Positions 1 to 64,000 of a DNA stretch of 64,000 nt are shown here, one piece after another. A program made the translations under genes and the position numbers. Positions within the stretch are counted from its first letter, which is position 1; each line of letters begins with the position of its first letter. The DNA comes from Thermonema rossianum DSM 10300 (lineage in GTDB: Bacteria; Bacteroidota; Bacteroidia; Cytophagales; Thermonemataceae): the NCBI RefSeq assembly GCF_000426825.1, contig NZ_AUGC01000001.1, forward strand, positions 372,001-436,000, in the 5' to 3' direction. A model generated the notes under the pieces. It searched no databases. It was not told the DNA's origin and saw nothing but the letters and a program-made list of their open reading frames with translations.

Positions 1-272
1 TTCAGTCGGTGGGGGCATCGGGTGGTGTAGTAGGCGTTTTGTTTTCCTTTATTCTCATATCGCCCGACGCCGTTTTGTATTTGTTCTTTATTCCGGTGCC
101 CATTCCTGCCTATCTTTTTGCGTTGGGCTTTGTGGCTTACTCACTGTATGGATTGTTTTCCCGTAAAGGAAACATAGACCATGCGGCACACTTAGGCGGT
201 GCTGCCATAGGGGTGCTGTTTACATTGATTGCCGTGCCCGGAGCATGGCAGCATTTTTTTAATGCTTTTTAA
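1..272 (+). CDS. Rhomboid-family intramembrane serine protease (3' part)
   Basis: C-terminal 90 or so residues of a rhomboid protease, an integral membrane enzyme that cleaves transmembrane segments. The gene enters from the left edge, so the N-terminal helices are missing. The reading frame opens at base 3 with QSVGASGG, the rhomboid GxSG motif carrying the catalytic serine. After two hydrophobic segments comes HAAHLGG, the conserved histidine motif of the last catalytic helix. The protein then ends with a short tail. The GTG at base 9 is an internal valine, not a start. Family call is strong from the paired Ser and His motifs; the substrate is unknown. Confidence 0.88.
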   Translation, partial: QSVGASGGVVGVLFSFILISPDAVLYLFFIPVPIPAYLFALGFVAYSLYGLFSRKGNIDHAAHLGGAAIGVLFTLIAVPGAWQHFFNAF

Positions 273-292
273 AGAGCGGAAAGCCGCCTTTT
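271..292. terminator. Weak bidirectional hairpin between convergent genes
   Basis: AAAG (271-274), an unpaired A, then GCGG (276-279) pairs with CCGC (284-287) and CTTT (288-291) around a four-base loop. It lies exactly between the stop codons of the rhomboid gene and the convergent WG-repeat gene. The stem is short, so this is only a possible terminator. Confidence 0.4.
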
Positions 293-1520
293 ATTTCCAA
301 TATTGCCTGCCGGCAGCATCGATGTATCCTTCATTGCCCTGAAAGCGCACTTTGGCAAGCCCATGCCGGAAGGGGGCGGCTTCCTCATATTGAGGGGGGA
401 TTTGCCATTCGCCTTTGCGGTTGATGTATCCCCATTGGCCTTTGTGTTTGACGGCCGCCAGCCCCTGACTGAAGGCCCCGGCTTGTTCTGCTTCGAAAAA
501 CGCAATGGCATTGGCGCCTTGCGAAGTGATGTAGCCCCAGCGCCCCTGATATTGAACCGGGGCAAGCCCTTCCGAGAAGTTGCCCAGTATGGTGTAAAGG
601 AACTCAACCACCGCTTGCCCTTGTGTGTTGATGATGCCCCAATAGCCGTTTGATTGTACGCTTGCCCGTCCTTGCTTGAAGTCGCGTACTTGTTCGTAGC
701 GGGGCGGAATGTGCCACTGCCCGGTGGTGTCCACAAAGCCCCACTTGCCGGTAGCCGCATCTTGGGCGGCAGCCAATTGTTCGCTAAAATTATGCACCTC
801 CTTAAACTGCAAAGGGATGACCAAATGACCATGCTTGCCGGCAAAACCATAGCGGTACTCGCCATTGACTATGTTTGCAACTGCTATGCGTCCGTCGCGG
901 CATTGCCGGATGCGCCGGTAGCTTTCTTCTGAGAGCAAATGCCCTTGGGCGTCATAAAAGAACCATTGCCCCTTTTTTTTCGCTGCGAGCAGCCCTTCGC
1001 CACACAGGGCAGTGGCTTCGAAAGCGGGGGGTAGCAACCATGTGCCGTTGCGGTGAATAATGCCCCATTGCCCACGGTACAAAGCCGTTGCTTGTTGGGC
1101 TTCGTTTGGTTCGCTTAGGCGCTCGAAGCGGCAGGCAAGCACTTCATTGCCCAATGAGTCGATAAACCCCCATTTGCCTTGTTTGTTGCAAGCCGGTGCT
1201 ATGCCGTTCCGGAATGCCCCAATGGCTTTGAATTGAGGTGGAATCAGAAACTTGCCCTGTGGGTCAATATATCCCCAAAGGCCGCCTTTTTTGACTTTTG
1301 CCCGTTGAAACAAGCTGTCGAAAGGCTCGGCAGCTTCATATCCGGTCTTGATTGCAATTTGCTTGCTTGGTGTGCAGTAGCCCCAGCGCACTTTCCAATT
1401 TTGACTTATGCGGTAGGGGATAAGCGAAGGCGGTGGCGGGTGTATGTCGTTCTCTTGACTTCGACAGCCATCGAACAGGCATAAGCAAAGAAAAGCGAGC
1501 AAAGCAACAAACGGGCGCAT
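291..1520 (-). CDS. WG-repeat protein, probable lipoprotein
   Basis: A 409-residue exported protein built almost entirely of about ten WG repeats (PF14903-type: x-W-G-[FYI]-I-[DN]-x-x-G). Readable copies include LWGYIDPQGK, KWGFIDSLGN, KWGFVDTTGQ and QWGYINRKGE. Start is set at the ATG at 1520 (MRPFVALLAF...); an in-frame TTG lies 24 bases upstream. The N-terminus is a hydrophobic signal peptide ending LFDGC, a lipobox-like sequence with cysteine at 19, although the preceding Asp is unusual. WG-repeat proteins are common in Bacteroidota and have no defined general function. The start lies only 26 bases from the ccmF terminator. Confidence 0.85.
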   Translation of the reverse strand: MRPFVALLAFLCLCLFDGCRSQENDIHPPPPSLIPYRISQNWKVRWGYCTPSKQIAIKTGYEAAEPFDSLFQRAKVKKGGLWGYIDPQGKFLIPPQFKAIGAFRNGIAPACNKQGKWGFIDSLGNEVLACRFERLSEPNEAQQATALYRGQWGIIHRNGTWLLPPAFEATALCGEGLLAAKKKGQWFFYDAQGHLLSEESYRRIRQCRDGRIAVANIVNGEYRYGFAGKHGHLVIPLQFKEVHNFSEQLAAAQDAATGKWGFVDTTGQWHIPPRYEQVRDFKQGRASVQSNGYWGIINTQGQAVVEFLYTILGNFSEGLAPVQYQGRWGYITSQGANAIAFFEAEQAGAFSQGLAAVKHKGQWGYINRKGEWQIPPQYEEAAPFRHGLAKVRFQGNEGYIDAAGRQYWK

Positions 1521-1546
1521 GATTATACGAGTTGGTTGATTCAATA

Positions 1547-1580
1547 TAAAAAAACGCTGCCTTTATGGGGAAAGGCAGCG
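1547..1580 (-). terminator. Terminator of ccmF
   Basis: CGCTGCCTTT (1555-1564) pairs perfectly with AAAGGCAGCG (1571-1580) around a six-base loop. Read on the minus strand, the hairpin is followed by a run of seven T (1548-1554), immediately downstream of the ccmF stop codon at 1608. Confidence 0.88.
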
Positions 1581-1607
1581 CCGGAATGTGCTTGTTTTTA
1601 AAAAACA

Positions 1608-4184
1608 TCAGGCGATACTTTCTACCACCGGCTTGCCTTTGGCAGCCCGCAGGCGCCGGTAGGCGCTCACGCCAAAGCCGGCTATCATCAACAAACTGCC
1701 TATCCACAGCAAGTTGATAAGTGGCTTTTCAATGGCTTTTAAAATGATATAATCTCTTTGGGTGCGCTGTGTTTCAAAAACGAATGTGCCCTTGTCAGGA
1801 TTCACACGCACGAAAGCCATCTTCAAGCCTAAGGCAGGCTCTATTTCTGCCGGTGAGGCAATCATGCCATCCTGTATGTTGAGCATGAACACAGGGGATA
1901 AATGGTATTCTTTTGTTTTGCTCAGAATACGCCAGTGCGCTTGTAGCGCCATTTCATGGTCTTTCAACGCCATTTGCTTATACACACGCACCTGTTTCAC
2001 GCCGTCGAAGATGGCAATAAAGTCATTCAGAAAGAGCGTATCGCCGGGAACTACTTCATGCCGCTCGGCTTCGCTCCATTCACGCCCTTCTTTGGGGTCA
2101 GGATATACCGCCGTGATGTGCGTGTAAAGGTCTTTGCCCCATTCCTTGCGTATGGAAGGAGAGGGGGTTAAGTCCATAGACGGATTGACCTGCACACGTG
2201 GATACATGATGAAGCTATCGCCCGTTGTTTGGTCAACAAATCGAATCTGATAATACACATTTTCGGGACGGGTGTAGAGCGTATCACCGGCTTTGAAGTA
2301 GGTTTTGCCCCGGTACTGAATGTCTTCAAGGGCAACGATATTGTGCGGGTCATCGAGGAAATACACCTTGTCATAAGGGATATACGAAGGGTAGCCGTCC
2401 ACTTCCAGGGCGGTGCCTTCGAAAGTAGCCACATATTGCCCTACGGGCGTGGGCTCATCCAACCACAACAAGGTGTTTTTTTCGTTGAAATCGGAAGGGG
2501 CGCTTTCATCCGTGGTGTAAAGCAAACCACTCACATTGAGCGATACCACACGGGTATAGCCGGATGAGTACAAAATACCGATGAGCATCAGACCTACGCC
2601 CAGGTGTGTGAGTGCGCCGCCGGCAAGCCGGGGTTTTTTACGTAACAACTCCGTAAGTATCCATGCGTTGCTGATGATAGAGTAGAAAGCGGCAAACAAA
2701 AGGGCTATATAGTTGAGATGCTTTTCACTGGTGAATATGATGACCAGCGTAGTGCTTATCATAGCCAGTGCCGTGGGCAGATAAAGCACACTCAACTGCT
2801 GCTTGCCCTTGATGTTTTTCCACCAGAAAAACTGCCCCAAGCCCGAGCCTATAGCCAGTAGCACAGCAAACCACAGCTGAATGCGGGTGTAGTGCATGAC
2901 CTGATCTTCGGGCGGTGCCAAGTTGAGCTCAAAGCCAAACAACTCAGCTATTTTGTTGTAAACGGGAAAAGAGGTGGTATTCAATACCTGAAAGCCCGAC
3001 AGTAGCATGACGACCGCCGCAGTGAATATCCAAAACTCACGCTGGTAAATAGACAGGTCACCTTCATTGTCGCCTTTGGGCAATTGTTTGTAGCGGGCAA
3101 TGAGCAGCCCTACCGATGCCACCATGAAAAACAGCAGGTAAAGCAACAGTTGCCCGGACAAGCCCAAGTCGGTGAAAGAGTGCACGGAGGCATTGCCTAA
3201 AATACCGCTGCGGGTAAGAAAAGTGGAATAAAGCACCAAAATAAAACTGCTGATAACCAGCCAGAAAGTAAAGCGAAGGGCAGCGGCTGACTTACGGGCA
3301 ATCAAGGCGGTATGAATAGCAGCTACCAGTGCCAGCCAAGGCACATACACGGCATTTTCTACTGGGTCCCAGTTCCAATAGCCTTCGAAGTTGAGCGTTT
3401 CATATGCCCAGTAGGCACCCATTAAGATGCCCAGCCCCAGCACAAGCGCCGAAATGACCAACCAAGGCAGGGCAGGGCGTATCCAAGCAGTAAATTCTTT
3501 TTTCCACAAAGCCGCTACGGCAAAGGCAAAAGGCACCAGACTGAGTGCAAAGCCCAAAAACAAAGTGGGCGGGTGAATGACCATCCAGTAGTTTTGAAGC
3601 AGCGGGTTGAGGCCGGTGCCGTCGGCAGGCACAAAGTCAGGGTTATACATAGGACTGCCGGGCGTGTAGATGGGCAGGTCCAGCACGTCGCGGGTCAAGG
3701 CAAAAGGTGAACTGCCTATTTTCAGCTCGCCTACAACCACGCCTAAAATCATGGAAGTAAGAAAAGCCTGCACCAGCACCAACACCGTCATAATGGGCGC
3801 TTCCCATTCGGTAGGGCGGCGCAGTACAAAGAACAGCCCGATGAGTACGTTCCAAAAAATCCAAAGCCAGAAACTGCCTTCCTGACCTTCCCAGAAGCAG
3901 GCAATGATGTACTCTATGGGCAGGTGACGCGAAGCGTGCGCATAGGCATAGTAGTATTCGTAATAATGATTGAGGATGATAACGAACAGTACTATGCCCG
4001 CAGTCGTTACAAACAGACCATGCAGCAGGAAAGTCCGGCGTGCAAAACGGCGCCAGCTTTCACGCGCTTGCAAAGGCAGCTTTGAACGACCGGTGAGCAG
4101 GTAGGCCCATGCACTCATGAGTGCCAATACGAAGGCAGCAATGAGTGAAAAATGCCCGATATTTCCAATGGTATAATGTATCAT
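1608..4184 (-). CDS. ccmF: Cytochrome c haem lyase subunit CcmF
   Basis: An 858-residue polytopic membrane protein of the CcmF/CcsA haem-handling family, which attaches haem to apocytochrome c outside the cytoplasmic membrane. The tryptophan-rich WWD motif is visible as YWNWDPVENAVYVPWL, and the N-terminus matches CcmF (GNIGHFSLIAAF). After the membrane core, a long hydrophilic stretch (roughly residues 530-800) probably forms an extracytoplasmic domain, followed by a final transmembrane helix. It is clearly longer than the E. coli protein (about 650 residues), as is usual in Bacteroidota. It is the last gene of the ccmB-C-D-E-F series but is separated from ccmE by a hairpin. Confidence 0.92.
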   Translation of the reverse strand: MIHYTIGNIGHFSLIAAFVLALMSAWAYLLTGRSKLPLQARESWRRFARRTFLLHGLFVTTAGIVLFVIILNHYYEYYYAYAHASRHLPIEYIIACFWEGQEGSFWLWIFWNVLIGLFFVLRRPTEWEAPIMTVLVLVQAFLTSMILGVVVGELKIGSSPFALTRDVLDLPIYTPGSPMYNPDFVPADGTGLNPLLQNYWMVIHPPTLFLGFALSLVPFAFAVAALWKKEFTAWIRPALPWLVISALVLGLGILMGAYWAYETLNFEGYWNWDPVENAVYVPWLALVAAIHTALIARKSAAALRFTFWLVISSFILVLYSTFLTRSGILGNASVHSFTDLGLSGQLLLYLLFFMVASVGLLIARYKQLPKGDNEGDLSIYQREFWIFTAAVVMLLSGFQVLNTTSFPVYNKIAELFGFELNLAPPEDQVMHYTRIQLWFAVLLAIGSGLGQFFWWKNIKGKQQLSVLYLPTALAMISTTLVIIFTSEKHLNYIALLFAAFYSIISNAWILTELLRKKPRLAGGALTHLGVGLMLIGILYSSGYTRVVSLNVSGLLYTTDESAPSDFNEKNTLLWLDEPTPVGQYVATFEGTALEVDGYPSYIPYDKVYFLDDPHNIVALEDIQYRGKTYFKAGDTLYTRPENVYYQIRFVDQTTGDSFIMYPRVQVNPSMDLTPSPSIRKEWGKDLYTHITAVYPDPKEGREWSEAERHEVVPGDTLFLNDFIAIFDGVKQVRVYKQMALKDHEMALQAHWRILSKTKEYHLSPVFMLNIQDGMIASPAEIEPALGLKMAFVRVNPDKGTFVFETQRTQRDYIILKAIEKPLINLLWIGSLLMIAGFGVSAYRRLRAAKGKPVVESIA

Positions 4185-4206
4185 AGGTGCTTACATTCAG
4201 TTGCAT

Positions 4207-4253
4207 ACATAAGAAAAAGAACTCCCTTGCGTGTGTTGCCGCCTAAGGGAGTT
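4207..4253 (-). terminator. Hairpin/attenuator between ccmE and ccmF
   Basis: AACTCCCTT (4220-4228) pairs perfectly with AAGGGAGTT (4245-4253) over a 16-base loop. On the minus strand it is followed by CTTTTTCTT. It sits in the 97-base gap after ccmE and could terminate most transcripts, leaving ccmF on partial read-through or its own promoter. Confidence 0.7.
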
Positions 4254-4281
4254 TGAACTGTAACAAACATGAGGGGTCCTG

Positions 4282-4719
4282 TTAGTTCGAAGCACTTACT
4301 TCGGTGAAGCCGGTTTGGCTTTGTTGGTCGTTGTATTTCGAAGGGCACTTCATCAGTATTTTTTTGGCATGGAAAGCATCCCCTTCCACGTTTCCCACTA
4401 CTACCACCTTTTCGGCGCGTTCGAAGTCTTGCGGCTTGGCATCCGGGTAGATGACCGGCATCACTTTGCCCTTTTCATCTTTGAGCATGAAGCGGAAAAG
4501 GTTAGGGTTCACCGAGGGGTTGTACTCCATGCCTACAATGTGCCCTTGGGCATCTTTAGGCAGTTCGCCAATCACATAAATGCCTTTTTTGTTGCCGTTT
4601 TTGCTCATGGCAATGGCTTCGTCGAAAGACACATACTTGCTTGCGCTGCCCATGGAGCTCACAATCAAGCCGATGGCGGCGGCAATTACAATGAGGATGA
4701 AAATATGGATACGTTTCAT
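4282..4719 (-). CDS. ccmE: Haem chaperone CcmE, CxxxY variant
   Basis: A 145-residue membrane-anchored periplasmic haem chaperone that carries haem from CcmC to CcmF. One N-terminal transmembrane helix (about residues 4-22) precedes a small beta-barrel with recognisable CcmE segments (FRFMLKDEKGKVMPVIYPD, VVVVGNVEGDAFHAKKIL). In E. coli, the haem is bound covalently by His in an HxxxY motif. Here that position reads CPSKY, with Cys125 and Tyr129, so this is the CxxxY form known from Desulfovibrio and archaea. Lies between ccmD and ccmF on the same strand, 18 bases after ccmD. Confidence 0.92.
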   Translation of the reverse strand: MKRIHIFILIVIAAAIGLIVSSMGSASKYVSFDEAIAMSKNGNKKGIYVIGELPKDAQGHIVGMEYNPSVNPNLFRFMLKDEKGKVMPVIYPDAKPQDFERAEKVVVVGNVEGDAFHAKKILMKCPSKYNDQQSQTGFTEVSASN

Positions 4720-4737
4720 AGGTAGAGCATTGTTTTT

Positions 4738-4944
4738 TTAGTCTTTCATGAGTTTTTTGACCTTGCGGTCGATTGACACAAGATATAACACGATGCCCAA
4801 AAAGATGGTTGCAAGCACCGCCACTACTACATAAATCTTCCCGTTGGCACGCAGAGCATCTGCCATCTCTACTTCGTTGCCTTGCGCCCATGAAGGCAGC
4901 ACGGCAAACAGCCACAGGCATAAGCTATAGAATAACCGTTTCAT
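4738..4944 (-). CDS. ccmD: CcmD-like small membrane protein
   Basis: A 68-residue protein with an N-terminal signal-like segment (ending SWAQ) and one transmembrane helix (about residues 36-57), followed by a basic tail IDRKVKKLMKD. That helix-plus-basic-tail pattern and its place between ccmC and ccmE match CcmD, which helps release haem-loaded CcmE from the CcmABC complex. Its ATG overlaps the end of ccmC by four bases, indicating translational coupling. Small size makes the family call depend partly on context. Confidence 0.78.
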   Translation of the reverse strand: MKRLFYSLCLWLFAVLPSWAQGNEVEMADALRANGKIYVVVAVLATIFLGIVLYLVSIDRKVKKLMKD

Positions 4945-5636
4945 GTGTTTTCTTCAATTTGTATTTGTCTATGAGCTTGAATTTCTTCTTGTTTTCTTTT
5001 GAGTTGTCGCACACGCACCGCCAGTTTGGTAATCCACCAGGCGAGCATGGTCCAGCCAATGACGGCAGGGTAGAACACCATGCGCATGGTGTTGTCCAGG
5101 TCATATTGGCTGAAGGCCGGGTTGCCCCCTTTGCCCGGATGCAGTGAGTCCGTATAACGCGGAAGCACAAAAATAAGGGGGATGAATACGGCAAAGGCAT
5201 ACAGATTGTAAACGGCACTGACGCGGGCACGCCGCAGCGGGTCGTTGATGGCACCGCGCAGCACCAAATAGGCGACGTAAATCAAAATGCCAATGGCGGC
5301 CATGGTTTGCTGAGGGTCGCCGTTCCAAGGAGCGCCCCAAGTGTAATTTGCCCAGATGGCACCGGTGCTAAGCCCCAACAGCCCGTACAGTACTGCCGTA
5401 TTGACGCTTTCCACGGCGTGGTCGTCCAGGCTTTCCGTACCCTTGCGCAGATACTGCACAGAGTAGTAGGCAGAAATTGCCAAAAGGATGGTCATGCCAA
5501 ACCACATGGGCACATGAAAATAAAGATTGCGAATGCTTTCGTTCACAATGGGCAGCCGTGGCACAGGCATCAAGAATCCGCCTACAATCACGTAAAGCAG
5601 GAGCAGGATGGTGCTTATTTGATACCATTTTTTCAT
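4941..5636 (-). CDS. ccmC: Haem exporter permease CcmC
   Basis: A 231-residue membrane protein with about six hydrophobic segments, of the CcmC/CcsA haem-handling family. It presents haem to CcmE. The tryptophan-rich loop reads NYTWGAPWNGDPQQT, a form that departs from the E. coli WWD sequence but keeps the W-G...W...D-P spacing. Conserved RNLYFHVPMWF precedes the second membrane segment and holds the first haem-ligand histidine. Encoded 12 bases after ccmB and overlapping ccmD by four bases, so clearly part of one operon. Confidence 0.92.
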   Translation of the reverse strand: MKKWYQISTILLLLYVIVGGFLMPVPRLPIVNESIRNLYFHVPMWFGMTILLAISAYYSVQYLRKGTESLDDHAVESVNTAVLYGLLGLSTGAIWANYTWGAPWNGDPQQTMAAIGILIYVAYLVLRGAINDPLRRARVSAVYNLYAFAVFIPLIFVLPRYTDSLHPGKGGNPAFSQYDLDNTMRMVFYPAVIGWTMLAWWITKLAVRVRQLKRKQEEIQAHRQIQIEENT

Positions 5637-5648
5637 AGTAAAGATGTT

Positions 5649-6314
5649 TTAGCTCCGCCACAACAGCGGAAATAACACAAAAGCAACGCCTAACACAATG
5701 ATATTTATCAGAGAAAGCATAATCAACTCCTTCTGAATCAGCTCCCAAGCGGCTGACATCAGACTCAAAGAAGCAGCACGGGTAAGCATCAGCAGTTGAG
5801 GAATCAGCACAGGGAAGCTCAACACGGCCATCAATACGCTGTTATTGCCAGCCTTGGAAGCAATGGCGGCAATCATGGTGAGCGAGCAGGCAAAGCTCAC
5901 GAAGCCCAACAACAAACAGAGTAAAAAGCTTGCTTGAGGAATAGGCAACGGCAAAAACCAGTAGTACAGACCAAAGCCTACGGTGCCCAATATCAACATC
6001 AGCAGTGTGTTATATACTACCTTGGCAAGCAGTATTTCATGAGCGGTGGCAATGGTGTAATAATACAGTTGCTGCTCTTCTTCTTCCTGCATGAAGCTCT
6101 TGGCCATGGCATTGGTAGCCGTAAATAGTGCCACTATCCACCACAACACATTCCACAAGGCAGGCAGGAGCTCGCTTCCGCTTTGCTCAATACCTATGTA
6201 GATGATAAGGGTAGCCCCACTGACATAAAGCAACAGACCGTTGAGAGCATAGCGTTGCCGCCACTCCAAAAGCAAATCTTTCCGTATGAGTGCTATTACG
6301 CGCCGTATGGACAC
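5649..6314 (-). CDS. ccmB: Haem exporter membrane subunit CcmB
   Basis: A 221-residue permease of the CcmAB ABC transporter that drives release of haem-loaded CcmE. It has six predicted transmembrane segments, and begins with the cytoplasmic segment IRKDLLLEWRQRYALNG typical of CcmB. It is the first gene of the minus-strand ccm cluster. The partner ATPase CcmA is not encoded anywhere in this window, so it must be elsewhere. A Bacteroidota -7 box lies 27 bases upstream of the start. Confidence 0.9.
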   Translation of the reverse strand: MSIRRVIALIRKDLLLEWRQRYALNGLLLYVSGATLIIYIGIEQSGSELLPALWNVLWWIVALFTATNAMAKSFMQEEEEQQLYYYTIATAHEILLAKVVYNTLLMLILGTVGFGLYYWFLPLPIPQASFLLCLLLGFVSFACSLTMIAAIASKAGNNSVLMAVLSFPVLIPQLLMLTRAASLSLMSAAWELIQKELIMLSLINIIVLGVAFVLFPLLWRS

Positions 6315-6340
6315 AGGCTTTTTGGGTTCAAAGTCGGCTG

Positions 6341-6348
6341 CAAAGCTA
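6341..6348 (-). promoter_or_regulatory. Putative -7 element for ccmBCDE
   Basis: CAAAGCTA on the plus strand is TAGCTTTG on the minus strand, a perfect TAnnTTTG. A TTTG lies upstream with a spacer of 16 bases, shorter than usual. Located 27 bases before the ccmB ATG. Confidence 0.5.
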
Positions 6349-6386
6349 CAAAAATGATTGAATACAAAGCAGTGACCATAAAATAA

Positions 6387-6410
6387 AAAAGGCGCTTGCC
6401 GGCGCCTTTT
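6387..6410 (-). terminator. Terminator of the symporter gene
   Basis: AAAAGGCGC (6387-6395) pairs with GCGCCTTTT (6402-6410) over a six-base loop; on the minus strand a further T-run (6385-6390) follows. It lies 27 bases after the symporter stop codon and separates it from ccmB. Confidence 0.88.
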
Positions 6411-6436
6411 GTTTGTGGAATATTATCAGAAAGCCG

Positions 6437-7711
6437 TCAGGCCACGGTATGCGTGGTTTCGCCTTCCGAGCGGGCAATGATGGCAGCCCCGCAACTGTCG
6501 CTCCATACGTTGACGGCCGTGCGCATCATATCCAAAATACGGTCAACGGCCAATATCATACCTACGCCTTCGAGTGGCAGCCCCACCGCACTGAGTATCA
6601 CCGATATCATAACCAGCCCGGCCATGGGAATGCCCGCGGCACCAATGGAAGCCAGAAGGGCGGTGATGACTACTATCAGCTGTTGCCCGAAGTCCAAGTG
6701 TATATTGTAGGCTTGGGCAATGAACATGGCAGCCACACACTCATAAAGCGCCGTGCCGTCCATGTTAATGGTTGCGCCCAACGGAATGGTGAAGCTGGTG
6801 ATGCGGTTAGAAATGCCGGCTTTGTGTTCAAGGGCTTCCATCGTAAGCGGCAGGGTAGCCCCCGACGAACTGGTTGAAAAGGCGGTAATGAGCGGGGTAA
6901 GCATAGCACGGAAATGATGGATGGGGTTGATGCCCGCCAGCAGCAGCATAAGCAAAGGAAGGGTGACGAAAGCATGGATGCCCAAGCCGGCAATGACCGT
7001 GAGCATGTATTTCCCTAAGCTGGCTGCCATAAGGGCAAGCTTTGCCTTGTCGCCTGCCTGCTCGGCTACCACATCTACTACCAAACCAAATACGCCCAGA
7101 GGAGTAAACAATATCACAAACATAGTAATGCCCATCATCACCTCGAAGGTGGCATTGAAAAAATCACTCAACAAGTCACGGTAGCGCGCTTCTTTTACCT
7201 TGGTGATGAATACGCCGAACAGAACGGCAAAAAAGATGGTGCTGAGCATCTGCCCTTGGCTAAAAGCTGCAAACACATTGGTGGGTATCATGCGTAGCAG
7301 CGTATCTTTCAGCGAAGCCCCTTCGGCAGACAGTTCCGGCAGGTTTTCGGTAGAATCAGGCAGAGGCGCCCCTACGCCCGGCTCTATCAAGTTAACCAAG
7401 AGCAGACCGGTTAGGATGGCCAGTAAGCTGGTGGTTACATAGTAGCCCAAGGTCTTCAGAGTGAGGCGCCCCAAGCTATTGTTTTGCCCCAAATTGCTGA
7501 CACCGGAAATAATGGAGCTGAGAATAAGCGGAACTATCACCATTTTAAGACCGCGAATGAACAAGTCGCCCATCCAGGTGAACCATGTGGCTCGATGCGG
7601 TAAAACATAACCAACACCAATACCGGCCACTAAGGCGATTAGGATAAAAACGAAAAGATTACGCTGGTAAAAAGCCAAAAAACCTTTATTGTTTCCGTTT
7701 GATAAACTCAT
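6437..7711 (-). CDS. Dicarboxylate/amino acid:cation symporter (DAACS family)
   Basis: A 424-residue secondary transporter of the GltP/DctA family, which imports glutamate, aspartate or C4-dicarboxylates with Na+ or H+. Family landmarks are present in order: IRGLKMVIVPLILSSI, the serine-rich re-entrant loop TSSSGATLPLTMEAL, the NMDGTALYE segment of transmembrane helix 7 that binds the cation, the second loop GAAGIPMAGLV, and DRILDMMRTAVNVWSD of the last helix. Which substrate it carries cannot be read here. Single-gene unit between its own -7 box and terminator, divergent from purB. Confidence 0.9.
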   Translation of the reverse strand: MSLSNGNNKGFLAFYQRNLFVFILIALVAGIGVGYVLPHRATWFTWMGDLFIRGLKMVIVPLILSSIISGVSNLGQNNSLGRLTLKTLGYYVTTSLLAILTGLLLVNLIEPGVGAPLPDSTENLPELSAEGASLKDTLLRMIPTNVFAAFSQGQMLSTIFFAVLFGVFITKVKEARYRDLLSDFFNATFEVMMGITMFVILFTPLGVFGLVVDVVAEQAGDKAKLALMAASLGKYMLTVIAGLGIHAFVTLPLLMLLLAGINPIHHFRAMLTPLITAFSTSSSGATLPLTMEALEHKAGISNRITSFTIPLGATINMDGTALYECVAAMFIAQAYNIHLDFGQQLIVVITALLASIGAAGIPMAGLVMISVILSAVGLPLEGVGMILAVDRILDMMRTAVNVWSDSCGAAIIARSEGETTHTVA

Positions 7712-7755
7712 AGTATTGAAGCAAGTTAAATTTATACTTTTTCATGGAAAGCTTT

Positions 7756-7763
7756 CAAAGATA
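7756..7763 (-). promoter_or_regulatory. Putative -7 element for the symporter
   Basis: CAAAGATA on the plus strand reads TATCTTTG on the minus strand, a perfect TAnnTTTG, 45 bases before the symporter ATG. No convincing -33 element at the usual spacing. Confidence 0.45.
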
Positions 7764-7841
7764 ACAGCTTTTTAAAGATTTCTAAAAGGCTTTGCAAACG
7801 GTGGTTGTCCGTCAAGCATATCGCCTTTGCCGTGTTTTTCC

Positions 7842-7849
7842 TACTTTTG
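7842..7849 (+). promoter_or_regulatory. Putative -7 element for purB
   Basis: TACTTTTG matches TAnnTTTG 25 bases before the chosen purB ATG at 7875. This position supports that start over the longer in-frame extension at 7827, which would begin upstream of the promoter. Confidence 0.55.
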
Positions 7850-7874
7850 TGCCCATAGAAACAAGCAATTAACC

Positions 7875-9230
7875 ATGGAACTGACCCCCTTAACCGCTAT
7901 TTCGCCCATCGACGGGCGCTACAGAAGCAAAGTGGAAGCACTGGCACCCTATTTTTCGGAATATGCCTTGATTCGCTACAGGGTAAGAGTAGAAGTAGAA
8001 TACTTCATTGCCCTTTGTGAGCAGGGCATCCCGCCTTTGCCTGCTTTAACCGCCGGACAAAAACAAGCATTGCGGGCGCTGTACAACAACTTCACGGAAG
8101 CCGATGCCGCACGCATCAAAGAAATAGAGCGCACGACCAACCACGATGTCAAGGCCGTAGAATATTTTTTAAAAGAACAATTTCCGGCACTGGGGTTGGA
8201 CGCTTACCTCGAGTTTATTCATTTCGGACTCACCTCACAAGACATCAACAACACGGCCACCCCTTTAATGCTCAAGGAGGCAGTGGAGCAGGTGATGCTG
8301 CCACGCCTGCATGAACTGGTAGCACTCATGCAGACATTGGCCACCCGCTGGCGTGAGGTGCCCATGCTGGCACGCACCCACGGCCAACCCGCTTCGCCTA
8401 CCGGCATGGGCAAAGAGTGGATGGTTTTTGTGGAACGCCTGCAAGCGCAAATAGCTCATTTGCAGCGCGTGCCCTATGCTGCCAAGTTTGGCGGGGCTAC
8501 TGGCAACTTCAATGCCCATTATGTGGCATATCCTCAAATAGACTGGCATGCCTTCGCCGATGACTTCGTAGGCAATTACTTGGGCTTGCACCGCAGCCAC
8601 TTTACCACACAAATCGAACACTATGACCAGCTGGCTGCCTTGTTGGATGCTTTCCGCCGCATCAATGTTATTTTGATAGACTTTGCCCGCGATGTGTGGA
8701 CCTACATTGCCTTTGACTACTTCAAGCAAAAAATCAACCCCAACGAAGTAGGCTCTTCGGCTATGCCGCACAAAGTGAACCCTATCGACTTCGAAAATGC
8801 CGAAGGAAACCTCATGTGGGCAAATGCCGCTTTTGATTTCCTGTCAAACAAACTGCCCGTTTCACGCCTGCAGCGCGACCTGACCGATTCCACCGTTTTG
8901 CGCAACTTGGGCGTTCCTATGGCACACACCCTTCTGGCATGGACTTCGCTCATGCGTGGCATGAACAAGCTCGAGCTGAATGAAGAAGCCATTCGCAGCG
9001 ACCTCGAAGACAACTGGGCAGTGGTGGCAGAAGCCATTCAGACCATTTTGCGGCGCGAGGGCTATCCTAAACCCTACGAGGCTTTGAAGGCACTTACACG
9101 CACCAATGAGCGTATTACAGCGGAGCGCATCCGTGCTTTCATTGATTCGCTCGACGTGCGGGAAGAGGTGAAAAACGAGCTTCGTGAGATTACACCCTTT
9201 AATTATGTAGGCTCTGCTTTACGTTTTTGA
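7875..9230 (+). CDS. purB: Adenylosuccinate lyase
   Basis: A 451-residue enzyme of the fumarase/aspartase superfamily. It cleaves SAICAR and adenylosuccinate, two steps of purine nucleotide synthesis. The start MELTPLTAISPIDGRY aligns with the E. coli PurB N-terminus (456 residues), so the 16 residues before it are rejected. The superfamily signature with the catalytic serine loop is SSAMPHKVNPIDFEN, at about residues 293-307; ARTHGQPASPTGMGKE and TTNHDVKAVEYFLKEQ are further conserved blocks. Encoded alone, divergent from the symporter. Confidence 0.97.
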   Translation: MELTPLTAISPIDGRYRSKVEALAPYFSEYALIRYRVRVEVEYFIALCEQGIPPLPALTAGQKQALRALYNNFTEADAARIKEIERTTNHDVKAVEYFLKEQFPALGLDAYLEFIHFGLTSQDINNTATPLMLKEAVEQVMLPRLHELVALMQTLATRWREVPMLARTHGQPASPTGMGKEWMVFVERLQAQIAHLQRVPYAAKFGGATGNFNAHYVAYPQIDWHAFADDFVGNYLGLHRSHFTTQIEHYDQLAALLDAFRRINVILIDFARDVWTYIAFDYFKQKINPNEVGSSAMPHKVNPIDFENAEGNLMWANAAFDFLSNKLPVSRLQRDLTDSTVLRNLGVPMAHTLLAWTSLMRGMNKLELNEEAIRSDLEDNWAVVAEAIQTILRREGYPKPYEALKALTRTNERITAERIRAFIDSLDVREEVKNELREITPFNYVGSALRF

Positions 9231-9286
9231 AATAAAATACTATTTTATGTGCTGTAATCTTGTGTGTTGAACCTATTTCTTAGATT

Positions 9287-10042
9287 ATGGCACTATTTCA
9301 AAGCCTTGACGATATATGTACTAAGGTGCTGTTTTTTGACATAGAAACAGCACCTGCTTTTCCTTCTTTCGATGCTATGCCGCCGGCTTTGCAGGACCAA
9401 TGGCGGCGGCAGACAGATAAAATAAATCGCTACGAAGACAGCGGGATGTCGCCCGAGGAGCTGTATCCTCTCAAAGCCGGCATTTATGCGGAGTTTGCCC
9501 GTGTAGTATGTGTGAGCTTCGGTCTGCTCGGAAAAAAGGAAGGGCAGTATTTCTTCCGTTTGAAGTCTTGCTGTGGCGAAGACGAAAGCCGTTTGCTGCA
9601 GGAGTTTGCTAAAATCCTTGATAATCAGTCTATAAAATACCTTTGTGCTCATAACGGACGGGAGTTTGACGTACCCTTCCTGGCACGCCGTTACCTGATT
9701 CAATCACTGCCGGTGCCGGAGATGATAGACTTACGCATGAAAAAGCCATGGGACGACGAAGCCAAGCGTATCATCGACACCATGGAGCTGTGGAGCTTTG
9801 GTGACAGGAAGAACTTCACCCGTCTGGAGCTGCTTTGTGCCGTCTTCGATATTCCTTCGCCCAAGTCTGATATCGATGGCAGCAAAGTAGGGGAGGTGTT
9901 TTGGAAAAACCGGGACTTTGAGCGCATTGCCCGCTATTGCGAAAACGATGTGCTGGCAACCGCCCGCCTTTATTTAAAATACATGCGCTTGCCCTCTATC
10001 ACCGACGAACAAGTAGAATATGCAGACCGGATTATGGTTTAA
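9287..10042 (+). CDS. Predicted 3'-5' exonuclease (PolB-like DEDD fold)
   Basis: A 251-residue protein resembling the proofreading exonuclease domain of family-B DNA polymerases (DNA_pol_B_exo2 type). The acidic metal-binding motifs are visible: FFDIETA near residue 19 (Exo I), CAHNGREFDVPFLARRY (Exo II), and YCENDVLATARLYLKY near the C-terminus (Exo III, YxxxD type). No polymerase domain is attached, so it is a stand-alone nuclease probably acting on single-stranded DNA or RNA ends. It overlaps the next gene by 23 bases if that gene starts at its first ATG. Confidence 0.85.
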   Translation: MALFQSLDDICTKVLFFDIETAPAFPSFDAMPPALQDQWRRQTDKINRYEDSGMSPEELYPLKAGIYAEFARVVCVSFGLLGKKEGQYFFRLKSCCGEDESRLLQEFAKILDNQSIKYLCAHNGREFDVPFLARRYLIQSLPVPEMIDLRMKKPWDDEAKRIIDTMELWSFGDRKNFTRLELLCAVFDIPSPKSDIDGSKVGEVFWKNRDFERIARYCENDVLATARLYLKYMRLPSITDEQVEYADRIMV

Positions 10043-11009
10043 TACGCAAACAAAGGAGAGCAAGGTGGAACTTAGCCGTTTGATTCAATACTTGCGTACC
10101 GAAGGCATAAGAACCTTCTATTATGGTCCTTTTACCTATAATGTCATCAATGAGTTGGGGTATCATATCAAACAGTACCTCGATAACTCAAAGAGTGTGC
10201 GTGACAAGGTGTTTTATGCTTTCGTGGAGCTGTGCGAAAACATAGGCAGCTATGCGGTGACCTATGAAGTCGTAGGTAATAAACGTGTGGGTACCGGACT
10301 GGTGGCGCTTGGCGAAGACCCAAACAACTATTGTATTCAGGCAATCAACTATGCTACGCCGCAGCAGCAAAAGGAGCTGCAACAGCGCCTGGCGCAGGTC
10401 AAAAACATGAGCCGCCGCGAACTGCGCGCCTATAAAAACGAACTGCGCCAGCAGGCCATTCAAAACCATCATCCCTCGGGCAATATAGGATTGATAGAAA
10501 TCCTTTTGCGCCTCGATAAAAAAGTGGATTTTCAATGGATAGATGCCGGCGAAAATCTTGTTCTATTCATAGTGAAAGCGTATATTGATAAAAAAGAAGA
10601 CAGTGGTCCTAAAATGGATGATTTGGTTGTCAAAGGTGAGAAAGGTACTTACTTAACACCGGATGTTTACTTTTCGGCACAGACCGGTGTGTGCGAAATC
10701 AAAGGCGAGTCTTACCAGGAAGATACCTTTGAGTTTTACAATACGCTTATCAACTGGATCGATACTTATATCCACGAAGTAAAAAAGCCGATTACGTTTA
10801 ACTTGAAGCTTACCTATTTCAATACTTCCTCTTCGCGTGCTTTGCAGGAAATCTTTCTTTTATTGAAAGAATATCAAGAGCAAGGGGGCGAAGTGACCAT
10901 CAACTGGTATTATCTCTTACATGACGAAAGCATGCTGGAGGAAGCAGAAGACTTCCAATTGAGTACCGGTATGAAGTTTAATATTATTTCCGTAGAAAAA
11001 TTTGATTGA
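10020..11009 (+). CDS. SiaB-like kinase fused to SiaC-like phosphoprotein
   Basis: A 329-residue protein with two recognisable parts. Residues 1-190 resemble the SiaB/DUF6272 kinase family, a GHKL-type ATPase fold: FVELCENIGSYA (about 68-79) is N-box-like and GNIGLIEILLR (about 154-164) matches the glycine-rich block. Residues 202-329 are a DUF1987/SiaC domain (LTPDVYFSAQTGVCEIKGES, then FYNTLINWIDTY and LKLTYFNTSSSRAL). In Pseudomonas, SiaB phosphorylates SiaC on Thr68; Thr269 here falls at domain position 67-68 in the FNTSS motif, so it is the likely phosphosite (inference). Start uncertain: a GTG at 10065 is preceded by AAAGGAG and would avoid overlapping the upstream gene. Confidence 0.75.
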   Translation: MQTGLWFNTQTKESKVELSRLIQYLRTEGIRTFYYGPFTYNVINELGYHIKQYLDNSKSVRDKVFYAFVELCENIGSYAVTYEVVGNKRVGTGLVALGEDPNNYCIQAINYATPQQQKELQQRLAQVKNMSRRELRAYKNELRQQAIQNHHPSGNIGLIEILLRLDKKVDFQWIDAGENLVLFIVKAYIDKKEDSGPKMDDLVVKGEKGTYLTPDVYFSAQTGVCEIKGESYQEDTFEFYNTLINWIDTYIHEVKKPITFNLKLTYFNTSSSRALQEIFLLLKEYQEQGGEVTINWYYLLHDESMLEEAEDFQLSTGMKFNIISVEKFD

Positions 11010-11066
11010 GCAATTTTTTGAAAATCAGCACAGTAGGGGTGTGTGCTAAAAAAAAGTTAAAAAAAG

Positions 11067-11098
11067 TTTTGCAACTTTGAAAGAACCCTTTAACTTTG
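11067..11098 (+). promoter_or_regulatory. Promoter of the tRNA-tuf operon
   Basis: TTTTG (11067-11071), a 19-base spacer, then TAACTTTG (11091-11098): a textbook Bacteroidota -33/-7 pair, 49 bases before the first tRNA. Confidence 0.8.
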
Positions 11099-11146
11099 CA
11101 TTCCGTTAGCAGATGGCTAATACGAAACACATCGAATAAAACACTT

Positions 11147-11229
11147 GGGGAGATACCGAAGCGGTCAAACGGGGCAGACTGTAAATCTGCTGGCTTATGC
11201 CTTCGTAGGTTCGAATCCTGCTCTCCCCA
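11147..11229 (+). tRNA. tRNA-Tyr (GTA)
   Basis: 83 nucleotides with a long variable arm, as expected for a class II tyrosine tRNA. The acceptor arms GGGGAGA and TCTCCCC pair fully, discriminator A at 11229. The anticodon loop contains GTA (CTGTAAA), and the T-loop is GGTTCGAATCC. CCA is not encoded. Confidence 0.95.
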
Positions 11230-11239
11230 CTATTTTGAA

Positions 11240-11312
11240 GCGAGAGTAGCTCAGTTGGTAGAGCGTCAGCCTTCCAAGCTGAATGTCGCGGGTTCGAGTC
11301 CCGTCTCTCGCT
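11240..11312 (+). tRNA. tRNA-Gly (TCC)
   Basis: 73 nucleotides; acceptor GCGAGAG pairs with CTCTCGC, discriminator T. Anticodon loop CTTCCAA gives TCC, reading GGA/GGG. T-arm GGGTTCGAGTCCC. Eleven bases after tRNA-Tyr. Confidence 0.95.
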
Positions 11313-11337
11313 CTTTCTTGTGAATCATTTCGTAAAG

Positions 11338-11408
11338 CCGATGTAGCTCAGGGGTAGAGCGCTTCCTTGGTAAGGAAGAGGTCACGGGTTCAAATCCCGT
11401 CATTGGCT
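11338..11408 (+). tRNA. tRNA-Thr (GGT)
   Basis: Acceptor GCCGATG pairs with CATTGGC (one G-U pair), discriminator T. Anticodon loop TTGGTAA gives GGT, reading ACC/ACU. The Tyr-Gly-Thr-tuf order is the same as upstream of tufB in E. coli. Confidence 0.95.
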
Positions 11409-11445
11409 CTATTTTAATTTTATATCGCAAAAGCATACGGACGAC

Positions 11446-11466
11446 GCTATTCGCCTTGTGAATAGC
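11446..11466 (+). other. Hairpin between tRNA-Thr and tuf
   Basis: GCTATTC (11446-11452) pairs perfectly with GAATAGC (11460-11466), loop of seven, followed by TTATTTGTTTAT. It may be an RNA processing site or a weak attenuator separating the tRNAs from the tuf message. Confidence 0.45.
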
Positions 11467-11518
11467 TTATTTGTTTATCCATCGCTTGTATTTATAACTT
11501 CAAAAGAAAAACAGAGAT

Positions 11519-12706
11519 ATGGCAAAGGAAACATTTCAGAGAACCAAGCCCCACGTAAACATAGGTACTATTGGGCACGTTGACCACGGTAAAACTACCT
11601 TGACCGCGGCAATTACGCACGTATTGGCTAAGAAAAACTTGGCAGAAGAAAAAGATTTCTCTTCTATCGATAACGCTCCCGAAGAAAAAGAGCGTGGTAT
11701 CACCATTAACACCGCTCACGTAGAATACGAAACCGAAAAGCGTCACTATGCACACGTGGACTGCCCCGGTCACGCTGACTACGTGAAAAACATGGTTACC
11801 GGTGCTGCTCAAATGGACGGTGCCATCCTCGTAGTGGCTGCTACCGACGGTCCTATGCCTCAAACTCGTGAGCACATCCTCTTGGCTCGCCAGGTAGGTG
11901 TGCCTGCCATCGTAGTGTTCATGAACAAAGTGGACTTGGTGGACGACGAAGAGTTGCTCGACCTCGTTGAAATGGAAATCCGTGAGCTGTTGAGCAAATA
12001 CGAATACGATGGCGATAATACTCCTGTGATTCGTGGTTCTGCTTTGGGTGCTTTGAACGATGAGCCTCAGTGGGTGGCTACCGTAGAAGAGTTGATGAAC
12101 GCTGTTGACGAGTATATTCCTACTCCCGAGCGTTTGGTTGACAAGCCTTTCTTGATGCCTATCGAGGACGTATTCTCTATCACCGGTCGTGGTACCGTGG
12201 CTACCGGTCGTATCGAGCGCGGTGTTATCAAAACCGGTGACCCTGTGGAAATCATCGGTATGGGTGAGGAAAAACTGACCTCTACCGTAACCGGTGTGGA
12301 AATGTTCCGCAAAATTTTGGACAGAGGCGAAGCCGGTGACAACGTAGGTCTGTTGCTGCGTGGTATCGAGAAAACTCAAATCCGTCGTGGTATGGTGATT
12401 TGCCAGCCCGGCACCGTAACGCCTCACAAGAAATTCAAAGCTGAAATCTACGTATTGAGCAAAGAAGAAGGTGGTCGTCACACGCCTTTCTTCAACAACT
12501 ACCGTCCTCAGTTCTACTTCCGTACTACTGACGTAACCGGTACTATCCAATTGCCTGAGGGTGTAGAAATGGTAATGCCCGGTGATAACGTAACCATCAC
12601 TGTGGAATTGCAAAAGCCCATCGCATTGGAAAAAGGTCTGCGTTTCGCTATCCGCGAGGGTGGTAGAACCGTAGGTGCCGGTCAGGTAACTGAAATCCTT
12701 GACTAA
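11519..12706 (+). CDS. tuf: Elongation factor Tu
   Basis: A 395-residue translational GTPase that delivers aminoacyl-tRNA to the ribosome. G1 is GHVDHGKT at 19-26, the switch region carries [13 protein letters not shown]3 is [12 protein letters not shown] and G4 is NKVD. Domains 2 and 3 follow at normal length, ending [14 protein letters not shown]. Co-transcribed with three upstream tRNAs and closed by a strong terminator. Strong codon bias also creates a long spurious ORF on the opposite strand. Confidence 0.99.
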
Positions 12707-12720
12707 TCATACCATAACAG

Positions 12721-12754
12721 GCAAGTGTATCCTTCGGGATGCACTTGCTTTTTT
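12721..12754 (+). terminator. UUCG-tetraloop terminator after tuf
   Basis: Twelve-base stem (12721-12732 with 12737-12748, one G-U pair) closed by a C(TTCG)G tetraloop, followed by six T (12749-12754). Among the strongest terminators in the window. Its 3' arm overlaps the -33 element of the next promoter. Confidence 0.93.
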
Positions 12755-12775
12755 CAAAACAAGTGCTTATATTTG
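12745..12775 (+). promoter_or_regulatory. Promoter of trnW-secE-nusG-rpl-rpo operon
   Basis: TTG (12745-12747), a 20-base spacer, then TATATTTG (12768-12775), 22 bases before tRNA-Trp. The -33 element lies inside the tuf terminator stem. Confidence 0.7.
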
Positions 12776-12797
12776 CACTCCTTTTGATTTAACACTT

Positions 12798-12870
<73 letters not shown>

Positions 12871-12884
12871 CAAAAAACAGGCTT

Positions 12885-13115
12885 ATGTCGTCAGTTACAC
12901 AAGAAAATGAAAAGAAAGGCCTTTGGGGAGGATTCGTGCACTATGTGCGCGAATCTTATCATGAATTGACTACCAAAGTGACCTGGCCCAAAGGAAAGAC
13001 ACTGTGGAGAGACGCTATTATCGTCCTCTTCGCTTCTTTGCTTTTTGCACTGCTTATCGGTGCCATGGACTTTGTCTTTAAAACAGCCTTGACTTTCTTC
13101 TACGAGCAAATCTAA
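12885..13115 (+). CDS. secE: Preprotein translocase subunit SecE
   Basis: A 76-residue subunit of the SecYEG translocon. A cytoplasmic amphipathic helix with the conserved ESYHELTTKVTWPKGKTLWR block is followed by one transmembrane helix (about residues 45-68). This is the short single-helix SecE type. The start is the ATG at 12885; a longer in-frame reading would run back through tRNA-Trp and is rejected. Standard position between tRNA-Trp and nusG. Confidence 0.95.
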   Translation: MSSVTQENEKKGLWGGFVHYVRESYHELTTKVTWPKGKTLWRDAIIVLFASLLFALLIGAMDFVFKTALTFFYEQI

Positions 13116-13149
13116 ATCAGAGCCTATATTACCTAATTCGGGGGTGGGA

Positions 13150-13725
13150 ATGGAAACGCATAAATGGTACGTGCTCCGTGCAATAGCCGGGCAGGAAAAA
13201 AAAGTAAAGACTTACATCGAAAACGAAATTGCTCGCCAAGGGTGGCAAGAGCAAGTAAAAGAGGTATTTATTCCCACAGAAAAGGTTTACGAAGTGCGTA
13301 ATGGCAAAAAGAAGATTAGAGAAAAAATCTTTTTGCCCGGTTATGTGCTTATCCTGGCAGATTTGTCCCAGCCCGAATTGGTGCACACTCTTACCAGCTT
13401 GCCCGGAGTAATCGGCTTCTTGCAAGAAGAAGCCCGCGCCGGTGAAAATCCCAAAGATGGCTACGTAAAACAACCCATCCCTTTGCGTGATTCGGAAGTG
13501 AACCGCATTTTGGGCAAAGCAGACGAGTCGCAAGAAGCCGAGCGCCTCGAAACACCCTTTATGGTTGGGGAGCATGTGAAGGTGGCAGACGGTCCGTTCA
13601 GTGGATTCGACGGGGTGATTGACCAAGTCTTCGAGGACAGAAAGAAACTCAATGTAATTGTGAAAATATTCGGAAGAAGCACACCCGTGGAGTTGAGTTA
13701 TACACAAGTGGAAAAACTCGACTAA
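13150..13725 (+). CDS. nusG: Transcription termination/antitermination factor NusG
   Basis: A 191-residue RNA polymerase-associated factor coupling transcription to Rho and the ribosome. The NGN domain starts HKWYVLRAIAGQEKKVKTYI; the C-terminal KOW domain is VGEHVKVADGPFSGFDGVI. Start set at the ATG at 13150; an in-frame GTG six bases earlier is less likely. Between secE and rplK, as in most bacteria. Confidence 0.96.
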   Translation: METHKWYVLRAIAGQEKKVKTYIENEIARQGWQEQVKEVFIPTEKVYEVRNGKKKIREKIFLPGYVLILADLSQPELVHTLTSLPGVIGFLQEEARAGENPKDGYVKQPIPLRDSEVNRILGKADESQEAERLETPFMVGEHVKVADGPFSGFDGVIDQVFEDRKKLNVIVKIFGRSTPVELSYTQVEKLD

Positions 13726-13811
13726 GCAAGGTGTAGTGCTCTCCGCAAAAATATTGGCTTGCTTCCACCAACACCAATCAGTTCGCACAACATTCAAACC
13801 GCAGAAAAACA

Positions 13812-14267
13812 ATGGCTAAACAAGTAGCAGGATATCTTAAGTTACAAGTACGCGGCGGCCAGGCTAACCCGGCACCGCCCATCGGGCCTGCTCTTGGTGC
13901 GAAGGGGATTAACATCATGGAGTTCTGTAAGCAGTTCAATGCCAGAACTCAAGACAAAATGGGTCAGGTACTGCCCGTGGTAATTACTTACTATACGGAT
14001 AAGTCCTTTGACTTTGTTATTAAAACCCCTCCAGCAGCAGTATTGCTGATGGAAGCCACCAAGCAGAAAAAAGGCTCACCTGAGCCCAACCGTAAGAAAA
14101 TCGCTTCGGTTACTTGGGACCAGGTGCGTGAAATTGCCGAAATCAAAATGCCGGACCTCAACTGCTATACCGTCGAAGCCGCTATGCGTATGGTAGCCGG
14201 AACGGCGCGCAGTATGGGTATCACGGTTACCGGTAAGGCGCCTTGGGAAACAGAATCAACCGAATAA
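13812..14267 (+). CDS. rplK: 50S ribosomal protein L11
   Basis: 151 residues, slightly longer than the E. coli protein (142) because of a C-terminal tail [11 protein letters not shown]. The N-terminal domain contains the proline-rich linker [17 protein letters not shown]; the C-terminal rRNA-binding domain ends in [17 protein letters not shown]11 forms the GTPase-associated stalk base. The 86-base gap after nusG is a plausible place for L1 autoregulatory binding, but I cannot identify the site by eye. Confidence 0.98.
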
Positions 14268-14280
14268 AGAGCCTTAAACC

Positions 14281-14979
14281 ATGGGAAAAATTTCAAAAAA
14301 ACGCAAAGAGGCGTTAGCAAAGTACGATAAAAACAAGGCTTACTCTCTCCTCGATGCGGCAAAAATCTTAAAAGAAATCACCTATACCAACTTCGATGCG
14401 TCGGTAGATATTGACGTGCGCTTGGGGGTTGACCCGCGCAAAGCCGACCAAATGGTGCGTGGCGTGGTGACTTTGCCGCATGGTACCGGGAAAGAAAAGC
14501 GCGTGTTGGTGCTTTGTACGCCCGATAAAGAAGAAGAAGCCAAAGCTGCTGGCGCTGACTATGTAGGCTTGGATGAATACATCCAGAAGATAGAAGAAGG
14601 TTGGCTTGACTTCGACGTGGTCATTACCATGCCTACCGTCATGGCAAAGGTAGGTAAACTGGGGCGTGTATTGGGTCCGCGTGGCTTGATGCCCAACCCC
14701 AAGGCCGGTACTGTGACCATGGACGTTGCGCAAGCTGTGAAGGATGTAAAAGCCGGTAAAATCGATTTCAAGGTAGATAAATACGGTATTGTGCACGCTT
14801 CTATCGGACGTATTTCGTTTACGCCTGAGCAGATAGCCGAAAACGCACAAGAGCTGCTTACTACCTTGATGAAACTGAAGCCGGCGGCTGTTAAAGGGAC
14901 CTACATCCAGTCGATTTATTTGTCGACGACGATGAGCCCAAGTGTTCAAATCGATAAAAACACAGTGCCAGGATTATGA
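14281..14979 (+). CDS. rplA: 50S ribosomal protein L1
   Basis: 232 residues, standard length. Conserved L1 blocks include [20 protein letters not shown], the signature stretch around [20 protein letters not shown] (translational repressor and 23S rRNA-binding face) and [11 protein letters not shown]1 lines the E-site stalk and, in other bacteria, represses the rplKA mRNA. Its stop overlaps the rplJ start by four bases (ATGA), coupling the two. Confidence 0.98.
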
Positions 14980-15518
14980 CAAGAGAAGAAAAAGCACTCT
15001 TAATAGAAGAGTTAGCCAATAAGTTTGCCCAAACCGATTACTTCTACATCGTAGATGCAAGCGGCTTTACCGTAGCCCAAATCAACGACTTGCGTCGTGC
15101 TTGCTTCAAAGCCGGTGTAGAGTATAAGGTGGCAAAAAACACCTTGATTCGTAAAGCACTTGAAAAAAGCCAAAAAGGCGACCTCGAGGCTTTCAACGAA
15201 AAAGTGCTGAAAGGCTACTCGGCAGTGATGTTTGCCTCCGAAGAGGCAGCCAGTGCTCCGGCTAAAATAGTGAAGGAGTATCGCAAGAAATATAAAGCAG
15301 AAAAGCCCATTTTGAAAGGCGCTTTCATTGACAGCGATACTTATATCGGCGACGAGCACCTGGATACACTCGCTTCGCTCAAATCCAAACAAGAATTGCT
15401 GGGCGAAATCATCGGCTTGCTGCAATCGCCTGCTCAAAATGTTATCTCTGCACTGCAGGGACAAGGGCAAAAGATTGCCGGCATCCTCAAAACGCTCGAA
15501 GAAAGAGCCGCCAGCTAA
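14976..15518 (+). CDS. rplJ: 50S ribosomal protein L10
   Basis: 180 residues; anchors L7/L12 dimers to the ribosome. The globular N-terminal domain has [16 protein letters not shown], followed by the C-terminal helix that binds L12 ([20 protein letters not shown]). Overlaps rplA by four bases, so the separate L10 leader found before rplJ in E. coli is absent at this junction. Confidence 0.97.
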
Positions 15519-15594
15519 TCTTCAATCATTCTATCAAATTTTATTTTATCAACGTTTAATCAAAAGTTATCAACAACTATAAAAGGGTACGACA

Positions 15595-15972
15595 ATGGCA
15601 GATTTGAAAGCTTTCGCAGAACAACTCGTAAACTTGACTGTAAAAGAAGTTAATGAATTAGCTCAAATTTTGAAAGAAGAGTATGGTATCGAGCCTGCTG
15701 CTGCTGCAGTAGCCGTAGCTGCCCCCGGTGCTGCCGGTGCAGGTGAGGCTGCCGAAGAGAAAACTTCTTTCGATGTTATCTTGGCTGACGCCGGTGCTTC
15801 GAAGCTCAACGTAGTAAAAGAAGTGAAAAACATCACCGGTCTTGGCTTGAAAGAAGCCAAAGAATTGGTTGACAGCACGCCCAAGCCTATCAAAGAAGGT
15901 GTAAGCAAAGAAGAGGCTGAGGACATCAAGAAGAGACTCGAAGAAGCAGGTGCTAAAGTAGAAGTCAAGTAG
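15595..15972 (+). CDS. rplL: 50S ribosomal protein L7/L12
   Basis: 125 residues: N-terminal dimerisation domain ([20 protein letters not shown]), an alanine/glycine hinge ([20 protein letters not shown]), and the C-terminal factor-binding domain ([20 protein letters not shown] ... [12 protein letters not shown]). The stalk protein that recruits translational GTPases. Followed by a hairpin before rpoB. Confidence 0.98.
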
Positions 15973-15991
15973 AGTTCTTTTACACATTTAC

Positions 15992-16036
15992 AATAGGTTT
16001 TAGGCCTGGCATTACAGTCAGGTCTAAACCTATTTG
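15992..16036 (+). terminator. rplL-rpoB attenuator hairpin
   Basis: AATAGGTTT (15992-16000) pairs with AAACCTATT (16026-16034); the stem continues through TAG/GCCTG against CAGGT/CTA with one bulge and one G-U pair. The 3' flank TTTG is a poor T-run, as expected of a leaky terminator. It sits where E. coli has the attenuator that lowers rpoBC expression relative to ribosomal proteins. Confidence 0.7.
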
Positions 16037-16103
16037 TATTCAATAATACACTACTTTCTCTTCCGCCTCTGTTCGTTCTTTCTTCCACCAAAAAAACTTT
16101 ACA

Positions 16104-20003
<3,900 letters not shown>

Positions 20004-20016
20004 TTCCGTTGGAGCA

Positions 20017-20035
20017 GCCACCCGTTGTGGGTGGC
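20017..20035 (+). other. Hairpin between rpoB and rpoC
   Basis: GCCACCC (20017-20023) pairs perfectly with GGGTGGC (20029-20035), loop of five. No T-run follows, so it is more likely an RNA stability or processing element than a terminator. Confidence 0.5.
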
Positions 20036-20096
20036 CCGCTCTTCTTACTTATACTCTCGTCTCTTTTTATTCAAGCTCAAACCTGAAATATACGAT

Positions 20097-23000
20097 ATGG
20101 CATTCGGCAGAAGCAAAAAAGTAAACAGCAATTTCGAGGCTATTACCATTAGCCTTGCATCGCCGGAATCAATCCTTGATAGTTCCTACGGGGAGGTTAC
20201 CCAACCCGAAACTATCAACTACCGAACCTACAAGCCGGAGATGGGTGGGCTTTTCTGTGAGCGCATCTTCGGACCGGTTAAAGACTATGAGTGTCACTGT
20301 GGCAAATACAAACGTATTCGCTATAAAGGCATCGTTTGCGACCGTTGTGGGGTAGAAGTAACTGAAAAGAAAGTGCGTCGCGAACGCATGGGGCATATTG
20401 AGCTCGTGGTGCCGGTAGCTCATATTTGGTACTTCCGCTCATTGCCCAACAAGATAGGCTATTTATTGGGCCTGTCTTCTAAAAAGCTCGACCAAATCAT
20501 TTACTACGAGCGCTACGTGGTCATTCAACCGGGTATTCTCGAAGAGGAAGGCATTTCTTACCTTGACTTCCTTACCGAAGACGAATACCTCGATATTTTG
20601 GATAAGCTGCCGCGCGAAAACCAAATGCTCGACGACAGCGACCCCCGTAAGTTCATTGCCAAGATGGGGGGCGAAGCGCTCGAAATGCTTTTGGCTCGCA
20701 TTGACTTAGACAAATTGTCTTATGAACTGCGCCATCAGGCAGCCAACGACACTTCGCAGCAGCGCCGCGCCGAAGCCTTGAAGCGCCTGCGTGTGGTGCG
20801 TGCTTTCCAGGAAGCGCAAAAGAAAATAGAAAACCGTCCCGAGTGGATGGTGGTGCGCATGGTGCCGGTGATTCCGCCCGAATTGCGCCCCTTGGTGCCT
20901 TTGGATGGCGGCCGTTTTGCTACCTCTGACCTGAACGAGCTGTATCGCCGCGTGATTATACGTAACAACCGTTTGAAGCGACTGCTCGAAATCAAAGCGC
21001 CGGAAGTGATTCTGCGCAACGAAAAGCGTATGCTGCAGGAAGCCGTCGACTCTCTGTTCGACAACTCGCGCAAAGTGAATGCGGTCAAAGCAGACGGCAA
21101 CCGCGCTTTGAAATCCCTCTCCGACACCTTGAAAGGAAAACAAGGGCGTTTCCGTCAGAACCTTTTGGGTAAGCGTGTGGACTACTCCGGCCGTTCGGTG
21201 ATTGTGGTGGGGCCGGAACTGAAAATGCATGAGTGCGGTTTGCCCAAAGACATGGCTGCCGAGCTGTTTAAGCCCTTTATTATCCGTAAGCTGATTGAGC
21301 GCGGTATCGTAAAGACGGTAAAAACAGCGAAGAAGATAGTTGACCGTAAGGACCCCGTTATTTGGGATATTCTCGAAAACGTACTGAAAGGGCACCCCGT
21401 GCTGCTGAACCGTGCACCTACCTTGCACCGTTTGGGGATTCAGGCTTTCCAACCCAAATTGATTGAAGGGAAAGCCATTCAGCTGCACCCATTGGTATGT
21501 ACCGCCTTCAACGCTGACTTCGACGGCGACCAAATGGCTGTGCACGTGCCCTTGAGCAATGAAGCGATTCTTGAAGCATCCTTATTGATGCTTTCAACCC
21601 ACAATATCTTGAGCCCTGCCAACGGTGCGCCTATTGCCGTACCCTCGCAAGACATGGTATTGGGCTTGTATTACCTCACCAAAGGGCGTCGTAGCACCGA
21701 AGAGCAACCGGTGCCCGGCGAAGGCATGATTTTCTATTCGCCCGAAGAGGTAATTATTGCCCTGAATGAAGGCAAGATATCGAAGCATGCCTTCATTAAA
21801 GTGAAAGTGAAGGTAAAAGAGGGCAACCAGTTGGTTGAAAAAATGATTGAAACCGTTGCCGGGCGGGTTATCTTTAACCAGTTTGTACCCGAGCATATTG
21901 GTTTCATCAACGAGCTGCTCACCAAGAAAAAACTTCAAAAAATCATTTCTTTGGTGCACAAAGAAGCAGGGGTGCCCGCTACAGCCAAATTCCTTGACGA
22001 CATCAAGGAGTTGGGCTACACCATGGCTTACAAAGGGGGCTTGTCTATTGGCTTGGGCGATATTATCGTACCGGAAGAAAAGCACGAGCTCATCGCAAAA
22101 GCGAAGGAAGAAGTAGAGAGCGTTTATCAAAACTACATGATGGGTCTGATTACCGATAACGAACGTTACAATCAGGTAATCGACATTTGGACCCGCGTAA
22201 ACAACAAGCTGACGAACATCTTGCTGGAGAAAATGCGTGAAGATGACCAGGGCTTCAATCCCGTATTTATGATGATGGACTCGGGAGCCCGTGGTTCAAA
22301 AGAGCAGATTCGTCAGTTGGGTGGTATGCGTGGTTTGATGGCTAAACCACAAAAGAGTCTGCAAGGCTCGGTGGGAGCTATTATTGAAAACCCCATCTTG
22401 TCGAACTTTAAAGAAGGGCTCGACGTACTCGAATACTTTATCTCTACCCACGGTGCGCGGAAAGGTCTGGCCGATACTGCTTTGAAAACAGCAGACGCCG
22501 GTTACTTGACGCGCCGTCTGGTGGACGTAGCCCAGGACGTCATCGTCAATGAAGAAGACTGCGGCACACTGCGTGGCATTTCCATCGGTGCACTGAAAAA
22601 CGAAGAGGATATTGTAGAGCCCATTAGCGAACGCATCTTGGGACGGGTGTCGGTGCATGATGTATATGACCCCATTACCGATGAATTGATTGTTCGCTCG
22701 GGTGAAGAAATAACCGAAGAAATCGCTGCGCGCATCGAAGAGTCTGCCATTGAAGAGGTAGAGGTGCGTTCGGTGCTGACTTGTGAAAGCAAGCGGGGCA
22801 TTTGTCGCAAATGTTATGGACGCAACCTCGCTACCGGGCGCATGGTGGAAATTGGCGAGGCAGTAGGGGTAATTGCCGCCCAGTCGATTGGTGAACCCGG
22901 TACCCAGCTTACCCTGCGTACCTTCCACGTAGGGGGTACAGCTTCCAACATTGCGGTAGATGCCAACCTGAAGGCGAAATTCCCCGGCGTGATTGAGTTC

Positions 23001-24434
23001 GAAAACATGCGGGTGATTCGCGGGGTAACCACCGAAGGCGAAGAAGCCGATATTGTCTTCTCGCGTATGGGTGAAATAAAAATTGTGGATCCCAAGACGA
23101 AGAAGGTGCTGGTGACCAACCACGTGCCCTATGGTGCAGTGATGCATGTGAAAGAAGGCGATACCGTGCAGAAAGGCGATATCATCTGCGAATGGGATGC
23201 TTACAACGCCCTTATCCTTTCCGAAGTAGGTGGCAAAGTGTCTTATGAAGCCATCATCGAAGGGGTAACCTGCAAGGAAGAAGTGGACGAGCAAACCGGC
23301 TTCCGCGAGAAGATTATCGTAGAATCGAAAGATAAAACCAAAAACCCCGCCATTGTCATTACTACTGACAGTGGAGAGGTGAAAAGCTACAACATCCCTG
23401 TGGGGGCTTATGTGGTGGCCAAAGAAGGAAGCACCATTAAGCCCGGTCAGGTGTTGGCAAAAATACCGCGTGCCGTTGGTAAGACCCGCGACATTACCGG
23501 TGGTTTGCCAAGGGTAACTGAGCTGTTTGAAGCACGTAATCCTTCCAACCCTGCGGTGGTGAGCGCCATTGATGGTATTGTGAAGTTCGGCAACATCAAG
23601 CGCGGTAACCGCGAGATTATTGTAGAGGCCAAAGACGGGGTGCAAAGAAAATACATGGTACCCTTGTCGAAGCATATCCTGGTGCAAGATGGCGACTTCG
23701 TGAAAGCCGGTGCGCCTCTTTCCGACGGTGCCATTACACCCAACGACATCTTGGCTATCAAAGGACCTACCGCCGTGCAGGCCTACTTGGTAAATGAAAT
23801 CCAGGAGGTGTACCGTCTGCAAGGGGTGAAAATCAACGACAAGCACATCGAAGTGATTGTGCGTCAGATGATGCAAAAGGTAGAAGTGCTTGACCCCGGA
23901 GATACAGACTTCCTGCCCGGCGAGCTGGTAGAAAAATGGAAGTTCCGTGAAGAGAACGACCGCATCCTTGAATTGAAGATTGTAGAAGACCCCGGCGATT
24001 CTAACCGTTTCAGCCCCGGCCAGCCTGTGACCATGCGCGAACTGCGCGATGAGAACTCTGTGCTGCGCCGCAAAGACCTGAAACTGGTGAAAGTGCGTGA
24101 TGCCCGCCCAGCGGTGGCAAAACCCACCCTGCAAGGTATAACGCAGGCTTCGCTGGGTACCGAAAGCTTCATCTCTGCGGCTTCGTTCCAAGAAACCACG
24201 AAAGTATTGAGCGAGGCAGCCGTTGCCGCCAAAACAGATGAGCTGCTCGGACTCAAAGAAAACGTAATTGTAGGACACCTTGTGCCTGCCGGTACCGGCA
24301 TCCGTCGTTACCAAGATTATATCGTGCTCTCGAAAGAAGAATACGAAAAGGCTTTACAGGCAGAGGCTGCTCAGAAAGAAGAAGAAGAGAAGCCCAAGCG
24401 TCGTAAAACAACGCGCAAGGCAAAGAGCAAATAA
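20097..24434 (+). CDS. rpoC: RNA polymerase beta-prime subunit
   Basis: 1445 residues. Start [20 protein letters not shown] at 20097; a longer in-frame extension back to 20025 is rejected because it overlaps the intergenic hairpin region and has no family match. The N-terminal zinc site is [20 protein letters not shown], the catalytic Mg motif NADFDGDQ lies at about residue 472, and the second zinc site is [15 protein letters not shown]. The lysine-rich C-terminus ([14 protein letters not shown]) is an additional basic tail. Confidence 0.99.
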
Positions 24435-24463
24435 AAGCCTAAGCCGGTATAAAGCCAAGCACG

Positions 24464-24495
24464 AGGCGCTCATTTGTACAATGAGCGCCTTTTTT
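24464..24495 (+). terminator. Terminator of the rpoBC operon
   Basis: AGGCGCTCAT (24464-24473) pairs perfectly with ATGAGCGCCT (24481-24490), loop of seven, followed by TTTTT. Confidence 0.93.
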
Positions 24496-24531
24496 GTACC
24501 TTCATGTTGTTTAAAAAAATCACAATAAGTT

Positions 24532-24840
24532 ATGCAAGACGACAACAAGCAGAATATCAACATAGAAATATCGGAAGAGGTAGCACAAGGCATTTATTCC
24601 AACTTGGCCATGATTGCCCACTCGCCCAGCGAGTTTGTGCTGGATTTTATTCAAATGCTGCCGGGCATGCCCAAAGCGAAAGTGAAAAGCCGTGTGATTA
24701 TGACGCCCGAACATGCCAAACGCCTTTTATTGGCTTTGGAAGACAACATTAAAAAATATGAAGCCCACTTTGGCGAGATTACCCTTCAAGCCGGCAAAAA
24801 TCAACATATCCCTTATAGCGGACCAATGGGAGAAGCCTGA
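24532..24840 (+). CDS. DUF3467 protein
   Basis: A 102-residue acidic cytosolic protein with the DUF3467 pattern: NINIEISEEVAQGIYSNLAM, then SPSEFVLDFIQMLPGMPKAK and VIMTPEHAKRLLLALEDNI. Function unknown; it is a conserved neighbour of rpoC in Bacteroidota as far as I know. It begins 37 bases after the rpoC terminator and its stop overlaps the next start (TGATG). Confidence 0.85.
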   Translation: MQDDNKQNINIEISEEVAQGIYSNLAMIAHSPSEFVLDFIQMLPGMPKAKVKSRVIMTPEHAKRLLLALEDNIKKYEAHFGEITLQAGKNQHIPYSGPMGEA

Positions 24841-25520
24841 TGCAATACACGATTCATCCGGAAACCCTTGCTTTTTTGCAGGGCATAGGGCAAAATAACA
24901 ACCGCGAATGGATGCAGGCGCACCGGCAAGCATATGAGCGGGCAAAGCAAAACTTTTCGGAGTTTGTTGAAGCCTTCATTCAGTCCACCATGCACTTGCA
25001 TCGCCAAGAAAACCTGCATGCTGCCCGGTGCATATTTCGCTTGGCGCGCGATACCCGTTTTAGTAAAGATAAAAGCCCTTACAAAACCAATTTTGGAGCC
25101 TTTATTGCACCGGAAGGGCGCAAAAGTGGGTGGGCAGGCTTTTATTTACACATAGAGCCGGCAGCATCTTTTGTAGCCGCAGGTTTGTATGCCCCGGCTA
25201 CCGCGCAGCAAAAAGCGGTACGTCAGGAAATATACTACGAAGCGGAAAAGCTGCTTTCGATCTTGCAGCAAAGCACCTTTGCACGCTATTTCCCGGAAGT
25301 GGAAGGGCAGAAACTACGGCGTTTGCCCAAAGAATATGCCGATGCGCCGGAGGCGCTGCATACCTTGCTTCGTCATAAACAGTGGATTGTACGTAAGCAA
25401 TGCAGCGATGAGGAGGTGTTGGCGCCCGATTTTATGAATCGCCTGCTGGCCTATGCTACCGTTGTGCAGCCATTTATCGACTTTTTGAATACCGCCTTGC
25501 AGGAGCCCGAAGAATCATAG
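24840..25520 (+). CDS. DUF2461 family protein
   Basis: 226 residues matching the DUF2461 family: LAFLQGIGQNNNREWMQAHR near the N-terminus, then RLARDTRFSKDKSPYKTNFG and GFYLHIEPAASFVAAGLYAP. The family is widespread and uncharacterised. Start codon overlaps the stop of the DUF3467 gene by one base, so the two are translationally coupled. Confidence 0.87.
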   Translation: MQYTIHPETLAFLQGIGQNNNREWMQAHRQAYERAKQNFSEFVEAFIQSTMHLHRQENLHAARCIFRLARDTRFSKDKSPYKTNFGAFIAPEGRKSGWAGFYLHIEPAASFVAAGLYAPATAQQKAVRQEIYYEAEKLLSILQQSTFARYFPEVEGQKLRRLPKEYADAPEALHTLLRHKQWIVRKQCSDEEVLAPDFMNRLLAYATVVQPFIDFLNTALQEPEES

Positions 25521-25562
25521 AGACTCTTTGGCTGTAATCCTTCACTTCCTTTTGAATTTTGT

Positions 25563-25570
25563 TAATTTTG
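25563..25570 (+). promoter_or_regulatory. Putative -7 element for the LpoA-like gene
   Basis: TAATTTTG matches TAnnTTTG, 36 bases before the ATG at 25606. No -33 element at the usual distance. It supports the shorter start over an extension from 25528. Confidence 0.45.
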
Positions 25571-25605
25571 AGCCTAATACTACCGTCTCATTAAACGAGA
25601 GAATC

Positions 25606-27324
25606 ATGTTGCGACATTCAATATTTTGCGTGTTTTTGTTGCTGCTGACGGCAGGCGGCCCGGCATGGGCACAGTCGAGCAAATATGAGGCGCTTTTTAC
25701 CGAAGCGGTTCGCTATACCGACACAGGCCAATGGGCAGAAGCGGCACGCATATGGGCACAGCTGCGCGTGAGCGAGCCCGCCAACCCCTATGAGGTGGAA
25801 GCTTATTACTTCTCTGCACTTTGTGCCTTTCAAATGCAGCAATACGACGATGCCGAAGCTTTTTTACTCAACATATTGAACCGCACCACCCCTTGGGAGC
25901 GCATAGACGAGGTGTTTTACTTACTTGCCAACATAGCTTTTGAAAAAGAAGAGGACCCGCTTGCTTTCCGTTATATTGCAAAAATCGGCAATATAGACCT
26001 GCACAACGCAGCCAACAGCATGAAAGGCTACTACCTTCAGCGGCGCCCCCGTAAAGTACTGGAAAACCTTCTTGCGCTGTATCCCGAAGACTTGTTCTTG
26101 GCTCAAATCATGGTCAATCATTTGGCGAAGCATGCTCGTAGTGTAGAGGACATCGCACTGATGAAACGGCTCATTGCCGAGTATAACCTCGAAGTGCCCG
26201 AGTCAATTAGCATAGAAGTGGTGCGCCCGCAAAACGACACGCTTTACGCCGTGCTCTTTTACAACTTCTCTCTGGACACCTTGAAAACCATCGATACCCT
26301 TACTTACAAGCAACGTATGATGCACAGCCCCGGTGCTTCGGCTTTTTGGGCTGCCAAGGCGGCAGAAGCCATCGTCGACTCGCTGGGCAAGCGCTGGGTT
26401 TTGGTAGCCTACGACTGGCAAAGAGCAAAAGATTCTTTATTTGCATGGGCAGAATACGGTGAGTTTGCTTTTGCCGATGCCATGATTGCTTCGCCTGAAA
26501 TGGACGCCTACCTGCTGCAGCTGCGGCTGGCCGAAAAATTGGGAATCCCGGTGGTGCAAGTACATCATGGGAGTGAGGACCTTGCAGCCTCGCCTTTTAG
26601 TATTGTGATGCGCGCCTCTGAACATCATGAGAGCCGCGCCATGGCTTCTTTCCTGATACAAAAAGTAAAAACACGGGGTATATTGCTGTACACCGAAGAA
26701 ATGGCAGGCAAAGCCCGGACTCAAATGGACCGGCTGCGCACCGAAGGCATCGATTTAAGTGCTCGTCTTGTTAAAAGTGAAGACTTGCCACGACTGTCCA
26801 CCTTACTAAGCGAATGGGGCGTGACTTCCTTTGACTTTGTATATTGTTTAAGCACAAGCCAGCTGTTTGAAAAGCTCATGCTACAATATTGGAAAGACAA
26901 AGAGCTTAAAAATATGCTGCTGGTGCCCGATGAATGGCGCTTGCATGGGCATTTGGAGGCCAAAGAGCTCAGTGGCATGCCCGTGTATTTTGTTGCTCCC
27001 GAATTTCGCCCTTTCAACACCCAAGAACCTTTTTTGGCGAAGTTCAATTGGTGGGCATATCGCATTGCACACACCGGCAACTACCGCCGCCCGCCCATAG
27101 AAGCTTACCTTACTTATGATGCCTTGCGTCTGTTGGGGCGTGCTTTGCAAGCAGACCCCGCCACAGGCTGGCTGTCGCTTGCCGGAAATCCCCCAACAGC
27201 CATGACACTGCGTCCTTATCTTTTCAAAAAAGAAAAAGGGCAAGGACTTATCAATATATTTGTGCCTATACTGAAATACGAAGAAGAAAAAATACAGATT
27301 GTAAACTATCCTGTTCACAACTAG
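25606..27324 (+). CDS. Exported TPR + periplasmic-binding-protein-like protein (LpoA-like architecture)
   Basis: 572 residues. A signal peptide ([17 protein letters not shown]) is followed by TPR-like helical repeats (about residues 25-190), then a type 1 periplasmic-binding-protein fold. The latter is suggested by alternating strands and the late segment [15 protein letters not shown], typical of LivK-like proteins. TPR plus a PBP1 fold is the arrangement of E. coli LpoA, the outer-membrane activator of peptidoglycan synthase PBP1A, but here the signal peptide lacks a lipobox. Ligand-binding residues cannot be judged. Twelve bases before hemL, so probably the same transcript. Confidence 0.65.
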
Positions 27325-27335
27325 CTTTTACTATT

Positions 27336-28631
27336 ATGAATATCGACAAAAGTGTAGTTCTGTTTGACCGCGCTAAGAAAGTAATTCCCGGTGGGGTTAA
27401 TTCACCGGTGCGTGCTTTTCAAGCCGTAGGGGGACAACCTCTGTTTATTAAGAAAGCCGAAGGGGCTTACCTCTATGACGAAGACGGAAACCGTTATATC
27501 GACTGCATCAACTCTTGGGGCCCCATGATTTTGGGGCATGCCTATGCCCCTGTGGTAGAAGCCATTCAAAAAGCGGCGGCCGATTCCCCCTCGTTTGGTG
27601 CGCCTACCCGGCTTGAAGTCGAAATGGCAGAACTGATTATTTCCATGGTGCCTTCGGTTGAAATGGTGCGCATGGTCAATTCCGGAACCGAAGCCACCAT
27701 GTCGGCCATTCGCTTGGCGCGTGGCTATACCGGACGCCACAAGATTATTAAATTCGATGGGTGTTATCATGGGCATGGTGACTCCTTCCTCATAGCTGCC
27801 GGTAGTGGGGCAGCTACTATGGGCACCCCCAATAGCCCGGGGGTAACGCCGGGAACGGCACAAGACACCCTCATAGCCCCTTACAACGACCTGGAAGCCG
27901 TGGAAGCCTTGGTTGCACAATTCCCCGAACAAATAGCTGCCATCATTGTGGAGCCGGTAGCCGGCAATATGGGATGTGTGCTGCCTAAGCCCGGTTATTT
28001 GCAAGGGCTGCGTGACCTGTGCGACAAACATGGTATTGTGTTGATTTTTGATGAAGTGATGACAGGCTTCCGTCTGGCACCCGGTGGGGCACAAGAGCGC
28101 TTTGGTATCTTGCCCGACCTCACCACCTTAGGAAAGGTGATTGGCGGCGGAATGCCCGTGGGAGCATACGGTGGCAAGCGCGAAATCATGGAAAAGGTGT
28201 CGCCTGTGGGTAAGGTATATCAAGCCGGTACGCTCTCGGGAAACCCCGTAGCCATGGCGGCAGGGTTGGCCATCTTGCGTGAATTGCGCGAAAACTCGGC
28301 CATATATGCCCGCCTTGAAAGCATTGGTGACAAGCTGTACAAGGGCATGAAAGAAGAGCTGGAAAAGCGTGGGCTAAACTTTACTATGAATAAAATAGGG
28401 TCAATGCTCAATGTTTTCTTTACAGAGCAGCCGGTGTATGATTTTGCTACAGCTAAAACTTGTGACCTGCAGCTGTTTGCCGGGTATTTCCAAGCAATGC
28501 TGCGCCGTGGGGTTTACCTGGCACCTTCGCAATTTGAAAGCTGGTTTTGTTCGGCAGCCCTGAGCGAAGAAGACATTCAGCATATCATACAGGCACATGC
28601 CGAATCCTTAGATGAAATCATGGAACAATAA
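27336..28631 (+). CDS. hemL: Glutamate-1-semialdehyde 2,1-aminomutase
   Basis: 431 residues, a PLP enzyme of the class III aminotransferase fold. It converts glutamate-1-semialdehyde to 5-aminolevulinate in the C5 route to tetrapyrroles. Start [19 protein letters not shown] and the segment [20 protein letters not shown] are diagnostic; the PLP lysine is Lys267 in [18 protein letters not shown]. Haem supply links it loosely to the ccm genes. Followed after 12 bases by lspA. Confidence 0.97.
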
Positions 28632-28643
28632 GCACCACATTTT

Positions 28644-29267
28644 ATGAAAAGATATATTCCGGTATTTGGGCTTGCATTGGCAGTGATTATCATAGATCAG
28701 CTGGTCAAACTGTGGGTGGCTCATAATATGCAACTGGGCGAAGAAATCCCCATATTTGACGGCTGGTTCAAGTTGCACTACACACTCAATGAAGGAATGG
28801 CTTTTGGGGCAACTTTTGGTGGTAGCTATGGCAAACTGTTGCTTACCACTTTTCGCATCATTGCTATGGGCGCCATTGCCTACTATCTGGTACATATCGT
28901 AAAGAAAGGCATGCCCCGCGGTTTGCAGCTGTGTGTGGCTCTTATTTTAGGAGGAGCCGTGGGCAACCTTATCGATAGTGTCTTTTATGGTGTTTGGCTC
29001 AACAATGCCCCGCTGCATGCACCCATGCCATGGCTTTATGGGCAGGTGGTCGATATGTTTTACATAGACATATGGGAAGGCTATGTGCCCGAGTGGGTGC
29101 CCCTGATTGGGGGCGACTATATGGCACTGTGGCCTATTTTCAACGTCGCCGATGCAGCTATATTCGTGGGAGTGGCAGCTATCTTGCTTTTTCAAAAGCG
29201 CTTTTTTAAAGAAGATATTCACAACCAAGAACAGCAGCAAGCGGCAGAACAAGAGCAGAAGGCGTGA
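28644..29267 (+). CDS. lspA: Lipoprotein signal peptidase (signal peptidase II)
   Basis: 207 residues, four hydrophobic segments. Cleaves signal peptides of prolipoproteins before the lipidated cysteine. The catalytic aspartates lie in GGAVGNLIDSVFYG and FNVADAAIFVG; the conserved NEGMAFG loop is present. An insertion between the two aspartate motifs (about residues 118-160) and a hydrophilic glutamine-rich tail make it longer than the E. coli enzyme (164). The window encodes at least nine predicted lipoproteins, its substrates. Confidence 0.95.
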   Translation: MKRYIPVFGLALAVIIIDQLVKLWVAHNMQLGEEIPIFDGWFKLHYTLNEGMAFGATFGGSYGKLLLTTFRIIAMGAIAYYLVHIVKKGMPRGLQLCVALILGGAVGNLIDSVFYGVWLNNAPLHAPMPWLYGQVVDMFYIDIWEGYVPEWVPLIGGDYMALWPIFNVADAAIFVGVAAILLFQKRFFKEDIHNQEQQQAAEQEQKA

Positions 29268-29287
29268 CTGTGCTTGTAATAACATGG

Positions 29288-29322
29288 CAAAAAAGCAGAT
29301 GTGCTTGTGCGCATCTGCTTTT
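29288..29322. terminator. Bidirectional terminator between lspA and a small gene
   Basis: AAAAAGCAGATGTGC pairs with GCGCATCTGCTTTTT (one G-U pair) around a TTGT loop. A-run upstream and T-run downstream make it work in both directions. Confidence 0.9.
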
Positions 29323-29337
29323 TATTATGGGGTTAGC

Positions 29338-29553
29338 TTATTCTTCTTCGTCTTTTAATTGATTGAAAGGCAAATCGTCTCTGTCTTTTAATTTTTTGTC
29401 TTTTACCTTCCGGTTCAAAAACTCATTGATTTTATCGATGTCATAGGTGCTGTTGATTTCCCCAAATGAGTTGATGGTAATATCAAAGCCTTCTAATTCA
29501 GGATGAACGCGTGGCTTCCCTTTGTCTTTAAGACGTTTACTTTTTTTACTCAT
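29338..29553 (-). CDS. Small conserved basic/acidic protein, function unknown
   Basis: 71 residues from the ATG at 29553 (MSKKSKRLKDKGKPRVHPEL); a longer in-frame start at 29583 is possible. Lysine-rich N-terminus, central block LEGFDITINSFGEINSTYDI, then DKINEFLNRKVKDKKLKDRD. I recall similar small proteins, with the GFDIxIxxFGEI and DKLNEFLN pattern, as a conserved hypothetical family of Bacteroidota. No function known to me. It is convergent with lspA and has its own terminator arm. Confidence 0.7.
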   Translation of the reverse strand: MSKKSKRLKDKGKPRVHPELEGFDITINSFGEINSTYDIDKINEFLNRKVKDKKLKDRDDLPFNQLKDEEE

Positions 29554-29652
29554 GGCTACAGTTTGGTTTTTGAGACTTTTCACTAAAACAGTGGCGCCCC
29601 CTTGAGAGTTTCTTGCAAACAGTTGAAAAAGCGCTATCTTCTATAATTTTGC

Positions 29653-29684
29653 TTTTGCCAAAGCAACAGAAAAAGTTATTTTTG
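29653..29684 (+). promoter_or_regulatory. Promoter of sucD
   Basis: TTTTG (29653-29657), 19-base spacer, TATTTTTG (29677-29684), 30 bases before the ATG. A second -7-like TAATTTTG lies at 29644-29651 with a TTG 18 bases upstream. Confidence 0.7.
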
Positions 29685-29714
29685 TGCATATCGTTAAATA
29701 TTAAATTCATTGTT

Positions 29715-30599
29715 ATGAGCGTTTTGGTCAATAAGAATTCTCGCGTTATCGTTCAGGGATTTACAGGCTCTGAAGGTACCTTTCACGCGGAGCAAATGAT
29801 AGAATATGGCACCAATGTGGTAGGGGGCGTAACACCCGGCAAAGGCGGACAAAAACATTTGGACCGCCCGGTGTTTAACACTGTAAAAGAAGCCGTAGAA
29901 CAAGTACAAGCCAACGTATCTATTATTTTCGTACCACCGGCTTTTGCTGCCGATGCCATCATGGAAGCCGCCGATGCCGGTATTGAGGTGATCATCGCCA
30001 TCACTGAGGGCATTCCGGTGCGTGATATGATGTATGTGAAGGAGTACTTGAAAGGCAAAAAATCCCGCTTGATAGGCCCCAACTGCCCTGGTGTGATTAC
30101 CCCCGGTGAAGCCAAAGTAGGCATTATGCCCGGTTTCGTATTTAAGCCCGGTAAAATCGGTATTGTATCGAAATCAGGCACACTTACCTATGAAGCTGCC
30201 GACCAAGTGGTAAAAGCCGGCTTGGGTATCTCGACAGCCATTGGTATTGGGGGCGACCCCATCATTGGCACTTCCACCAAAGAAGCCGTAGAGCTGTTGA
30301 TGAATGACCCCGAAACCGAAGGCATCATCATGATTGGGGAAATTGGCGGGGGCATGGAAGCCGAAGCAGCCCGCTGGATTAAAGAGCATGGTACCAAGCC
30401 CGTAGTTGGTTTTATTGCCGGACAAACAGCCCCCAAAGGACGTCGCATGGGGCATGCCGGTGCCATCGTGGGCGGAAAAGATGATACCGCACAGGCTAAA
30501 ATGAAGATTATGGCAGAGTGCGGCATTCATGTAGTGAAATCACCTGCTGAAATAGGCAGCACAATGGTTGAAGCATTAAAAGCTGCAGCCAATGCCTAA
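29715..30599 (+). CDS. sucD: Succinyl-CoA synthetase alpha subunit
   Basis: 294 residues, TCA-cycle enzyme that makes ATP or GTP from succinyl-CoA together with SucC. The CoA-binding Rossmann domain starts [20 protein letters not shown]; the phosphorylated histidine is His247 in [12 protein letters not shown]. Start MSVLVNKNS at 29715 fits the family and lies just downstream of the promoter; the 34-residue extension is rejected. The beta subunit gene sucC is not adjacent and not in this window. Confidence 0.97.
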
Positions 30600-30634
30600 T
30601 GTTTCAATGCAGAGGCCATAAAAGTCATAAACAG

Positions 30635-30661
30635 CCCGGCATGGATGCATGCCGGGTTTTT
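30635..30661 (+). terminator. Terminator of sucD
   Basis: CCCGGCATG (30635-30643) pairs perfectly with CATGCCGGG (30648-30656), loop GATG, followed by TTTTTATTTT. Confidence 0.93.
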
Positions 30662-30753
30662 ATTTTGCGCCACACTGTCAGCTTGTGGTGCCACTTTGTC
30701 GGAAAATGCAAGGCGGCATATTGTTTGTTTTATCTTATTAAAAAAATAGAGAA

Positions 30754-30759
30754 AGGAGG
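30754..30759 (+). promoter_or_regulatory. Strong Shine-Dalgarno for the Hsp20-like gene
   Basis: AGGAGG at 30754-30759, eight bases before the ATG at 30768. It decides this start over the GTG three bases earlier. Such a full Shine-Dalgarno is unusual in Bacteroidota. Confidence 0.7.
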
Positions 30760-30767
30760 GAATAGTG

Positions 30768-31169
30768 ATGTTGGCAATAGACAAACAACTAACCAAACAG
30801 CTGGCAAAGCAAGCGCAATGCCTGACGGTAACGCAAGGCGGTATTGTGCCTACCCGTGTGCAACTGCAACAAACGGCCAATGCCTACGTTGCCGAGTTCT
30901 ACACGCCTACCTTGGAGTATGAAAATTATGGTGTAGAGATACAAAACGGGCAACTGGTGGTATTTACTCATAATGAGTTGACTCATAGCGAAGACGGCAT
31001 GGTGTTTCCCATGTTTATGGGCGTGTACCCAATTTTGCCTCATGTAGATGCACAGCGTATTGAAGCCATTTTTGAAGATGGGGTTTTACGAGTAATAGCA
31101 CCTTTTCGTGAGGGAATACGCAATATCAACAAGAAGATTCAAATCAAAAAAGCAGACAACAACCATTAA
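30768..31169 (+). CDS. Hsp20/alpha-crystallin-like protein
   Basis: 133 residues. The central part has the beta-rich alpha-crystallin pattern: YVAEFYTPTLEYENYGVEIQ, then NGQLVVFTHNEL, and near the end VDAQRIEAIFEDGVLRVIAP, the A-x-x-x-DGVL-x-I-x-x-P signature of small heat shock proteins. The C-terminal extension ends IRNINKKIQIKKA, consistent with the I-x-I tail. Small heat shock proteins hold unfolding clients in large oligomers. Stands alone between sucD and a convergent gene. Confidence 0.85.
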   Translation: MLAIDKQLTKQLAKQAQCLTVTQGGIVPTRVQLQQTANAYVAEFYTPTLEYENYGVEIQNGQLVVFTHNELTHSEDGMVFPMFMGVYPILPHVDAQRIEAIFEDGVLRVIAPFREGIRNINKKIQIKKADNNH

Positions 31170-31171
31170 AA

Positions 31172-31206
31172 AAAGAAGGCTCTTTTTGTAGAAAGAGCCT
31201 TGCTTT
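31172..31206. terminator. Bidirectional terminator
   Basis: AAGGCTCTTT (31176-31185) pairs with AAAGAGCCTT (31192-31201), loop TTGTAG. Followed by GCTTTTG on the plus strand and CTTTTTTTT on the minus strand. Serves both convergent genes. Confidence 0.85.
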
Positions 31207-31228
31207 TGTGTGCAGGAAGAAACAGGGA

Positions 31229-31807
31229 TTAAGGTCTGCCTTCGCTGAATTTTTCCATTTCTTTTTCGAAGGTCTTCTTAAACTTCTCATAATCATAATC
31301 GATGCGCATGCGTTCTTCACGTGATAGCTTTTGCATACGCTCGTTGTAAGCTTCCAGCAGTTTTTCAGAAGCCAATTCTATGGCAATATAGGTTTTGTAT
31401 TTACCTTCTTTGGTTTTTACTTGCTTTTCGCAAATGGTGCGAATGCCATTCAGCTCCTGATTTACTACTTCGCGGTTTAAGCTCTCGTAGCGCTCTTCTA
31501 CTTCTTCCCGGTTATTGAATTCCCGCGAGTTCACATAGTTGTCGGTAACACCTTTTAAGACGGTAGAGATGCTGGCAGCCAATTCAGCGCGTGCGTTGCT
31601 CAGGGCTTTCTTCTTGGCTGTCATTTGGTCATAGCTTTCGCCAATGGCATTGGCACGGAAAACATCTTTGCTGGTCCAGTACTCGGGACCGGAGCAAGGT
31701 ACAATCACTTCCTGCTCGTCGGGTGGCAGGCTTGCCTTTTTCTTACATGCACTGAAAAGCAAAGTGCCACTCAACAGAAATACGCTTAAATAGATGATCT
31801 TTTTCAT
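31229..31807 (-). CDS. LPP20-like lipoprotein
   Basis: 192 residues with a lipoprotein signal (LLFSAC, Cys21). The body is mostly helical and charged; ANAIGESYDQMTAKKKALSN and ARAELAASIS recall the LPP20 family, in which a small domain has repeated alanine-spaced helix positions. It shares that organisation with the lipoprotein at 59054-60439 (NALQDLISEI). No enzymatic motif seen. Monocistronic, convergent with the Hsp20-like gene. Confidence 0.6.
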   Translation of the reverse strand: MKKIIYLSVFLLSGTLLFSACKKKASLPPDEQEVIVPCSGPEYWTSKDVFRANAIGESYDQMTAKKKALSNARAELAASISTVLKGVTDNYVNSREFNNREEVEERYESLNREVVNQELNGIRTICEKQVKTKEGKYKTYIAIELASEKLLEAYNERMQKLSREERMRIDYDYEKFKKTFEKEMEKFSEGRP

Positions 31808-31848
31808 AACTATATTCGTTTGATGTTCGACATTTTATGCTATATGCA

Positions 31849-31883
31849 TTTTTGATGCCAAACTGATGTATAAGCATCAAAAA
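31849..31883 (-). terminator. Weak A/T-rich hairpin after rdgB
   Basis: TTTTTGATGC (31849-31858) pairs with GCATCAAAAA (31874-31883) over 15 bases, immediately downstream of the rdgB stop. No T-run follows on the minus strand, so termination is uncertain. Confidence 0.35.
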
Positions 31884-31885
31884 AA

Positions 31886-32482
31886 TCACGAGACTTGACT
31901 GCGCAGCCACCGGCAAAAAGCCTGAAAAGCTCTGGCACGGTGGCTGATTTTATTTTTTTCGTCGAGTGGCATCTCTGCAAAAGTGCGCGTATCGCCTGCA
32001 GGGCAAAATACCGGGTCGTAGCCGAAACCTTGTGTGCCGCGAGGCATATGTGTGATGTGCCCTTCTACGATTCCTTCGAATAGGTGCTCTTGTCCGTCTG
32101 TATCGATGAAGGCAATGCAAGTGCGGAAACGGGCTTGCCGGTTTTCTATGCCCCGTAGCGCTTCGAGTAGCTTTTTCACATTGTCGCTATCACTTTTTTG
32201 GGGACCGGCATAGCGTGCCGAATACACGCCCGGTGCACCCTGCAATGCCTTTACCTCCAGGCCGGTATCATCGGCAAAAACAGGCATATGGTAATGTGTC
32301 CATATATGGCGCGCCTTAAGCATGGCGTTGCCTTCAAGGGTTTCGGCTGTTTCGGCAATGTCTTCGGTGCAACCTATGTCGTCTAAGCTGACCAACAAAA
32401 AAGGAAGCCCCGCTTCCTGAAAGAGCTGCCGGACTTCCTTTAGTTTGTTTGCATTATGGGTAGCAAAGCAAATCTTTTCCAT
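31886..32482 (-). CDS. rdgB: XTP/dITP pyrophosphatase (RdgB/HAM1)
   Basis: 198 residues. Hydrolyses non-canonical purine triphosphates such as dITP and XTP, keeping them out of DNA. The N-terminal ICFATHNANKLKEVRQLF, the FADDTGLEVKALQGAPGVYS block with the catalytic acid, and the C-terminal ISHRARAF are family hallmarks. Its ATG overlaps the stop of the upstream FKBP gene by one base (TAATG), so the two are coupled. Confidence 0.96.
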   Translation of the reverse strand: MEKICFATHNANKLKEVRQLFQEAGLPFLLVSLDDIGCTEDIAETAETLEGNAMLKARHIWTHYHMPVFADDTGLEVKALQGAPGVYSARYAGPQKSDSDNVKKLLEALRGIENRQARFRTCIAFIDTDGQEHLFEGIVEGHITHMPRGTQGFGYDPVFCPAGDTRTFAEMPLDEKNKISHRARAFQAFCRWLRSQVS

Positions 32483-33435
32483 TATTCACCGGGTAATATG
32501 CGTTCTTTTACTTCTATTTCAAAAACCAGCGGTTCATAGGGGGGGATACTGCCACTACCATTTTTGCCATAACCTACGCCGGAAGGTACAAACAGCACCC
32601 CCCGTTCGCCTACATACATTTGCGAAACACCTATCTGCCAGCCCTCTATCACAGTACTCAGGTTGACAGGGTCACTCTCGTCTGTTTGGGTCGTATCGCG
32701 CGGGAACAAGAAAAACTTGAAGTCACTGCCACTGTCGTAGGTTTTATCTTCTACAGAGCGCAGAATGTAATTCACCACTACATTGACGGAGTCGCCTACT
32801 TGTTCAGCCCCATCGGGGGGAGCTATCAAACGCACATATTTCACGCCTTCGTCCAGTTCCACTACATTGGAATAGCCCTTCCGGGCAATATAGTCGTCGA
32901 TGAGCTGCGCGTCGGTTTTTACTGCTTTCAAAGCCAGGTCAACCCGTATGGGCGAATAAGGGGGCATGAAGGGAGTGCCCCTTTCGCCATAGCCACGCAA
33001 ATAGTTGACCAAAAATATACCGTTTTGCCCGGGTTTCATCAAATCAACCATTTGACTGATGCCGATGGGCAGGGTCAGTGTGTTGTAGGCATAGGTGGTA
33101 CCATAAGGGAAGCGCAAGGTGTCGTTGCCGGCACGCTTATAGCGGTCATCAATTAAGGTTTCGTAGGGTAAAAGATAGGTTTCATATTGAATGAACACAT
33201 GATGAAAGAGTGAGTCGTTGGCAGCTTGAGTACTTGTGGGCGTGCCTTCTACATAATAATAGACACCATCTTCCGTCTTTTGCATTTGCAGCCCCTTGTC
33301 TGCAATATACTGCTGAATGATGCTTTCGTTTTCTTTGGTTTTTTTGTCGAGAAACTCCGCTTGCTCGTTGGTATTTTTGCATGCGCCCAGAGCAAAGAGC
33401 GCCAGCAGGCCGGCTGCCGTGCAGAATCGCTTCAT
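32482..33435 (-). CDS. FKBP-type peptidyl-prolyl isomerase lipoprotein, two domains
   Basis: 317 residues with a lipoprotein signal (LFALGAC, Cys19). The C-terminal FKBP domain is clear: VIEGWQIGVSQMYVGERGVL, VGYGKNGSGSIPPYEPLVFE. The N-terminal half repeats the same pattern in degenerate form (IGISQMVDLMKPGQNGIFLV, then GYGERGTPFMPPYSP). It therefore seems to hold two FKBP units, probably a chaperone/prolyl isomerase for exported proteins. Follows a second FKBP lipoprotein gene after three bases and overlaps rdgB by one base. Confidence 0.88.
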   Translation of the reverse strand: MKRFCTAAGLLALFALGACKNTNEQAEFLDKKTKENESIIQQYIADKGLQMQKTEDGVYYYVEGTPTSTQAANDSLFHHVFIQYETYLLPYETLIDDRYKRAGNDTLRFPYGTTYAYNTLTLPIGISQMVDLMKPGQNGIFLVNYLRGYGERGTPFMPPYSPIRVDLALKAVKTDAQLIDDYIARKGYSNVVELDEGVKYVRLIAPPDGAEQVGDSVNVVVNYILRSVEDKTYDSGSDFKFFLFPRDTTQTDESDPVNLSTVIEGWQIGVSQMYVGERGVLFVPSGVGYGKNGSGSIPPYEPLVFEIEVKERILPGE

Positions 33436-33438
33436 AGT

Positions 33439-34359
33439 TTATTCTTTTTCTATTTTTTTCTCTTTGCGTATGTCCACTATTTCTATATCAAAAATAAGAA
33501 TGGAGTTAGGCGGAATGGCTTCGCCCATGCGTCTTGCGCCGTAGCCTAAATAAGAAGGAACAATCAGTTTGCCTTTTTCACCTTTGCGGAAGAGGGCAAT
33601 GCCTTCGTCCCATCCTTTGATGACTTCACCTTTGCCCAGGACGAACTCGAACGGCTGTGCATCTTTGTTTGACTCGATAAGTGTGTCGGGTTTGGCAAGC
33701 AGCTGTAAAGAGTAATACACGCTCACTACATCGCCGGCTTGGGCAAGTGGTCCGTCGGTGGTTACTTCTTTGATGTAATACAAGCCGTTTTCAGTGGAGT
33801 CGGCTTTTAGCCCGTTCTTCTTTAAATATTCACGTATTTGAGCGCGCTCGCTTTGCTCTACTTGGGCACGTTGCTGCTGTTGCATCTGTTCAAATTGCTT
33901 TTTGAAGTAGTCCGGCGTTTTTACGTCCAGAATGGTAACGGTGTATTCAATATCGCTGCCGGGTTTGAGGTATTCAGGAAATTCGGGCATGCTGATTTGC
34001 TTGACGACCGAGTCGGCGGGTACCCAAATACGGGCACTGTCGCCTTTGTGCAGCAGCAAAAACGGCTCCATGAAAGAGCCTTTCGGCGGGTTCTTAATAG
34101 GGCGATAAAGGATAGGCGTGTTGAAAGGATAGGTGGTTTGCAAGATGGTATCATTACCGCTGGGTGTGGTGCCTTTTACCTGAAGATGAAAAGATACCAA
34201 GCTGCCATCCGTGATGGCAGTGGAGTCGGGATGTTGTGACAGGATTTCATAACGTACGCCCGAGGGGAGTTTTGCTACCGTGGAGGTAAATTGGTCGCAG
34301 CTGATGGGCAGAGCCGGAAAAAGGGCTGCACTCAACAAGGCATATAGGTGCTTCAGCAT
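33439..34359 (-). CDS. FKBP-type peptidyl-prolyl isomerase lipoprotein (GldI-like)
   Basis: 306 residues from the ATG at 34359 (MLKHLYALLSAALF), which gives a lipobox LPISC; an earlier start at 34380 would overlap nrnA. The C-terminal FKBP domain is canonical (VIKGWDEGIALFRKGEKGKL, LGYGARRMGEAIPPNSILIF). The N-terminal half looks like a second, degenerate FKBP fold, with a coiled QQQQRAQVEQSERAQIRE linker between. In Flavobacterium the gliding protein GldI is an FKBP lipoprotein near an nrnA-like gene; this gene has the same context, so GldI-like is a reasonable but unproven label. Confidence 0.85.
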   Translation of the reverse strand: MLKHLYALLSAALFPALPISCDQFTSTVAKLPSGVRYEILSQHPDSTAITDGSLVSFHLQVKGTTPSGNDTILQTTYPFNTPILYRPIKNPPKGSFMEPFLLLHKGDSARIWVPADSVVKQISMPEFPEYLKPGSDIEYTVTILDVKTPDYFKKQFEQMQQQQRAQVEQSERAQIREYLKKNGLKADSTENGLYYIKEVTTDGPLAQAGDVVSVYYSLQLLAKPDTLIESNKDAQPFEFVLGKGEVIKGWDEGIALFRKGEKGKLIVPSYLGYGARRMGEAIPPNSILIFDIEIVDIRKEKKIEKE

Positions 34360-34366
34360 AAATTTT

Positions 34367-35410
34367 TTACCTTTTGACATTTAACAGTTGCTCTTTGTAT
34401 TGAGGTAACAAACTTAAAAATAATTTTTCGGTTTCTTCAAGAGACACATGAGAAGCACCACCGGCGGCATTTTTATGCCCGCCGCCATTGAAGTGGGCTT
34501 GTGCAAACTCGTTTACGGGGAAGCTGCCAATCGAACGGAAAGATATTTTTATTTTCCCTTCCTTTTCCATGAAGATGGCAGCAAATACAATGTCCCGAAT
34601 AGAAAGAGCGTAGTTTACGAAGCCTTCGGTGTCGCCTTTCTCGGTGCAAAAGCGTTCCTGTTCATCGGCACTTAGGGTAAAGTAAGCGGTGCGGTATTCA
34701 GGTAGAACCCGCAATTTTTCCGATAGAAGATAGCCGAGCAGGCGCAGGCGGTTTTCAGAGTTGTTGTCGTAGATGCGATAGTGTATGGTGGAGGTGGGTA
34801 CGCCAATATCTATCATATGCCCGGCAATTTCATGCACTTCCCGGCTGGTGGAAGGGTATTTGAAAGAGCCTGTGTCGGTTACTATACCCGCATAAATGGC
34901 TTCGCCAATGTGAGGGTCAAGCAGTTCGAGGTCGCCCATGGCAGCTATTAAACGATACACCATTTGTGCGGTAGCAGCGGCTGCCGGGTCCCAAAAATGG
35001 AAGGTGGCCTGTATGGTCGGGGCTATGTGGTGGTCGAGGAGCAAACTGGGTTTGTCGAGTCCGCTAAACAAAGGTTCGAGTGCTTCCATACGGGAGGGTA
35101 CCGAAAAATCGAGATAAGCGACCAAATCACACGCATCAATGGCTTGCTTTATATCTTCGGTTTCGGCTTCTTCAAAAACAATGACTTCGCCGTCCTGAGG
35201 CAGCCATTCCAAGAAGCCGGGATAAGCGCTGGGGCTAATAACGAGCGTTTGATGTCCTTTCTTCTTCAGATACCGGGCCAATCCCAAAGCAGAGCCTAAG
35301 GCGTCGGCATCGGGGTTGTGATGCATGGTAATGGCTACTTTTCTGGGCACTGAAAGGAAGTCCTCCAATGCTTTGACCATGTCTGTTTGTATCGACGGAC
35401 CTTCTAACAT
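34367..35410 (-). CDS. nrnA: DHH-family phosphoesterase, NrnA-like
   Basis: 347 residues, DHH-DHHA1 architecture. Motifs seen: TMHHNPDADALGSALGLARY, the DHH motif in LLLDHHIAP, YAGIVTDTGSFKYPS, and the DHHA1 glycine motif GGGHKNAAGG. NrnA proteins degrade nano-RNA and dephosphorylate pAp. First gene of the nrnA-FKBP-FKBP-rdgB run, only 7 bases before the next start. Confidence 0.92.
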   Translation of the reverse strand: MLEGPSIQTDMVKALEDFLSVPRKVAITMHHNPDADALGSALGLARYLKKKGHQTLVISPSAYPGFLEWLPQDGEVIVFEEAETEDIKQAIDACDLVAYLDFSVPSRMEALEPLFSGLDKPSLLLDHHIAPTIQATFHFWDPAAAATAQMVYRLIAAMGDLELLDPHIGEAIYAGIVTDTGSFKYPSTSREVHEIAGHMIDIGVPTSTIHYRIYDNNSENRLRLLGYLLSEKLRVLPEYRTAYFTLSADEQERFCTEKGDTEGFVNYALSIRDIVFAAIFMEKEGKIKISFRSIGSFPVNEFAQAHFNGGGHKNAAGGASHVSLEETEKLFLSLLPQYKEQLLNVKR

Positions 35411-35493
35411 AACTGTTTTATTGTGTTCGAATTAGCAAATATCGGAAAAAAAGTAGAAAGCTGTGCGGTCTGTTTGTGTTTGCCGGGGGGGCT

Positions 35494-36552
35494 TCAATAG
35501 TTCTGCAGCCGGTCGTAAAGCAGTTGTGGAGCAGGTGCGGGTGAAAGGTGTTCAATAATATTCCCTTCGGGCGTGAGTACCAACACAAAGGGGCGCTCTT
35601 CGCTCAGAAAACGCAGCTTGTGGCGGTCGGGCAGTTGTCGAAACAGAAAATAACCGGCTATGGCATACCGGAGCGTCCAGCTTCGCAAAGGGGCATATTG
35701 CAAGTATTGAGTAAAGACAGATTCGCAGGCTTCGCAGTTCTTTTCGCCTATCACTGCCCACACCAGGGCACGCCGGTTATTTTTGGCTTTCCTAAGCGCC
35801 GCCTTATAACTCTGTTCATAAACAAACGAAGCCGCCGCACCAATATTGGCAGCTGTTTGTAAGAGACTGTCGGTGAGCAGGGGAGCGGGCAGGTAGCCCG
35901 TAATTTCGGCTTGTGTACGCTCTTTGTCGTTGAGCACAAAGACCGCAGGCAAAGAGCGGTAGTTCAGAAGGTTGCGAAAGTAGCGATTAGCATCGCGTGT
36001 GATATCTATCAGGTAGGCATCGAAATAGGGCGTTAAGCGTTGATACAGGCTGTCTTGCAGCCATGTCTCTACAAATAACTGATGGCAGGCATAGCATTCC
36101 GGGTGTGTCATCCATGCCAGAATAAGTTTGCCGCTTCGTTTGGCGCTCTTGAGCGCTTCTTGCCATTCGCCGCTCATGGCGGCGGCTGCCGAATCATAGC
36201 GGGCTGCCATTTGTGTTCTTAAAAAATGCGTATGGCGCTTCTGCGCCCATTCATATGCCCGGAAGCCGCTTTGGGTCCATAGCAACGAATCGTTGGGGGC
36301 ATACAGCGATAAAGCCGGCAGGTGGGTGAGGGCAACGTCTTTTTGCTCTGTGTAAAGGCGCCGTTCATAATGCAGGCTGTCTTGTGTGGGGACCCACAAA
36401 GCAAGCACGCTATCCAGCCGGGCACAAGGGCGGCATCCTTCGCGGTACCAATGCACCAAATAATATTTTTTTGATAGCTTTACTTCTTGCGACCAAGCGG
36501 CAAAGCTTTGAAGCAAAAGACAGCAGATAAGCGCAAATCCCGGACGATACAT
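35494..36552 (-). CDS. Exported protein with three thioredoxin-like domains
   Basis: 352 residues with signal peptide (ALICCLLLQSFAAWSQ). Three successive thioredoxin-like units each show a CxxC and a later cis-proline: GCRPC (Cys40/43) with HLPALSLY, PECYAC (Cys153/156) with SLPAVFVL, and KNCEAC (Cys273/276) with ERPFVLVL. Likely a periplasmic disulphide oxidoreductase with three active sites. The ATG at 36552 overlaps the recO ATG on the other strand; an in-frame TTG at 36561 is the only upstream alternative. Confidence 0.75.
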   Translation of the reverse strand: MYRPGFALICCLLLQSFAAWSQEVKLSKKYYLVHWYREGCRPCARLDSVLALWVPTQDSLHYERRLYTEQKDVALTHLPALSLYAPNDSLLWTQSGFRAYEWAQKRHTHFLRTQMAARYDSAAAAMSGEWQEALKSAKRSGKLILAWMTHPECYACHQLFVETWLQDSLYQRLTPYFDAYLIDITRDANRYFRNLLNYRSLPAVFVLNDKERTQAEITGYLPAPLLTDSLLQTAANIGAAASFVYEQSYKAALRKAKNNRRALVWAVIGEKNCEACESVFTQYLQYAPLRSWTLRYAIAGYFLFRQLPDRHKLRFLSEERPFVLVLTPEGNIIEHLSPAPAPQLLYDRLQNY

Positions 36553-37234
36553 GTTAAGCAAAACTCAGGCGATTATTCTTCATACACTGAAATATAGAGA
36601 ATCTTCTTTGATTGTACATACTTACAGCCGGGAGCAGGGCAGGTTGTCCTTAGTGGTGAATGGTGTGCGTAAAGCCAAACCGTCGTTTCCTATGGGTTGG
36701 TTTCAGCACATGAGTGTGTTGGATATGGTGGTGTATCTGCCCAAGCAAAGCGGCGGCTTAGGACGGCTAAAAGAAGCCACGCCTTTATGGCTTCCCATGG
36801 TGCGCCTCTCTCATCCGCTAAAAGTGTCGATACTGTATTTTCTGGCAGAGCTGCTTTATAAAACGCGCAAAGAAGAGACGGCTGACCCGGCCATGTTTGA
36901 TTTCGTGCATCATGCATTGCTGGTATTGGAAGAAACACCACAGCTGCGTACCTATGCCCTTTGGTTTTTACTACACTATTTGGCACAAATGGGCTTAATG
37001 CCGGCTCATGAGACGCAGCTGCTGCAAGAACTCAATGCACACACACCTTATCATTTCGATGCTTCGCTTGCCCCTGCGCTTGCTTGCCTGAATGCACCAA
37101 TGCCACCACAGCAGGTGCCGTTGCCGCCTGCCCTGCGCAGCGACCTGCTGGAGGCTTTGCCTCGCTTGATTAGCGAGCACACCACACACTTTGAAGAAAT
37201 ACGCAGTCTTTCTATTCTGCGCGATATTATGTAA
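36551..37234 (+). CDS. recO: DNA repair protein RecO
   Basis: 227 residues. Helps load RecA in the RecFOR pathway. N-terminal OB-fold: LSKTQAIILHTLKYRESSLI, SREQGRLSLVVNGVRKAK; then a helical domain. The family's zinc cysteines are not obvious, as often in Bacteroidota. The N-terminus fits the family at MLSKTQ, so the overlap with the divergent gene's start codon seems real. ChaN-like gene follows after 20 bases. Confidence 0.9.
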   Translation: MLSKTQAIILHTLKYRESSLIVHTYSREQGRLSLVVNGVRKAKPSFPMGWFQHMSVLDMVVYLPKQSGGLGRLKEATPLWLPMVRLSHPLKVSILYFLAELLYKTRKEETADPAMFDFVHHALLVLEETPQLRTYALWFLLHYLAQMGLMPAHETQLLQELNAHTPYHFDASLAPALACLNAPMPPQQVPLPPALRSDLLEALPRLISEHTTHFEEIRSLSILRDIM

Positions 37235-37254
37235 GTTGTAAAACAAAGAGTACC

Positions 37255-38142
37255 ATGAGAACAATTGCACTTGCTGTTTATTTCACTTTGTTATCGGTAG
37301 TCATGCAGGCATATGCACAAGACAAAGACAAACCGGCATACGTCATCTTTGATGCCAAAGGCAAGCAAATAGCCTATGGCACCATGCTGAAACGCCTTGA
37401 AGCAGCCGACGTGGTATTGTTCGGCGAACAGCACAACAATAGCCTTGCCCATTGGCTGGAGTGGGAGCTGCTGCGCGATTTGACCACCGCCATGCCCGGG
37501 ACCTATGCCTTGGGGCTGGAAATGTTCGAAGCCGACGACCAACTGATATTGGATGAATACCTGCGTGGACAAATCAAAGAATCCTACTTCCTAAAAGAAG
37601 CCAAGGTGTGGGACAACTACCGCACCGACTATCGCCCCTTGATAGAGTGGGCAAAGCAGCACAGCATACCGGTTTGGGCAACCAATGTGCCCCGCCGCTA
37701 TGCCCACATGGTGGCACACCACGGGCCGGCCATACTCGACAGCCTGCCGGCGCAAGCCAAAGCATGGATGGCCCCTTTGCCCATCACCATAGACCAAGAG
37801 CTGCGCAGCTACAGCCAAATGCGCGAGATGATGGGCGGAAACCACGGACAAGGCATGCAAGCCACTAACTTCGTAGCGGCACAAGCTTTGAAAGATGCCA
37901 CCATGGCTCATTTTATTGTGCAGGCACTTGAACAAAAAAGTAAGCTCATTCATTATCATGGCAGCTTCCATTCCGACTACCACGAAGGCATTGTGTGGTA
38001 TCTGCGGCGCTTGCGCCCCGGCTTGCGCTTGCTGACCATCAGCTGCGTGGAGCAAGAGCAGTTGAAAAAGTTGGAGGAAGTACATCAGGAAAAAGCCGAT
38101 TTTATAATTGTCTTCCCTGCCGGCATGCACAAGAGCTATTGA
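37255..38142 (+). CDS. ChaN-family haem-binding-like protein
   Basis: 295 residues: signal peptide ending MQAYAQ, then a ChaN/Tiki-superfamily domain (PF04187 type). Family landmarks are VVLFGEQHNN, GLEMFEADDQLILDEYLRG and LIHYHGSFHSDYHEG. ChaN of Campylobacter binds haem and is iron regulated, but the Tiki superfamily also includes proteases, so the activity here is open. Immediately downstream of recO, possibly co-transcribed. Confidence 0.87.
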   Translation: MRTIALAVYFTLLSVVMQAYAQDKDKPAYVIFDAKGKQIAYGTMLKRLEAADVVLFGEQHNNSLAHWLEWELLRDLTTAMPGTYALGLEMFEADDQLILDEYLRGQIKESYFLKEAKVWDNYRTDYRPLIEWAKQHSIPVWATNVPRRYAHMVAHHGPAILDSLPAQAKAWMAPLPITIDQELRSYSQMREMMGGNHGQGMQATNFVAAQALKDATMAHFIVQALEQKSKLIHYHGSFHSDYHEGIVWYLRRLRPGLRLLTISCVEQEQLKKLEEVHQEKADFIIVFPAGMHKSY

Positions 38143-38174
38143 ATACGGGCTTGCGCTATTTCGAATGCTCTTTG

Positions 38175-38204
38175 TTGAATTGAATGTGTTTTTATGTAAT
38201 TTTG
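38175..38204 (+). promoter_or_regulatory. Promoter of the acyl-CoA carboxylase gene
   Basis: TTG (38175-38177), 19-base spacer, TAATTTTG (38197-38204), 40 bases before the ATG. Confidence 0.65.
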
Positions 38205-38243
38205 AAAAGAAAAAGTTGTATTAAAACAATTTATACCTAAGCC

Positions 38244-39890
38244 ATGAAAAACACAGCAACAACCGACTTGGAGCAGAAGCGCAATGCCGACGAAATGAAA
38301 CAAAAACTGTTTCAACTCAAAAGCCGCCTGGAGAAAGTATATTTGGGAGGAGGAGAGAAGCGTATTGAAAAACAGCATAAGCAAGGCAAACTGACAGCCC
38401 GCGAACGTATCGATTATTTGTTGGATAAAGACAAGCCACGGCTCGAAATTGGGGCGCTGGCTGCCTATGGCATGTATGAGGAAGAGGGCGGATGCCCTTC
38501 GGCCGGTGTGGTGGTGGTGATGGGCTACGTGAGTGGGCGCCAATGCATAGTGGTTGCCAACGATGCTACCGTGAAAGCAGGCGCATGGTTCCCCATGACC
38601 GCCAAAAAGAACTTGCGGGCGCAAGAAATAGCTATGGAAAACCGCATCCCTATCATTTATTTAGTCGATAGTGCCGGCGTATATCTGCCCATGCAAGCCG
38701 AAGTATTCCCCGACAAAGAGCATTTCGGGCGCATTTTCAGAAACAATGCGGTCATGTCGGCAGAAGGCATCCCGCAAATTGCTGCCATCATGGGTAGCTG
38801 TGTGGCAGGTGGCGCCTACTTGCCCATCATGTCCGATGAGGCACTCATCGTAAAAGGTACCGGTTCGGTATTCCTGGCAGGTCCTTATTTGGTGAAGGCG
38901 TCCATAGGTGAAGACGTAGATGCCGAAACTTTGGGCGGGGCAAGCACCCACTGCGAAATATCGGGCGTTACGGACAATATGTACGATTCGGATGAGGAGT
39001 GCCTGGATGCCATCAAAAAAATTATGGATAAGATGGGGCACTTCCCCAAAGCCGGCTTTGACCGTGCGGAGCCGGCGCTCCCAAAAGAAAACCCGGAAGA
39101 AATTTACAGCCTGTTGCCGGCCGACCGCGTGAAGCCTTACGACATGCGCGAAATCATCAAACGTTTGGTCGATAACTCTGAGTTTGAGGAATACAAGCCC
39201 CTGTACGGCAAAACCATCATTTGTGCCCGTGCGCGCATCGATGGCTGGGCTGTGGGCATTGTGGCCAATCAACGGTCCATTGTGAAATCGAAAAAAGGCG
39301 AAATGCAGATGGGTGGTGTCATTTATTCCGACTCTGCCGACAAAGCAGCCCGCTTTATCATGCTTTGCAACCAACAACAGATACCCTTGGTCTTTTTGCA
39401 AGATGTAACCGGCTTCATGGTAGGGAGCCGGTCCGAACATGGCGGCATCATTAAAGACGGTGCCAAAATGGTGAATGCCGTGGCGAACTCTGTGGTACCC
39501 AAATTTACCATCATTGTGGGCAACTCGTACGGTGCCGGCAACTACGCCATGTGTGGCAAAGCCTATGACCCCCGTTTGATTTATGCCTGGCCCACGGCAC
39601 AAATCGCTGTGATGAGCGGGGCATCGGCTGCCAAAACACTCTTGCAAATCAAGGTGGCATCACTCAAAGCCAAAGGAAAAGAAATCAGCCCGGAGGAAGA
39701 AAAGCAACTATTGGAAGAAATCACCACCATGTACAACGAGCAGCTGTCGCCTTACTATGCGGCTGCCCGCTTGTGGGTCGACGGCATCATAGACCCACTC
39801 GAAACACGCAAAGTAATATCGATGGGCATAGAAGCAGCAAATCATGCGCCCATCACCAAGCGCTTCAATGTGGGCGTAATACAAACTTAA
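38244..39890 (+). CDS. Acyl-CoA carboxylase, carboxyltransferase (beta) subunit
   Basis: 548 residues with two crotonase-fold carboxyltransferase halves. It transfers CO2 from biotin to an acyl-CoA. Motifs: KLTARERIDYLLD, the oxyanion segment MGSCVAGGAYLPIMSDEALI, and the second half VGNSYGAGNYAMCGKAYDPR. The stretch DSAGVYLPMQAEVFPDKEHF resembles methylcrotonyl-CoA carboxylase beta more than propionyl-CoA carboxylase, pointing to leucine degradation; this is inference. No biotin-carboxylase (alpha) gene is adjacent. Confidence 0.92.
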   Translation: MKNTATTDLEQKRNADEMKQKLFQLKSRLEKVYLGGGEKRIEKQHKQGKLTARERIDYLLDKDKPRLEIGALAAYGMYEEEGGCPSAGVVVVMGYVSGRQCIVVANDATVKAGAWFPMTAKKNLRAQEIAMENRIPIIYLVDSAGVYLPMQAEVFPDKEHFGRIFRNNAVMSAEGIPQIAAIMGSCVAGGAYLPIMSDEALIVKGTGSVFLAGPYLVKASIGEDVDAETLGGASTHCEISGVTDNMYDSDEECLDAIKKIMDKMGHFPKAGFDRAEPALPKENPEEIYSLLPADRVKPYDMREIIKRLVDNSEFEEYKPLYGKTIICARARIDGWAVGIVANQRSIVKSKKGEMQMGGVIYSDSADKAARFIMLCNQQQIPLVFLQDVTGFMVGSRSEHGGIIKDGAKMVNAVANSVVPKFTIIVGNSYGAGNYAMCGKAYDPRLIYAWPTAQIAVMSGASAAKTLLQIKVASLKAKGKEISPEEEKQLLEEITTMYNEQLSPYYAAARLWVDGIIDPLETRKVISMGIEAANHAPITKRFNVGVIQT

Positions 39891-39917
39891 AGCCCCAAGT
39901 GGCTGTTTCTCATATGG

Positions 39918-39950
39918 AAGACCTGCCCGATACACTCCGGCAGGTCTTTT
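39918..39950 (+). terminator. Terminator of the carboxylase gene
   Basis: AAGACCTGCC (39918-39927) pairs perfectly with GGCAGGTCTT (39939-39948), loop of 11, followed by TT then G. Confidence 0.75.
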
Positions 39951-39966
39951 GACCACCTGTCAATGC

Positions 39967-40827
39967 ATGTCAAAACCCAATGAATACATGAACGAACGCG
40001 AACTACAGGCTCTTATTACACTATTGGACGACGAAGACGAAGTGGTGTACCGGGAAGTAAGCAACCGTTTGCTTTCCTTAGGCGAAAGAGCCATCCCTTA
40101 TCTCGAGCGGGCATGGGAGGCTTCTCTGAACCCTTTGGTGCAGAGCCGTATTGAAGGACTCATCCACCGCATGCAGTTCGAATCTTTAAAAGAAGACCTG
40201 CAAGCATGGATGGAGTACGAACAAGAAAATTTGCTCAAGGGGATGTGGTTGCTGGCGCGCTATCAATATCCCGACTTGTCATTTGAAGACCTTGCCCAAG
40301 AGTTCAATCGCCTGTATTATGATGTATGGTTTCAGTTTCGTGAAGGGTTGCACCCGCTCGACCAAATACAGCTGCTCAATCGCGTATTTTTTAAAGAATG
40401 GAAATTCACGGGCAACACCCAAAACTTTCATGCCCCTTCCAACAGCATGATTCATTTGGTGCTCGAAAGCCGCAAGGGCAACCCCCTGACGCTCTGTGTG
40501 CTTTACCTGCTGGTTGCACAGCGCTTGAACCTGCCCGTGTACGGCGTGAATTTGCCCGTGGTGTTTGTTTTGCTTTATCGCAGTCGTGAGTTAGAGTGCT
40601 ACATCAATGTTTTTAACCAAGGTTCTGTCTTTGTAAGGAACGACATAGAAGAATATCTCAAACAATTGAACGTAGAGCCGCAACCTGCTTTCTTTGAGCC
40701 CTGCACGCATGCCGATATTTTGGCGCGTGCCTGCCGGAATCTTATTTTTTCATTTAAAGAGCTGGGCGAAACACACAAAGTGGCAGAAGTAGAGCAGCTC
40801 TTGGAAATAGTGGAGCATTATAAATAA
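39967..40827 (+). CDS. SirB1/transglutaminase-like protein
   Basis: 286 residues from the ATG at 39967 (MSKPNEYMNE); another ATG lies at 39988. The SirB1 (Transglut_core2) domain is identified by FEDLAQEFNRLYYDVWFQFR, LNRVFFKEWKFTGNTQNF and the motif RKGNPLTLCVLYLLVAQRLN followed by GVNLPVVFVL. The usual family motif ends GVNLPGHF; here the His is replaced (PVVF). Function unknown. Its 3' end overlaps the convergent acetyltransferase gene by 10 bases. Confidence 0.82.
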   Translation: MSKPNEYMNERELQALITLLDDEDEVVYREVSNRLLSLGERAIPYLERAWEASLNPLVQSRIEGLIHRMQFESLKEDLQAWMEYEQENLLKGMWLLARYQYPDLSFEDLAQEFNRLYYDVWFQFREGLHPLDQIQLLNRVFFKEWKFTGNTQNFHAPSNSMIHLVLESRKGNPLTLCVLYLLVAQRLNLPVYGVNLPVVFVLLYRSRELECYINVFNQGSVFVRNDIEEYLKQLNVEPQPAFFEPCTHADILARACRNLIFSFKELGETHKVAEVEQLLEIVEHYK

Positions 40828-41489
40828 GGTTCGTCCACCCGGCGTCGGCGTATCACTTGGGCCGGTGTGCCATAGGCCACCACTTCCGCAGGCACATGCC
40901 GTAGCACCAAAGCGCCCGCCCCTATGACCGTGTCATGACCTATACAAACACGCTGAAGCAGACGTACCCCCAATCCTATGGCTGCGCGCTGTCCGATGCG
41001 CACTTGTCCGCCGGTAATTACCCCCGGTGCCAGGCTGCTGAATGCATCCATATAGCTGTCATGGTCCAACGAGGCGTGATGATTGATGATGCAGCCGCGC
41101 CCTACATGGCAACGAACGCCCACCACGGCCATGGCTGCTACGAAGCTGCCGGCATCGATGTGTGCCGACGCAGCCACTACGCTGTCCGGATGGCACACGG
41201 TAGCCCACTCTACGGCATGAAGTGCTTCTATTTGAGTCATGAGCTGCGCCCGCCGGTAATTATCGCCTATGCCTACAATCCATGCACAGGGCGCGCAGCG
41301 GGCTTGCCACCCTGCAATCATTCCGGCAGCTTGTTCAGGATGCTGTGCCATCCATTGAGCATCGAGCTCAACATGCGTGATGGTGGCATACATACCACTC
41401 AAGGCAGCGGCATCGGCAACGACGGCGGCGTGCCCGCCCTTACCCACAATTACCAACTGCTTTTCTTTGCGCTGCTTTTGTATTCTCAT
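40818..41489 (-). CDS. NeuD/PglD-like sugar acetyltransferase
   Basis: 223 residues. A Rossmann-like N-terminal part (LVIVGKGGHAAVVADAAALS) precedes a left-handed beta-helix of hexapeptide repeats (VVAASAHIDAGSFVAAMAVV, then the catalytic-His segment INHHASLDHDSYMDAFSSLA). This matches the NeuD/PglD family that O- or N-acetylates sugars for glycan synthesis. Start at 41489 (MRIQKQRKEKQ); the long in-frame extension to 41984 is antisense to the Fe-S gene and is rejected. No glycan genes adjacent. Confidence 0.85.
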   Translation of the reverse strand: MRIQKQRKEKQLVIVGKGGHAAVVADAAALSGMYATITHVELDAQWMAQHPEQAAGMIAGWQARCAPCAWIVGIGDNYRRAQLMTQIEALHAVEWATVCHPDSVVAASAHIDAGSFVAAMAVVGVRCHVGRGCIINHHASLDHDSYMDAFSSLAPGVITGGQVRIGQRAAIGLGVRLLQRVCIGHDTVIGAGALVLRHVPAEVVAYGTPAQVIRRRRVDEPYL

Positions 41490-41508
41490 AATGAACAAGC
41501 TACCTTTG
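41476..41508 (+). promoter_or_regulatory. Promoter of the nfu gene
   Basis: TTTTG (41476-41480), 20-base spacer, TACCTTTG (41501-41508), 35 bases before the ATG. The -33 element lies inside the first codons of the divergent acetyltransferase. Confidence 0.7.
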
Positions 41509-41543
41509 TTGTGCGTTTGTAAATAAAAACAACGGACAATATT

Positions 41544-42137
41544 ATGCAAACCCTGAAGCCAAAGCGCTATGTGAATGTGTACACAGAGGCGAACCCCAAC
41601 CCACAGTCTCTTAAGTTTGTGGTGAACTTTATGCTGGTTGCCGATGGTGAAAGTTATGAGTTTACGCCGGAGCATGCAGAAGGTTCGCCCTTGGCAGAAA
41701 CCATTTTTAAAGAGTTCCCTTTTGTAGAAAAAGTGTTTATTGCTGCCAACTTCATCACACTGACCCGTAACGAAAGCATCGAGTGGGAAGAAGTAGTGCG
41801 TCAAATCAAACAGTTTGTGCAGCAGTATTTGGAAGAAGAAAAGCCGGTATTGGCGCAAAGTGCGGCCGTAAGCAGCAATGCCATCCGCGAAGGCGATTCG
41901 TTGATAGTGCAAAAGATAAAAAGCATCTTGGACGAGTACGTGCGCCCGGCCGTAGAGCAAGACGGTGGCGCCATTACCTTCCATTCCTTCGACGAAGCCA
42001 CCGGACAGGTGAAGGTATTGTTGCAGGGGGCGTGCAGTGGTTGCCCTTCTTCTACCATGACCCTGAAAGCCGGTATTGAAAACCTGCTTAAACGTATGGT
42101 GCCCGAAGTGAAAGAGGTAGTTGCCGAAGGTGTTTAA
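41544..42137 (+). CDS. NifU-like Fe-S scaffold/carrier (Nfu type)
   Basis: 197 residues. An N-terminal Nfu domain (TEANPNPQSLKFVVNFMLV) is followed by the NifU C-terminal domain (ILDEYVRPAVEQDGGAITFH), with the cluster-binding cysteines at 164 and 167 in GACSGCPSSTMTLKAGIE. Nfu proteins carry 4Fe-4S clusters to target enzymes such as aconitase, which is encoded 7.5 kb downstream. Monocistronic, with its own promoter and terminator. Confidence 0.93.
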   Translation: MQTLKPKRYVNVYTEANPNPQSLKFVVNFMLVADGESYEFTPEHAEGSPLAETIFKEFPFVEKVFIAANFITLTRNESIEWEEVVRQIKQFVQQYLEEEKPVLAQSAAVSSNAIREGDSLIVQKIKSILDEYVRPAVEQDGGAITFHSFDEATGQVKVLLQGACSGCPSSTMTLKAGIENLLKRMVPEVKEVVAEGV

Positions 42138-42190
42138 ATACGACGAACAACCGGTACTCAGTGAATAAACATCTTGTCATAACCCTTTTT

Positions 42191-42234
42191 GCGCCCTATA
42201 TCAGCCCGGCCTGTTATAGGGTGCTGCTTTTTTT
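42191..42234 (+). terminator. Terminator of the nfu gene
   Basis: GCGCCCTATA (42191-42200) pairs with TATAGGGTGC (42215-42224, one G-U pair), loop of 14, followed by TGCTTTTTTT. Confidence 0.88.
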
Positions 42235-42251
42235 GAGAAGGAAATGAAACT

Positions 42252-45200
42252 ATGAGCCTGACAACCCAAGAACTACTGACTTTCTACGAACGCGACAGCC
42301 TGGTGCAGCTTTTGCACCACCATCTTTCGCAAGGAAATGCCAAGGTACACGCAAAAGGGCTGAGCGGCAGTTTGCCCGCAGTGCTGGTGGCTGCTTTGGC
42401 GCGTCTTGAGCCTTCCAAAGTGCATACGTTGGTATTGAACGACAGGGAAGAGGCTATTTACTTTTTCAATGACCTGCAAAATCTGCTGCCCGGTCGTCAG
42501 GTGATGCTTTACCCCTCGTCTTACCGGCGCCCTTATCACTACGAAGAAGTAGAAAACGCCAATGTATTGATGCGCTCGGAGGTGCTGAATGCCTTGCGCA
42601 AGCGCACGGTACAGGCGCCTTTGATAGTCACCTATCCCGAAGCACTGTTTGAAAAGGTAGTCAACAAACGTACGTTGGTAGAGAATACTTTCCCCATACG
42701 GATAGGCGACAAGCTGGATACTGCCTTCTTAACGGAGTTTTTGAGCACCTATGACTTTGAAGCAAGCGAGTTTGTATATGAACCGGGGCAGTTTGCTGTG
42801 CGGGGCGGCATCATCGACGTCTTTTCTTTCGCCGACGAATACCCTTACCGCATAGAGCTCTTCGATGACGAAGTGGAGAGTATCCGGCAGTTTGACCCCG
42901 AAACGCAGCTTTCCAAAGAGCAGCTGAGCGAAGTGAATATTGTGCCCAACCTGCAAACCAAGTTTTTGCATGAGGCGCGCGAGTCTTTTTTGGAATACCT
43001 GCCCAAAGAAAGCGTACTTTGGTTTAGCCGCTTGGAATACACGCTTGAACTGCTGGACAAAGCCTTTGAAAAAGTGGCGGCTACCTTCGATGTCATCATG
43101 CAAAAAACAGCACAGAGCAGCGTGGTGACAGCCCCCGTGCAGCTTTTCGATAACGCCACTTCTTTCATAAAACAATTAAATGCACATGCGGTCGTAGAGT
43201 TTTCATCCACTGCCTTCCTGAAGGAAAGCCGGCTTTGGGAATATGTTTCCGCACCGCAGCCTTCTTTTAATAAACGCTTTGAGTTGCTTGCCGAAGACCT
43301 GGCACAGTGGCAGCAAAAAGGATATATGTGCGTGCTTATTGCTGAATCTGCGCAGCAGATAGAGCGCCTGCGGCGTATTTTTAAAGACATTCAAGCCGAA
43401 GTGCAATTCCACGAGTGGCTCATAGGGCTGCGGGGCGGCTTCATTGACCACCAATTGCGTATTGTATGCTATACCGACCACCAAATTTTTGACCGGTATT
43501 ATCGCTACAAAACCCGCAGTCTTTTCAACAAAAGCAAAGCCATCACACTCAAGGAGCTGCAGTCACTCCAGCCCGGTGATTACGTTACCCACATCGATTA
43601 TGGTATTGCCCGCTTTGCTGGCTTGACAACCCTCGAGACCAATGGGCGCAAGCAGGAAGTCGTGCGCCTTATTTTTAAAGACAACGATGTTTTGTATGTC
43701 AATGTGCACTCATTGCACAAAATTGCCAAATATGCCGGGAAAGAAGGGCAGGTGCCCCAAATCAGCAAGCTGGGCAGCAACGAGTGGGAGCAAAAGAAAA
43801 AGCGCGTCAAAAAGCAAGTAAAAGACATAGCCAAAGAGCTGATTACACTTTATGCCAAGCGGCGTGCAGCACAAGGCTTTGCCTTCCCACCGGACAACTA
43901 CTTGCAGGCTGAGCTTGAATCTTCGTTCATGTATGAAGACACGCCCGACCAAGCCCGCGCCACGGAAGAAGTGAAGCGCGACATGGAAAAGCCTTACCCC
44001 ATGGACCGCCTGGTGTGCGGCGATGTAGGCTTTGGAAAAACCGAAGTGGCCATACGGGCGGCTTTCAAAGCGGTCTGTGCCGGAAAACAGGTAGCTGTGC
44101 TGGTGCCCACTACCATCTTAGCCATGCAGCATTACCACACTTTCACCAACCGCTTGGCAGATTTTCCCTGCACGGTGGCCTATATCAACCGTTTTAAATC
44201 GTCGAAAGAAATTAAACAAACCCTTGAAGCACTTGCCAAAGGCGAAATAGACATAATCATTGGTACCCACCGGCTGCTCAACAAAGACGTGGTGTTCAAA
44301 GACTTGGGACTGGTCATCATCGACGAAGAACAAAAATTTGGTGTGCAGGCAAAGGAAAAGCTGAAGCAGATGCGCGTGAACGTGGATTGCCTGACACTGA
44401 CGGCAACACCTATTCCCCGTACCCTGCACTTTTCACTGATGGGGGCACGCGATTTGTCGGTGATTGCTACCCCGCCCCCAAACCGCCGCCCTGTCCTTAC
44501 GGAAGTACACACTTTCAGCGAAGAGTTTATACGCGATGCCATCCGTTTTGAGTTGGAGCGTGGCGGGCAGGTCTTCTTTGTACACAACCGCGTGAACGAC
44601 ATCGAGTCGGTGGGCGACATGATTTTGCGCCTGGTGCCCGACGCCAAACTCGGTATTGCCCACGGACAAATGGACGGCAAGCATCTGGAAAAGGTGATGA
44701 CCCGCTTTATCGAAGGCGAATACGATATCTTGCTTTCTACCAATATTATAGAAGCCGGTTTGGATATTCCCAACGCCAATACCATCATCATCAACCATGC
44801 GCATATGTTCGGTTTGTCTGACCTGCATCAGATGCGGGGCAGAGTGGGGCGTTCCAACAGAAAGGCTTTTTGCTACTTGCTCATTCCCTCGCAAACGGCG
44901 CTTACCCGTGAAGCACACCGCCGCCTCAAAGCTTTGGAAGAGTTCTCTGACTTGGGCGATGGTTTTAAAGTAGCCATGCGCGACTTGGACATACGGGGCG
45001 CCGGCAATCTGTTGGGCGCCGAACAAAGCGGTTTTATCAATGATATTGGATTTGAAACCTACCACAAAATACTGGATGAAGCCATTCAGGAAGTCAAGCA
45101 AGAAGAATTCAAAGAGTTGTTTAGCGAAGAACTGTCTCAAAAGCTGTTGCGTCCGCAGGAGTGCATCATTGAAACCGATTGGGAGCTGCGCATTCCCGAA

Positions 45201-45605
45201 GAGTATGTAAGCAATATCACCGAGCGTCTGCGTCTTTACAATGAACTGGATAACCTGCACTCAGAAGAAGACCTGCAGCAATTTGCCTCTGCTTTGGCCG
45301 ACCGCTTTGGTCCTCTGCCCAATGAAGTGAACGACTTGCTCGAAACCGTGCGCTTGCGCTGGATAGCCGAAAAGCTTGGTTTTGAAAAGCTGGTTTTGAA
45401 AAACAATAAAATGAAAGCCTATTTCCTGGACAAAGAAGAATACTTTCAGTCGGAAGTATTCGGGCATATTTTGCGCTTCGTGCAACAAAACCCCGACAAA
45501 ATACGTCTCAAGGAATCGAAGGGAAAGCCCGTTTTGATAGCGCAAGGAGTGATGAATGTCAAGCAAGCGATTGACTTATTGCGCGATATGGAAAAAAATG
45601 CGTAA
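42252..45605 (+). CDS. mfd: Transcription-repair coupling factor Mfd
   Basis: 1117 residues. Removes RNA polymerase stalled at DNA lesions and recruits UvrA. N-terminal UvrB-like region (YEPGQFAVRGGIIDVFSFAD), then the RNA polymerase-interacting CarD-like domain (LQPGDYVTHIDYGIARFAGL), then a RecG-like motor: Walker A GDVGFGKT at about 590, DEEQ box near 691, TATPIPRTLHFSLMGARDLS, and MRGRVGRSNRKAFCYLL. The C-terminal domain is present (RLRLYNELDN). Starts 17 bases after the nfu terminator. Confidence 0.97.
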   Translation: MSLTTQELLTFYERDSLVQLLHHHLSQGNAKVHAKGLSGSLPAVLVAALARLEPSKVHTLVLNDREEAIYFFNDLQNLLPGRQVMLYPSSYRRPYHYEEVENANVLMRSEVLNALRKRTVQAPLIVTYPEALFEKVVNKRTLVENTFPIRIGDKLDTAFLTEFLSTYDFEASEFVYEPGQFAVRGGIIDVFSFADEYPYRIELFDDEVESIRQFDPETQLSKEQLSEVNIVPNLQTKFLHEARESFLEYLPKESVLWFSRLEYTLELLDKAFEKVAATFDVIMQKTAQSSVVTAPVQLFDNATSFIKQLNAHAVVEFSSTAFLKESRLWEYVSAPQPSFNKRFELLAEDLAQWQQKGYMCVLIAESAQQIERLRRIFKDIQAEVQFHEWLIGLRGGFIDHQLRIVCYTDHQIFDRYYRYKTRSLFNKSKAITLKELQSLQPGDYVTHIDYGIARFAGLTTLETNGRKQEVVRLIFKDNDVLYVNVHSLHKIAKYAGKEGQVPQISKLGSNEWEQKKKRVKKQVKDIAKELITLYAKRRAAQGFAFPPDNYLQAELESSFMYEDTPDQARATEEVKRDMEKPYPMDRLVCGDVGFGKTEVAIRAAFKAVCAGKQVAVLVPTTILAMQHYHTFTNRLADFPCTVAYINRFKSSKEIKQTLEALAKGEIDIIIGTHRLLNKDVVFKDLGLVIIDEEQKFGVQAKEKLKQMRVNVDCLTLTATPIPRTLHFSLMGARDLSVIATPPPNRRPVLTEVHTFSEEFIRDAIRFELERGGQVFFVHNRVNDIESVGDMILRLVPDAKLGIAHGQMDGKHLEKVMTRFIEGEYDILLSTNIIEAGLDIPNANTIIINHAHMFGLSDLHQMRGRVGRSNRKAFCYLLIPSQTALTREAHRRLKALEEFSDLGDGFKVAMRDLDIRGAGNLLGAEQSGFINDIGFETYHKILDEAIQEVKQEEFKELFSEELSQKLLRPQECIIETDWELRIPEEYVSNITERLRLYNELDNLHSEEDLQQFASALADRFGPLPNEVNDLLETVRLRWIAEKLGFEKLVLKNNKMKAYFLDKEEYFQSEVFGHILRFVQQNPDKIRLKESKGKPVLIAQGVMNVKQAIDLLRDMEKNA

Positions 45606-45762
45606 ATTTCATACCTGACTTATCGATAAACTTTAAAATTTCTTTTATTTGTAAATAGAAAGTTAAAAGATATTGCAAAATTCTGACGATCATTTATATT
45701 GTTTGGTACAATTCATGTGGTAGAAACTTCAGCTTTGGTGCTATCAAAAAGTTAAACAAGTT

Positions 45763-47196
45763 ATGAGAAAACATGGGAAATTAGCCGGAAGCCTTCTGTT
45801 GACGGGTGCGATGCTATTTGGTGCTACTTCTTGTAAGCTCTTCAAGAAAAAGGAGCAGGGCTTTGAATTTCAGATTCAAAAAAGTACGGATGTGCACCGC
45901 AAGGGCATGATTAGCCAGGTGACGGGCATCCCCTATAACTACGAAGACACCGTAAATAACGTAACCAGCCTGGTTGTAAATGAATATCTTGGCCAACCCG
46001 ACGGACCCAACCTGGTATTTATTGAAGGCGGACGTTTCGTAATGGGCTCAGGCGAAGAAGACATCCTTTATACACGCGACAACAGAGAGCGCACCATCAG
46101 TATCCAGTCTTTCTTTATGGACCGGACCGAAGTGGCCAACATCCACTGGCTGGAGTTTATGCACTACTACGAAAAACCTCAAAACCAAGGAACCATACAA
46201 GAAGACTTTAAACTGGTGTTGAGCCCTGATTACACCAGCAGCTATGAAGTGTTCCGTAAGCGTATCCTTTTGCCTGACACTACCGTTTGGGCAAGCGATA
46301 AAGCCTTCAACGACTCTTATGTACAAAACTATCTGCGCTATCCCGGCTTCCGCTTTTTCCCGGTTGTGGGAGTTTCTTGGGTGCAGGCAAAAGCATTTTG
46401 CGCGTGGCGTACCAAAGCTGTGAACGAATACTTGTTTGCAGAAGCCAAGAAGAAAGACAAAGACGGGCGCCTCAACGAATATAAACCCGGACAGGTACCC
46501 TTGGAAAGCGGGGTGGTATTGCCCGACTATCGTCTGCCTACCGAAGCAGAATGGGAGTATGCAGCCAAAGGCTTGATTGGTACTCAATATAACGATGAGA
46601 ACCAGTCCAATGGCCGGATTTACCCCTGGGACGGGCACTCTCTGCGCAACCCCTATGGGAAGGAAATGGGTACTTTCTTAGCCAACTTTAAGCGTGGACG
46701 CGGCGACTATGCCGGTATTGCCGGAAAACAAAACGATGGTGCCTTGATTACCGAATGGATTTACGCATACCCGCCTAATGACTTCGGTTTGTACAACATG
46801 GCAGGTAACGTAAACGAATGGGTGGAGGATGTGTACCGTCCGTTGGCTTATCAAGACTTTGACGACCTGAACCCCGTACGCCGTGAACGTCTCGATAGCA
46901 CCCGCTTGCGTCCGGACTCTACTTTGTCCGTATATGGCGACGATGAAGAAAACTACTTGATACGCAAAGCCGATGGAGGCAAGGAGCTGAACTCGCTCAT
47001 CAACGATGATGCCCGTGTGTACAAAGGCGGTTCTTGGAAAGATGTGGCTTACTGGCTGTCACCCGGTACACGCCGCTTCCTCGACAAAGACAAAGCAACC
47101 AACGATATAGGTTTCCGTTGCGCCATGATCATGGCAGGAGAGAAAGAAGGGGAAAACAGACGGAAAAACGATCCCAGAAAATATAGAAAGAAGTAA
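45763..47196 (+). CDS. gldJ: GldJ-like gliding/T9SS lipoprotein, copy 1
   Basis: 477 residues; lipoprotein signal with lipobox Cys24 (FGATSC). The rest is a sulphatase-modifying-factor (FGE) fold: NLVFIEGGRFVMGSGEEDIL, FFMDRTEVANIHWLEFMHYY, DYRLPTEAEWEYAAKG, NMAGNVNEWVEDVY and KGGSWKDVAYWLSPGTRRFL. GldJ/GldK use this fold structurally in the type IX secretion/gliding machinery rather than as enzymes. It ends in a basic tail (NRRKNDPRKYRKK). Which of the two copies is the true GldJ cannot be settled here. Confidence 0.88.
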   Translation: MRKHGKLAGSLLLTGAMLFGATSCKLFKKKEQGFEFQIQKSTDVHRKGMISQVTGIPYNYEDTVNNVTSLVVNEYLGQPDGPNLVFIEGGRFVMGSGEEDILYTRDNRERTISIQSFFMDRTEVANIHWLEFMHYYEKPQNQGTIQEDFKLVLSPDYTSSYEVFRKRILLPDTTVWASDKAFNDSYVQNYLRYPGFRFFPVVGVSWVQAKAFCAWRTKAVNEYLFAEAKKKDKDGRLNEYKPGQVPLESGVVLPDYRLPTEAEWEYAAKGLIGTQYNDENQSNGRIYPWDGHSLRNPYGKEMGTFLANFKRGRGDYAGIAGKQNDGALITEWIYAYPPNDFGLYNMAGNVNEWVEDVYRPLAYQDFDDLNPVRRERLDSTRLRPDSTLSVYGDDEENYLIRKADGGKELNSLINDDARVYKGGSWKDVAYWLSPGTRRFLDKDKATNDIGFRCAMIMAGEKEGENRRKNDPRKYRKK

Positions 47197-47214
47197 GAAA
47201 AAGTATAAAAATTG

Positions 47215-47251
47215 CAAGAAAAGGCTTTGTTTGCAAAGCCTTTTCTTGTTT
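47215..47251 (+). terminator. Terminator between the two gldJ-like genes
   Basis: A perfect 15-base stem, CAAGAAAAGGCTTTG (47215-47229) with CAAAGCCTTTTCTTG (47234-47248), loop TTTG, followed by TTT. Confidence 0.88.
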
Positions 47252-47291
47252 AAGAGCATTCTGCAAAACTAAATTTGAAATTGGGCTTATG

Positions 47292-47299
47292 TAAATTTG
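47292..47299 (+). promoter_or_regulatory. Putative -7 element for the second gldJ-like gene
   Basis: TAAATTTG matches TAnnTTTG, 91 bases before the ATG. The nearest upstream TTG is 14 bases away, so the -33 element is not convincing. Confidence 0.4.
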
Positions 47300-47389
47300 T
47301 TTAACCTTTTGCATCTTTTTGCGTAAAGAAGAAAGGTGCATTTGGTACAGTTCCTGTACTTTACACTTAGTAAAAGAACCGTGATTGCA

Positions 47390-48850
47390 ATGATGAAAAT
47401 GCCTGCGGTAAGGGTGCGTCTTGGAGGAATGATGCTGTTGGTGCTGCTTATGACTTCCTGCAAAGTCTTTCAGAAAAAAGATGACTTTGAGAAGCAGTCA
47501 GCCAAAGGTCCCAAAAAAGGGGCAGTAAGCCAAGTGACAGGCATTCCTTACAATGACTCTACTTATGAAAACAGCTATCAACTGCGTGAATTTTCCGGAC
47601 AAATAGCCGGGCCGGGACTGGTCTATATCGAGGGGGGGAGTTTTGTGATGGGCGTTACCGAAGAAGACGTCATGCACCTTTCGTCAAGTAAGCTTACCCG
47701 GGTCACTGTACCTTCTTTTTATATGGACCGCACGGAAGTAGCCAACTTGCATTGGCTCGAGTTTATGAACTACTATGAAAAAAATCCCGGCGATGTGCCT
47801 CAAGGGGTAACCTATGAAGAATATCGTGAGTTGATTTTGTTGCCCGACACAACCGTTTGGGCATCCGAAGGTGCCTACAACGACGCCTATGTGAAAAACT
47901 ACTTGCGCTATCCCGGTTTCCGGATGTATCCGGTCGTGGGGGTGTCTTGGATTCAAGCACAGGAGTTTTGCAAGTGGCGAACCATGATGGTAAATAAGGC
48001 CATTGAAGCCCAAACTTACGTTACAGGTCTGAAGAAAAACAATAAAATAGACGAAGGGCAAGTGGTGCAAACCCAGCCCAAAGATGGTTTGCGCTTGCCT
48101 GATTACCGTTTGCCTACCGAAGCAGAGTGGGAATATGCGGCTTCGGCCCGGGTGGGTGTGCGCTATGATGACGAGCGCGACCAAACCAAGCGCCTATACC
48201 CATGGGATGGGCGCGCGCTGCGCAACCCTTACAAAAGGCATGGCGGTTATTTTATGGCTAATTTTAAGCGTGGGCGGGGCGACTATGCCGGCATAGCCGG
48301 CCGCCAAAACGATGGGGCAGTAATGACTGAGTGGATTTATGCCTATGCACCAAACGATTTCGGGCTATACAACATGGCAGGTAACGTCAATGAGTGGGTG
48401 GAGGATGTATATGTGCCCGAAGGTTGGGAAGATATTGTAGATATACAAGCCATCAAACGCTACGAGCGCTTTACCGACTCGTCTTCGGCAGCCAAGTTCC
48501 GCATGAAAGTATTGCTTTATGATGAAGAAGTGTTGGGCAAAGACGGGGCATTGAAGGACTCTAACTTGGTGATGCACGAGAATTTAATGACCTTCCCCAA
48601 TAGTTTTTTCAAAGACTATATCGATCCGGCAAACCCACAGATTTACCGGGTATATAAAGGCGGCTCTTGGAAAGATGTGGCTTATTGGTTGGCGCCCGGT
48701 ACCCGTCGTTTTATGAAAATGACAGAAAGCTCTGCTACCGTAGGGTTCCGATGTGCTATGAGTTATATGGGTGGACAGGATTTGCCTGAGGGGGATTATA
48801 CAGAGCAGGAAAAGAAAAAGTGGTGGCAGTTGAAAAGAGACAGGGAATAA
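47390..48850 (+). CDS. GldJ-like gliding/T9SS lipoprotein, copy 2
   Basis: 486 residues from the ATG at 47390 (a second ATG follows directly). Lipobox LMTSC puts the lipidated Cys at 24, as in copy 1. The FGE-like fold is parallel to copy 1: GLVYIEGGSFVMGVTEEDVM, FYMDRTEVANLHWLEFMNYY, DYRLPTEAEWEYAASARVG, NMAGNVNEWVEDVYVPEGWE, KGGSWKDVAYWLAPGTRRFM. It differs in an insert around residues 360-400. A terminator and separate -7 box between the copies suggest independent expression. Confidence 0.87.
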   Translation: MMKMPAVRVRLGGMMLLVLLMTSCKVFQKKDDFEKQSAKGPKKGAVSQVTGIPYNDSTYENSYQLREFSGQIAGPGLVYIEGGSFVMGVTEEDVMHLSSSKLTRVTVPSFYMDRTEVANLHWLEFMNYYEKNPGDVPQGVTYEEYRELILLPDTTVWASEGAYNDAYVKNYLRYPGFRMYPVVGVSWIQAQEFCKWRTMMVNKAIEAQTYVTGLKKNNKIDEGQVVQTQPKDGLRLPDYRLPTEAEWEYAASARVGVRYDDERDQTKRLYPWDGRALRNPYKRHGGYFMANFKRGRGDYAGIAGRQNDGAVMTEWIYAYAPNDFGLYNMAGNVNEWVEDVYVPEGWEDIVDIQAIKRYERFTDSSSAAKFRMKVLLYDEEVLGKDGALKDSNLVMHENLMTFPNSFFKDYIDPANPQIYRVYKGGSWKDVAYWLAPGTRRFMKMTESSATVGFRCAMSYMGGQDLPEGDYTEQEKKKWWQLKRDRE

Positions 48851-48881
48851 GCTCCTTTTCAATATTCACATAAAAAAAGAA

Positions 48882-48916
48882 AGAAGCCTTGACTCTACTC
48901 AAGGCTTCTGCTTTTT
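48882..48916. terminator. Terminator between gldJ copy 2 and the TPR gene
   Basis: AGAAGCCTTGA (48882-48892) pairs perfectly with TCAAGGCTTCT (48899-48909), loop of six. Plus strand continues GCTTTTTC; minus strand continues through TTCTTTTTTTA, so it can act both ways. Confidence 0.85.
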
Positions 48917-48924
48917 CAAGACAA

Positions 48925-49560
48925 CTACTGTGAAAGGCAATATTGTTGTATCCAGTCTGCGGCTTCGGATAGTCCTTCTTCATAAGCTTCTGCCCACTCT
49001 TGGCAAGCCCGCTCGTGATGCCCTTTCTTGTAAAGGGCTTTCCCTCTTTCCAAATGCGCATAGGCAAAAGCAGGCGCTAAATCTAAGGCAGTAGTAAAAT
49101 CATCGAGGGCAGCATCCAGGCTATCTGTGGCCATGTAGGCCAGGCCGCGGTTGTAGTAAAGAATGGCTATTTTGGGCTGTGCTTGAATGGCTTTCGATAA
49201 GGCTTCGATGGCTTCGGGGTAGTGCTGTTGAAGCCTGAGAAGCTCCCCTTTGTTACACCAGGCATCGGCAAAGTCTTGTTTCAGCTCAATGGCACGTTCA
49301 TAGTCTTGTAGAGCGCCCGTTGTATCGGCAAGAAACTCCTTTACGAGTGCGCGCTCAAAGAAGTAATCAGCCACAGTGTCGGTAAGCAGAATCAAGCTGT
49401 CATACCTTGCCAATGCAGTGGCGTAGTCTTCTTTTTGCAAGGCGCTGACAGCCCGTGCACGCAACTGCTCCGGGTCTGCTTCTGTGGAATGGGGCTGCAT
49501 ATCGCAAGCAATGGCCAAGCCAAGCCAGCACAGCAGCGAAAGAATGGTGCTTTTTTTCAT
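48925..49560 (-). CDS. TPR-repeat lipoprotein
   Basis: 211 residues from the ATG at 49560; an alternative ATG three codons upstream exists. Lipoprotein signal ends AIAC (LCWLGLAIAC). Four to five tetratricopeptide repeats follow, e.g. ADYFFERALVKEFLADTTGA, ADAWCNKGELLRLQQHYPEA, AILYYNRGLAYMATDSLDAA, AYAHLERGKALYKKGHHERA. TPRs are protein-interaction scaffolds; partner unknown. Next to the gldJ-like genes but on the opposite strand. Confidence 0.85.
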   Translation of the reverse strand: MKKSTILSLLCWLGLAIACDMQPHSTEADPEQLRARAVSALQKEDYATALARYDSLILLTDTVADYFFERALVKEFLADTTGALQDYERAIELKQDFADAWCNKGELLRLQQHYPEAIEALSKAIQAQPKIAILYYNRGLAYMATDSLDAALDDFTTALDLAPAFAYAHLERGKALYKKGHHERACQEWAEAYEEGLSEAADWIQQYCLSQ

Positions 49561-49582
49561 GGCTTTCATGTATTTTGGGAAA

Positions 49583-49621
49583 TGAAAGAAAAAGACCTAT
49601 GGACACGCAGCCCATAGGTCT
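49583..49621 (-). terminator. Terminator of aconitase
   Basis: AGACCTATGG (49593-49602) pairs perfectly with CCATAGGTCT (49612-49621), loop of nine. On the minus strand it is followed by TTTTTCTTTC. Confidence 0.88.
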
Positions 49622-49645
49622 ATGTATGTATTGTCAAGCAATGCA

Positions 49646-51910
49646 TTAAGCGTTGTTTTGCTGACGAATCAAGTTGAGGGCAGAGCCTGCCTTGAACCAC
49701 TCGATTTGTGCTTCATTGTAAGAGTGGTTTACTTGTATCTCGTCGGTGCTGCCGTCTTTGTGGTGTAATACCACGGTCAGCGGCTTGCCCGGGGCAAACG
49801 ACTCCAGACCCAAGATATCGATGGTGTCATCTTCTTGTACTTTGTCGTAGTCTGCCGGGTTGGCAAAGGTAAGCGCCAACATACCTTGTTTTTTCAGGTT
49901 GGTTTCATGAATACGGGCAAACGACTTCACGATAACGGCACGCACGCCCAAGTGGCGGGGCTCCATGGCAGCGTGTTCACGCGATGAACCTTCGCCATAG
50001 TTTTCGTCGCCCACTACTACCGAGCCGATGCCGGCGGCTTTGTAGGCACGCGCTACCTTGGGCACTTCGTCATATTCGCCGGTCAACTGGTTTTTCACTT
50101 TGTTGGTTTCACCGTTGAAGGCATTGACCGCACCAATGAGCAGGTTGTTGGAGATGTTGTCCAAGTGACCACGGTATTTCAACCAAGGACCTGCCATTGA
50201 GATATGGTCGGTCGTACACTTGCCCTTGGCTTTGATAAGCAGTTTCATGCCTTTCAGGTCGGTACCTTCCCATGCGGGGAATGGTGTCAACAGCTGCAAG
50301 CGCTCCGACTTCGGATCTACTTTTACTTCCACTTGACTTCCGTCTTCGGCGGGGGCTATATAGCCGTTGTCTTTGACGTCGAAACCTTTCTCGGGCAGCT
50401 CAATGCCTTTGGGCTCGTCCAACTTCACCTCTTTGCCTTCCTCATTGATGAGGGTGTCGGTCATGGGGTTGAACTTCAAAGAACCGGCAATGGCAAAAGC
50501 GGTTACGATTTCAGGCGAAGCCACAAACGCATGGGTTTTGGGGTTGCCGTCGTTGCGCTTTGCAAAGTTACGGTTGAATGAAGTCATAATAGAGTTGGGG
50601 CGGTCGGGGTTGTTGTGACGCTGCCACTGCCCAATGCAAGGACCACAGGCATTGGCAAGCACCACGCCACCGATGGCTTCGAACTCGTCGAGCAGACCGT
50701 CACGTTCAGCCGTGTAGCGCACCATTTCGGAGCCGGGCGTTACAGTGAACTCTGCTTGTACTTTCAGTTTCTTTTCTTTGGCTTGTTTTGCCACGGAAGC
50801 GGCGCGCGTCAAGTCTTCATAAGAAGAGTTGGTACAAGAGCCAATCAGACCTACTTCCAGCTTATCGGGCCAGTTGTTCTTTTCTACAGCTTCGGCAAAC
50901 TTAGACAAGGGCCATGCCAAGTCGGGCGTGAAAGGTCCGTTGATATGCGGTTCCAGCTCCGATAAGTTGATTTCAATGACTTGGTCGTAGTATTTTTCAG
51001 GGTTTTCATATACTTCCGCATCGGGGCGCAGATAGTCTTTTATGCTTTCTGCCAAGTCGGCTACTTCTTTGCGTCCGGTCGCTTCGAGGTATGCACGCAT
51101 ACGGCTATCGTAAGCAAAAACAGAAGTAGTAGCCCCTACTTCGGCGCCCATGTTACAGATGGTAGCTTTGCCGGTACAAGACAAAGAGTCGGCACCTTCA
51201 CCAAAGTATTCGATGATGGCATTGGTGCCACCTTTTACGGTGAGAATACCGGCCACTTTCAAAATCACATCTTTAGGCGAAGCCCAGCCGTTCAGTTTGC
51301 CGGTCAGTTTTACACCTATCAACTTGGGGAAGAGCAATTCCCAAGCCATGCCGGTCATTACGTCCACAGCATCGGCACCGCCCACACCAATGGCAATCAT
51401 ACCTAAACCGCCGGCGTTGGGGGTGTGCGAGTCGGTTCCAATCATCATGCCACCGGGGAAGGCGTAGTTTTCCAACACCACTTGGTGGATGATACCGGCA
51501 CCGGGTTTCCAGAAACCAATACCGTATTTGTTGGATACAGAAGCCAAAAAGTCATAAACTTCTTTGTTTCGCCCCAAGGCTTCTTCCAGGTCTTGCTCTG
51601 CACCTGTTTTGGCCAGAATCAGGTGGTCGCAGTGTACGGTAGAAGGCACCGCCACCTTGTCTTTGCCTGCCAGCATGAACTGGAGCAGCGCCATCTGTGC
51701 AGTGGCATCTTGCATAGCCACACGGTCGGGGGCAAACTCTACGTACTCTTTTCCACGCTGAAACTCACGGATTTCTTGCCCGGGATAGAGGTGGGCATAT
51801 AAAATTTTTTCGGCTAAGGTCATAGGGCGGTTCAGCACTTTGCGCGCTTGATTCACACGCTCGGGCAGTTGCTGATACACCCGTTGAATCATATCAAAGT
51901 CGAATAGCAT
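49646..51910 (-). CDS. acnA: Aconitate hydratase, mitochondrial type
   Basis: 754 residues; interconverts citrate and isocitrate with a 4Fe-4S cluster. Substrate and cluster motifs: [35 protein letters not shown] (first cluster cysteine), [11 protein letters not shown] (other two cysteines). The C-terminal swivel domain contains [19 protein letters not shown]. Length and sequence resemble the mitochondrial enzyme rather than AcnB. The symbol is approximate. Monocistronic with terminator. Confidence 0.95.
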
Positions 51911-51951
51911 AAGGCTTACTTTTTAAGAAGTTGTAAACTAAAAACTCATGG

Positions 51952-51959
51952 CAAAGTTA
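51952..51959 (-). promoter_or_regulatory. Putative -7 element for aconitase
   Basis: CAAAGTTA on the plus strand is TAACTTTG on the minus strand, 41 bases before the aconitase ATG. No clear -33 element. Confidence 0.45.
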
Positions 51960-52021
51960 GTAAATATCGAGTGATAATAAGCATGAGTGCGTTTGAAAAA
52001 GAAAACAGGGTATTACATGAC

Positions 52022-52045
52022 TTTCCTCGTATCTTTGCGAGGAAA
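52022..52045 (+). promoter_or_regulatory. Inverted repeat enclosing a -7 promoter box
   Basis: TTTCCTCG (52022-52029) and CGAGGAAA (52038-52045) are perfect inverted arms. The eight bases between them, TATCTTTG (52030-52037), are a perfect TAnnTTTG -7 element, 28 bases before the ATG at 52066. The symmetry over a core promoter suggests an operator, though a transcript hairpin is also possible. Confidence 0.55.
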
Positions 52046-52065
52046 ACAGCATAAGAGAAACCATA

Positions 52066-52578
52066 ATGATAGAGACTGTAAAGCAATTAAAAACCGGAAA
52101 TTTGTGCCTGTATCCTTCTTCTTTGGGCTGGTGGTTGATTGCCGACAGCTGGAAAAAAGAGGCAACCGGACGACTGATGCACATTAAAGGCACACTGGCA
52201 CAAAAAGAAGTGGTGTTGCATATCGAGTCCATCGGCTTGCTGTCACAATATGTTGCCGAGGTGCCGGATATAGCTTGGGACTGGATGGAGATGAACCGCC
52301 GTCCTTTGTGGGTGAAGTTTGAGCAATACCATTTGTTGCCGGAAGGGGTGGCAGCTGATGAATTGTGGATTTCTTTGAGTAAGGAAGAAAGCTGGCATAA
52401 GCTGCTCAACCGCATAGGGCACCCGGTGGTGGGGATTCTGCTGGGAGATACTTATATTCTTGACGATGCTTGGAATGTTTATGTGCCGGCGATGACGTTA
52501 CCCAAGCAGCGGCATCGACCTGATAAAGTGCACCTGCTAAATAATGGAACTATTCAAAGCTTGGAAAAAGGAAGCTGA
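52066..52578 (+). CDS. Degenerate Sua5/YrdC-like protein
   Basis: 170 residues with recognisable Sua5/YrdC framework: TGNLCLYPSSLGWWLIADSW corresponds to the VILYPTDTVWGL strand, HIKGTLAQKEVVLHIESIGL to the IKxR region, LSQYVAEVPDIAWDWMEM, and KLLNRIGHPVVGILLGD to the region that normally reads GxPIVSTSAN. The catalytic KxR motif is K-G-T (residues 41-43) and the SxN motif is lost, so threonylcarbamoyl-AMP synthesis is doubtful. First gene of a three-gene operon; ends in a TGATG overlap with the UbiA gene. Confidence 0.65.
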   Translation: MIETVKQLKTGNLCLYPSSLGWWLIADSWKKEATGRLMHIKGTLAQKEVVLHIESIGLLSQYVAEVPDIAWDWMEMNRRPLWVKFEQYHLLPEGVAADELWISLSKEESWHKLLNRIGHPVVGILLGDTYILDDAWNVYVPAMTLPKQRHRPDKVHLLNNGTIQSLEKGS

Positions 52579-53447
52579 TGAAATTACGCGATGTTATATT
52601 GCACTTCCGCTTCCCTTTTTCATTGTTTTTGATGCCGGTGTATTTATACGCTCTGAGCCAGGTGCACCGCATTGAAGACCGCTGGGCTGTGTGGGGAAGC
52701 TTCATTGTGTGGCATGTGTTTATTTATCCTGCAAGCAACGCCTACAATAGTTATTTCGATAAAGACGAGGGAAGTATTGGCGGTTTAAAGAGCCCACCGC
52801 CTGTAACAGAAATTTTGTATTGGATAAGCTTACTATGGACAGCCTTAGGAGTGGGGTTGGCTTTTGTCGTGCATGTACTCTACGGTTGCATGGTGCTTGT
52901 GTATGTGTTGGTATCGAAGGCTTACAGCCATCCGGCTATCCGTCTTAAGCGCCATCCTTATTTAGGCTGGTTGGCAGTGGTCCTTTTCCAGGGGGCTTGG
53001 GTTTATATGGCTACCGTAGTGGCAGTGGCACCGGGCGAGGAAACAGAGCAGCAGCACCGGGCAGCCGCTCTGTTGAGTAGTCTCATGTTGGCGGCTACGT
53101 ATCCGCTCACGCAGGTGTATCAGCATGAAGAAGACCGCCAAAGGGGAGACCTGACACTTTCTTTGCGTTTGGGGGTAAAGGGAACATTCCTTTGGGCATC
53201 ATTTTTTCTTTTACTCACGGCTTTGGGCCATGTTGCATATGCCTATTATTTCGCCGACAGGCTTTATTTATTAGTATTGTCGGGATGTTTGTTGCTGCCC
53301 GGTATCTATTTTTTTTATTGGATGCGCCGGGCATACAGGCGCCAAGAGGCCACCTACGAAGAGGCCATGCGCATGAATATTACCGGAGCCATGAGCATGA
53401 ATATAGCCTTTGCAACTTTATTGGCTTTGCGGTATCTTGTCGTTTGA
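52578..53447 (+). CDS. UbiA-family prenyltransferase
   Basis: 289 residues, about seven to nine transmembrane segments. The first Asp-rich motif reads NAYNSYFDKDEG (about residues 54-65), the second HEEDRQRGDLTLSLRLG. UbiA enzymes attach prenyl chains to aromatic or other acceptors, in quinone, haem O or lipid pathways. The acceptor is unknown; it does not look like MenA or CtaB by eye. Translationally coupled to the Sua5-like gene. Confidence 0.85.
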   Translation: MKLRDVILHFRFPFSLFLMPVYLYALSQVHRIEDRWAVWGSFIVWHVFIYPASNAYNSYFDKDEGSIGGLKSPPPVTEILYWISLLWTALGVGLAFVVHVLYGCMVLVYVLVSKAYSHPAIRLKRHPYLGWLAVVLFQGAWVYMATVVAVAPGEETEQQHRAAALLSSLMLAATYPLTQVYQHEEDRQRGDLTLSLRLGVKGTFLWASFFLLLTALGHVAYAYYFADRLYLLVLSGCLLLPGIYFFYWMRRAYRRQEATYEEAMRMNITGAMSMNIAFATLLALRYLVV

Positions 53448-53468
53448 TTCATCAAAATGCATAGAACT

Positions 53469-53933
53469 ATGAGCTTTTATCAAATTTTACTCTTTTTGCA
53501 CTCATGGCTACGGTGGGCTATCTTGCTGACAGCCCTTTGGGTACTCATCCGTTCTTTTCGCGGATGGCAAATGGGACTGCCTTTCAAAAAGTCAGACAAT
53601 GGCATGCAGGCAGCCTTTGTAGGCATGATGCATTTGCAGTTGGTGTTGGGTTTGCTGCTTTATTTTGTTTTTAGCCCCTTCGGTTTGGATGCCTTTGCCC
53701 AAGGTGCCAAGGTAGTGATGAAAAATGCAGGCTTGCGCTATTGGGCAGTGGAACATGCAACAGTGATGCTGTTGGCTGTTATTTTGGCACAGGTAGGGCG
53801 TACGAAGTCGAAACGTGCCCGGGCACACAAGCAAAAGTTTAAACACGCTTTTGTGTTTTTCCTGATTAGTTTGATACTTATGTTGAGCCGTATTCCTTGG
53901 CACGAAAGTGCACGCTTGTTTCGAAGCTTTTAA
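53469..53933 (+). CDS. Small four-helix membrane protein (cytochrome b-like family)
   Basis: 154 residues from the ATG at 53469; an in-frame ATG four codons earlier is possible. Four hydrophobic segments: FYQILLFLHSWLRWAILLTA, AFVGMMHLQLVLGLLLYF, YWAVEHATVMLLAVILAQVG and FFLISLILMLSRIPW. Histidines in the first three helices (LHSWLRW, MHLQL, VEHAT) are positioned as possible haem ligands; such Bacteroidota proteins are often annotated as cytochrome b. No direct evidence of haem binding. Third gene of the Sua5-like/UbiA operon, 21 bases after ubiA. Confidence 0.7.
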   Translation: MSFYQILLFLHSWLRWAILLTALWVLIRSFRGWQMGLPFKKSDNGMQAAFVGMMHLQLVLGLLLYFVFSPFGLDAFAQGAKVVMKNAGLRYWAVEHATVMLLAVILAQVGRTKSKRARAHKQKFKHAFVFFLISLILMLSRIPWHESARLFRSF

Positions 53934-53954
53934 TTTGTAGTATTGTTTTAAGAG

Positions 53955-53976
53955 AGCCCCCTTTGGGGCTTTTTTT
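53955..53976 (+). terminator. Terminator of the Sua5-like/UbiA operon
   Basis: AGCCCC (53955-53960) pairs with GGGGCT (53965-53970), loop CTTT, followed by six T. The T-run abuts the anmK stop codon on the other strand. Confidence 0.9.
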
Positions 53977-55129
53977 ATTCGGGCAAAGAAATTTTTCCAA
54001 GTCTTACTTGAATGAGAGGAGGCGGATAACCGGCGGGCTTGCCTTGTAAGCATTCATAGCCCAAAAGGGCAAACAGCATTGCTTCTTTGGCATCGGGAGG
54101 AATGCCCAGCACTTCGGTGCTCTGAATAACATGATGGGGTAAATATTCCTGCAGTTTTTCCATTAAAAAATGATTATGCACACCGCCGCCACTTACATAA
54201 ATTTTCTGCGCTTTGTATTGTGGCTGCCGGCAGATGGCTTGGGCAATGCCCCAGGCTGTAAAACAGCAAAGGGTATGTAAAATATCTTGTACTGCATACC
54301 TCTTGCCTTCTATCAAGGCGGCAAGCCATTGCCATGAAAAACTCTCTTGACCGGTACTCTTGGGAAAGGCTTGTTGAAAAAAAGGGTGGGCGGTAAGGGC
54401 ATCGAACAAATCCGGCAAGAAATGCCCTTTGCGGGCAAGGCATCCGGAAGCATCGTAGTCTTGTTGTAAAAAGTGGCGGGTGGTGGCATCTAATAAGGTA
54501 TTGCCGGGGCCGCAGTCGCTTGCCCACAAGCTTTGCCCACTATCGCGTGGCGGAAGATAGGTGAGATTGGCAATACCGCCAATATTGAGCAGCCAACGGC
54601 TTTCTTGCTCGTGAGCAAGCAGCAAGTAATCGCCGTAGGGGGCCAGTGGAGCACCTTCGCCGCCCCCTGCAATATGCTTTTGGCGGAAGTCGCTGATGGT
54701 GAGAATGCCGGTTCGTAAGGCAATGATGTCACCATCGCCTATTTGCAGGGTGCTGTGTAAGCCATGCCCGGGGTCCGGTGCATGGTAAGCCGTTTGCCCA
54801 TGGCTTGCGATAAGGTCTATTTGCCCGGAGGTAAGCTGCCACTCTTTGAGTGCGCTTAGTATCATTTGGGCATGCCACTCGCCCACCAAACGGTGGAGGC
54901 GGGTTAACTCTTCGAAATTGACATACTTTTGGAAGACAATTTTTTGTAATTTTTCTTTTTGAACCTTACTGTATTGCTGTGTTTTGAAACGATGTAGTGT
55001 AATATTTTTATTTTTTTCAGATTGACTGACATGGCACAAGGCTATGTCCAAGCCGTCGAGCGATGTGCCTGACATGCAACCTATAATTGTAAGTTCCTTT
55101 TTTTGCAATACCTCTAAAACCTTATGCAT
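53975..55129 (-). CDS. anmK: Anhydro-N-acetylmuramic acid kinase
   Basis: 384 residues. Phosphorylates and opens anhydroMurNAc from peptidoglycan turnover to MurNAc-6-phosphate. The ATP-binding start IGCMSGTSLDGLDIALCHV is diagnostic; LIASHGQTAYHAP, NIGGIANLTYLPP, SDCGPGNTLLDATTR and VSGGGVHNHFLMEKL follow in order. No other recycling gene (nagZ, murQ) is adjacent. Confidence 0.95.
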   Translation of the reverse strand: MHKVLEVLQKKELTIIGCMSGTSLDGLDIALCHVSQSEKNKNITLHRFKTQQYSKVQKEKLQKIVFQKYVNFEELTRLHRLVGEWHAQMILSALKEWQLTSGQIDLIASHGQTAYHAPDPGHGLHSTLQIGDGDIIALRTGILTISDFRQKHIAGGGEGAPLAPYGDYLLLAHEQESRWLLNIGGIANLTYLPPRDSGQSLWASDCGPGNTLLDATTRHFLQQDYDASGCLARKGHFLPDLFDALTAHPFFQQAFPKSTGQESFSWQWLAALIEGKRYAVQDILHTLCCFTAWGIAQAICRQPQYKAQKIYVSGGGVHNHFLMEKLQEYLPHHVIQSTEVLGIPPDAKEAMLFALLGYECLQGKPAGYPPPLIQVRLGKISLPE

Positions 55130-55285
55130 GCCTACTTTCGTTTTTAAAAAGTTGGTGAAAAAACTTGAATAAATAATATCTTTTTATTACATTCATACAA
55201 CTAAGTCGGTATGGCTTCTTGCTTCCTTTTTCGGAAGAATTTTCTATGCCCTTTCTTATCACCAAAACTAACTTAATTAAAAACT

Positions 55286-56242
55286 ATGGAAAGCTATTGC
55301 CTCAAAATCGCCTTGGATTCTACACCTGCTGTATTTCACACAGGCATGTATGTTGCCTTAGGAAAAGGCTGGTTCAACGATGAAGAACTGGCTGTTCGCT
55401 TCATTAGCCCGGACGAGGATAACTACTACATGACACCTGCCCAGAAATTATGGCATGGGAAGGTTGATTTGGCTATTTTGAGGCCGGAAGAGCTTACCTG
55501 TCTGAATATTTCGGAGCCGGCACATCGTTTTATAGCTTTGGCTACTCTCTTGCAAGACAACACACAAGCAATTGGGATAAGAAAAGAAATGGGCGTGGCG
55601 CGTTTGGCGCATCTCGATGGCAAGCGCTATGCCTATATGGGGCTGCCTTATGAGCATCGCTTTTTACGTTGTCTTATCAAACAGGATAGAGGGAAGGGGA
55701 AATATGAAGCAATAGAAACCGGTACAGCGGGGGCATGGCGTGCCTTCCTGCGTCGCCAAGTAGATGTGGTGCGTTATCATACAATCTGGGAGGGGGTAGA
55801 TGCCGCATGCAGGCATATACCCCTTACTTCTTTTATGATAAACGAGCAGCACGTGCCTTATCGTTATACACATGTGTTGTGTGTGCGCGATGATGTGTGG
55901 CAACAAAAGCAAGAAGCCATTCGTGCTTTCCTGCGGGTGGTGGCCGAGGGCTATTATTTTGCTACTGAGCACCCCGACAGCGCCGCCAATCTGCTGATGG
56001 AAGGGGCACGGCATCCTTCGTTGAACAATATTCGTTTTCTGTATCAAAGTCAGCTAAGAGCTTTGCCGTACTACGGAGGCAAAGATTGGGGCAAAATGGA
56101 TATTCAGGATTGGCGTGCCTTGTGGGAGGTGATGTTGGAGCACAAAGTGCTGTTAGGACCCGACAAAAAAGTACTTGACCACCTGCCTTTTGCCATAGAG
56201 GAGGTCATACAACCCGTTCTACAAAAAGAAACAGCTATATAA
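55286..56242 (+). CDS. THI5/NMT1-like substrate-binding-fold protein, cytosolic
   Basis: 318 residues matching the NMT1/THI5-like binding-protein fold: LKIALDSTPAVFHTGMYVAL, LAVRFISPDEDNYYMTPAQK, WHGKVDLAILRPEEL. These parallel the start of THI5 and of thiamine-precursor binding proteins. There is no signal peptide, and an in-frame stop at 55274-55276 rules out an upstream extension, so the protein stays in the cytoplasm. The Lys/His pair that yeast THI5 consumes to make the pyrimidine is not evident. Ligand unknown; thiamine-pyrimidine handling is a hypothesis. Confidence 0.75.
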   Translation: MESYCLKIALDSTPAVFHTGMYVALGKGWFNDEELAVRFISPDEDNYYMTPAQKLWHGKVDLAILRPEELTCLNISEPAHRFIALATLLQDNTQAIGIRKEMGVARLAHLDGKRYAYMGLPYEHRFLRCLIKQDRGKGKYEAIETGTAGAWRAFLRRQVDVVRYHTIWEGVDAACRHIPLTSFMINEQHVPYRYTHVLCVRDDVWQQKQEAIRAFLRVVAEGYYFATEHPDSAANLLMEGARHPSLNNIRFLYQSQLRALPYYGGKDWGKMDIQDWRALWEVMLEHKVLLGPDKKVLDHLPFAIEEVIQPVLQKETAI

Positions 56243-56276
56243 TACTTGTTTGTTTTGCTTTTCATACAGCTCTTTT

Positions 56277-56317
56277 ATACCTTACTAAACCCTTTTAGTA
56301 AGGTATTCCTTTTTTCA
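56277..56317 (+). terminator. Terminator after the THI5-like gene
   Basis: A 13-base perfect stem, ATACCTTACTAAA (56277-56289) with TTTAGTAAGGTAT (56294-56306), loop CCCT-like, followed by TCCTTTTTT. Only about 21 bases remain before the next start codon. Confidence 0.88.
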
Positions 56318-56337
56318 AGCATAGAATTTATGTGTGC

Positions 56338-58977
56338 ATGACATCCAAGAAGTTAGATAAAAACTACAAGCTTCGAGACCTGCGGTGCTATGCTTCCCGC
56401 AATGCACTGATGGGCAATCAGTATGAATACCGCCGCGTATTTGAAGCCTCAGAAGTCAATTATTTGTATGCCGAGTTGTCTTTTTTCAACAAGCTGTTCG
56501 ATGAAGAAGATTGGGCTTGTGATTGTGTGTTGAAAGCTTACCGCATCAAGAACAATGAAAAAATAGAGCTGTGTAGTATTGACATTCACCGGGAGGTGCG
56601 CAAAGAAGAAAATATTGTGTATGTGCGCGAAGGTTGGGGCACACCTGAATACGGTGCCTTTTGGAAACGTGGCGACTACCTTTGGGAAGCCTTTATCGAT
56701 GGAGAACTGGTGGCTTCACAAAAAATATACGTTGAGGAAGGTGGAAAAGTGACACCGGGCAATAACCCCTATTTCGATATTGAAAGCCTTCGTTTTTTCA
56801 ATGGTCCTTATAGCCTTGATGACCTGGCAGGCGGCAAGCGACGCTACTTGACTCAGTTTGCTTCCGACAAAACACAATACATATGGACAGAGCTGACCTT
56901 ACGCAATAAGCAGACGCGCTCGTGGTACTGTGAAATATTTTTCAATTATTTCGATGATGCGGGACAGCTGAAAGGCAGCGTGAGCGACTTGTTATATGTG
57001 GCGCCCGGTACTACCACTTTCTATTCTCTGGCAGGCTGGGGAAACAATACGCCCGGCTCTTGGCTGCCTGATAACTATCGCGTTGAAATAGTGTTTATGT
57101 CGGAGTTGGTGGCAGTGGCACCCCTACGTGTACACGAAACGGTGGAGGTGGAGGGGGAGCCGGAAGTGTTTTTTCCGGCAGAAAATAAACCATATATAGC
57201 CGGAGGCACCGCCGCAGAAGCATCCATGGATGAAAAATCATTGGAAGAGCTGCTTCAGGAACTGAACGAAATGATAGGCTTGGAGCCGGTCAAGAAGCGT
57301 TTGAATGACTTTATTCATTATTTGAAATTTTTGCGTTTGCGTCAAGCGCAGGGGTTTGAAGAAAATACCCACATAAGTTTACATTCCGCTTTTTTGGGCA
57401 ACCCCGGCACCGGCAAAACTACCGTGGCCAAGATGCTGGGTAAAATCTACCATAAGATGGGGCTTTTGTCCAAAGGTACCGTTCACGAGGTGTCGCGCGC
57501 TGATCTTGTAGGTAAATTTATCGGGCAGACGGCTCCACAAACACAAGAAGCCATCAACAAAGCACGCGGCGGCATCTTGTTTATCGATGAAGCGTATGCT
57601 TTGGCTCGGAAGGGCGATGAAGGCGGGCAGGACTTTGGCAAGGAAGCCATTGAAATATTGATAAAAGAGATGTCGGATGGTCCCGGCGATTTGGCCATTA
57701 TCATGGCGGGCTATCCCGAAGAGATGCAGCACATGCTACAGTCGAACCCGGGCATGAAATCCCGCATCAACCTGATTTATCATTTCCCTGACTATACGCC
57801 GCAGGAATTGATGGAGATTTTAGAGTTGAAAGCCCGGAAGAAAGGGGTTGTTTTTGCCCCGGAAGCCAAAGAGTATATATACAAGCAGCTGGTAGAGTTG
57901 TATCGTAACCGGGACCGCACCTTTGGCAATGCCCGCCTGGTAACTTCTTTGGTGGAAGAAGCAAAGCTGAATATGGGGCTTCGGATTATGCAACAAGCAA
58001 ATGCCAAGGAATTATCAAAAGAAGCCTTGGAAACCATCTTGCTGGAAGACGTAAAGGCTATTTTTGGCAAGCAACATGCAAAGAAGCCCGATATACCCAT
58101 AGATGAAGAGCTGTTGCACGATGCCATGCAGCAGCTCAATGCCTTAATAGGCATGGAGAATGTAAAAAATGAAATTCATGAGCTGGTGAAGCTGGTACGC
58201 TTTTACCGCGAATCGGGGCGTGATGTACTGAATCGCTTCTCTATGCACATGGTGTTTACGGGCAATCCCGGTACGGGCAAGACAACCGTAGCGCGCATCA
58301 TAGCGCAGGTGTACAAGGCTTTGGGCATATTGGAACGCGGGCATTTGGTAGAGTGCGACCGCCAGTCGCTGGTTGCCGCTTACGTGGGGCAAACAGCCAT
58401 CAAAACCAAGCAAAAAATAGATGAGGCAATAGGCGGGGTGCTGTTTATCGACGAAGCCTATGCCTTAACCAGCAAGTCGGAACAAGACTTTGGCAAAGAA
58501 GCAGTGGAAGTGCTGCTTAAACAAATGGAAGACCGCCGGGGTGAATTTGTGGTGATAGTGGCGGGCTATCCTGATAATATGCACGAGTTTTTGCATGCCA
58601 ATCCCGGTTTGCTTTCCCGCTTCGACATGACCATTCATTTTGACGATTACAAGGTGGATGAGCTCTACGACATTGCCCTGAGCATGTTTGAGCAGGAAGG
58701 TCTGCATTTAGACCTGGCGGCACAACAACAATTAAGAAGCTACTTGGAACATCTTTACCGGACAAGGAATAAATACTTTGGCAATGCCCGCTCCGTAAGG
58801 AAAGTGGTACAGCAGGCTGTGCGCCATCAGCATTTGCGTATGGCTTCTTTGCCCAAAGAGGCGCGCACACCTGAAGTGCTGGAAACGGTTACTATAGAAG
58901 ACCTGCGCGACCTGATGACTTCTTCGAATGACAAAGAGGAAGGGCTGGGCTTCCGTTTGAGTGGTGGGGGGGCTTAG
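56338..58977 (+). CDS. Double AAA+ ATPase (CbbX/SpoVK type) with duplicated N-terminal module
   Basis: 879 residues from the ATG at 56338 (an in-frame GTG lies six bases upstream). Two CbbX/SpoVK-type AAA+ domains: Walker A GNPGTGKT at about 354 and 642, Walker B FIDEAYAL at about 415 and 703, each followed by a FGNAR sensor-like motif. The N-terminal 270 residues hold two related beta-rich units: YLYAELSFFNKL ... GWGTPEYGAFWKRGDYLWEA, and YIWTELTLRNKQ ... GWGNNTPGSWLPDNYRVEIV. CbbX-type proteins remodel protein complexes; the N-terminal modules probably choose the target. No partner gene is adjacent on this strand. Function unknown. Confidence 0.85.
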   Translation: MTSKKLDKNYKLRDLRCYASRNALMGNQYEYRRVFEASEVNYLYAELSFFNKLFDEEDWACDCVLKAYRIKNNEKIELCSIDIHREVRKEENIVYVREGWGTPEYGAFWKRGDYLWEAFIDGELVASQKIYVEEGGKVTPGNNPYFDIESLRFFNGPYSLDDLAGGKRRYLTQFASDKTQYIWTELTLRNKQTRSWYCEIFFNYFDDAGQLKGSVSDLLYVAPGTTTFYSLAGWGNNTPGSWLPDNYRVEIVFMSELVAVAPLRVHETVEVEGEPEVFFPAENKPYIAGGTAAEASMDEKSLEELLQELNEMIGLEPVKKRLNDFIHYLKFLRLRQAQGFEENTHISLHSAFLGNPGTGKTTVAKMLGKIYHKMGLLSKGTVHEVSRADLVGKFIGQTAPQTQEAINKARGGILFIDEAYALARKGDEGGQDFGKEAIEILIKEMSDGPGDLAIIMAGYPEEMQHMLQSNPGMKSRINLIYHFPDYTPQELMEILELKARKKGVVFAPEAKEYIYKQLVELYRNRDRTFGNARLVTSLVEEAKLNMGLRIMQQANAKELSKEALETILLEDVKAIFGKQHAKKPDIPIDEELLHDAMQQLNALIGMENVKNEIHELVKLVRFYRESGRDVLNRFSMHMVFTGNPGTGKTTVARIIAQVYKALGILERGHLVECDRQSLVAAYVGQTAIKTKQKIDEAIGGVLFIDEAYALTSKSEQDFGKEAVEVLLKQMEDRRGEFVVIVAGYPDNMHEFLHANPGLLSRFDMTIHFDDYKVDELYDIALSMFEQEGLHLDLAAQQQLRSYLEHLYRTRNKYFGNARSVRKVVQQAVRHQHLRMASLPKEARTPEVLETVTIEDLRDLMTSSNDKEEGLGFRLSGGGA

Positions 58978-59002
58978 GTTTCATTTCACCTTCTTCGTAT
59001 GG

Positions 59003-59030
59003 AAATAAAAAAAGAGGGCATTTGCCCTCT
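59003..59030 (-). terminator. Terminator of the LPP20/CsgG-like unit
   Basis: AGAGGGCA (59013-59020) pairs perfectly with TGCCCTCT (59023-59030). On the minus strand it is followed by TTTTTTTATTT. Confidence 0.88.
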
Positions 59031-59053
59031 CTTGCCATTTATTGACAGCTTTT

Positions 59054-60439
59054 TTACAAAAGTGCTTCGGTAAGCTTTCTTACCAACTGTAGACTCACTT
59101 CCTGCTGGGCTTTTTTGTAGGCATCCAAGCCTGCCTTTTCGTAGTCGGTTTGAAAACCTTTGATGTTGTCCAGTACGGTGCTCATGATTTCGCGTTGTGT
59201 GGCAGGGTCTATCGCTACCGCCTTAATGCTGAGCTTGCTGATATAAATAGCTCCGCTGCGTGAAAGCGCTTCGGTGTTGGCTTCAATAGACAGCACCACA
59301 TCGGCACCTTGGGGTGTGCGGCTGAATTCCACTCCTTTTTTGCTCAACTCGTTTTTTATGTACTGCTCTACAATATTGTTGTCGAGAGCTTTGCCCAAGT
59401 TGTATTCTTTTGATTCTATGTAAACGACGGGCTTTTCAATATGAATGGTAACTGTAGCTTTGGGGGTGGAAAAGCGCTCAATAAGAAAACGTTCAAGCTT
59501 GTCGCTTTCTTTGACCTTGGCAATTTGCATGAGGTCCGGTGCTACGATGAGGTGGAGAGTCCCCGTAGCGCTGATGGCTTTTTTGAGTTCGAGACCGGCA
59601 GTGCCGTTTGCGTCAGTAGTGGGGGGGCAACTCAACAAGCCCTCACCGCCTTGGAAATAGCTGTGCAGGGGCCAATAAGCCAATGTTTGTTGATTAGCCA
59701 CGGTGGCTTTCAATTTCAGCAATTGAGGCCGGCTGTTGCGACGCTTAAGACGCACCTCTTGCGGTGTTATTTGAAGGTCGATTTTATTCAATATGTTTTG
59801 AATGCCGTAGTAAGCTTCTACCATCAACGAGCGGGATTCGCCGTTTACATTTATTTCAAGGTTTTCGCCCCAATAATTTTTTATGGCAAACAAGGCTTGA
59901 AAATAGCCCTCCATGGCTTCTGTCCATTGGCGGCGTTGCTCTGCCTCTTTGGCTTTTTGATAAAAAGCAAAGGCGGTCTGGCGTGCGTTTTCTTTTTTCT
60001 GTTCCTGCTGGCGTGCATACTCGGCTTTCGACAGGCGGTAATATACCCAATAGCGCTCGCCGTCTTCGTAGGTATCTACTATTTCAAAGTTTTCGATTTC
60101 GGCAGTGGCAGTGGTTTTTATGTTCGACTCATACTCTTCGCGAAAGCTGCCGTTTTTGTCTAACTGATAAAGAAAGGAAGTGCTGGAAACAGTTACTTTT
60201 ATTTCCGAAATGAGGTCTTGCAGTGCATTTTTTTTGGCAGTTTCCTGGTAGTCGGGCTGCCGCATGCTTGCACTGCCAATGCCTATGTAATAGACCGAAG
60301 AGATGGGGCGTGCCTTGACCCACTCCGGGCGGTCGTCTTCAATATTTTGGGCAGATGCCGGCACGCTCTGCTTTTGGCAGGCGAGCGTGCCCCACAGCAG
60401 TACCCACATACAAAACAGGTAAATCGATTTAGTTTTCAT
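59054..60439 (-). CDS. LPP20-family lipoprotein
   Basis: 461 residues from the ATG at 60439; the lipobox LWGTLAC puts Cys at 21. RPEWVKARPISSVYYIGIGS followed by ETAKKNALQDLISEIKVTVS is the LPP20 pattern (ExxWV...GxG/S, then alanine-spaced helix), as in FlgP and related outer-membrane lipoproteins. A middle region and a C-terminal domain (GKALDNNIVEQYIKNELSKK, then DVVLSIEANTEA) complete it. The start overlaps the upstream CsgG-like gene by 11 bases, implying coupled translation and joint function. Confidence 0.78.
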   Translation of the reverse strand: MKTKSIYLFCMWVLLWGTLACQKQSVPASAQNIEDDRPEWVKARPISSVYYIGIGSASMRQPDYQETAKKNALQDLISEIKVTVSSTSFLYQLDKNGSFREEYESNIKTTATAEIENFEIVDTYEDGERYWVYYRLSKAEYARQQEQKKENARQTAFAFYQKAKEAEQRRQWTEAMEGYFQALFAIKNYWGENLEINVNGESRSLMVEAYYGIQNILNKIDLQITPQEVRLKRRNSRPQLLKLKATVANQQTLAYWPLHSYFQGGEGLLSCPPTTDANGTAGLELKKAISATGTLHLIVAPDLMQIAKVKESDKLERFLIERFSTPKATVTIHIEKPVVYIESKEYNLGKALDNNIVEQYIKNELSKKGVEFSRTPQGADVVLSIEANTEALSRSGAIYISKLSIKAVAIDPATQREIMSTVLDNIKGFQTDYEKAGLDAYKKAQQEVSLQLVRKLTEALL

Positions 60440-61808
60440 ATTCCGTTTCAACATAGTGAATGACATTATTTACACATTGTTCTGCAATACGTTCTAAAAG
60501 CGGATCGAGCATGCCTTGGGTGGAGTTGAGTTGCCGCTTGGCAGTGAATAGGTTATACAACTCTTTGCGAGCAGAGGAAGAGGTGTTCACGCCGACATCG
60601 CTGCCGGGATACAAGTTTTTATAGTCGCCGCGATAAGTGGCATAGTGAATGTGGTCGCTGCTGGATTGGCGTGCGATATTGGAGAAAATGATTTTTCCCG
60701 TTTCCGAAGAAATCAAATAATACTGCACACTTACTTCTACGGTTTTGGATTGTTGGTACTCTGTATAGTTGGTTTTACGATAACGCACCTCATATACGGT
60801 TTTATTGGTAGTGGTATCGGTAACTTTTACCTTATAGGCTTCATAAGCTATTTTATTTACTGCTTGCAGGGGCGTTTGCTCTATAGAAACATTGATAATT
60901 CGAGCAGCCAATACGGCTTTGGCGCCCAACAGCTTGCCGGCTTCAGCAGCCGTGCCTTCATTCACTACGCCTGTCATGCCCAATTGCTGCTCGTTGAGAA
61001 ATTTGTCTATGTTGTCGCGATCGACTACCTCTATAAGCGGATGCTTGTTGTTGACCAAGCGGTTGATGATGCGCCCGCGTAGACTTTCGGCGTAGGGGCG
61101 GTTGTTGTAATTGCCGGGAATGACCGGCAGCACACTGACCGTGAGCATGGCTTTACGGCGGCAATACTCGCGCAGCTGGCGGACATCCTTATAATCAGGT
61201 AAGTTGCGGTATATTTGGTCGAACTTATAGAAGGCTTGTTTATATTTCTCTTCGTTCATCAGGCGGTTGCCCTCGCGATAAATGGGCTCATAGGTGCTGG
61301 TTTGTTTAAGCTTTTTAACGTCTTTGTAATTGGGGTCTATGCTAAGAATTTCTTCAAAAATATTGTTTGCTTCATCGAACTGCTCTTCAAGCAATTTTTT
61401 AGTCCCTTCCTGATAGCGTTGTGCAAGATATATACCTTTCGATTCTTCAAAGTATTGGCGGTGGGTAGGTGGAATCCGGAGTTGTACGGAATGCTGTGCC
61501 ACCTGCTGTTGAAACGCTTGCGCCTTCAGAAAAGCGTAAACAGTTTCGCGATGTTGTCCGTTGGCATGCGCTTGAAACACTTCGCTCAGGTAATCGTCCA
61601 GCACGCGTTCGCCCACGCGCTTCAGTCCCATTTGGGCTTCTGTTTTGCGGGGATTGCGCCGGATGGCTTCCATATAGCTGTTGGCAGCTTCCAGATACAT
61701 GCGTGATTGCTCGAAGGCAATGCCTTGCTTTAGATATTTTTTAGCACCGCTGCAGCCGGCCAATAGGCTAAGTATGCATAAGCAACAAAAAAGTAAGTAG
61801 TTCTTCAT
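60429..61808 (-). CDS. TPR + CsgG-like lipoprotein
   Basis: 459 residues from the ATG at 61808, giving lipobox LLAGC (Cys19); a longer in-frame reading to 61922 lacks a signal and overlaps the next gene. N-terminal TPR-like repeats (AFEQSRMYLEAANSYMEAIR, EEQFDEANNIFEEILSIDPN) are followed by a CsgG/LpoB-like domain (RIINRLVNNKHPLIEVVDRD, IDKFLNEQQLGMTGVV, AGKLLGAKAVLAARI). CsgG-type proteins form or support outer-membrane assemblies. Pairs with the LPP20-like gene downstream, similar to FlgO/FlgP-type pairs. Confidence 0.78.
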   Translation of the reverse strand: MKNYLLFCCLCILSLLAGCSGAKKYLKQGIAFEQSRMYLEAANSYMEAIRRNPRKTEAQMGLKRVGERVLDDYLSEVFQAHANGQHRETVYAFLKAQAFQQQVAQHSVQLRIPPTHRQYFEESKGIYLAQRYQEGTKKLLEEQFDEANNIFEEILSIDPNYKDVKKLKQTSTYEPIYREGNRLMNEEKYKQAFYKFDQIYRNLPDYKDVRQLREYCRRKAMLTVSVLPVIPGNYNNRPYAESLRGRIINRLVNNKHPLIEVVDRDNIDKFLNEQQLGMTGVVNEGTAAEAGKLLGAKAVLAARIINVSIEQTPLQAVNKIAYEAYKVKVTDTTTNKTVYEVRYRKTNYTEYQQSKTVEVSVQYYLISSETGKIIFSNIARQSSSDHIHYATYRGDYKNLYPGSDVGVNTSSSARKELYNLFTAKRQLNSTQGMLDPLLERIAEQCVNNVIHYVETEYEN

Positions 61809-61896
61809 AATCTTTTGACATTGGTTCCTTTGCTTCAATAAGCTAAGAAAAAATGTGCCAAAAAGTGTCTTTTTGAAGCATAAAAAACAAAAAATG

Positions 61897-63252
61897 TCAA
61901 GGGCGGTATTCAAAAGCCCCAATATCGGGTTGGTTATCGCGGGGCAAGCCTTCTATGTCGTTGGTTATGGAGGTGGGTAAGCCCCGGTCAATGAGTGGTG
62001 AGTTTTCAGCCGGCCGCAAATTCAAGGCGCGTTCATCTTGAAAAAGTACGCCGGAAGGGTTTACCTGATTTTGATTGTTGCCGGGGTTCAGTACTTCGGC
62101 AGAATAAGTGGCTGTTTTGAATACATTATGAGCCGCTTGTAAGCTTAGACCGGGTCCAATGAAAAATATTTCATCGGACAGACTGCCCCAAAATACCGAA
62201 TTAAACAAGCTGATGCTCATGGGGGGGGCGTCGTCGTTTTGAAAAAAGACAGTGCCCGGCTCGTTGTTCCGGAAGAAATTGTATTCATAATTGGCAAAAG
62301 TGCAATGCACCAGCTCATAACTGCCCCCGTCGTTGGCTTGAAAAAGGCGTTCAATGCAATTGCTGATGATGGTATTGTACAGGCGCATTTGCGTGTTAAA
62401 AGCAATGCAACCGGCCACGGAGGCATGATAAATCTGACAAGCGTTTATATCTACTTCCGTATCGCTGCATAAGATGCCTATTTCGGCATTGCGCAGTGTA
62501 CAGTAGTTCAACAGGTGACGACCGGTGCCGGGATAGAGCAAAAGCCCGCGCCAAGTGCCTACAGCTCTTTCGTACAACGGCTCTTGGCGGAAGCCACCTA
62601 TCACCACCGAGTCGGCCGGGGTGCCATTGATGATGAGCGTACCGAAGACATGCAGGGCAGCGCGATTATAAGCATAAACACGTGCCCCGGCTTCTATGGT
62701 AAGGCTACAGCCCGGCGCCACACTCACCGAATCGTAGAGAATATAAGGCCGGCCGGCGTCCCATACGGCATCGCAGGCAATGGTGCCGCTGATATGGGCT
62801 ACGGTCTGCCCCCAGCTGATGAGCGGCACTTTCTGTTGGTTGCTGTTGGTTTCGAAAAGCAGTTCATCATAAAAAAGTTCCGGCTCTTGGTTTTGGCTGT
62901 TGCCCGGCAGGGTGGCCGACACCAGCACGCGCAGGCTGTCGCCGGCACGCAGAAGCACGTTTTCCCAAAGGCTGCCTTCTTTGCCATTGATGATGACCCG
63001 ATAGGGCGAAGTGCTGCCCCCTTGGAGCGTAATGCGCCGGATGCGTACGTTTTTGCTGTTTTTATTGTAAACACTGAAACGATAAGTGGGGGTGGTCAGG
63101 TCGGTGAATACCGTATCCAATATGATGGCATCATTTGAGAATGAAAGCTTGAGGCTTCCATCGGAAGAAACAGGCTCTTCCAAGCCTTGGCATGCAACCA
63201 ATAGGCTTAAAAGAGCCAAAAAAACATACGAATACCGCCCTTTGAATCTCAT
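61897..63252 (-). CDS. Parallel beta-helix lipoprotein, choice-of-anchor Q type
   Basis: 451 residues; lipoprotein signal (LSLLVAC, Cys21). An N-terminal beta-sandwich-like part precedes a right-handed parallel beta-helix (GTWRGLLLYPGTGRHLLNYC, IGILCSDTEVDINACQIYHA). The C-terminus LRPAENSPLIDRGLPTS ... LPRDNQPDIGAFEY is the ending seen in choice-of-anchor Q proteins of Bacteroidota. No polysaccharide-lyase catalytic residues can be assigned. It starts two bases after the prfA stop, so it is probably in the prfA transcript. Confidence 0.82.
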   Translation of the reverse strand: MRFKGRYSYVFLALLSLLVACQGLEEPVSSDGSLKLSFSNDAIILDTVFTDLTTPTYRFSVYNKNSKNVRIRRITLQGGSTSPYRVIINGKEGSLWENVLLRAGDSLRVLVSATLPGNSQNQEPELFYDELLFETNSNQQKVPLISWGQTVAHISGTIACDAVWDAGRPYILYDSVSVAPGCSLTIEAGARVYAYNRAALHVFGTLIINGTPADSVVIGGFRQEPLYERAVGTWRGLLLYPGTGRHLLNYCTLRNAEIGILCSDTEVDINACQIYHASVAGCIAFNTQMRLYNTIISNCIERLFQANDGGSYELVHCTFANYEYNFFRNNEPGTVFFQNDDAPPMSISLFNSVFWGSLSDEIFFIGPGLSLQAAHNVFKTATYSAEVLNPGNNQNQVNPSGVLFQDERALNLRPAENSPLIDRGLPTSITNDIEGLPRDNQPDIGAFEYRP

Positions 63253-63254
63253 CT

Positions 63255-64000
63255 TTATTGCACGCTTCCTTCCTTCAGTTTTTCGGCATTATCGGCAATG
63301 CGCAGGGCATCAATGATTTCTTCCAGCTCACCATCCATCACTGCCGGCAGGTTGTAGAGGGTCAGACCAATACGGTGGTCGGTTACGCGGCTTTGCGGAA
63401 AGTTATAGGTGCGTATTTTTTCGGAACGCTCGCCCGTTTTTACCATCGAACGACGTTGCTCGCCTACTTCTTTGTTGTGCTTTTCCAGCTCGAGTTCATA
63501 AAGGCGGGCACGCAGCACCTTCATTGCTTTTTCTTTGTTTTTTATCTGCGACTTCTCATCTTGGCAGCTTACTACCACGCCCGTAGGCAGGTGGGTAATA
63601 CGCACTGCCGAATAAGTAGTGTTTACCGACTGCCCGCCGGGACCCGAAGAACAAAACGTATCGATGCGCAGGTCGTTCGGGTTGATTTCTACATCTACTT
63701 CTTCCATCTCGGGAAGCACCGCCACACTGGCGGCAGAGGTGTGCACCCGCCCTTGGGTTTCGGTAGCCGGCACCCGCTGTACGCGGTGTACCCCCGACTC
63801 ATACTTCAAAGTGCCATAGGCGCCACTGCCCATTACCGAGGCAACAATTTCTTTGTATCCGCCGGAAGTGCCCTCGGTGTAGTCGAGTATTTCCATCTTC
63901 CATCCCTGCTTCTCCGCAAAGCGCTGGTACATGCGGAAAAGATCGCCGGCAAAGAGGGCTGCTTCATCGCCGCCTACTGCCGCCCGTATTTCAAGGATGG
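63255..64000 (-). CDS. prfA: Peptide chain release factor 1 (5' end beyond window)
   Basis: The visible 248 residues are the C-terminal two thirds of RF1; the frame continues past base 64000 ([20 protein letters not shown]). The GGQ peptidyl-hydrolysis motif is in [20 protein letters not shown], and the PAT codon-recognition tripeptide ([13 protein letters not shown]) marks RF1, for UAA and UAG, rather than RF2. The ATG at 63932 is internal, not the start. Confidence 0.96.

Follow-up and report, generated by a model that had tools for sequence, protein, structure and literature searches.

A SiaB-type kinase domain and a SiaC-type substrate domain are encoded as one 329-residue protein in Thermonema rossianum, and siaB-siaC joins of this kind have arisen more than once from neighbouring genes. 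We give a probability of about 0.5 to the view that, taken as a whole, the protein works as a tethered partner switch, in which a kinase is held to its own substrate. The gene lies in a 64,000-nucleotide stretch of a single contig, hereafter the window, as one open frame of 329 codons and a stop (Table 1). Genomes are designated by G numbers, with G000 the window's own, and loci by L numbers; f and g denote families and genera. Family f1 comprises the eight genomes G000-G007, and G000 and G001 form genus g1.

Table 1. The fused gene, its parts and upstream neighbour (window positions), and stalk genes beside other siaB-siaC pairs (locus positions).
Feature	Coordinates	Strand	Basis or remark
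Upstream 3'-5' exonuclease-like gene (PF10108)	9287..10042	+	Pfam for the window copy; other genomes by BLAST clustering
Fused siaB-siaC gene	10020..11009	+	329 aa, ATG start; fused orthologues in G001 and G002
SiaB-family (DUF6272) kinase domain, ~residues 26-190, SpoIIAB/RsbW-like fold	10095..10589	+	Profile and structure matches
Glu70 codon	10227..10229	+	Putative counterpart of SiaB Glu61; E in 101/101 SiaB domains
Glu73 codon	10236..10238	+	Gln in 96/101 SiaB domains
Linker, residues 191-201, last kinase strand to first SiaC strand	10590..10622	+	Model secondary structure, alignment
SiaC (PF09345) domain, ~residues 199-326	10614..10997	+	Profile, PDB-sequence and structure matches
Internal ATG, Met199	10614..10616	+	Position where the family's separate siaC genes start
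Thr269 codon, predicted phosphosite	10824..10826	+	Opposite SiaC Thr68; T or S in 111/111 SiaC domains
Stalk-gene examples	L105:728-1531, L100:1755-2726, L116:1884-3056, L103:407-1516, L092:2484-3542		Directly 3' of siaB-siaC
Further stalk-gene examples	L114:1849-2892, L120:3569-4609, L097:1865-2908, L082:4272-4781		Directly 3' of siaB-siaC

The two-domain architecture is supported by profiles, sequences and structures. In the fused protein, DUF6272 (PF19788) matches residues 56-183 (78.4 bits, E = 5.3e-22; Pfam cut-off 26.6) and SiaC (PF09345) matches residues 209-324 (137.3 bits, E = 2.6e-40; cut-off 24.5), and the N-terminal half exceeds the cut-off of the NCBIfam model SiaB_fam_kinase (NF038262; 106.4 bits against 85). 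An initial annotation, made from the letters of the window, had proposed these two parts in this order, and its reading of the N-terminal half is borne out by significant matches. Scores fall below the cut-offs of the equivalog models kinase_SiaB (NF038264; 54.1 bits against 225) and SiaC (NF038265; 95.6 against 150). The nearest solved structures by sequence, SiaC 6k4f/6kko and SiaB 6kko_A, are all from P. aeruginosa (E = 1.1e-18 for 6k4f and 5.4e-8 for 6kko_A). A predicted model of the fused protein has a pLDDT of 91 and a pTM of 0.66, which leaves the placement of the domains relative to each other unfixed. Its residues 198-326 superpose on P. aeruginosa SiaC (Z ~20.5) and residues ~26-193 on SpoIIAB/RsbW-type anti-sigma kinases (Z ~10-12); Foldseek with the model also retrieves SiaB 6kko_A (target TM 0.73). 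A Pfam scan of the protein returned SiaB and SiaC domains only, with no phosphatase domain.

The fusion is no artefact, because two further assemblies carry the unbroken frame and the linker is under constraint. The congener G001 has a frame of identical length (329 aa, 84% identity), and the fusion is also present in G002, which belongs to a different genus of the same family (48% identity over residues 32-327). Between G000 and G001, linker residues 188-208 show a pN of 0.057 against a pS of 0.667, and the SiaC half has a dN of 0.029 with saturated synonymous sites. These observations rule out an assembly or sequencing error that merged two genes, a frameshift artefact that the initial annotation had allowed for and whose probability is now close to nil.

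Fusions extend beyond this family. Among the matches listed, at least eight fused siaB-siaC genes in three families were confirmed by reading: those of G000, G001 and G002 (f1), of G027, G042 and G465 plus a different one in G500 (f21), and of G450 (f15). The surveys drew on overlapping sets of 59 relatives, 395 phylum genomes, 390 order genomes, and 10 f21 with 15 f15 genomes; at most five candidates were scored in nearly all genomes of the phylum and order surveys, and the relative, order and f15 surveys rest on the matches listed, so fusions may be missed. Several genes that seemed fused in the searches (G392, G326, G557, G462, G503, G467, G052:C14 and G003:C215) are separate on reading. 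In the best tree, built from 73 pairs with L112 (a doubled SiaB) and L106 (SpoIIE-SiaB) left out, the fusions need five changes, three of which are forced by well-supported branches. One origin for all fusions is rejected (p-AU 9e-268, a figure not to be taken literally given several long branches), and G500 and G450 sit on long branches that make their exact placement unsure. SiaB is also found joined to other parts, as SpoIIE-SiaB (G214), response regulator-SpoIIE-SiaB (G353) and SiaB-SiaB (G103); loci with such joins are L106:1880-3367 (SpoIIE-SiaB), L123:2692-4437 (response regulator-SpoIIE-SiaB) and L124:4708-5811 (doubled SiaB).

Within family f1 the same locus occurs in fused and unfused form. 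An exonuclease homologue precedes siaB-siaC in all eight genomes, and in the window it overlaps the fusion by 23 bases (10020-10042), as had been read from the sequence at the outset. Three genomes are fused (G000, G001 and G002) and the remaining five (G003-G007) keep separate genes. In G004, G006 and G007, siaB and siaC share a frame, and only a stop codon plus one or two further codons lie between them; in G005 they are 16 bases apart in different frames, and in G003 244 bases apart. In the simplest account of the window's gene, siaB and siaC would have lain side by side behind the exonuclease gene and the stop codon dividing them would have been lost; an older fusion may instead have split later. 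A single fusion shared by G002 and G000/G001 is neither shown nor rejected (p-AU 0.418). The exonuclease is, by position only, a candidate target of the SiaC domain. By eye, a purB-like gene lies with the exonuclease upstream of the fusion, and downstream tRNA-Tyr, -Gly and -Thr genes (11147-11409) are followed by a gene for EF-Tu.

Residues central to the known reaction are largely in place. In P. aeruginosa, SiaB phosphorylates SiaC at Thr68 and SiaA takes the phosphate off again, and a figure legend in the same paper gives SiaB Glu61 as the predicted catalytic residue (PMC7647112). The threonine of the phosphosite is retained in the window protein, as the initial annotation had suspected: Thr269, within YFNTSS, pairs with Thr68 when residues 208-321 are aligned, which takes no gaps (the SiaC PDB chain numbers run 1-2 above the published ones, a difference attributed to tag residues), and it falls in the N-T-S motif of the SiaC family. 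Glu70 is taken as the counterpart of Glu61, with a chain numbering offset of one assumed. Together with N74, N110 and G157 it is invariant across all 101 SiaB kinase domains compared, so that the N-box Glu and Asn are both present in the window protein. Two other positions depart from the consensus: residue 73 is E where 96/101 kinase domains have Q, and residue 109 is I where 82/101 have G. These counts come from 101 kinase and 111 SiaC domains of the collected loci that are above a length limit, with identical sequences taken once, and they are not independent since the sequences are related to each other; an earlier conservation table held 6 fused and 67 separate pairs, leaving out G465 and G500. 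Given E73 and I109 at conserved positions, activity of the kinase half is not to be assumed, and we regard it as plausible yet uncertain.

The other parts that a switch would need may be encoded elsewhere in the genome. With the fusion counted in, there are 6 SiaC and 5 SiaB domains, and the four other DUF6272 genes could serve the same SiaC domain, which counts against the tethered switch. SpoIIE-type domains number 19, none of them near the fusion (C1:382020); the sole one on its contig is at 58716, more than 300 kb off. A search for a SiaA-like phosphatase, suggested at the outset, thus found many candidates in the genome and none beside the gene. Another siaB-siaC pair is preceded by a SpoIIE protein of 1221 aa with dCache-like, HAMP, GAF and PAS parts.

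From these features we envisage the following working cycle. The SpoIIAB-fold SiaB domain would hold the SiaC domain and, with ATP, phosphorylate Thr269 either in cis or, across chains, in trans; this phosphorylation would be undone by SpoIIE-type phosphatases from other loci; and the unphosphorylated SiaC domain would then dock on a target that is neither a diguanylate cyclase nor a recognisable SiaD-type stalk protein. P. aeruginosa SiaB is reported to form a tight complex with unphosphorylated SiaC, of suggested 2:2 stoichiometry, and phosphorylation then frees SiaC (PMC7647112). A tether amounts to a high local concentration, so the SiaC domain should be readily captured and phosphorylated, and a stronger phosphatase signal would then be needed before it binds its target. 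The idea of a self-contained switch, put forward in the initial annotation, fits as far as kinase and substrate share one chain, and overreaches in that the protein lacks a phosphatase domain, no SpoIIE gene is nearby and an internal start codon at Met199 is kept, as described below.

Output from this switch would differ from that in P. aeruginosa. There are no GGDEF matches in the window's genome, which is 97.5% complete, so the output is not SiaD-like, in line with the first suggestion of some other partner. SiaC activates SiaD through two motifs on a helical stalk, where Thr68 contacts Ser82 and Gln86 (PMC8457831). An N-terminal helical module of ~65 residues is common to the genes directly 3' of some siaB-siaC pairs, and a profile of this module searched against the PDB has SiaD as its top match (E = 1.7e-4 over the whole sequence, against 0.024 for the next match). 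Both SiaD stretches matched are individually weak and coincide with the motifs ISDGFQ and ISDRYQ; in the module, the motif reads around ITKVSDxxQxKL, and its Asp and Gln are invariant in 24/24 rows. Among the collected loci, a SiaD-like stalk gene directly follows 28 of 97 distinct siaB-siaC pairs, which is no estimate for the phylum, as the profile was iterated from the same loci and these were picked by likeness to the query. Pfam domains on the scanned stalk proteins are GGDEF, Guanylate_cyc (class III cyclase), HisKA-HATPase or SpoIIE; other scanned stalk proteins have no Pfam domain of known kind and appear by eye to be coiled-coil or membrane proteins. The stalk module may well serve SiaC proteins generally as a docking site.

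The window's genome appears to lie outside this pattern. In the family, all five genomes with separate genes encode a stalk protein (E = 2.4e-17 to 4.2e-16), within ~1.5 kb of a siaB-siaC pair in G003 only, whereas the three fused genomes yielded none, with best E values of 0.285 (G000), 0.699 (G001) and 0.108 (G002), at which a more divergent stalk could be missed; the contrast is drawn from a small sample, in which G003 is only 81% complete. The best match in G000 spans positions 5-38 of the profile, which do not include the docking motif. Nor is fusion always paired with a missing stalk: a stalk gene comes immediately after each of the three orthologous f21 fusions, and after neither the G450 nor the G500 fusion. 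Glu308 of the window SiaC domain corresponds to P. aeruginosa Leu107, a stalk contact, and Glu at this position is seen in 0/30 stalk-linked against 38/81 other SiaC domains. The lack of a detected stalk in the fused family genomes, together with Glu308, suggests that the SiaC target in the window's genome differs in kind from SiaD-type stalk proteins.

Two alternatives to the tethered switch concern what the fusion contributes. The kinase half might be a degenerate scaffold that holds SiaC and no longer phosphorylates it, this task having passed to other SiaB proteins of the genome. The unusual E73 beside N74, the I109 and the four further DUF6272 genes fit such a scaffold, as does the quicker divergence seen for the kinase half within g1, where its dN of 0.128 between G000 and G001 is 4.4 times that of the SiaC half, a point against the tethered switch as well. 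A paper title in the reference list of PMC9138534, which speaks of lost kinase activity in multidomain Rv1364c, points the same way. For separate genes of genus g4, the kinase/SiaC dN ratio is 2.1 to 3.2, and in the f21 fusion (G042/G027) the order is reversed, with 0.053 for the kinase and 0.090 for SiaC. Against a scaffold stand the intact E70, N74, N110 and G157, the purifying selection on the kinase half (dN/dS ~0.10, G000/G001) and the occurrence of the same departures in separate genes (E73, which G001 also has, in the separate SiaB of G003; at residue 109, L in the separate SiaB of G004, G006 and G007 and I in that of G005), and we consider it unlikely. Alternatively, the stop codon may have been lost neutrally, leaving a fusion that works just like two separate proteins. 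Separate genes at the same place in sister genomes, some in the same frame and only a few bases apart, would make such a loss easy to picture, and one origin within the family is indistinguishable from two. Its retention across (near-)saturated synonymous divergence in both g1 and f21, and its presence in several lineages, argue otherwise, and we regard neutral loss as rather unlikely.

A further alternative arises from the start codon of the former siaC gene. Of the fused genes, 7/8 still have an in-frame ATG exactly where the start codon of a separate siaC gene would lie; these are not seven independent cases, as G000/G001 and two of the three f21 genes are close kin. In the three f21 genes it is kept while the preceding linkers differ strongly, and the G500 gene has Thr in place of this Met, so that the fold there does not need the Met. 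The kept ATG suggests internal initiation that yields free SiaC, in which case the substrate half may not always be tethered. Ribosomes would then also start at Met199, and the fused copy would be a kinase with a built-in competitor while free SiaC carries the signal. Of all 20-site stretches of the gene, the one richest in codons identical between G000 and G001 (18 of 20 sites, codons 165-192, window positions 10512-10595) lies just upstream of the ATG, and 175 of 5000 shuffles match it; for stretches of 12, 16 and 25 sites, 1981, 259 and 936 of 5000 shuffles do so. As proof of an internal start this synonymous constraint was rejected, being too weak a signal over four stretch lengths and absent in the f21 fusion. 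Weighed with the close kinship among the ATG-bearing genes and the missing Met in one of the eight, these points leave a two-product gene possible yet doubtful. Should free SiaC be produced as well, it would face competition from the fused copy for both kinase and target. We advance, as a somewhat unlikely synthesis, that one gene gives a tethered kinase-substrate that determines at what threshold switching occurs, together with a free SiaC that carries the signal, an arrangement reached more than once by gene joining.

Partner switches rely on a substrate leaving its kinase, and a covalent tether is a test of how far this departure is needed. The same locus, fused and unfused within one family, offers a natural comparison. 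In addition, the stalk survey suggests a role for SiaC where SiaD is absent, and opens the targets of many SiaC proteins to direct tests.

Three known arrangements resemble the window protein in different ways. Like the exonuclease-siaB-siaC genes of G003-G007, it occupies the same locus in the same order; unlike them, it has no stop codon between the parts, which in those genomes keeps the proteins separate. It shares with P. aeruginosa SiaABCD the SiaB kinase fold with its N-box Glu, the SiaC fold and the phosphosite Thr, and differs in having one chain rather than two, no GGDEF protein in its genome, no phosphatase gene nearby and scores below both equivalog cut-offs. In working, though with no relationship implied, it resembles Rv1364c of M. 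tuberculosis, described as a single chain with a kinase domain and a STAS substrate domain together with PAS and PP2C domains that regulates a sigma factor (PMC9138534); the PAS and PP2C domains are absent from the window protein. Among the open-licence PMC papers retrieved, titles and abstract openings name neither a SiaB-SiaC fusion nor SiaC stalks with other outputs. A kinase and a STAS-fold substrate on one chain are already known from Rv1364c, and the SiaB-SiaC version would be a new form of that arrangement.
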